DNA from: Pseudomonadota bacterium
GTDB taxonomy: Bacteria > Pseudomonadota > Gammaproteobacteria > Burkholderiales > SG8-39
NCBI GenBank assembly: GCA_021813275.1
Contig: JAKALD010000006.1
Coordinates: 1-33,255 of the forward strand
Direction: 5' to 3'
Length of the DNA stretch: 33,255 nt
Made by a program: the position numbers and the translations under genes. Under the pieces are notes generated by a model. It did no database searches, was not told where the DNA came from, and saw only the letters and a program-made list of their open reading frames with translations. This document shows, piece by piece, positions 1 through 33,255 of the stretch (positions are counted from its first letter, which is position 1; each line of letters begins with the position of its first letter).

Positions 1-531
1 GTTCATCTTCTCGCGCGTGAGCGCGTCGAGCGCCCCGAAGGGCTCGTCCATGAGCACCAGCTTCGGGTCGTGCACCAGCGCGCGCGCGATCGCCGCGCGC
101 TGCTGCATGCCGCCCGAGAGCTCGTACGGATACTTGTCCTCGAAGCCCTCGAGCCCGACCAGCGCGAGCAGCGCCTTCGCTCGCTCGCGGCTCTCGGCCA
201 TCGGCAGCCCGAGGATCTCCGCCGGCAGCAGGACGTTCGCCAGGATGCGGCGCCACTTGAGCAGCAGCGGCGCCTGGAACACCATGCCGATGTCGCGCGA
301 CGGGTCGAACCGGTGGCTGGCCGATCCCACCCTCACCTCGCCCGCGTCGTGCGGATGCAGCCCCGCCAGGATCTTGAGCAGCGTCGACTTGCCGCAGCCC
401 GACGGACCCACCAGCGACACCAGCTCGCCGTCCATGACGTCGAACGTGGCGTCCGAAATCGCCAGGAACTCCTCCCTGCCGCGCCGGTAGACCTTCCTGA
501 CGCCGGCGAGGTGGATGAAGGGCTCGGTCAT
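1..531 (-). CDS. ABC transporter ATP-binding protein, nitrate/taurine/sulfonate (SsuB/TauB) class, 3' end outside window
   Basis: This is the ATPase that powers import by the neighbouring permease and periplasmic binding protein. The visible 177 residues carry Walker A (GPSGCGKST), a Q-loop in VFQAP, the signature LSGGMQQR, Walker B (LVLMDEP) and the D-loop FGALD, in normal order and spacing. The H-loop and C-terminus lie beyond the window edge, so the gene is partial by position and not broken. The start ATG shares one base with the stop codon of the upstream permease (TGATG), which implies translational coupling. The family is clear. The substrate cannot be read from the ATPase; this class serves nitrate, taurine, alkanesulfonates, thiamine-pyrimidine precursors and others. 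Confidence 0.93.
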
Positions 532-1298
532 CAATCGACCCGCGCGTCCTTCGGCACCAGCAAGTGCTCGAGCGCGAGCACCAGGCCGTAGAGCAGCACG
601 CCGAGCAGCGTGATGTAGATCACCGCCATGAACATCGCCGGCGTGTCCAGGGTCACCTGCACCTGCAGCATCAGGTAGCCCAGCCCCTTGTCCGAGCCGA
701 GGAACTCGCCGACGATCGCGCCCGCCACGGCGAGGATCGCCCCGACCTTCATGCCGGAGAAGATGTACGGCAGCGCCCCGGGGAGCTGGATCTTGGTGAA
801 CAGCTGCCAGCGCGAGCCGCGCAGCGAGCGCACCAGGTCGAGCAGCTCGGGCTCGATCTCGCGCAGCCCGCGCGCGGTGGTGAGCAGGATCGGGAACACG
901 CAGATCGAGAACGCCATGATCGAGTTCGGCAGCACGCCGTACTTGAACCACACGATGATCAGCGGCCCCAAGGCGACCTTGGGGATCATGTTGATCGACA
1001 CGAGCAGCGGCATGAAGAACGCCTCGAGCGTCTTCGACCAGGTGAACGCGAGCGCGAGCGCCACGCCCACGGCGAGCGCCAGGAAGTAGCCGAGGTAGAT
1101 CTCGGTCGCGGTGACCGCGACGTTCGTCCACCAGCTGTAGTGGTCGGCGAACGCCGCGGCGAGCGTCGCCTGGGGCGAGGGCATGACGAACTTGGGGACG
1201 TGGCCGAGCGTGACGAACAGGTACCAGGCGGCGAGGAGCGCGAGGTGCGCGAGCGCCGCGAGCGCGTAGCGGGACAGGGTGTCTCTGGAGCGCTCCAT
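531..1298 (-). CDS. ABC transporter permease, SsuC/TauC/ThiX-like
   Basis: A 255-residue integral membrane permease of the BPD_transp_1 family, forming the inner-membrane channel for the adjacent ATPase. It has an N-terminal membrane helix ([19 protein letters not shown]) and several further hydrophobic segments. The EAA cytoplasmic loop that contacts the ATPase is seen around [23 protein letters not shown], followed by the usual [12 protein letters not shown] segment. The open frame extends further upstream, but ATG at 1298 is preferred: a GGGAGG Shine-Dalgarno lies just before it, and the upstream extension is arginine-rich shadow sequence antisense to nothing and overlapping the previous gene. 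It is co-directional with the DapA-like gene and overlaps the ATPase start by one base. Substrate unknown. Confidence 0.92.
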
Positions 1299-1326
1299 GG
1301 CCGTCCTCCCTAGCAGGTCAATCGGC

Positions 1327-2388
1327 TCACGCGAGCCAGCGCGCGAGGTTCGCGCGCACGAATTCGTCGTCGGCGAGGTCGGCGTGCTCCCGGCACACCC
1401 GCTCGATCTCCCCGGCCTGGCCGGGAGACAGGGTCTCCTTCGGGTCGAGGCACCAGATGCCCTCGAGCAGCCCCTGGCGGCGCAGCACCTCGTGGCAGCC
1501 CGGGATGCAGCCCGCGAAGTCGTGCGCGACGTCGAAGAAGGCGGCGTTGCAGTCGGTGACGCGCGCATCGAGCGCGAGCAGGTCCTCGCCCACGCGGTCT
1601 GCCGCGACCGCGGCGCGCACGCGCTCGTGCAGCTCGACCGCGCGCCGCGTCCATACGCTCCAGTGCCCGAGCAGCCCGCCCACGATGCGCACGCGCACCT
1701 CCTCGGCGCCGCGCTTCACCGCGATCGGCGTCACCAGGTCGAGCACGATGTGATCGTCGTTGCCCGTGTAGAGCGCCACGCGCTCCTCGGCACGCGCCGC
1801 CACCACGCCGCGCGCGACGTCGAGCGTGCTGTAGCGGCTGAAAGTCGCGATCTTGATCGCGACCACGTTGTCGAGCGCGGCGAAGCGGCGCCAGAACTCG
1901 GCCGGCAGCGCGATCCCGCCCACCGCGGTCTGCAGGTAGAAGCCGACGAGCGGGATCTCCCCGGCGACCGCGGCGCAGTGCGCGACGAGCTCCTCGGTCG
2001 ACGCGCCGCGCATCGGGGCGAGCGACAGCATGCCGGCGTGATAGCCGTGCGCGAGGGCAACCTGCGCCTCGCGCTTCGCCTGCGCGGTCCTGCCCGACAG
2101 CCCGGCGATCAGCACGACCGGGCGCCGCGCCCACTCGCGCGCGGTGCGCGCCGCGAGCTCGAGCACCGGCTCGTACAGGCCCGCCTCGCGGATCGCGAAC
2201 TGGGTCGCGTGCACGCCGACCGCGAGCCCGCCGGCGCCCGCGTCGAGGTAGTAGCGCGTCAGCGCGCGCTGGCGCCGGGGATCGAAGCGACGCGCGGCAT
2301 CGAGCGCGAGCGGGTGCGCGGGGATCACGCTGCCGCGCCGCAGGATCGCGAGGACCTCGGCGGGCAGATCGCTTCGGTGCAGCGGCAT
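1327..2388 (-). CDS. Dihydrodipicolinate synthase (DapA)/N-acetylneuraminate lyase family protein
   Basis: A 353-residue class I aldolase/lyase homologue with a TIM-barrel fold. The presumed Schiff-base lysine lies in NVVAIKIATFS, with the family tyrosine region in PLVGFYLQTAVGG. It is longer than true DapA (about 290 residues) because of a C-terminal extension with several cysteines (CIPGCHEVLRR, GIWCLDPKE). It leads the leftward operon with the permease and ATPase (28-nt gap to the permease), so it probably acts on the imported compound or a breakdown product, by retro-aldol cleavage or dehydration of a 2-keto acid. This is inference from context. It is unlikely to be the lysine-biosynthesis enzyme because of length and neighbourhood. 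No Shine-Dalgarno is visible before the ATG. Confidence 0.85.
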   Translation of the reverse strand: MPLHRSDLPAEVLAILRRGSVIPAHPLALDAARRFDPRRQRALTRYYLDAGAGGLAVGVHATQFAIREAGLYEPVLELAARTAREWARRPVVLIAGLSGRTAQAKREAQVALAHGYHAGMLSLAPMRGASTEELVAHCAAVAGEIPLVGFYLQTAVGGIALPAEFWRRFAALDNVVAIKIATFSRYSTLDVARGVVAARAEERVALYTGNDDHIVLDLVTPIAVKRGAEEVRVRIVGGLLGHWSVWTRRAVELHERVRAAVAADRVGEDLLALDARVTDCNAAFFDVAHDFAGCIPGCHEVLRRQGLLEGIWCLDPKETLSPGQAGEIERVCREHADLADDEFVRANLARWLA

Positions 2389-2401
2389 GGGCGGGGGAAG
2401 T

Positions 2402-2415
2402 TAACCGTACGGTTA
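2402..2415. promoter_or_regulatory. Perfect 14-bp palindrome, candidate repressor operator
   Basis: TAACCGTACGGTTA reads the same on both strands. It overlaps the -10 element and predicted transcription start of the leftward DapA-like/ABC promoter and lies 14-27 bases before that start codon, where a bound protein would block transcription. The CCGTACGG core resembles TetR-family operators (inference). No regulator gene is adjacent inside the window. Confidence 0.5.
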
Positions 2416-2443
2416 CCGTAGCGCAGGCGCCTGGGCGCGTCAA
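2415..2443 (-). promoter_or_regulatory. Candidate sigma-70 promoter for the DapA-like/permease/ATPase operon
   Basis: On the minus strand, TTGACG (2443-2438) and TACGGT (2420-2415) are separated by 17 bases. The -35 is good and the -10 is weak. The predicted start near 2408 gives a leader of about 20 bases. Confidence 0.4.
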
Positions 2444-2459
2444 TTCCGGCGGCCGATCG

Positions 2460-2489
2460 TTGACACCCGGCGGCGCGCGCCGATACCAT
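2460..2489 (+). promoter_or_regulatory. Candidate sigma-70 promoter for the substrate-binding protein gene
   Basis: A perfect TTGACA (2460-2465) is followed after 18 bases by TACCAT (2484-2489). The predicted start near 2496 leaves a short leader that contains AAGGAGG (2506-2512), a strong ribosome-binding site for the ATG at 2521. Confidence 0.5.
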
Positions 2490-2520
2490 CGCGCCTCACA
2501 TCCCCAAGGAGGACCGGACC

Positions 2521-3507
2521 ATGCGCAAACTGCTCGCGGGCGCGCTCGTCGCGTTCGCCGCCGCGGCCTCGCCGGCGTACGCCGCCGAGAAGCTCGACTT
2601 CATCCTCAACTGGGTGCCGGGCGGCGACCACGCTCCGTACTACTACGCGAAGAAGATGGGCTGGTACGCAAGAGAAGGCATCGACCTCAACCTCGAGCCC
2701 GGCAAGGGCTCGGTGCTCGCGGCGCAGCGCGTGGGCGCCGGCGCCAACCCGATCGGGCTCGCCGACATGGGCACGGTGCTGGTCGCGGAGGGCAAGGGCG
2801 CGGACCTCGTGGCCGTCTACAACGTGTACGCCAATTCGCCGCAGGGCTTCTACTGGCTGAAGAGCTCCGGCATCAAGGGGATCAAGGATTTCCCCGGCAA
2901 GAAGATCGGCAACCCCGCCGGTGACGCGGCGCGCGCGATGTGGCCCGCGGTCGCCAAGGCGAACGGCGTCGACCCGGCCTCGGTGACCTGGGTGAACATC
3001 GACCCGAACGCCAAGCTCGCGGCGCTCAAGGCGCACTCGATCGACATCACCACCTCCTTCTACAACCTGCACCACGTGTTCAAGAAGGAGCTCGGCGCCG
3101 ACATGGGCTTTCTCGCCTGGCGCGACGCCGGGGTCAACCCCTACGGCAACTCGGTGATCGTGAACGGCGCGTTCCTGAAGGCGCACGAGGCGCTGATCGG
3201 CAAGTTCGTCAAGGTCACTCAGCGCGCCTTCTACACCTGCGTCAAGGACCCCAAGCCGTGCATCGAGGCGCTGGTCGAGGCGAATGGCGCGCTCAAGTAC
3301 GACAACGAGATGCAGAACTGGGAGGAGGTCGAGGTGCTGATGAGCGACAAGTACGCGCGCACCGTCGCGCTCGGCTATCACGACCCGGCGCGCATGCAGT
3401 CCGACTACAACCTCGTGAAGGACTATATCGGCATCGAGAAGCCCTTCGACGTGAAGACGGTCTACACCAACCAGTTCCTCGACCGCTCGATCAAGATGCC
3501 GAAGTAG
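2521..3507 (+). CDS. ABC transporter periplasmic substrate-binding protein, NMT1/THI5-like (SsuA/ThiY class)
   Basis: A 328-residue binding protein that captures the ligand in the periplasm for the divergently encoded permease and ATPase. A classic signal peptide is visible (MRKLLAGALVAFAAAASPAYA, charged start, hydrophobic core, AYA cleavage site, mature start about residue 22). The mature part opens with LDFILNWVPGGDHAPYYYAKKMGWY, characteristic of the NMT1/THI5-like domain, and has GKGSVLAAQRVGAGANPIG and KDFPGKKIG further on. Proteins with this opening often bind pyrimidine or aromatic ligands, but the ligand here is not determinable. A strong AAGGAGG precedes the ATG. The 3' end overlaps the opposite-strand ChaC gene by 17 bases. 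Confidence 0.93.
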   Translation: MRKLLAGALVAFAAAASPAYAAEKLDFILNWVPGGDHAPYYYAKKMGWYAREGIDLNLEPGKGSVLAAQRVGAGANPIGLADMGTVLVAEGKGADLVAVYNVYANSPQGFYWLKSSGIKGIKDFPGKKIGNPAGDAARAMWPAVAKANGVDPASVTWVNIDPNAKLAALKAHSIDITTSFYNLHHVFKKELGADMGFLAWRDAGVNPYGNSVIVNGAFLKAHEALIGKFVKVTQRAFYTCVKDPKPCIEALVEANGALKYDNEMQNWEEVEVLMSDKYARTVALGYHDPARMQSDYNLVKDYIGIEKPFDVKTVYTNQFLDRSIKMPK

Positions 3508-4195
3508 GCGCGCAGGCCCGCGCCGCGTGATTCGCGGCGCGCACCCGCCGCGCGAGCGCCTCCAGCCGCCGGTCGCGGATTCCGAGCTTCTCGAGGTGCG
3601 CCACGGCGTCGAACAGATAGTCGCTGCAGCGTCCGAGCGGGCCCGCTCCGGTGGCGAGGTAATACACGATCGCCTCCGAATCGAGCTCGCGCACGTAGCG
3701 CTCGTGCCCGCGGTTGGCGACGAACGCGATCGCCGGCTCCGTGCCTTTCGGCGTGCGCACCCTCACCCACGCCGGCCGGTAGGCCATCGTGAGCATCTCG
3801 CGCCGCCAGATCACGTCCAGCTCGGTTTCGACCGCGCCGCGCGGCAGCCGGTAGGCGACCCCGTGGCAGCTGCCGCCCGGCTCGAGCGCGAGCATCAGGC
3901 CGGGGCGCGACGGGCTGCCGCGGCCCGCGCGCGACCACAGGCAGAAGCGGCGGTGATAGCCGTGCAGCAGCGCGCTGCGCCGCTCGGCGAAATGGAACGC
4001 CGGATTCCACATGAGCGAGCCGTAGCCGAACACCCAGATGCGGCCGTGCCGCGGCGCGCGCGCGAGCATCTCCGCGAGCTGGCGAGCGCGCTCCTCGGGA
4101 GTCATGAAGCGGGTCGCGGGCCCGAGCAGCGCGCGCGCCGATTCGTGCAGCGCGCCGCTCAGGATCGTCTCGCGCGTGATCTTGAGTTGGGCCAT
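3491..4195 (-). CDS. chaC: ChaC-like gamma-glutamylcyclotransferase
   Basis: A 234-residue cytosolic enzyme predicted to cleave glutathione (or gamma-glutamyl amino acids), releasing 5-oxoproline. The family's hallmark YGSLMWNP lies at residues 58-65 and the probable catalytic glutamate is E133 in the segment IWRREMLT. Tyr/Trp residues typical of the ChaC barrel follow (MAYRPAWVRV). ATG at 4195 (MAQLKI) is chosen because it falls 10 bases after the stop of the upstream acetyltransferase; a longer in-frame start at 4228 would overlap that gene. It is the last gene of a leftward three-gene group. The last 17 bases overlap the 3' end of the binding-protein gene on the other strand. Its role in glutathione turnover is inferred from the family. 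Confidence 0.9.
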   Translation of the reverse strand: MAQLKITRETILSGALHESARALLGPATRFMTPEERARQLAEMLARAPRHGRIWVFGYGSLMWNPAFHFAERRSALLHGYHRRFCLWSRAGRGSPSRPGLMLALEPGGSCHGVAYRLPRGAVETELDVIWRREMLTMAYRPAWVRVRTPKGTEPAIAFVANRGHERYVRELDSEAIVYYLATGAGPLGRCSDYLFDAVAHLEKLGIRDRRLEALARRVRAANHAARACAPTSAS

Positions 4196-4205
4196 TCGCG
4201 CCGTC

Positions 4206-5069
4206 TCAGCCCAGCTCGGGCCCTGCAACCGCCATCATAATTCGGGGATCCCCCGGCGCGTGATCGTCCCCACGCACCATGCGTGTGAAAGGGCGCTGAA
4301 AGATGAAGCCGTGCTCTTCGGCACGGGCGCGCAGCGCCGGCGCATGATCCGCAATGTCGATGAACAGCGGCGGCGAAACGCGCGCCAGCGCGCCGGCGAG
4401 CAGCGCCGGCGTCGCCTCGGGCGCGAGCGAGACCAGCGGCCCGAGCTGGCGCGCCTCGCGCGCGTCGCGCCCGAGCAGAAATCCGACGATCCGCGCGGCG
4501 CGTTCGGCAACGAGCGCGGCCGCCGGCAGGCGCAGCGCGAGCGCCCTGAGGAGCCGCTCGCGGCGCGCGCCGAACGCCAGCGCGTCGAGCTCCATGATGG
4601 CGGGCCAGTCCGCGTCGGCCAACGCCCGCACCTCCGCGCCCGGGATCGCGGCGGCCGCGAGGCGCGGCGCGTGCAGCGCGTAGCGCGCGAATCCCCACGT
4701 GTCGCGAAACCCTTCGCGCGCGTAAACCGCACGGCCGGCGGGCGTGGCGTCGAGGATCGGGGTCAGCCTGCGCGCCTGGAGCTCCGAGAGCGCGCGCCGC
4801 AGCAGCCGCGAGGCGTGGCCGCGGCGCCGCTCCTCGGGGAGCACCAGCACCATGCTCACCCAGGCGAACCGTCCCCCGTAGGGCAGCACCAGCGTCGAGG
4901 CGACGAGCGTTCCATCCGGACGCGCCAGGCCCCAGCCCCGTCCCAACTCGAGCATGAGCCGCCAGTCCGCCTCGTTCTGGTTCCAGCCGGCCGCGCGCGA
5001 AAGCGCGAGCAGGGGCTCGAGCCGCCCGGGATCGAGCGTCTGCTCGCACACGGGCTCAGAACTGGCCAT
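4206..5069 (-). CDS. GNAT-family N-acetyltransferase
   Basis: A 287-residue cytosolic protein with an N-terminal GNAT domain. The acetyl-CoA binding motif A is visible as VLPEERRRGHASRLLRRAL (V..ExRRRGhas, residues about 75-95), and the aromatic-rich strand of the fold as GREGFRDT-like AREGFRDTWGFARYALH. A second, more divergent GNAT-like half (residues about 145-287) ends in AEEHGFIFQRPFTRMVRG, as in two-domain YitH-type acetyltransferases. Start ATG at 5069 (MASSEP) overlaps the end of the upstream epimerase-like gene by 14 bases; a further upstream ATG at 5099 is less likely. The substrate is unknown. Confidence 0.85.
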   Translation of the reverse strand: MASSEPVCEQTLDPGRLEPLLALSRAAGWNQNEADWRLMLELGRGWGLARPDGTLVASTLVLPYGGRFAWVSMVLVLPEERRRGHASRLLRRALSELQARRLTPILDATPAGRAVYAREGFRDTWGFARYALHAPRLAAAAIPGAEVRALADADWPAIMELDALAFGARRERLLRALALRLPAAALVAERAARIVGFLLGRDAREARQLGPLVSLAPEATPALLAGALARVSPPLFIDIADHAPALRARAEEHGFIFQRPFTRMVRGDDHAPGDPRIMMAVAGPELG

Positions 5070-6084
5070 CGCGGGTCGAGAAGTGCGTCTCCTTGCCAAG
5101 GCTGGGCATGCCGCGCGCCACCCAATCCGCGACCCAGTCGATCATCTTCGGCAGCGCGACGCGCGGCGCACCGAGCAGCCGCTGCGCCTCGCCGGTGTCC
5201 ATCAGCCAGGCCGTAGGCGCCTCGCGCCCGGCGAGAATCGGCGTCTTCCCGAGGCGCGCGCCGAGCTGCTCGGCGAGCCAGCGCACGCTGGTGCGCTCCG
5301 GGCCGGTCACGTTGATCGGCGAAGTCGGCGCGGTGCAGCGCGCGAGCAGCCGCAGCGCCTGGGCATTGGCGTCGCCCTGCCAGATCACGTTCACATACCC
5401 CATGGTGAGATCGACCGGCCGGCCCGCGAGCACGCTCGCGGCGACGTCGTGGAGCACGCCGTAGCGCATGTCGATCGCGTACGACAGGCGCATGAGCCGT
5501 CCCGGCGTGCCGTACTTGCGCGAGCCGTACTCGAACATGCGCTCGCGCCCCACGCAGGAGTTGGCATAGTCGCCCGGCGGCGGCGCGGCGGGGAGCTCTT
5601 CCTTCGCGCCCCCGCCCCCGACGTCGACGTACGGATAGACGCAGGCGGTCGAGAAGGCGACGATGCGCGATTCGCGGAAGGTCTCGGCCACCATGAACGG
5701 CACCGCGACGTTCATCGCCCAGGTGAAGTCCGCGTGCCCGCTCGCGCCGAACTTATGCCCCGCCATGAAGACCACGTTCTTCGCCTTGGGCAGGCGCTCG
5801 AGCGCGGCGCGCTCGAGCAGGTCGCAGGCGATGCACTCCACGCCCCAGGACTCGAGGCGCTCGCGCAGGCCCCGCTCGGAAAAGCGCGCCACGCCGAGGA
5901 CGCGCCTGCCCGGCGCGGCGCGCTTCGCCATGCGCGCGAGCGTCGGACCCATCTTGCCGCCGACCCCGAGCACCATGATGTCGCCGTCCGCGCGCGCCAG
6001 GTCGGCCGCCAGCTCCGCGCCCGGCGCGGTCATGAAGTCTTCCAGCGCCGCGACGTCCGCAAAGCGCTCGGGCAGCCCGCTCAT
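5056..6084 (-). CDS. NAD(P)-dependent epimerase/dehydratase-like protein (extended SDR), atypical active site
   Basis: A 342-residue Rossmann-fold protein. The nucleotide-binding glycine motif is at residues 40-46 (GVGGKMG), preceded by DIMVL and followed by a basic/Asp-rich second strand. The substrate-side serine region is FSTACVYPY (144-152). The position of the catalytic YxxxK is YANSC (173-177), so cysteine replaces the lysine that normally lowers the tyrosine pKa. The preceding PPPGDY and following GRERMFEYGSRKYG otherwise align with extended SDR enzymes. It is first in a leftward group with GNAT and ChaC genes (14-base overlap with GNAT). It could be a nucleotide-sugar epimerase relative with altered or lost chemistry; the substrate is not known. 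Confidence 0.83.
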   Translation of the reverse strand: MSGLPERFADVAALEDFMTAPGAELAADLARADGDIMVLGVGGKMGPTLARMAKRAAPGRRVLGVARFSERGLRERLESWGVECIACDLLERAALERLPKAKNVVFMAGHKFGASGHADFTWAMNVAVPFMVAETFRESRIVAFSTACVYPYVDVGGGGAKEELPAAPPPGDYANSCVGRERMFEYGSRKYGTPGRLMRLSYAIDMRYGVLHDVAASVLAGRPVDLTMGYVNVIWQGDANAQALRLLARCTAPTSPINVTGPERTSVRWLAEQLGARLGKTPILAGREAPTAWLMDTGEAQRLLGAPRVALPKMIDWVADWVARGMPSLGKETHFSTRDGQF

Positions 6085-6097
6085 GCTTTTAACCTTT

Positions 6098-6127
6098 TGG
6101 TGAATTCCGCGACCGGCTCATTATAAT
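6098..6127 (+). promoter_or_regulatory. Candidate promoter for the MetE-like gene
   Basis: A perfect TATAAT lies at 6122-6127, with TTGGTG (6098-6103) 18 bases upstream. The implied transcript start is only about 12 bases before ATG 6146 and sits at the AGGAGG ribosome-binding site (6134-6139), so the leader would be very short. Confidence 0.35.
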
Positions 6128-6145
6128 CGCGCCAGGAGGACGCCC

Positions 6146-7174
6146 ATGACCGCACCGCGCATCCTGACCACCGTCGTCGGCTCCTATCCGGTCCCGGACT
6201 GGCTCGTCGCGCTGCCCTCCGAGCAGGCGCTCGCCGACGCGACGCGCGTCGTGCTGCACATCCAGGAGCGGGCCGGAATCGACTTAGTGTGCGACGGCGA
6301 GCTGTACCGCTTCGACGTCGACCACCCCGAGACCAACGGCATGATCGAGTACTTCGTGCGGCCGATGGACGGCGTGCGCACGCGTCTCGGCTTCGACGAG
6401 CTGATGGGCTACCGGCGCCAGGGCGGCATGCGCTTTCGCACGCGCCCGCCGGGGGTGGTCGACGGCCCGATCGGCCCCGGAGCGCTCGACCTGCCGCAGG
6501 CCTGCGCGCGCGCCAAGTGGCTCGCGACGCGCCCGCTCAAGTTCACCGTCACCGGCCCGCACATGCTCGCGAAGACGCTGCTCGACCGGCACTACGGCGA
6601 CACCGCGGCGCTCGCCGACGCGCTCGCCGGCGCGCTCGCCGCGCAGGTCGCGCACCTGGACGCCGACGTCGTGCAGCTCGACGAGGCGAACCTGCCGGGC
6701 CACCCGGAGGAGTGGCGCTGGGCGGCGGCGGCGATCAACCGCGTGCTCGACGCGGTGCCGAAGGGCGCCAAGGCGGCCGTGCACCTGTGCTTCGGCAATT
6801 ACGGCGGCCAGAGCATCCAGCGCGGCACCTGGGCGCAGCTCCTCGATTACCTGAACGCCCTGCACGCCGACCACGTGGTCATGGAGTGCGCGCACCGGCC
6901 GGCCGAGGAGCTCGCGGTCTTCAAGGGCCTGCGCCCTGAGATCGGGCTGGGCGTCGGGGTGATCGACGTGAAGCGCACCGAAATCGAGACGCCGGAGGCG
7001 GTCGCGCGTGCGATCGAGCGCGCGGAGAACACCCTCGGAGCGGGGCGCGTGCGTTACGTCCACCCGGACTGCGGCTTCTGGATGCTCAAGCGCAGCATCG
7101 CGGACGGCAAGATCCAGGCGCTCGTCGCCGGCCGCGACCTGTACGAGGGGCGCGCGACACAGCGCGCTGCGTGA
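6146..7174 (+). CDS. Stand-alone MetE C-terminal-type zinc methyltransferase (cobalamin-independent methionine synthase family)
   Basis: A 342-residue cytosolic TIM-barrel protein that matches only the catalytic C-terminal half of MetE (full MetE is about 750 residues). The zinc ligands of the family are all present: H213 and C215 in VHLCFGNY, E247 in VVMECAHRP and C309 in VHPDCGFW. The start TTVVGSYPVP is the typical domain opening. The reaction is probably methyl or alkyl transfer to or from a thiol. Short homologues without the N-terminal half include core methionine synthases that take the methyl group from a corrinoid protein, and also alkyl-transferases such as epoxyalkane:coenzyme M transferase. 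Which one applies here is open. It has an AGGAGG ribosome-binding site, a single-gene unit and a convergent neighbour, pyk. Confidence 0.85.
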   Translation: MTAPRILTTVVGSYPVPDWLVALPSEQALADATRVVLHIQERAGIDLVCDGELYRFDVDHPETNGMIEYFVRPMDGVRTRLGFDELMGYRRQGGMRFRTRPPGVVDGPIGPGALDLPQACARAKWLATRPLKFTVTGPHMLAKTLLDRHYGDTAALADALAGALAAQVAHLDADVVQLDEANLPGHPEEWRWAAAAINRVLDAVPKGAKAAVHLCFGNYGGQSIQRGTWAQLLDYLNALHADHVVMECAHRPAEELAVFKGLRPEIGLGVGVIDVKRTEIETPEAVARAIERAENTLGAGRVRYVHPDCGFWMLKRSIADGKIQALVAGRDLYEGRATQRAA

Positions 7175-7195
7175 TCTGGGCCGCGGTAACCCAGA
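7175..7195. terminator. Small hairpin between convergent MetE-like gene and pyk
   Basis: TCTGGG and CCCAGA form a 6-bp stem with a 9-base loop directly after the stop codon of the rightward gene and just before the pyk stop. No T-run follows, so it is at best a weak bidirectional terminator. Confidence 0.25.
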
Positions 7196-7208
7196 GCGGG
7201 CCGCGCCC

Positions 7209-8648
<1,440 letters not shown>

Positions 8649-8990
8649 CTGTTTCAGTCTAGCACCCGCATATGAAGCCTTTGCCGAGTCGCGTCACGCT
8701 GCAACCGATAGAGACCCGGATGCTCCCATCCTCGGCGAGCGGATTCCGGTAACAGCTGCGGCCGCGGAGGCATCATCGACAGCCGCCGGAAGTGCGCGAA
8801 GTCGTCGTCACGGCGTTCGAACGCACTTCGAGTGTTGCAGGGAGGGGTTGATGTAGGCCGCCCACTGATCGCCGACGGCCTCGCCCCGGCTGGAGCTGGC
8901 GGTAGGGAACGCCGTGCGCCGCGCGCTTGGCGCCCCGGTCCCTGAGCGAGCGCAGCAGTTCAGGCATCCTTGGGTGCTCTCTTCCCGATC
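8649..8990. other. Intergenic stretch with possible gene remnant
   Basis: No intact gene is recognised in the 437 bases between pyk and the Fic gene. On the minus strand, one frame starts at ATG 8967 (64 codons). A second frame reads a protein-like segment, RGEAVGDQWAAYINPSLQH, and stops near 8810. This may be a frameshifted remnant, but I cannot name a parent family. An inverted repeat GAAGTGCG/CGCACTTC (8789-8796 and 8822-8829) and the 12-bp palindrome GCGTTCGAACGC (8813-8824) are also present. From about 8990 the sequence becomes AT-rich (Fic promoter). Confidence 0.3.
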
Positions 8991-9012
8991 ACGCCAAAAG
9001 ATTGACTAGATA

Positions 9013-9041
9013 TTGACTTTTTAGCCAAATAAATTTATACG
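9013..9041 (+). promoter_or_regulatory. Candidate sigma-70 promoter of the Fic gene
   Basis: TTGACT (9013-9018) and TATACG (9036-9041) are spaced 17 bases apart in an island of AT-rich DNA that contrasts with the GC-rich surroundings. The predicted start is near 9048. Confidence 0.5.
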
Positions 9042-9051
9042 ATTACACATC

Positions 9052-9065
9052 ATGTTATATAACAT
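9052..9065. promoter_or_regulatory. Perfect 14-bp AT-rich palindrome at the Fic transcription start
   Basis: ATGTTATATAACAT reads identically on both strands. It lies just downstream of the predicted start (about 9048) and 22 bases before the Fic start codon, a typical place for an autorepressor operator. Confidence 0.45.
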
Positions 9066-9086
9066 CTAGCCAAAAGACTGGCTATC

Positions 9087-10481
9087 ATGCCAAAAAAGCT
9101 TGCCAGCGACCTCAAGACCCGCCTGGAGTCCGAGATCCGTCGGCATCCGGGGGGCGCGGGCCCCGGCACTCTCGTTCGCGCGTTCGCCAAAGACGCGAGC
9201 GCGCGGTCCTTGGGGCGGCTGCTCAAACACCTGGAGCGTCGAGGGCGCATCCGCAGGCAAGGCAAAGGGCCGGCAACCCGCTATTTCTCTGGCGCCCCCG
9301 CGGAGGGCATAGCTCAAGCGCCCCCTCCAGCGCCGCTCGCCCAAGGCGAGGCGGAAGTCCACGTTCCCATTACAGGGGAGTCGGAAATGCTCCGCGCCTG
9401 GGTCCGCCGCCCGATCACTCAGCGGCGCCCCGTCGGCTACGACCGCTCGCTGCTCGACAACTACCGGCCGAACGAAACGTTCTACCTGAACGACGCGGAC
9501 TGGCGCGCGCGTCTGCGCGAAATCGGGCGCACCCCGTTCACGCAGCGGCCGGCGGGCACCTACGCGCGCGACATCATGAACCGCCTGCTGATCGACCTGT
9601 CCTGGGCCTCCTCGCGGCTCGAGGGCAACTCCTACACGCGACTCGATACGCTCAATCTGATCGAGCACAGCCGCGAGGCGGATGGGAAGGACCGGCTCGA
9701 GACCCAGATGATCCTCAACCACAAACGGGCCATCGAGTTCCTGATCGAGCAGGCGGAAGACATCGGCTTCAACCTCTACACGTTCATGAACCTGCACGCC
9801 CTGCTCTCCGAGAACTTGCTGGCCGATCCGGCGGCGAGCGGCCGGCTGCGCGACAGGATCGTGGAGATCAGCGGCACGGTCTACCGCCCGCTCGCGATAC
9901 CACAGCAAATCGAGGAACTCTTCCGGGTCGTCCTGAAGAAAGGCGGCGCAATCCTCGATCCCTTCGAACAGGCATTCTTCCTGATGGTGCACATCCCTTA
10001 CCTGCAGCCGTTCGAGGACGTGAACAAACGGGTTTCGCGGCTCGGGGCCAACATCCCGTTCATCAAGAACAATCTCTGCCCGCTTTCGTTCGTGGACGTC
10101 CCGGAGCGCGCCTACGTGGAAGGCACGCTCGCAATCTACGAGCATGCGCGCGTGGACTTGCTGCGCGATGTCTTCACGTGGGCTTACGAGCGCTCATGCG
10201 AGCAGTTCAAGGCCGTAGCCGGGACGCTGCCTGAGCCGGACCCGTTTCGGCTCAAGTATCGCGCGGAGCTGGGCGAGGTCGTCGGAGAGCTGGTGCGCCA
10301 AGGCGTCGCAGTCGATGCGGCCGCTGTCCGCCTCGCAGCTACGCAGCTCGTTCCCACGGAAGACATACCGCGCTTCGTGAAGATGGCGCTCACCGACCTA
10401 CGCCACCTGCACGAAGGGAACATCGCGCGCTACCGGATACGCCTCGCCGAATATCGCGCCTGGAAGGCGCGCCAGCGGTAA
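9087..10481 (+). CDS. Fic/DOC-family protein with N-terminal winged-helix-like domain and non-canonical catalytic motif
   Basis: A 464-residue protein. Residues 1-68 look like a winged helix (GTLVRAFAKDASARSLGRLLKHLERRGRI...TRYF). A Fic N-terminal domain follows with an inhibitory-helix motif S175-x3-E179-G180 (SSRLEG), marking a self-inhibited class. The Fic core is QPFEDVNKRVSR at 307-318, where active AMP-transferases have HPFxxGN(G/K)RxxR. The catalytic histidine is glutamine and the first glycine is valine. Fic enzymes transfer AMP or other phosphate-containing groups to proteins; without the histidine, AMPylation is doubtful, and it may act differently or as a regulator. The gene opposes pgk and pyk and has its own AT-rich promoter, consistent with insertion. 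There is no adjacent FicA-like antitoxin. The Shine-Dalgarno is weak. Confidence 0.88.
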   Translation: MPKKLASDLKTRLESEIRRHPGGAGPGTLVRAFAKDASARSLGRLLKHLERRGRIRRQGKGPATRYFSGAPAEGIAQAPPPAPLAQGEAEVHVPITGESEMLRAWVRRPITQRRPVGYDRSLLDNYRPNETFYLNDADWRARLREIGRTPFTQRPAGTYARDIMNRLLIDLSWASSRLEGNSYTRLDTLNLIEHSREADGKDRLETQMILNHKRAIEFLIEQAEDIGFNLYTFMNLHALLSENLLADPAASGRLRDRIVEISGTVYRPLAIPQQIEELFRVVLKKGGAILDPFEQAFFLMVHIPYLQPFEDVNKRVSRLGANIPFIKNNLCPLSFVDVPERAYVEGTLAIYEHARVDLLRDVFTWAYERSCEQFKAVAGTLPEPDPFRLKYRAELGEVVGELVRQGVAVDAAAVRLAATQLVPTEDIPRFVKMALTDLRHLHEGNIARYRIRLAEYRAWKARQR

Positions 10482-10508
10482 TCCGTCCCGCCGCGGGCGA
10501 GGCGACGC

Positions 10509-11672
10509 TCATCCGGCGGCCCGCGCCTCGAGCGCCGCGACCGCCGGCAGGGTCTTGCCCTCGAGGAACTCGAGGAACGCGCCGCCCGCGGTGGAGATGT
10601 AGCTCACCTTGTCGGCGATGCCGAACTTGTTGATCGCCGCCACCGTGTCCCCGCCGCCCGCGATCGAGAAGGCCTTCGATTCGGCGATCGCCATGGCGAT
10701 CGCCCGGGTGCCCGCGGCGAACGGCTCGCGCTCGAACATCCCCACCGGGCCGTTCCAGACGATCGTTCCGGCGAGCTTGAGCGCCGCCGCGAGCGCGCCG
10801 GCCGTCTTCGGGCCGACGTCGAGGATCATCTCGTCATCGGCCACCGCGTTCGCGGGCTTCGTCACGCCCTTGGTGTCCTCGAGGCTCTTCGCCACCACCA
10901 CGTCGACCGGCAGCGGCACCTTGGTCGCGGCCATGATCCGCTTCGCCTCGGCCACGAGGTTCGGCTCGGCGAGCGATTTGCCGATCTTCATTCCCGCGGC
11001 CAGCATGAAGGTGTTGGCGATGCCGCCGCCCACGATCAGCTGGTCGACCTTCTTCGCGAGCTCGCCGAGGATGGTGAGCTTGGTCGAGACCTTCGAGCCG
11101 GCGACGATCGCGACGAGCGGCCGCGCGGGGCTCGCGAGCGCCTTCGAGAGCGCGTCGAGCTCGGCGGCCATCAGCGGCCCGGCGCAGGCCACCGGCGCGA
11201 AGCGCGCCACGCCGTGAGTGGTCGCTTCGGCGCGATGCGCGGTGCCGAAGGCATCGTTCACGTAGACGTCGCACAGCGCCGCGATCTTCCGGGCGAGCGC
11301 CTCGTCGTCCTTCTTCTCGCCCTTGTTCACGCGGCAGTTCTCGAGCAGCACCAGCTCGCCGGGCTTCACCTCGACCCCGCCGGTCCAGCTCGCCCTGACC
11401 GGCACCGTGCGGCCGAGCAGCTCGCCCAGGCGCTTCGCGACCGGCGCGAGCGAGTCCTCGGGCTTGAATTCGCCCTCGGTGGGGCGGCCGAGGTGCGAGG
11501 TCACCATGACCGCCGCGCCCTGCTCGAGCGCGCGCCGGATCCCCGGCACCGAGGCGCGGATGCGCGTGTCGTCGGACACCGCGCCCGCGTCGTCGAACGG
11601 CACGTTCAGGTCGGCGCGGATCAGGACCCGCTTGCCGCGCAGGTCCAAGTCGGTCATGCGCTTGAACCGCAC
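10509..11672 (-). CDS. pgk: Phosphoglycerate kinase
   Basis: A 387-residue cytosolic enzyme interconverting 3-phosphoglycerate and 1,3-bisphosphoglycerate, serving both glycolysis and the Calvin cycle (cbbK role here). Recognisable parts are the N-terminal substrate site [20 protein letters not shown], and the C-terminal nucleotide-binding [12 protein letters not shown]. The GTG at 11672 ([11 protein letters not shown]) is preferred over ATG 11657. It reproduces the five residues that precede MTDLDL in E. coli Pgk, gives the same total length (387), and has GAGG seven bases upstream. The start is 4 bases beyond the gap stop codon, so gap and pgk are co-transcribed. Confidence 0.97.
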
Positions 11673-11676
11673 GACG

Positions 11677-12690
11677 CTACCTCGCGTTCATGAGCGCAAC
11701 CGCCGCATCCAGCATCCGGTTGCTGAAGCCCCATTCGTTGTCGTACCACGAGGTGACCTTCACGAGCGTGCCGCCGGTCACCTTGGTGAGCGTCGAATCG
11801 AAGATCGAGCTCGCGGGATTGTGGTTGAAGTCGGAGGACACCAGCGGATCCTTGTTGTACTCCAGGATGCCCTTCAGGTCGGTCTGCGCGGCCTGCTTCA
11901 CCGCCTCGTTCACTTCCTCGACGCTTGTGGCCTTCTTCGCCACGAAGGTCAGGTCGACGATCGAGACGTTGATCGTCGGCACGCGGATCGCGAAGCCGTC
12001 GAGCTTGCCGTTCAGGTGCGGCAGCACGAGGCCCACCGCCGCCGCCGCTCCGGTCTTGGTCGGGATCATATTCTGCGAGGCCGAGCGCGCGCGCCGCAGG
12101 TCCTTGTGGTAGACGTCGGTGAGCACCTGGTCGTTGGTGTAGGAGTGCACCGTCGTCATCAGCCCCTCGACCACGCCGATGCGGTCGTCGAGCGCCTTGA
12201 CCAGCGGCGCGAGGCAGTTGGTCGTGCACGAGGCGTTCGAGATCACGGTGTCCGAGCCCTTCAACGCCTTGTCGTTGACGCCGACGACGATGGCGCGGTC
12301 GACGTCCTTCTCGCCCGGCGCCGAGATGATCACCTTCTTCGCCCCGCCCGCGAGGTGCGCGCCCGCCTTCGCCTTGCTGGTGAACAGGCCCGTGCACTCG
12401 AGCACCACGTCCACCCCGAGCGCCCTCCAGGGCAGCTTCGCCGGGTCGCGCTCGGCGAGCACCTTGAGCCGGTCGCCGTTCACGACCAGCGCGTCCTCCG
12501 CGACCTCGACGCTGCCCTTGAACCGGCCGTGCGCCGTGTCGTACTTGAGCAGATGCGCGTTGGTCTTGGCGTCGCCCAGGTCGTTCAACGCGACGAACTG
12601 CAGGTCGTGCTTCTTGCCGTCCTCGTAATGCGCGCGCAGCACGTTGCGGCCGATGCGGCCGAACCCGTTAATCGCTACCTTGATGGCCAT
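11677..12690 (-). CDS. gap: Glyceraldehyde-3-phosphate dehydrogenase, type I
   Basis: A 337-residue cytosolic dehydrogenase for glyceraldehyde-3-phosphate and 1,3-bisphosphoglycerate (cbbG role in carbon fixation). NAD-binding GFGRIGRN lies at residues 9-16, the catalytic Cys155 is in SNASCTTNC, and the catalytic histidine is in [10 protein letters not shown]. The C-terminal [13 protein letters not shown] is standard. Start ATG 12690 is preceded by GGAGAGGGA. The 104-base gap upstream contains an FNR/Anr-type box at 12774-12787, so gap-pgk may be transcribed separately from the cbb genes. Complete and normal in all visible features. Confidence 0.97.
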
Positions 12691-12773
12691 AGTCCCTCTC
12701 CACGACAAATCGATCCGCCGGCCGGCGCCGGCCGCCGGACCTCGCATCGTCCAACGGCCCGCCGCCCCCCTGT

Positions 12774-12787
12774 TTGATCTAGATCAT
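12774..12787. promoter_or_regulatory. Candidate FNR/Anr/Dnr-type operator upstream of gap
   Basis: TTGATCTAGATCAT matches the FNR consensus TTGAT-N4-ATCAA in nine of ten positions. Its centre (12780/12781) would place an activated start about 41 bases away, near 12739, leaving a leader of about 49 bases before gap. This is the geometry of a class II activator site. It lies immediately after the cbbT stop codon. Confidence 0.5.
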
Positions 12788-12794
12788 CCCCGTA

Positions 12795-14840
12795 CTACAG
12801 CACGCCGCGCACCGCGGCCGCCACGTGCTCGGGCGTGAAGCCGAAATGCTTGAACAGCTCCGGCGCGGGCGCCGACTCGCCGAAGCGGTCGATGCCGACC
12901 ACCGCGCCTTCCAGCCCCACGTACTTGCGCCAGAAGGCGGTCACGCCGGCCTCGACCGCGACGCGCGGCACGCCGCGCGGCAGCACCGCGTCGCGGTACG
13001 CCGCGTCCTGGCGGTCGAAGACGCTGGTCGAGGGCATCGACACGACGCGCGTCGCGACGCCTTCGGCCGCGAGCAGCTTCTGCGCCGCGAGCGCGAGCGG
13101 CACTTCCGAGCCGGTGGCGATCAGCACCGCGCGCGGCGCGCCCTCGGCTTCGGCGAGCACGTAGCCGCCGCGCTCCACGCTCGCGAGCATCGCCGCGTCG
13201 CGCTTCGCGAAGGGCAGGTTCTGGCGCGACAGCAGCAGCGCGGTCGGGCCGCTCTTGCGCTTCAACGCCGCGCCCCAGGCCGCCGCGCTCTCGACCGTGT
13301 CGCACGGCCGCCACACGTCCATGTTCGGAATCAGGCGCAGCGTCGCCGCGTGCTCGATCGGCTGGTGCGTCGGCCCGTCCTCGCCCAGCCCGATCGAGTC
13401 ATGCGTGAACACGTAGATCGCGCGCGCGCCAATGAGCGCCGCCATGCGCAGGGCGTTCCGCGCGTAGTCGGAGAACACCAGGAAGGTCCCGCCGTAGGGA
13501 ATGAAGCCGCCGTGCAGCGCGAGGCCGTTCATGATGGCGCACATGCCGAACTCGCGCACGCCGTAGAACAGGTAGTTGCCGCCGTCCGCGCGGCCGATGA
13601 CCTTCGAGCTCTTCACCATGGTGAGGTTGGAGCCGGTGAGGTCGGCCGAGCCGCCAAGCAGCTCGGGCAGCGCGGGCTTGAGCGTCTCGAGCACGTTCTG
13701 CGAGGCCTTGCGCGTGGCGACGGTCTCGGCCTTGCCGTTCAGCTCGCCGATCAGCGCTGCGAGGCGCGCATCGAAATCCTGCGGCAGCTCGCCCGCCATG
13801 CGGCGCCGGAAGTCGCCCGCGAGCTCGGGATGCGCCTCCTCGTAGGCGGCGAACAGCTTGTTCCAGCGGCGCTCGGCGCGCTGGCCTGCGGGGCGCGCGT
13901 TCCAGGCGTCGTACACGTGCTGCGGGATCTGGAACGGCGGATACGGCCAGCCGATCGCCGCGCGCGTCGCCGCGATCTCGTCGGCCCCGAGCGGCGCGCC
14001 GTGCGCCGCACCGGTGTTCGCCTTGTGCGGCGCGCCCTTGGCGATCGTGGTCTTGCAGCAGATCAGCGTCGGGCGCGTGCCTTCGCGCGTCGCCTTGCGG
14101 ATCGCGCGGTCGACCGCCGCCACGTCGTGCCCGTCGACGTTCGGGATCACCTGCCAGCCGTAGCCCTTGAAGCGTTCGGCCACGTTGTCGGTGTACCACT
14201 GCTCGATGTGGCCCTTCTCGGAGTCGATCGAGATGCCGTTGTCGTCGTAGAAGGCGATCAGCTTGCCGAGGCCGAGCGTGCCGGCGAGCGAGCAGGCCTC
14301 GTGCGAGATGCCCTCCATCATGCAGCCGTCGCCCATGAACACGTACGTGTGATGGTCGACCACGTCGAACCCGGGCTGGTTGAAGTGCGTGGCGAGCAGC
14401 TTCTCGGCGATCGCCATGCCGACCGCGTTCGCGATGCCCTGGCCGAGCGGGCCGGTGGTGGTCTCCACGCCCGGCGTCACGCCGTGCTCGGGGTGGCCTG
14501 GCGTCTTCGAGCCCAGCTGCCGGAAGCGCTTCAGCTCGGCGATCGGCAGCTCGTAGCCGGTCAGGTGCAGCAGGCCGTACTGGAGCAGCGAGCCGTGGCC
14601 GTTCGACAGCAGGAAGCGGTCACGGTTCGGCCAGTGCGGATCGGCCGGGTTGTGGCGCAGGTGCTTGCTCCACAACGCCACCGCGATCTCTGCCATGCCC
14701 ATCGGCATGCCGGGGTGGCCCGAGTTCGCGGCCTGCACCGCGTCCATGGCGAGCGCGCGCAGCGCGTTCGCCATGTCGCGCTGCACGTCAGGCGCGGCTT
14801 GTACGGGGGAGGAAACGACAGGTGCGGGTGCGGTTTGCAT
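12795..14840 (-). CDS. cbbT: Transketolase
   Basis: A 681-residue thiamine-diphosphate enzyme that moves two-carbon units between sugar phosphates in the regenerative Calvin cycle and pentose phosphate pathway. The start region [23 protein letters not shown] is diagnostic. The ThDP/Mg motif is [19 protein letters not shown]...DDNG, followed by GPLGQG, the pyrimidine-domain [11 protein letters not shown], and [16 protein letters not shown]. An N-terminal extension of about 18 residues precedes the usual start. ATG 14840 lacks a good Shine-Dalgarno, so the internal ATG (MANALR) is an alternative. It follows cbbA after a 101-base gap with only a weak CAGCC/GGCTG dyad, so co-transcription is likely but not certain. 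Confidence 0.96.
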
Positions 14841-14941
14841 GGCCAGGGTCGAGACAGGAGGGGGAGCGCCGCGGCGACGGGAATTCAGCCGCTGCGGGCT
14901 GCGATTATCCGGGAAAGGCGCGCCGCGGCCAAGCCGCGCGC

Positions 14942-16003
14942 TCAGGCGGCGCGCGGCTGCGCGGCGCGAGCGTAGTGCTGCGCCATGCGCTCGAGCGGCA
15001 CCGGCGCGATGCGCGCCGCCTGCCCCGCGCAGCCGAAGGCCTCGAAGCGCTCCTTGCACAGCGCGCGCGCCGCGACCGTCGCTTCCTTCAGGAACTTGCG
15101 CGGATCGAACTCGGCCGGGTCCTTCGCCATGGCGCGGCGCATCGCGCCGGTCATCGCCAGGCGGATGTCGGTGTCGATGTTGATTTTGCGCACGCCGTGG
15201 CGGATGCCCTGCAGGATCGCCTCCACCGGCACGCCGTAGGTTTCGGGGATCTTGCCGCCGTACTGGCGGATCGTCTCGAGCCAGTCCTGCGGCACGCTGG
15301 AGGAGCCGTGCATCACGAGGTGCGTGCCGGGGATGCGCGCGTGGATCTCGCGGATGCGCTCGATCGCCAGCACATCGCCCGTGGGCTTGCGCGTGAACTT
15401 GTAGGCGCCGTGCGAGGTGCCGATCGCCACCGCGAGCGCGTCGACCCCGGTGCGGCGCACGAAGTCGGCGGCCTGCTCGGGGTCGGTGAGCAGCTGCGCG
15501 CGAGAGAGCGCGCCTTCGGCGCCGACGCCGTCCTCCTTGCCGGCGGTGCCGGTCTCGAGCGAGCCGAGGCACCCCAGCTCGCCTTCGACCGACACGCCCA
15601 CGGCGTGCGCCATGTCGACCGCGCGGCGCGTCACCTTGACGTTGTACTCGTAGCTCGCGGGCGTCTTCATGTCCTCGAGGAGCGAGCCGTCCATCATCAC
15701 GCTCGTGAAGCCGGAGCGGATCGCCGCCTGGCACACCGCCGGGCTCGCGCCGTGGTCCTGGTGCAGCACCACCGGGATGTGCGGGTAGGTCTCGACCGCC
15801 GCCTCGACCATCCTGCGCAGGAACGCCTCGCCCGCGTACTTGCGCGCGCCGGCCGAGGCCTGCAGGATCACCGGGCTCGCGGTCTCGTCCGCCGCCTGCA
15901 TGATCGCCTGGATCTGCTCCAGGTTGTTGATGTTGAACGCCGGCACGCCGTAGCCGTGCTCGGCGGCGTGGTCCAGCAGCTGCCGCAGTGAGATCAGTGC
16001 CAT
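14942..16003 (-). CDS. cbbA: Fructose-bisphosphate aldolase, class II, Calvin-cycle type
   Basis: A 353-residue zinc-dependent aldolase forming fructose-1,6-bisphosphate (and sedoheptulose-1,7-bisphosphate) in carbon fixation. The start [27 protein letters not shown]-type opening is typical. Zinc-site histidines are in [10 protein letters not shown] and [11 protein letters not shown], the [11 protein letters not shown] segment is standard, and the phosphate-binding [11 protein letters not shown] is near the end. Length equals Calvin-subtype class II aldolases. It has a strong GAGGAAAC ribosome-binding region, and cbbP ends 24 bases upstream. Here aldolase precedes transketolase, whereas many cbb operons place it last. 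Confidence 0.96.
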
Positions 16004-16027
16004 TTGGTTTCCTCTTCCTCCGGGGGG

Positions 16028-16909
16028 TTACTTTTCGAGCGCCTGGCGGCGCCGGTCCATCAGGCGCCAGATCATCGGCGTGAAGATGAGCTGCATCGCG
16101 AGGTCCATCTTGCCGCCCGGGCACACGATGGTGTTGGGGCGCGACATGAACGAGTCGTGCAGCATCGACAGCAGGTACGGAAAGTCGATGCCGCGCGGGT
16201 TGGCGAAGCGGATGACCAGCATCGACTCGTCGGGCGCGGGCACGTGGCGCGCGACGAACGGGTTCGAGGTGTCGACGATCGGCACCCGCTGGAAGTTGAT
16301 GTGGGTGCGCGCGAACTGCGGCGTGATGTAGTTGATGTAGTCCGGCATGCGGCGCAGGATCGTGTCGGTGACCGCCTCGGTCGAGTAGCCGCGCGCCGCG
16401 CGGTCGCGGTGCAGCTTCTGGATCCACTCCAGGTTGATCACCGGGACCACGCCGATCAGCAGGTCGACGTGGCGCGCGACGTCGAGCTTGCCGTGCGCCA
16501 CCGCGCCGTGCAGCCCCTCGTAGAACAGCATGTCGGTGCCCTCGGCGAGGTCCTCCCAGGGCGTGAAAGTCCCCGGCGGCTGCTTGTAGGGCGCCGCCTC
16601 CTCGGGGTTGTGCAGGTACTTGCGGGTGCGGCCGCGGCCGCTTTCGGCGTAGCTGCGGAACAGCGCCTCCAGCTCCTCGAACAGGTTCGCCTCGGGGCCG
16701 AAGTGGCTGAAGTGCTGGTTGCCGCGCGCCGCCTCCTCGGCCATGCGCTCCTTCATCTGCGCGCGGTCGTAGCGGTGGAACGCGTCGCCCTCGACGAAGG
16801 CGGCCTTCACCTGCTCGCGGTAGAAGATCTGCTCGAAGGTCTTCGACACCGAGGTCGTGCCGGCCCCCGAGGAGCCGGTGATCGCGATGATTGGATGCTT
16901 GGCGGACAT
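16028..16909 (-). CDS. cbbP: Phosphoribulokinase
   Basis: A 293-residue kinase making ribulose-1,5-bisphosphate from ribulose-5-phosphate and ATP, an enzyme dedicated to the Calvin cycle. The P-loop GSSGAGTTS (residues 12-20), [10 protein letters not shown] (ribulose-phosphate site), [12 protein letters not shown] and FYEGLHGAV are those of the bacterial class I (octameric, proteobacterial) enzyme, and the length matches it. It sits between the FBPase-like gene (10-base gap) and cbbA, in the leftward operon. No unusual residue is seen. Confidence 0.97.
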
Positions 16910-16919
16910 GGGGCCCCCC

Positions 16920-17960
16920 TCAGGCCTCGGCGCGCGCGCGGAACAGCCCGCGGCTGCCGAACAGCGGCGCGTCGTACTCGCGCTGGTTGTAGTCGCGGTG
17001 GTAGCGCTCCAGGCGCTCGACCTCGGCGCGCGAGCCGAAGATGAGCGGCGTGCGCTGGTGCAGGCCCGCGGGCGCGACCTCGAGGAGCGCCCGGTCGCCG
17101 GTGCTCGCGCGCCCGCCGGCGCGCTCCATCAGAAAGGCGAGCGGATGGGCCTCGAACAGCAGCTCGTGGCGACCGGCGCGCAGCGGCTCGGCCACGCCGC
17201 GCGGCGACAGGAACACGCCGCCGTGCAGCAGGATGCGGTGCGCGTCCGCGACGAGCGAGGCTGCCCAGCGCATCTTGAAGTCCTTGCCGCGCGGCCCGCT
17301 CGCCCCGGCCAGGCACTCGTCGACGTAGCGCTTGACCGCCGGCTCCCAGAAGCGCGCGTCGGAGGAGTCGATCGCGAACTCGCTCGCCTCCTCGGGGATG
17401 CGCATGTCCGGATGCGTGAGCATGAACTCGCCGATCTCGCGATCGAGCGTGAAGCCGTTCACTCCGCTCTCCAGCGCGAGCACCAGCATCATGGTCGGGC
17501 CGTAGATCGCGTAGCCGGCGCACGCCTGGCGCGCCCCGGGCTGCAGGAAGTCCTTCTCCTCGGGCTGCGTCACGCCTTCGGGCGCGCGCAGAACCGAGAA
17601 GAGGCTCCCGGCCACCGCGTTGACCTCGAGCTCCGGCGCGCCGCACAGCGGGTCGAAGGCGAGCAGGTAGCGGCCGCGCGGGTACGCCGGCGGAATGGGG
17701 TGCATGTGCGGGCTCGCCTCGGAGGCGAGCGCGGCGAGGTGGCCGCCCCACTCGTTGGTGCGCAGGAAGGTCTCGTTCGCGACGCGCCGCAGCTCGCCCG
17801 CGGGCACGCCGGCGAGCGCGCCCTTGCCGATGACGTTGCCGATGCGCTTGCACGCGATGCGGATGTCGTTCAGCAGGGCGCTGAAGCCGCCGGTGGCGCC
17901 GGGCGACTTGCGCTGCTCGCCGATGATGAACTCGGTGATGGTCTTCGCGTGGCTGTTCAT
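16920..17960 (-). CDS. Class I fructose-1,6-bisphosphatase-like protein with degenerate active site
   Basis: A 346-residue protein in the cbbF position, clearly a class I FBPase homologue from its start (TITEFIIGEQRKSPGATGGFSALLNDIRIACKRI region), EWGGHLAALASE, EKDFLQPGARQ and GFTLDREIGEFMLTHPDMRIPE. The metal/phosphate loop that is nearly invariant as DPLDGSSN in active enzymes reads DPLCGAPE (103-110): D121-equivalent is Cys106, and Ser-Ser-Asn is Ala-Pro-Glu. The second glutamate of SEE is Ala82. About a dozen residues of the dynamic loop around VQGEVQKKLD are missing (residues 51-60). The substrate-side KLRLLYE reads RHELLFE. E81, D103 and E270 remain. The reading frame is intact, so the protein is probably made but may not be a normal phosphatase. 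It has a good GAGGAG ribosome-binding site. Confidence 0.88.
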   Translation of the reverse strand: MNSHAKTITEFIIGEQRKSPGATGGFSALLNDIRIACKRIGNVIGKGALAGVPAGELRRVANETFLRTNEWGGHLAALASEASPHMHPIPPAYPRGRYLLAFDPLCGAPELEVNAVAGSLFSVLRAPEGVTQPEEKDFLQPGARQACAGYAIYGPTMMLVLALESGVNGFTLDREIGEFMLTHPDMRIPEEASEFAIDSSDARFWEPAVKRYVDECLAGASGPRGKDFKMRWAASLVADAHRILLHGGVFLSPRGVAEPLRAGRHELLFEAHPLAFLMERAGGRASTGDRALLEVAPAGLHQRTPLIFGSRAEVERLERYHRDYNQREYDAPLFGSRGLFRARAEA

Positions 17961-17971
17961 GGTCGGGCTCC

Positions 17972-18745
17972 TCAGGCCACGCTCCCGGTGTGCGCGGCGT
18001 GCAGCCGGGCGATCTGGGCGACGCCGAGCTGCGGCGCGCCGACCGCCTTGGCGGTCGCCGGGTCGAGCGGCGAGCGCGGCTCGCCCAGGCTGTGGAGCAG
18101 CAGGTCGGCCGCGGCGAAGTCCTGCGTCGCGGTCCAGCGCGACGGCGTGGCGATCGTGTACAGGCCAGCGGCCTTCGCGGCCTGCACCCCGTTCGCCGAG
18201 TCCTCGAACGCGACGCAGGCGGCTGCGGGCAGGCGCAGCTCGCCGAGCAGCCGCAGGTAGAGGTCGGGCGCCGGCTTGCGGCGCGGCACCTCGTCCACGC
18301 TCGCGACCGCGCTGAACCAGCCGAGCGCCTCGCGCCCGAGCGAGGCCGAGACGAGCGCCTCGACGTTCGCGGTGGAGCTGGTGGAGCCGAGCGCGAGCCG
18401 CAGCCCGGCGGCGCGCGCTTCCTTCATCAGGCGCTCGACCCCGGGGCGCACCGGCGCGCCGCGCTCGATCAGCTCGCGGTAAATGCGCGTCTTGGTGGCA
18501 TGGATCGCCGGCACCAGGCCGTGCAGCCGCGTCTTCTCGTCCTGGGGCACCGCCAGGGTCTCGATGTAATTCGCGAGGCGCTGCGGCCCGCTCGAGACGC
18601 GCAGCAGCCGCATGTAGTCCTCGGCGCTCCAGTCCCACCACAGCGCGAGCTCGATGAAGGCGGCGTTGAACGCCTGGCGGTGGATCTCCTCGGTGTCGGC
18701 GACGGTGCCGTCGACGTCGAAGACGAGCGCCTGCAAAGCGGTCAC
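17972..18745 (-). CDS. cbbY: CbbY, HAD-superfamily xylulose-1,5-bisphosphate phosphatase
   Basis: A 257-residue HAD phosphatase predicted to remove xylulose-1,5-bisphosphate, a misfire product that inhibits Rubisco. Catalytic D10 and D12 are in [12 protein letters not shown], the motif II serine/threonine in LALGSTSS, the motif III lysine in RRKPAPDLY, and the acidic motif IV in AFEDSANG. The start is a GTG at 18745 that overlaps the cbbX stop codon by four bases (GTGA), implying translational coupling. Its place next to cbbX and the Rubisco genes supports the CbbY assignment over a general beta-phosphoglucomutase-like HAD enzyme. Confidence 0.93.
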
Positions 18746-19665
18746 GGCTGGTTCTCCTCAGTACGCGCGGCGAACACGCGGCTCGCGCGCACATCCTCGG
18801 CCTCGATCGTCATCAGCGCCTCGCGCGTGAGCGGCGCGCCGCGGCGCTCGAACAGGCGCTTCGCCTGGCGCAGGCGCGCGCGGTCGAGCGCGTTGCGGAT
18901 CGAGCGCGCGTTCGCGAAGTGCGGCTGGGCGCGCCGCAGGCCGATGTATTCGCGCAGCGCCGCCTGCGCCCCGGCGCTCAGCCGGTATTGCATCCCGGCG
19001 AGCATCAGCTCGGCGATCGCGTAGAGCTCGCTTTCCGAGTAGTCCGGGAAGTCGATGTGGTGCGCGATGCGCGAGGCCATGCCCGGGTTGGAGGCGAAGA
19101 AGCGCCCCATGCGGTCCCTGTAGCCCGCGAGGATCACCACCAGGTCCTCGCGCTGGTTCTCCATCACCTGCAGCAGGATCTCGATCGCCTCCTGGCCGTA
19201 GTCGCGCTCGTTCTCGGGGCGGTACAGGTAGTAGGCCTCGTCGATGAACAGCACCCCGCCCATCGCCCGCTTGAGCACCTCCTTGGTCTTGGGCGCGGTG
19301 TGGCCGATATACTGGCCCACCAGGTCGTCGCGCGTGACCGCGACCAGGTGGCCCTTCCGCGAGTAGCCGAGGGCGTGCAGGATTTCCGCCATGCGCAGCG
19401 CGACGGTCGTCTTGCCGGTCCCCGGGTTGCCGGTGAAGGACATGTGCAGCGACGGCGGCCCCGCCTCGAGCCCCACCGAGCGGCGCAGCTTCTCGACGAG
19501 CAGCAGCGCGGCGATCTCGCGCACGCGGGTCTTCACGGGCGCGAGGCCGACGAGCTCGCGATCGAGCGCCTCGAGCGCGGCCGCGACGTTCGAGTCGCGA
19601 TACAGCGCCTGCAGGTCGAGCCCCTCCGGCCCGGCCTGCGGCTGCAATGCGCGCGTCTCCCCCAT
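18742..19665 (-). CDS. cbbX: CbbX, red-type Rubisco activase (AAA+)
   Basis: A 307-residue AAA+ ATPase that remodels inhibited form IC/ID Rubisco by pulling on the large-subunit C-terminus. Walker [10 protein letters not shown] is at residues 79-87, Walker [14 protein letters not shown] is at about 136-148, the pore-loop region is [11 protein letters not shown], and sensor/arginine segments are seen in [17 protein letters not shown] and [12 protein letters not shown]. Length equals the Rhodobacter sphaeroides protein within a few residues. GGGGAGG precedes the ATG. It lies 22 bases after cbbS and overlaps cbbY by four bases. Its presence matches the red-type cbbL and cbbS. Confidence 0.97.
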
Positions 19666-19687
19666 GTCCTCCCCTCGCGCGAGCGCG

Positions 19688-20107
19688 CTAGGTGTAGCGC
19701 TCGCCTTCGGGGCGTTCGGTGGCGTAGGCGCGCACCGAATAGCGTTGCGTTCGCCCGGCGCCCTCTTCGCGCAGGAGGCCGAAGCCGGGCTCCTTCTTCG
19801 GGCGGTTGACGATGAACGACAGGCGCAGCGACTCCCAGCCGAGGGTCGCGTCGAAGGCGTTCACCTTGACGTAGTGGTCGGGGAAGGTCTTGCGGCAGGC
19901 GTCAACCTCGGCCATGACGCCGGCGGCGTCCTTCAGGTCGAACATCGGCATGCCGTACATCTCCCAGTAGGCGTTGCGCGGGTGCGGATCGTCGGTGTAC
20001 TCGACCGACACCGCCCAGCCGCGGCCGAGGCAGTACTCGATCTGCGCGCGGATCTGCGCGTCCGTGAGGTCGGGCAGGAACGAAAAGGTGCCTTGCGTGA
20101 TTCTCAT
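19688..20107 (-). CDS. cbbS: Ribulose-bisphosphate carboxylase small subunit, red type (form IC)
   Basis: A 139-residue small subunit that caps the L8S8 Rubisco complex. The opening [19 protein letters not shown] and the [12 protein letters not shown] segment are diagnostic for red-type small subunits. The C-terminal extension ([24 protein letters not shown]-type region) supplies the beta-hairpin that lines the central pore in this class. ATG 20107 lies 14 bases after the cbbL stop with GGGAGAA upstream. Intact. Confidence 0.97.
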
Positions 20108-20121
20108 GGCGGTTCTCCCGG

Positions 20122-21624
<1,503 letters not shown>

Positions 21625-21641
21625 TTAACCCGCGGTTGTGA

Positions 21642-21664
21642 TAAGAACTACTTAAATGTTCTAA
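21642..21664. promoter_or_regulatory. Candidate CbbR binding region between cbbL and cbbR
   Basis: TTA-N7-TAA (21652-21664) fits the CbbR/LysR-type motif. An overlapping TAA-N7-TTA (21642-21654) shares its centre repeat. Together they form a dyad, AGAAC (21644-21648) and GTTCT (21658-21662) separated by nine bases. The site is about midway in the 115-base divergent promoter region, as usual for cbbR-cbbL pairs. Confidence 0.6.
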
Positions 21665-21703
21665 TCGAACCCATAACGTTTTCGAAATCAGCTCCCGCCC
21701 GGA

Positions 21704-22615
21704 ATGCAGCACGTGACCCTCAAGCAGCTGCGCATCTTCGAGACCGCGGCGCGCCACCTGCACTTCGGGCGCGCCGCGCGGGAAATGCATCTCACTCAGC
21801 CCGCGGTATCGATCCAGCTCAAGCAGCTCGAGGCGCACGTCGGCCTGCCGCTGTTCGAGCAGATGGGAAGGAACATGCATCTCACGCGCGCCGGCGAGGA
21901 GCTGCTGCGCCACAGCCGCATCGTGCTGCAGCAGCTGCGCGAGGCGGGCGCGGCGCTCGACGCGCTCAAGGGCACCGGCGGCGAGCTGCACATCGCGGTG
22001 ACGAGCACCGCGAAGTACTTCGCGCCGAAGGTGCTCGCCGAGTTCCGCCGCCGCCACCCCGAGGTGAAGGTGCGGCTCGCGGTGAGCAACCGCGAGGCGG
22101 TGGTGCGCGAGCTGGCGGAGAACACCGCCGACCTGGTGCTGATGGGGCGCGCGCCGCGCGGGCTGGACACCGAGGCGCACGCGTTCGCGCGCCACCCCCT
22201 CGCGATCATCGCCGCGCCCGAGCATCCGCTCGCGCACCGCCGGCGTATCGCGCTCGCGCAGCTCTCGGGCGATACCTTCCTCATCCGCGAGCGCGGCTCG
22301 GGCACCCGCACCGCCATGGAGCGCTTCTTCGCCGAGCACGGCTTCGAGCCGGCCGAGACCATCGAGATGAGCTCCAACGAGACCATCAAGCAGGCGGTGA
22401 TGGCGGGCATGGGCGTGAGCTTCTTGTCACTGCACACCGTCGGCCTGGAGCTCGCCGCCGGGCGGCTCGCGGTGCTGCGCGTGGCGGGCACTCCGGTGAT
22501 GCGCGAGTGGTTCGTGATCCATCGCGAGCGCAAGCGCCTCTCGCCGGCGGCGGCGGCCTTCAAGGCCTACCTGCTCGAGCGCGGCGCCGAGCTGATCGAG
22601 CGGGCGCTCGCCTGA
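21704..22615 (+). CDS. cbbR: CbbR, LysR-type regulator of the Calvin operon
   Basis: A 303-residue DNA-binding regulator. The N-terminal helix-turn-helix lies in residues about 18-37 ([20 protein letters not shown]), preceded by the typical [18 protein letters not shown]. The effector domain begins near residue 90 ([22 protein letters not shown]), and the [17 protein letters not shown] ligand-site helix is conserved in CbbR. Divergent placement next to cbbL is diagnostic. Family members respond to NADPH, RuBP or phosphoenolpyruvate; which applies here is not visible. ATG 21704 has only a weak Shine-Dalgarno. A 27-base gap separates it from nudC. Confidence 0.95.
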
Positions 22616-22642
22616 GCACCCGCCTGGCTTAGACTCGGGTCC

Positions 22643-23545
22643 GTGATCGAGCTGCCCTTTCACAGCCCCGAAGGCTTCGCCCCGTCGGGGGCCGCACCGC
22701 AGGCCGCCGGGCCGCGCACCTGGCTCGTGTTCCGCGGCAACGACTTGCTGGTCGAGCTGGGCCCGCCGCGCGCGGCGCCCTCCGACGACCTGCGCGTACC
22801 GGTGCGCGCCACCTGGGCGCGCCTGCCCGCGGAACGCCCGAACGCTCTCGGGCTGCAGCCGCTGCGCAGCCTCGAGGTCGGGCAGCTGGCGGGCACCCGC
22901 TACAGCACGGCGGAAGTGGCTGCCGGCAGTCCGGCGCCCGCCGGCATGGCCTGGGAGGGGCTGCGCGCCCTGTACACGGTGCTCGAGGATGCGCAGCTCG
23001 CGCTCGCGGGGCGCGCGCTGCAGCTCGTCGATTGGGACCGCACCCACCAGTACTGCGGCCGCTGCGGCACGCCCACCGCGCCCAAGGCCGATGAGACCGT
23101 GCGCGTGTGCCCCGCTTGCGGCCTCGCTTCGTACCCGCGGATCGCGCCTGCGGTGATGGCGCTCGTGCGGCGCGGGCGCGAGCTGCTGCTCGCGCGCGGC
23201 CCGCATTTCCCGCCCGGCATGTACAGCGCGCTCGCAGGATTCATCGAGCCGGGCGAGTCGCTCGAGCAGGGGCTCGCGCGCGAGGTCGCCGAGGAAGTGG
23301 GTGTCGCGGTCGACAACGTCGCCTACTTCGCGAGCCAGCCCTGGCCGTTTCCGCACTCGCTGATGATCGCGTTCACCTGCGAATGGACGGCGGGCGAAAT
23401 CCGTCCGCGCGCCGGGGAAATCGAGGCCGCCGCGTGGTTCGATGTATTCCAATTGCCTAAAATCCCAAGTAAAATCTCGATCGCTCGATGCCTGATCGAC
23501 GCGGCCGCTGCGCAGATCCGGCGTCAATTTGGAACGGGCGCCTAG
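22643..23545 (+). CDS. nudC: NAD(+) diphosphatase / RNA de-NADding Nudix hydrolase NudC
   Basis: A 300-residue cytosolic Nudix enzyme hydrolysing NAD(H) to NMN(H) and AMP, and able in the family to remove NAD caps from RNA. A zinc ribbon has C138, C141, C156 and C159 (CGRC, CPAC). The Nudix box spans residues 199-221 (GFIEPGES ... AREVAEEVGV) and is followed by the NudC signature SQPWPFPHS (231-239). The start is GTG 22643, 27 bases after cbbR with little Shine-Dalgarno, so it may be translated from a cbbR transcript. Complete and normal length. No direct link to carbon fixation is established. Confidence 0.95.
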   Translation: MIELPFHSPEGFAPSGAAPQAAGPRTWLVFRGNDLLVELGPPRAAPSDDLRVPVRATWARLPAERPNALGLQPLRSLEVGQLAGTRYSTAEVAAGSPAPAGMAWEGLRALYTVLEDAQLALAGRALQLVDWDRTHQYCGRCGTPTAPKADETVRVCPACGLASYPRIAPAVMALVRRGRELLLARGPHFPPGMYSALAGFIEPGESLEQGLAREVAEEVGVAVDNVAYFASQPWPFPHSLMIAFTCEWTAGEIRPRAGEIEAAAWFDVFQLPKIPSKISIARCLIDAAAAQIRRQFGTGA

Positions 23546-23618
23546 CTTCGCGTCGACGCTTTCGGCGGCGCGGGGCGGCCCAAGAGGGGTTCTGCACGAA
23601 TTGAACGAGTCGCACGCT

Positions 23619-23682
23619 TTTCGTTTTCGCGCCGCACGGCGCAACGAAAGGGCGCAGCCTGGCCAGGGCGCTGGGTTGCGCC
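23619..23682 (+). promoter_or_regulatory. Two consecutive predicted hairpins in the nudC-speDE gap
   Basis: Hairpin 1: TTTCGTT (23619-23625) pairs with AACGAAA (23643-23649). A three-base bulge separates it from an inner GCGCCG/CGGCGC stem with a two-base loop. Hairpin 2 starts one base later: GGCGCAGCC (23651-23659) pairs with GGTTGCGCC (23674-23682), with one G-T pair. Together they occupy 64 of the 162 bases before speDE. No U-run follows either. They may be a nudC terminator, a structured leader or both. Confidence 0.4.
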
Positions 23683-23707
23683 TTCGCGCTTATCGGGGGG
23701 ACGAAAA

Positions 23708-24967
23708 ATGAACGGTCTGCATCTCATCGGTGACCTGAGCGGCTGCCGCTGCGATCCGCAGCTCCTGCTCGAGGGCGAGCGCTTCCGAGAGCGCTGCGTG
23801 CAATTCGTCAACCAATCCGGCCTCACCGTCCTCGACGCGAGCTTTCACCAGTTCGCCGGCGGCGGGTTCACCGGCGTGGTCGTGCTCGCCGAGTCGCACG
23901 TCGCGATCCATACCTGGCCCGAGCGCCAGGGCCTCACGCTCGACGTCTACGTCTGCAACTACAGCGCCGACAACTCGGCCAAGGCGCGCCAGCTGTTCGA
24001 GGCGATCGTGGCGCACTTCGCGCCGGCCGAGGTCGCGCGCCACGCGATCGAGCGCGGCGAGCACCTGCTCATGGAGCCGCTCAACGACTCGACCGGGTTC
24101 TACATCAAGGCGAGCCGCATGCTGGGCGAGTGGCAGACGCGCTTCCAGAAGATGCAGATCTACGACACGCCGCACTACGGCAAGCTCTTCCGGCTCGACG
24201 GCTTCAACATGACCTCCGAGCGCGAGGAGTTCGTCTACCACGAGAACCTCGTCCACCCGGCGCTCACCGCGCACGCGGCGCCGAAGAGAGTGCTGATCGT
24301 CGGCGGCGGCGACGGCGGCTCCTCCGAGGAAGCGCTCAAGCACCCCTCGGTCGAGCAGGTGACCATGGTCGAGATCGACGCGGACGTGATCAGGGTCGCG
24401 AAGGAGCACTTCCACGCGGTGCATCGCGGCGCCTTCGACAGCCCGCGGCTGCGCGTGCTGATCGAGGACGGGATGCGCTTCGTGCGGGAGACGAGCGAGC
24501 GCTTCGACCTGATCGCGCTCGACCTGAACGACCCGATGGGGCCGGCCGAGGCGCTGTACTCGACCGAGTTCTTCCAGCAGTGCCGCCAGGCGCTCGCCCC
24601 GCAGGGGGCGCTCGTGCTGCACATCGGGGCGCCGGTGGCGCGCCCCGAGCGGGTCGCCGAGCTCGCGCAGCGCCTGAACGGCGTGTTCCGCATCGTGCGT
24701 CCCTACACGATGTACATCCCGCTCTATGGGTCCCAGTGGGCAATGGCCGTCTGCTCGGACAAGCTCGACCCCAAGGCGTTCACCGCCGACGAAATCGACC
24801 GGCGCATCGAGCAGCGCAAGCTCGCCGACCTGCGCTTCTACAACGGCGAGACCCACGAGGGCGTGTTCGCGCTGCCGACCTTCGTGCGCGACCTCGTTGC
24901 GCCGCCGCGCCTGAAGACCACGGCGCGCGGCCGGCGGCTCGGCGTGGTGCGCGCCGCGGCGAAGTGA
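23708..24967 (+). CDS. Bifunctional S-adenosylmethionine decarboxylase-spermidine synthase fusion
   Basis: A 419-residue fusion of SpeD and SpeE. The N-terminal part (about 1-130) is a class 1b AdoMet decarboxylase: self-cleavage before S63 (AES63H) would create the pyruvoyl cofactor, with H68 (HTWPE) and C83 as partner residues. These are the same numbers as in the Thermotoga maritima enzyme. The C-terminal part (about 136-400) is spermidine synthase: LGEWQTRFQKMQIYDT, the aminopropyl-donor site GGGDGGSSEE (199-208), acidic VEID, and catalytic D272 and D275 in ALDLNDPMGP. The fusion should make decarboxylated AdoMet and pass it to a diamine acceptor (normally putrescine). After cleavage SpeE stays attached to the alpha chain. 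There is no ornithine or arginine decarboxylase gene nearby. Confidence 0.94.
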   Translation: MNGLHLIGDLSGCRCDPQLLLEGERFRERCVQFVNQSGLTVLDASFHQFAGGGFTGVVVLAESHVAIHTWPERQGLTLDVYVCNYSADNSAKARQLFEAIVAHFAPAEVARHAIERGEHLLMEPLNDSTGFYIKASRMLGEWQTRFQKMQIYDTPHYGKLFRLDGFNMTSEREEFVYHENLVHPALTAHAAPKRVLIVGGGDGGSSEEALKHPSVEQVTMVEIDADVIRVAKEHFHAVHRGAFDSPRLRVLIEDGMRFVRETSERFDLIALDLNDPMGPAEALYSTEFFQQCRQALAPQGALVLHIGAPVARPERVAELAQRLNGVFRIVRPYTMYIPLYGSQWAMAVCSDKLDPKAFTADEIDRRIEQRKLADLRFYNGETHEGVFALPTFVRDLVAPPRLKTTARGRRLGVVRAAAK

Positions 24968-24969
24968 GC

Positions 24970-25007
24970 ACGGGGGGACCCTCGACGCCACTCGGGTGTC
25001 CCCCCGT
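24970..25007. terminator. Strong hairpin between convergent speDE and aminotransferase genes
   Basis: ACGGGGGGAC (24970-24979) pairs perfectly with GTCCCCCCGT (24998-25007), a 10-bp stem with an 18-base loop, three bases after the speDE stop. No T-run follows, so rho-independent termination is uncertain. Its position between convergent genes suits a bidirectional terminator. Confidence 0.45.
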
Positions 25008-25059
25008 ACCCCCCGGGAACGCGACTAAGCGAACGTAGGGGACCCTCGACGGCACTCGG
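24974..25059 (+). repeat. 22-base direct repeat pair in the convergent gap
   Basis: The 22 bases at 24974-24995 (beginning GGGGACCCTCGAC) recur at 25038-25059 with a single mismatch and a 64-base period. The first copy forms the left arm and loop of the hairpin; the second copy lacks the pairing arm. No function is known. Confidence 0.55.
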
Positions 25060-25082
25060 CCCGCTACCGCTCGAGTCCGGCG

Positions 25083-26423
25083 CTACGCGATGGACTCGAG
25101 CACCTCGCGCACGATCGCGAACAGCTCGTCGATCTGCGGTTTCTCAATGATGAGCGGCGGCGCGAGCTCGAGGATGTCTCCGGCGACCCGCACGTAGGCG
25201 CCTTTCTCGAACGCGCGCACGTGCGCGTCGAACGCGCGCGCGCCGGGCGCGCCCGCGCGCGGCGCGAGCTCGATTGCCGCGATCAGGCCGATGTTGCGGA
25301 TGTCGATCACGTGCGGCAAGCCCTTGAGCGCGTGCGCCTTGTCCTCCCAGTAGGAGGCAAGCTCCGCGGCCCGGCCGAGCAGTCCCTCTTCCGCGTACAC
25401 GTCGAGCGTCGCGAGCCCGGCCGCGCACGCGAGCGGATGCGCCGAATACGTGTAGCCGTGCGGCATCTCGATCGCGCCCTCGGGCCCGGTCATGAAGGCG
25501 CGGAAGACATCCTCCTTCATGAGCACCGCGCCCATCGGCACGGTGGCGTTGGTGATGCCCTTGGCCGTGGTGATCAGGTCCGGGGTGACGCCGAAATGCT
25601 GCGCCCCGAAGGGCTTGCCGAGCCGCCCCCACGCGGTGATCACCTCGTCAAAGATGAGCAGGATTCCGTGCCGGTCGCAGATCTCGCGCAACCGCTCGAG
25701 GTAGCCCACGGGCGGCACCAGCACCCCGGTCGAACAGGCGACCGGCTCCACGATGACCGCCGCGATCGTAGACGGATCGTGGAGCTGGGCGAGCCGCTCG
25801 AGGTCCTCGGCGAGCTCCGCGCCGTGGCGCGGCTGGCCGCGCGAGAAGGCGTTCCTCGCGGGATCATGGGTGTGGCGCAGGTGGTCGACCCCGGCGACGA
25901 GGGCGCCGAAGATCTTGCGGTTGGCCACGATCCCGCCCACGGCGGTGCCACCGAAATTGGCGCCGTGGTAGCCGCGCTCGCGCCCGATCAGGCGCACGCG
26001 CTGGCCCTCGCCGCGCGCGCGGTGGTAGGCGAGCGCGAGCTTGAGCGCGGTGTCGACCGACTCCGAGCCCGAATTGGTGAAGAACACCCGCCTGAGGCCG
26101 GGCGGCGCGAGCTCGACCACGCGATCGGCGAACTCGAAGGCCGCCGGGTGGCCCATCTGGAAGGGCGGAGCGAACTCCATCGTCGCGACCTGCCTCTGCA
26201 CCGCCTCGACGATCTTCCTGCGGCAGTGCCCGGCGTTCACACACCACAGCCCCGAGGTGCCGTCGATCAGGCGCCGCCCCTCCGGAGTGTAGTAGTAGAT
26301 GCCGTCAGCGCGCGCGAGCAGGCGCGGGGCCTTCTTGAACTGGCGGTTGGCCGAAAACGGCATGAAGAACGCCGAGTCTTCAAGCGAGCGGCCAAGCGCC
26401 TCGGGATGTGCTCTTTCGTTCAT
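25083..26423 (-). CDS. Class III aminotransferase, beta-alanine (omega-amino acid):pyruvate type
   Basis: A 446-residue PLP enzyme. The opening FFMPFSANRQFKKAPRLL and DGTSGLWCVNAGHCR are characteristic of omega-amino acid:pyruvate transaminases. PLP-site residues are visible: NSGSESVDTALK (phosphate loop), D259 in IFDEVITAWGR, and the Schiff-base lysine K288 in TTAKGITNATVPMGA. The expected reaction is beta-alanine plus pyruvate to malonate semialdehyde plus alanine, though related enzymes use other omega-amines. It is the last gene of a leftward run, 10 bases after the M20 amidohydrolase. This amidohydrolase could supply beta-alanine from N-carbamoyl-beta-alanine. GGAGG precedes ATG 26423. 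Confidence 0.92.
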   Translation of the reverse strand: MNERAHPEALGRSLEDSAFFMPFSANRQFKKAPRLLARADGIYYYTPEGRRLIDGTSGLWCVNAGHCRRKIVEAVQRQVATMEFAPPFQMGHPAAFEFADRVVELAPPGLRRVFFTNSGSESVDTALKLALAYHRARGEGQRVRLIGRERGYHGANFGGTAVGGIVANRKIFGALVAGVDHLRHTHDPARNAFSRGQPRHGAELAEDLERLAQLHDPSTIAAVIVEPVACSTGVLVPPVGYLERLREICDRHGILLIFDEVITAWGRLGKPFGAQHFGVTPDLITTAKGITNATVPMGAVLMKEDVFRAFMTGPEGAIEMPHGYTYSAHPLACAAGLATLDVYAEEGLLGRAAELASYWEDKAHALKGLPHVIDIRNIGLIAAIELAPRAGAPGARAFDAHVRAFEKGAYVRVAGDILELAPPLIIEKPQIDELFAIVREVLESIA

Positions 26424-26433
26424 GATCCGCCTC

Positions 26434-27669
26434 CTATGTCGTCACCGCGCCGGCGCGCGCCAGCACGGCCTTGAGCAGCACGTCGCAGCCCGCGGCGAGA
26501 TCCTCGGGCGTGGCGCTCTCGGTCTCGTTGTGGCTGATGCCTCCCGCGCAGGGCACGAACACCATGGCGGTCGGCGCGACGCGCGCCAGGTAGACCGCGT
26601 CGTGCGCGGCGCCGCTCACGATATCCCGGTGGGTGAGCCCCAGCTCGCGGGCCGCCGCGCGGACCGATCCGACCAGCTCGGGCGCGAACTCGCTCGGCGG
26701 GAAATACACCACCTCTTTCATCGCGATCGCCACCCGGCAGTCCGCCTCGATTGCCCGGGCGCGCCGCTCGAGCTCGGCGACCATCGCCGAGAGCGTGGCG
26801 TCGCGCGCGCTGCGCAAGTCGATCGTGAAGCGCACCTCGCCCGGCACCACGTTGCGCGAGTTCGGCTTCACCTGCATCGAGCCCACGGTGCCGCGCGCGT
26901 AGTCGGGATGGCTGGTCGCCACGCGGTTCACCTCGAGCACCATGCGGCTCGCCGCGAGCAGCGCGTCCTTGCGCGCCTCCATGGGCGTGGGGCCGGCGTG
27001 CGCGTCCATGCCCGTCACGACGACGTCGAACCAGCGCTGCCCGAGCGCGCCCTGGACCACGCCGATCGTGGTGCGGGCCTCTTCGAGCACCGGCCCCTGC
27101 TCGATGTGCGCCTCGAAGTAGGCGCCGACCGGATGCGGCGCGGCGTTTCCGGCGTAGCCGATCGCCGCGAGCGCCTCGCGCACCGAGGCGCCCTCCGCGT
27201 CGCGCTGCTCGAGCACTTCCGCGAGCGGGTAAACCCCGGCGAACACCCCCGAGCCCATCAGCGTCGGCACGAAGCGAGAGCCCTCCTCATTGGTCCAGGA
27301 CACGACTTCGAGTGGCGCGCGCGTGCGCACCCCGGCATCGTTCAGCGTGCGCACGACCTCCAGTCCCGCCATCACGCCGTAGGCGCCGTCGAACTTGCCC
27401 CCGGAGGGCTGCGAATCGAGGTGGCTGCCCATCACCACCGGCGCGCGGGTCGGCTCCGTGCCCGGGCGCCGCGCGAACAGGTTGCCGATCGCGTCGAATT
27501 CGACCGCCATGCCGGCCTCGCGCGCCCAGCGCGTGAACAAGTCGCGCGCCTGGCGGTCGAGCTCGGTCAGGGTCAGCCGCCGCACCCCGCCCTTGGGCGT
27601 CGCGCCGATGCGCGCCAGCTCCATGAGCGAGTCCCAGAGACGCCGGCGGTCGATGCGCGGGGCGCTCAC
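26434..27669 (-). CDS. M20-family Zn-dependent amidohydrolase (N-carbamoyl-amino acid hydrolase / beta-ureidopropionase type)
   Basis: A 411-residue cytosolic hydrolase of the M20 carbamoylase group, which also includes allantoate amidohydrolase. Metal-site residues are H83 and D94 (GSHLDSQPSGGKFDGAYG), E128-E129 (WTNEEGSRF), the histidine in AHIEQGPVLEE and the final histidine in GGISHNETE. The dimerisation-domain substrate residues appear in VGSMQVKPNSRNVVPGEV. The start is a GTG at 27669, 13 bases after the FAH gene stop. The neighbouring omega-amino acid aminotransferase favours N-carbamoyl-beta-alanine (uracil breakdown) as substrate, but allantoate or N-carbamoyl-L-amino acids cannot be excluded. 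No dihydropyrimidinase or dihydropyrimidine dehydrogenase is in the window. Confidence 0.9.
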   Translation of the reverse strand: MSAPRIDRRRLWDSLMELARIGATPKGGVRRLTLTELDRQARDLFTRWAREAGMAVEFDAIGNLFARRPGTEPTRAPVVMGSHLDSQPSGGKFDGAYGVMAGLEVVRTLNDAGVRTRAPLEVVSWTNEEGSRFVPTLMGSGVFAGVYPLAEVLEQRDAEGASVREALAAIGYAGNAAPHPVGAYFEAHIEQGPVLEEARTTIGVVQGALGQRWFDVVVTGMDAHAGPTPMEARKDALLAASRMVLEVNRVATSHPDYARGTVGSMQVKPNSRNVVPGEVRFTIDLRSARDATLSAMVAELERRARAIEADCRVAIAMKEVVYFPPSEFAPELVGSVRAAARELGLTHRDIVSGAAHDAVYLARVAPTAMVFVPCAGGISHNETESATPEDLAAGCDVLLKAVLARAGAVTT

Positions 27670-27682
27670 GGCCGGGCGCCCG

Positions 27683-28531
27683 TCAGCCGGGGCAGGCGAC
27701 CACTTTCTGGCGCTGCTCGCCCAGTCCCCTGATGCCGAGCGCCATCACGTCGCCCGGCTTGAGGAACACCGGGTTCGGCTTCATGCCCAGCCCGACCCCC
27801 GGCGGCGTACCGGTGGTGATGATGTCCCCGGGCAGCAGTGTCATGTAGTGGCTCACGTAGGACACCAGCTTCGCGACCGAGAAGATCATCGTGCGGGTGT
27901 TACCCGTCTGCATGCGCTTGCCGTTGACGTCGAGCCACATGTCGAGCCCCTGCGGATCGGGGATCTCGTCCGCCGTGACGAGCCAGGGTCCGATCGGCCC
28001 GAAGGTGTCGCAGCCCTTGCCCTTGTCCCACTGCGAGGACTGCATCTGGAATGCGCGCTCGGAGACGTCGTTGACCACGCAGTAGCCCGCGACGTGGGCG
28101 AGCGCCTCGTCCTCCGGGACGTACTGCGCCTTGCTGCCGATCACCACGCCGAGCTCGACCTCCCAGTCGAGCTTGGTCGAGCTCCGCGGCTGGATCACGT
28201 CGTCGTACGGCCCGCTGATGCAGGTCGTCGCCTTCAGGAACACCACCGGCTCGCTCGGGATCGGCTGGTTCGCCTCCTTGGCGTGGTCGGAGTAGTTGAG
28301 CCCGATCGCCACGAACTTGCCGATGCCGACGTAAGGCACGCCGAGGCGCTGGTTGCCGTTGACCACCGGCAGCGACTCCGGCTTGATCTTCAGCAGCATC
28401 TTCAGGCCGCGCGGCGAAAGCTCGTTCGGTCCGATGTTCGCCACCACCTTCGACAGGTCGCGCAGCCTCCCCTCCGCATCGACCACCCCCGGCTTCTCGA
28501 ACCCGCCCTTGCCGTAGCGACACAGTCTCAT
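27683..28531 (-). CDS. Fumarylacetoacetate hydrolase-family protein, probable 2,4-diketo-3-deoxy-sugar-acid hydrolase
   Basis: A 282-residue FAH-fold hydrolase. Metal ligands E124, E126 and D155 (DWEVELGVVIG and VVNDVSERAFQ), H83 in GLNYSDHAKE, and the closing TGTPPGVGLGMKP are standard. FAH enzymes split a C-C bond in acylpyruvates. Members of this length and sequence style that sit beside a 2-keto-3-deoxy-L-fuconate-type dehydrogenase act on 2,4-diketo-3-deoxy-sugar acids, giving pyruvate and a hydroxy-acid. That is the preferred role here, based on the upstream SDR. The older label ureidoglycolate lyase is an alternative and would also fit the amidohydrolase neighbour. ATG 28531; 86 bases downstream of the SDR stop, with a long hairpin between. 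Confidence 0.87.
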   Translation of the reverse strand: MRLCRYGKGGFEKPGVVDAEGRLRDLSKVVANIGPNELSPRGLKMLLKIKPESLPVVNGNQRLGVPYVGIGKFVAIGLNYSDHAKEANQPIPSEPVVFLKATTCISGPYDDVIQPRSSTKLDWEVELGVVIGSKAQYVPEDEALAHVAGYCVVNDVSERAFQMQSSQWDKGKGCDTFGPIGPWLVTADEIPDPQGLDMWLDVNGKRMQTGNTRTMIFSVAKLVSYVSHYMTLLPGDIITTGTPPGVGLGMKPNPVFLKPGDVMALGIRGLGEQRQKVVACPG

Positions 28532-28570
28532 ATTTCAATCCCCTAGAGAAACGCCTTTTCTGAAAGTAAG

Positions 28571-28607
28571 GTGTTGCGCCGCGGCGTGCGACGCCGCAGC
28601 GCAACAC
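28571..28607 (-). repeat. Long hairpin after the SDR stop codon (copy A of a two-member family)
   Basis: Two 17-base arms (28571-28587 and 28591-28607) pair with one mismatch around a GCG loop. The element begins 10 bases downstream of the SDR stop codon on the minus strand and is followed by CTTACTTTC. Its sequence, and the TAAGAACAAC joining it to the stop, match copy B at 32066-32103. Confidence 0.75.
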
Positions 28608-28617
28608 AGCGTTGTTC

Positions 28618-29567
<950 letters not shown>

Positions 29568-30314
29568 ATGAACCAACTGGACCTCGGCGGCCGCTGCGCG
29601 ATCGTCACCGGCGGCGCGCAGGGCATCGGGCGCGCGATCGCGCAGCGCCTCATCGCCTCCGGCGCGAAGGTGCGCGTCTGGGACCGCGACGACAGGCTGC
29701 TCGCCGCGGCGGTCGCGGCGCTCGGCAGCTCGGCGACGGGCGATGCGATCGACGTCACCGATCCCGCGGCCGTCGCGCGCGCGACCCGGAGCGCGCTCGA
29801 GGTGTACGGCCGGATCGACGTGCTCGTCAACAACGCCGGCATCGCGGGGCTCAACGCGCCCACGGTCGAGTACCCGATCGAGGAGTGGGAGAAGGTGCTG
29901 CGCGTGAACCTCACCAGCCAGTTCCTGTGCTGCCGCGCCGTGGCCCCGCACATGGTGAAGCAGCGCTACGGCCGCATCGTCAACATCGCCTCGGTCGCGG
30001 GCAAGGAAGGCAACCCGAACGCCGTGGCCTACAGCGCCTCCAAGGCGGGCGTCATCTCGCTCACCAAGTCGCTCGGCAAGGAGCTGGCGCAGGCCGGGGT
30101 CCTGGTCAACTGCATCACCCCGGCGGCGGCGAAGACCGCGATCTTCGACCAGATGACCGCGCAGCACATCGATTACATGCTGGCGAAGATCCCGATGGGC
30201 CGCTTCGTGCAGGTGGAGGAGGTCGCTGCGCTCGCCTGCTGGCTCGCCTCGGAGGACTGCTCTTTCTCGACCGGCGCGGTGTTCGACATCTCCGGCGGTC
30301 GAGCCACGTACTGA
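29568..30314 (+). CDS. Short-chain dehydrogenase/reductase, probable sugar 1-dehydrogenase
   Basis: A 248-residue classical SDR: TGGAQGIG (14-21), acidic D39 region in VWDRDD, NNAG (88-91), catalytic S142 and YSASK (Y155, K159). ATG 29568 (MNQLDLGGR) is chosen for its AAAGGA upstream and because the family starts here; an upstream in-frame ATG at 29460 adds non-family sequence. It lies seven bases before the IlvD/EDD dehydratase gene, so it is co-transcribed with it. By context it may oxidise the free sugar (for example an L-fucose or pentose type aldose) to the lactone, or serve a later oxidation. The generic label 3-oxoacyl-ACP reductase cannot be excluded from sequence alone. Confidence 0.88.
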   Translation: MNQLDLGGRCAIVTGGAQGIGRAIAQRLIASGAKVRVWDRDDRLLAAAVAALGSSATGDAIDVTDPAAVARATRSALEVYGRIDVLVNNAGIAGLNAPTVEYPIEEWEKVLRVNLTSQFLCCRAVAPHMVKQRYGRIVNIASVAGKEGNPNAVAYSASKAGVISLTKSLGKELAQAGVLVNCITPAAAKTAIFDQMTAQHIDYMLAKIPMGRFVQVEEVAALACWLASEDCSFSTGAVFDISGGRATY

Positions 30315-30321
30315 GGCACTT

Positions 30322-32055
30322 ATGGCGAAGACGAAGAAACCGCAGCGGCGCAGCGCGCAGTGGTTCGGGCGCGAGGACATCTACGGCTTCATCTACCGCA
30401 GCTGGGTGAAGAACCGCGGCGTGCCGCAGGACCAGTTCGACGGCCGTCCGGTCATCGGCATCTGCAACACCTGGTCCGAGCTCACGCCGTGCAACACGCA
30501 CTTCCGCGTGATCGCCGAGCACGTCAAGGCGGGCGTGCTCGAGGCGGGCGGCTTCCCGCTCGAGTTCCCCGTGATGTCGCTCGGCGAGACGCTGCTCAGG
30601 CCGACCGCGATGCTGTACCGCAATCTCGCCAGCATGGACGTCGAGGAGTCGATCCGCGGCAATCCGCTCGACGGCGTGGTGCTGCTCATGGGCTGCGACA
30701 AGACGACGCCCTCGCTCCTGATGGGCGCGGCGAGCGTGGACCTCCCCGCGATCGGCGTCTCGGGCGGGCCGATGCTCTCGGGGAAATACCGCGGCACCGA
30801 CATCGGCTCGGGCACGAACGTGTGGTCGATGTCCGAGGACCTGCGCGCCGGGAAGATCACGCTGGAGGAGTTCCACGAGGCCGAGTCCTGCATGCACCGC
30901 TCGCACGGGCACTGCATGACCATGGGTACCGCCTCCACGATGGCCTCGATGGTCGAGGCGCTGGGGGTCGGCATGCCGGGCAACGCGGCGATCCCCGCGG
31001 TCGACGCGCGCCGCAACGTGCTCGCGCGCATGGCCGGCCGGCGCATCGTGGAGCTGGTGAAGGAGAACGTGCCGATCTCGAGGATCCTGACCCGCGCCGC
31101 CTTCGAGAACGCGATCCGGGTGAACGCCGCGATCGGCGGCTCGACGAACGCCGTCATCCACCTCATCGCGCTCGCGCGGCGCATCGGCGTCGACTTGAAG
31201 CTCGAGGACTGGGACAGGCTCGGCCGCGGCGTGCACACGCTCGTCAACCTCATGCCCTCGGGCAAGTACCTGATGGAGGACCTCTACTACGCGGGCGGCC
31301 TGCCGGCGGTGATCCGCGAGCTGGGCGAGAACGGCCTGCTCGACAAGGACGCGCTCACGGTGAATGGCGGCACGATCTGGGACAACAACAAGGACGCGCC
31401 CTGCTGGAACCGCGACGTGGTCTTCCCCTTCAAGAAGCCGTTCAAAAAGGACACCGGGATCGCGGTGCTGCGCGGCAACCTCTGCCCGGACGGCGCGATC
31501 GTCAAGCCCTCGGCGGCGACCCCGGCGCTGATGAAGCACCGCGGCCGCGCGGTGGTGTTCGAGAACATCGAGGATCTCCACAAGCGCATCGACGACCCGA
31601 AGCTCGACATCGACGAGCGCTGCGTGATGGTGCTGAAGAACTGCGGCCCGAAGGGCTATCCGGGGATGGCCGAGGTCGGCAACATGCCGCTGCCGCCCAA
31701 GCTCCTCAAGAAGGGCATCACCGACATGGTGCGCATATCGGATGCGCGCATGAGCGGCACCGCCTACGGCACGGTGGTGCTGCACGTCGCGCCGGAGGCG
31801 GCCGCGGGTGGCCCGCTCGCGCTGGTCGAGAACGGCGACATGATCGAGCTCGACGTCGCGCAGCGCCGGCTCGAGCTCATGGTCCCGGAAAAGGAGCTCG
31901 CCCGCCGGCGCGCCAAGTGGAAGGCGCCCGAGCCGGCGCTCAAGCGCGGCTACTGGAAGCTCTACATCGACCACGTGCTGCAGGCGAGCGACGGCGCGGA
32001 CCTCGACTTCCTCGTCGGCAAGAGCGGGCCGATGGTGCCCCGCGACAATCATTAA
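30322..32055 (+). CDS. IlvD/EDD-family Fe-S dehydratase, sugar-acid (pentonate/fuconate) type
   Basis: A 577-residue dehydratase removing water from a sugar acid to give the 2-keto-3-deoxy acid. The start RSAQWFGREDIYGFIYRSWVKNRG is typical of the arabinonate/xylonate dehydratase branch and unlike biosynthetic IlvD. Cluster cysteines are C57 (ELTPCNTHF), C125 (GCDKTTP) and C198 (HCMTMGTAST), the three [2Fe-2S] ligands of that branch. The C-terminal barrel has RISDARMSGTAYG with the catalytic serine. It follows the SDR by seven bases with GAGG at 30313-30316. A 38-base palindrome lies after its stop, and a second dehydratase of another family comes next. The precise sugar acid is not determinable. 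Confidence 0.93.
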   Translation: MAKTKKPQRRSAQWFGREDIYGFIYRSWVKNRGVPQDQFDGRPVIGICNTWSELTPCNTHFRVIAEHVKAGVLEAGGFPLEFPVMSLGETLLRPTAMLYRNLASMDVEESIRGNPLDGVVLLMGCDKTTPSLLMGAASVDLPAIGVSGGPMLSGKYRGTDIGSGTNVWSMSEDLRAGKITLEEFHEAESCMHRSHGHCMTMGTASTMASMVEALGVGMPGNAAIPAVDARRNVLARMAGRRIVELVKENVPISRILTRAAFENAIRVNAAIGGSTNAVIHLIALARRIGVDLKLEDWDRLGRGVHTLVNLMPSGKYLMEDLYYAGGLPAVIRELGENGLLDKDALTVNGGTIWDNNKDAPCWNRDVVFPFKKPFKKDTGIAVLRGNLCPDGAIVKPSAATPALMKHRGRAVVFENIEDLHKRIDDPKLDIDERCVMVLKNCGPKGYPGMAEVGNMPLPPKLLKKGITDMVRISDARMSGTAYGTVVLHVAPEAAAGGPLALVENGDMIELDVAQRRLELMVPEKELARRRAKWKAPEPALKRGYWKLYIDHVLQASDGADLDFLVGKSGPMVPRDNH

Positions 32056-32065
32056 GAACAACAAT

Positions 32066-32103
32066 GCGTTGCACTGCGGCATCATGATGCCGCAGTGCAA
32101 CGC
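32066..32103 (+). repeat. Perfect 38-base palindrome after the IlvD/EDD stop codon (copy B)
   Basis: The element begins GCGTTGCACTGCGGCATCA and its second half is the exact reverse complement. It starts 10 bases after the TAA stop and is followed by CTAACTTTTGG. Read from the stop codon, the first 30 bases match copy A (minus strand, 28620 downward) at 25 positions, including the ten bases TAAGAACAAC. It may serve as terminator, transcript-end stabiliser or REP-like element. Confidence 0.75.
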
Positions 32104-32166
32104 CTAACTTTTGGTACAACCGAAGCGGCTAACATCGCCGTGATGCTTCAAGCAACGAGGCCGATC

Positions 32167-33255
32167 ATGATGCAAGCCGCCGATCTCACCATCCGGCTCA
32201 ATCCCGCCGACGACGTGGTCATCGCGCGCGTCCAAATTCCCGAAGGCACCGTGCTCCTCAAGGAGAACGGCGTGCGCACCGCGGTGCGCGTGCCCGCCGG
32301 GCACAAGATCGCGGTGCGCGCGGTCGCGCGCGGCGCGCCGGTGCGCCGCTACAACCAGATCATCGGCTTCGCCACCCAGGACATCCGCGCGGGCGATCAC
32401 GTGCACGTGCACAACCTCGGAATGGCGGACTTCGAGCGCGACTACGCGTTCTGCGCCGACGCGCGCCCGACCGAATACGTGGCGCAGCCCGCCACGTTCG
32501 AAGGCATCGTGCGCGCCGACGGGCGCGTCGCGACGCGCAATTACATCGGCATCCTCACGAGCGTGAACTGCTCGGCGACCGTCGCGCGCATGATCGCCGA
32601 TCACTTCCGCAACCGGCTCGACGCCTACCCGAACGTCGATGGCGTGGTCGCCCTCACCCACAAGACCGGCTGCGGCATGGCGAGCGAGGGCGAGGGCATG
32701 GACGTGCTGCGCCGGACGATGGCGGGCTACGCACGGCATCCGAACTTCTTCGCGCTCCAGGTGGTGGGCCTGGGCTGCGAGGCGAACCAGATCGCGGGTC
32801 TGCTCGCGGCGCACCATCTCAAGCGCGCCGACCGGCTCGGCGCCTTCACGATCCAGGAGAAGGGCGGCACCGCGAAGGCCGTGCGCGAGGGCATCGCGCG
32901 CGTCGAGGCGCTGCTCCCCGAGGCGAACAAGGTGCGCCGCCAGGCCGTGCCGGCGAGCCATCTCGTGCTGGCGCTGCAGTGCGGCGGCTCCGACGGCTAC
33001 TCGGGCATCAGCGCGAACCCGGCGCTCGGGGCGGCGGTCGACCTGCTCGTTCGCCACGGCGGCAGCGCGATCCTCTCCGAGACCCCCGAGATCTACGGCG
33101 CCGAGCACCTGCTCACGCGCCGCGCGGTGTCGCGCGAAGTGGGCGAGAAGCTCGTGCGCCGCATCAAGTGGTGGGAGGACTACACGCGGCGCAACGGCAA
33201 CGAGATGAACAACAATCCGTCGCCCGGCAACAAGGCGGGCGGGCTCACCACGATC
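32167..33255 (+). CDS. UxaA/GarD-family altronate (galactarate) dehydratase, 3' end outside window
   Basis: The visible 363 residues run off the window end in frame. Residues about 1-100 form the SAF-like N-terminal domain (LNPADDVVIARVQIPEGTVL ... AGDHVHVHNLGM). The UxaA catalytic part begins near EGIVRADGRVATRNYIGIL. Family motifs are THKTGCGM, VVGLGCEANQ, CGGSDGYSGISANPALG and LSETPEIYGAE. The family dehydrates altronate, galactarate and related hexonates or pentonates using iron. GAGG (32157-32160) precedes ATG 32167; ATG 32170 is also possible. It is 111 bases after the IlvD/EDD gene with a long palindrome between, in the same direction. The substrate here is unknown. Confidence 0.93.
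   Translation, partial: MMQAADLTIRLNPADDVVIARVQIPEGTVLLKENGVRTAVRVPAGHKIAVRAVARGAPVRRYNQIIGFATQDIRAGDHVHVHNLGMADFERDYAFCADARPTEYVAQPATFEGIVRADGRVATRNYIGILTSVNCSATVARMIADHFRNRLDAYPNVDGVVALTHKTGCGMASEGEGMDVLRRTMAGYARHPNFFALQVVGLGCEANQIAGLLAAHHLKRADRLGAFTIQEKGGTAKAVREGIARVEALLPEANKVRRQAVPASHLVLALQCGGSDGYSGISANPALGAAVDLLVRHGGSAILSETPEIYGAEHLLTRRAVSREVGEKLVRRIKWWEDYTRRNGNEMNNNPSPGNKAGGLTTI

Follow-up and report, generated by a model that had tools for sequence, protein, structure and literature searches.

The window analysed here, a stretch of 33,255 nt, is contig C89 of a genome assembly of 3.67 Mb that is 94% complete; to judge by the nearest named relatives of its Gap, the genome is betaproteobacterial. 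Its minus strand carries a cbb operon in the order cbbL, cbbS, cbbX, cbbY, cbbF, cbbP, cbbA, cbbT, gap and pgk; a CbbR-like LysR gene diverges from cbbL (Table 1). NCBIfam models named the RuBisCO large subunit, the transketolase, the type I glyceraldehyde-3-phosphate dehydrogenase, a pgk-type protein and a CbbR-like protein; for the pgk product the match was to the kinase portion of a model for a bifunctional protein, with a score below the cut-off. The remaining cbb genes were named by reading their translations, and these names are consistent with the gene order in relatives. The cbbT stop codon ends at 12795 and the gap ATG starts at 12690, which places the box described below within the 104-nt spacer between the two genes. 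Further along, a 464-aa gene that looks Fic-like by eye lies at 9087-10481 on the opposite (plus) strand, between pgk and pyk.

Table 1. Coordinates of the features discussed, given as positions in the window
Feature	Position	Strand	Remarks
FNR/Anr/DNR-type box (candidate)	12774..12787	- (gap strand ATGATCTAGATCAA)	palindrome; the only mismatch is at an outer base of the promoter-distal half
cbbT-gap intergenic spacer, 104 nt	12691..12794	-	
candidate -10 element GACGAT	12746..12751	-	22 nt beyond the box; would span -12 to -7 with the box centre at -41.5
predicted transcription start	12739	-	from class II geometry arithmetic only
gap, type I glyceraldehyde-3-phosphate dehydrogenase, 337 aa	11677..12690	-	sole gap found in the assembly
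pgk, phosphoglycerate kinase	10509..11672	-	start codon as listed mechanically; sole copy found in the assembly
cbbT, transketolase	12795..14840	-	gene upstream of the box
cbbL, RuBisCO large subunit	20122..21588	-	first gene of the cbb operon
cbbR-like LysR regulator	21704..22615	+	divergent from cbbL; top model CbbR, at 310 bits below its cut-off of 450

A preliminary description of this DNA had claimed an FNR/Anr-type box, one base from the consensus, ahead of gap, and the observation is confirmed. Positions 12774-12787 read TTGATCTAGATCAT on the plus strand, which departs from the consensus TTGATNNNNATCAA at one of the ten specified bases, an outer position. The two TTGAT half-sites form an inverted repeat with a 4-nt gap, and the inner 12 bases of the box, TGATCTAGATCA, are a perfect palindrome. 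Shuffled sequences place the box above chance. Throughout the window 11 sites have two mismatches or fewer, against 2.09 expected, and this box alone has no more than one. Sixty shuffles of the whole window gave a mean of 0.07 sites with at most one mismatch and a maximum of 1, and 20,000 shuffles of the 104-nt spacer produced such a box in 0.06% of cases. Between cbbL and cbbR (21589-21703) there is no FNR box with up to two mismatches; the two-mismatch site nearest to that region, at 21809-21822, falls within the cbbR frame.

The preliminary description had proposed looking for further boxes in the genome, where a clear FNR-type regulon was found. The assembly contains 15 matches to TTGATN{0,14}ATCAA, and the gap is exactly 4 nt in 11 of them. 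When one mismatch is allowed, 75 sites have the 4-nt gap as against 7 with a 5-nt gap, an excess that is hardly explained by anything but selection for an FNR/DNR-type site. Exact boxes precede nosZ (TIGR04244, above cut-off) and a benzoyl-CoA-reductase-C-like gene (TIGR02263, 285 bits, below the cut-off of 421), the latter box lying at 1501-1514 of locus L130 on contig C155. The cytochrome cd1 (nirS) frame at C155:20663-22570 carries its one-mismatch box at 22469; the first in-frame ATG, a possible start, follows 43 nt later. A symmetrical site with two mismatches precedes ccoN, and one-mismatch boxes precede genes for a universal stress protein, a CBS-domain protein and a cation ATPase. The neighbours of further exact boxes have no evident link to anaerobic life, among them genes for a porin, an Hsp70-DnaJ protein and a MerR-type regulator. 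The narG locus of 5.2 kb, which begins inside the preceding narK-like gene, contains no box with two mismatches or fewer.

Several of these sites deserve a separate remark. The L130 box shares contig C155 with the nirS cluster; from the gene content of this contig, anaerobic aromatic degradation coupled to denitrification is possible. Another exact box (L136 on contig C264, 1501-1514) separates a XylR_N/sigma-54-type activator gene from a divergently oriented PRK08296-family gene. Two coding-like stretches, L253 (C165) and L196 at 1841 (C310, inside ccoN), share the one-mismatch box TTGATCGACATCAT, which is likely to be a codon-driven chance match there.

In the 22 flanks of the 11 exact boxes, a TANNNT hexamer lies downstream three times at 21 nt and four times at 22 nt, and twice at other spacings between 8 and 59 nt. 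We examined 38 of the 64 one-mismatch sites (75 less the 11 exact ones), besides the window's own, and found TANNNT downstream nine times at 21 nt, twice at 22 nt and five times elsewhere (8-53 nt). Nine one-mismatch sites have the hexamer at 21-22 nt, all of them outside coding-like frames. As judged from sequence, this pairing of box and hexamer is the class II arrangement, in which the box would cover the -35 region and the -10 element would follow at a fixed distance. It provides a usable rule for the anaerobic regulon of uncultured family members: an FNR box, then 21-22 nt, then TANNNT.

The hexamer was found at none of the 13 sites whose mismatch falls at bases 1-3 of a half and at 9 of the 25 with the mismatch at bases 4-5, these being small numbers. 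Fifth-base mismatches account for 22 sites, 17 of them T to C, and 8 of the 22 have the hexamer. None of the six sites with an outer (first-base) mismatch has TANNNT at 21-22 nt, and five of the six look coding. On these small numbers, the window's box appears weaker than typical sites of its own genome.

For gap itself, the box had been described as lying at class II activator distance from a start that would give a 49-base leader. Both statements stand as predictions: the same spacing of box to hexamer recurs in the own genome and in relatives, and the box centre (12780.5), set at -41.5, puts a hypothetical +1 at 12739 and leaves a leader of 49 nt before the gap ATG (12690-12688). The candidate -10 element is a weak hexamer that matches TATAAT at three of six positions; it keeps the A at -11 and the T at -7 and has lost the T at -12. 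We scored box and -10 element together with a composite model whose training set was 18 box-hexamer pairs from 16 sites of the own genome. The window's box obtains the top score of the window, 21.9, with the next place at 13.5; the best score across 30 random 33-kb sequences was 16.4. The score is directional, at 21.9 toward gap and 15.0 away from it. All 18 training pairs score higher (28.3-33.3), a comparison that is partly circular because the pairs were chosen for their TANNNT hexamer. A scan of 12500-13000 for a sigma-70 consensus promoter (a -35/-10 pair) and for terminators found none; a class II promoter would likewise show no such consensus.

Two other candidate features around the predicted start were rejected. 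The 5′ end of the predicted leader holds a 13-bp inverted repeat, 92% complementary, with arms at 12714-12726 and 12727-12739. As a special feature this hairpin was discarded, since 26 of 200 shuffles fold as well as the 50-nt leader (-24.5 kcal/mol) and the fold is thus no more than base composition gives. The in-frame ATG upstream at 12747 was rejected as the start of gap because the alignments of most Gap relatives begin at residue 1 of the protein that starts at 12690.

The earlier reading of the box called for a regulator of the FNR/CRP family in the genome, and such regulators are present. HTH_Crp_2 has 19 matches in the assembly, of which 15 are above cut-off. Three full-length proteins of the FNR type (L006, L008, L011) have the CxxCx5C motif and a fourth cysteine, all aligned to those of the solved regulators 9qll and 9qlt. 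Against the NCBIfam Fnr cut-off of 228 bits, L006 (258.9) and L008 (232.7) lie above and L011 (183.9) lies below; L011 adjoins ccoN, and a fourth FNR type, L005, is truncated by a contig end. We take the four aligned cysteines, complete in three proteins, to be the cluster ligands. The genes narG, nirS, nosZ and ccoN were all found in the assembly, in support of the facultatively anaerobic, denitrifying lifestyle that the preliminary description had proposed. The recognition helix of FNR-type proteins reads the half-site; it is ETVSR in L006, L011 and L005 and ETVIR in L008 (C371). At least four FNR-type paralogues thus occur in one genome, and ETVIR is also found in the L013 protein, which is without the FNR cysteines. 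The replacement of ETVSR by ETVIR could mean a shifted half-site preference.

The same inventory bears on which protein would use the box. In place of an oxygen-sensing FNR, an NO-sensing protein of the CRP family, of the DNR/NnrR type, might bind it. Proteins of the CRP/FNR family without the FNR cysteines exist in the assembly, and L013 (C211) adjoins an nnrS gene; moreover, passages of PMC8510549 describe the FNR and DNR motifs as highly similar and not separable by sequence alone. Set against this are the box, in which nothing favours DNR, and the several true FNR-type proteins. Use by a DNR/NnrR-type protein is somewhat unlikely, and because it is a sub-case of our best explanation its probability is not added to that of the latter. 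Switching by oxygen (through FNR) and switching by NO (through DNR) are indistinguishable from the sequence of the box.

We searched 98 genomes of the family, the window's own included, and obtained a gap match in 86; the partial matches G019 and G037 were left out, which gave 84 loci. A transketolase gene (tkt) lies upstream of gap in all 84. The distance from the last transketolase codon to gap is at least 14 nt in 58 loci and at least 60 nt in 36, spacer lengths in relatives including the tkt stop codon. The gap starts of L108, L114, L172 and L193 are off by some codons, and none of these loci holds a counted box. A box with at most one mismatch is present in the tkt-gap spacer of 14 of the 84 loci, the window included, where shuffles expect 0.12 and where related genomes are not independent of each other.

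These boxes are spread over several genera (designated g1, g2 and so on). At most one mismatch was found in 9 of the 11 genomes of g4, in 3/3 of g14, in 1/3 of g2 and in g1, which is the window itself, this genus being represented by the window genome alone among the 98 searched. The other two g4 genomes have boxes with two mismatches (TTGAC...CTCAA), and three of the four g13 genomes have a two-mismatch version followed by TATCRG at 22 nt. The boxes of g4 and g14 read TTGAT...CTCAA and so differ from that of the window; most begin 83-97 nt before gap, and two, in longer spacers, at 177-178 nt. Each boxed locus of g4, g14 and g2 has a -10 candidate at 21-23 nt, with the hexamers TACGGT, TACGGT and TAACAT in g14 and TAGACT in g2. 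Across the 11 g4 sequences most of the box is kept together with TGTATA 22 nt later (23 in one), and the intervening and flanking sequence varies. The nearest relatives by Gap, genera g19 and g20, are without the box: the g19 spacer measures 86 nt (stop codon counted), and in 12/12 loci of g20 the tkt stop and the gap start overlap or nearly so. Among named loci with a related gap (the best 80 of 589), many of which are other betaproteobacteria or gammaproteobacteria, none has a box with at most one mismatch and six have one with at most two.

Nine boxed loci of g2, g4 and g14 were inspected whole, and in six of them the box lies inside a cbb operon (G013, G014, G018 and G022 of g4; G048 and G050 of g14). 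The RuBisCO of these six differs from that of the window, with cbbL 56-57% and cbbS 33-40% identical and no match to cbbX. No other cbb genes were found upstream within about 9 kb in G047 (g14), within 7.6 kb in G002 (g2) or within the 4.5 kb available in G020 (g4).

A tree of 45 chosen Gap rows, in which 14 of the 42 inner branches are open and from which L216 (the gene of L102) and L020 (the gene of L101) were omitted, places the window beside g19 in a supported clade of 26 rows, the other 25 of which have no box. With the g13 row counted as boxless, the presence of the box needs at least four state changes. Either the predicted promoter is ancestral and was often lost or it arose more than once. 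The Gap-tree sister of the window, locus L102/L216 (G057, g19), has the same cbb order, including cbbX and cbbA, and no box; this locus is a natural comparison for expression.

This scattered distribution is one ground for reading the box as a relic, that is, as the decaying remnant of an ancestral gap promoter that is still used in g4, g14 and perhaps g2 and g13, with gap-pgk of the window now read mainly from the cbbL promoter or from other starts. The boxless clade around the window and the repeated state changes fit such decay, as do the loss of the spacer in many neighbours, the outer mismatch and the weak -10 hexamer. The perfect palindrome of the inner 12 bases does not, nor does a -10 candidate at exactly 22 nt, nor a composite score that exceeds the best of the random sequences. 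We consider a relic unlikely.

A chance match without function is less probable still. The 7 sites at the wrong 5-nt gap imply that chance may account for about one in ten of the 75, and five of the six outer-mismatch sites examined look coding; the frequency of such a box in the shuffled spacer speaks against chance, as does its recurrence in the same spacer and with the same geometry in other genera. Repression, in which an FNR-family protein over the -35 region would shut a constitutive gap promoter when oxygen is lacking, is very improbable: the box would overlap a -35 element, but no -35/-10 consensus pair was found at 12500-13000, and the spacing from box to -10 is the one that recurs in the own genome.

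We return to activation, a reading that genome context and comparison with relatives support, and consider it fairly probable that the box serves an activator of the FNR family at a class II promoter for gap-pgk within the operon. The site of the window is likely to be a modest class II FNR/DNR promoter, and that this copy is weak or decaying is a real possibility. For this promoter we infer binding, start site, activation and physiological reason. The trigger would be either the lack of oxygen, with FNR holding an intact [4Fe-4S] cluster, or NO, sensed by a DNR-type paralogue. An FNR-family dimer bound at -41.5 would then cover the -35 region and bring RNA polymerase to the -10 element at 12751-12746. 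The resulting transcript of gap-pgk would have a leader of about 49 nt.

Both gap and pgk are needed for the Calvin cycle as well as for gluconeogenesis or glycolysis. One copy of each was found in the assembly, whose completeness of 94% means that a second copy of either was possibly missed, and these single copies would be one reason to have an internal promoter. Under CbbR control alone, expression of gap and pgk would be bound to CO2 fixation, and facultative autotrophs that keep their single gap and pgk in such an operon must express both when CO2 fixation is off. An internal promoter of the FNR-family type would be a simple answer to this problem. Under FNR/DNR control, gap-pgk could be expressed in anaerobic, nitrate-respiring growth, and the sole copies would serve gluconeogenesis or glycolysis during denitrification while CbbR keeps the rest of the cbb operon off. 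More tentatively, several lineages of one betaproteobacterial family may keep an oxygen- or NO-controlled class II promoter inside cbb operons that have two very different RuBisCO types. Such a promoter would split the genes of autotrophy alone, cbbL to cbbT, from the dual-use pair gap-pgk, and would make the sole gap and pgk usable in denitrification with CO2 fixation off.

In its gene order, cbbL...cbbT-gap-pgk with a divergent cbbR, the locus resembles other CbbR-controlled cbb operons. The titles and abstracts of open-access papers surveyed, whose coverage is partial and whose silence is weak evidence, mention no FNR-type internal promoter and no FNR site at gap in a cbb operon, and a search of an FNR-regulon paper (PMC2908626) found nothing relevant to gap or glycolysis. 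An FNR-family box at gap is already known from Pseudomonas and is therefore not new: passages of PMC6588701 report, by computation, that 26 of 28 species have an Anr box at either gap or edd. The likeness lies in the FNR-family box TTGATNNNNATCAA before gap; however, the Pseudomonas gap is discussed there together with Entner-Doudoroff genes, whereas the gap of the window stands inside a cbb operon of a betaproteobacterium, between cbbT and pgk. The predicted geometry has a counterpart in the PN promoter of the Azoarcus bzd operon, where, according to passages of PMC6678401, the activator AcpR was found by experiment to bind at -41.5, overlapping the -35 box. An oxygen-controlled activator of the FNR family and a centre at -41.5 are what the two would share, by experiment at PN and by prediction at the window's gap, but PN governs the anaerobic breakdown of benzoate and is additionally subject to a repressor, BzdR (PMC6678401). 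New relative to the titles and abstracts surveyed is the position of such a box inside cbb operons, which recurs across several genera of the family whose RuBisCO operons differ.
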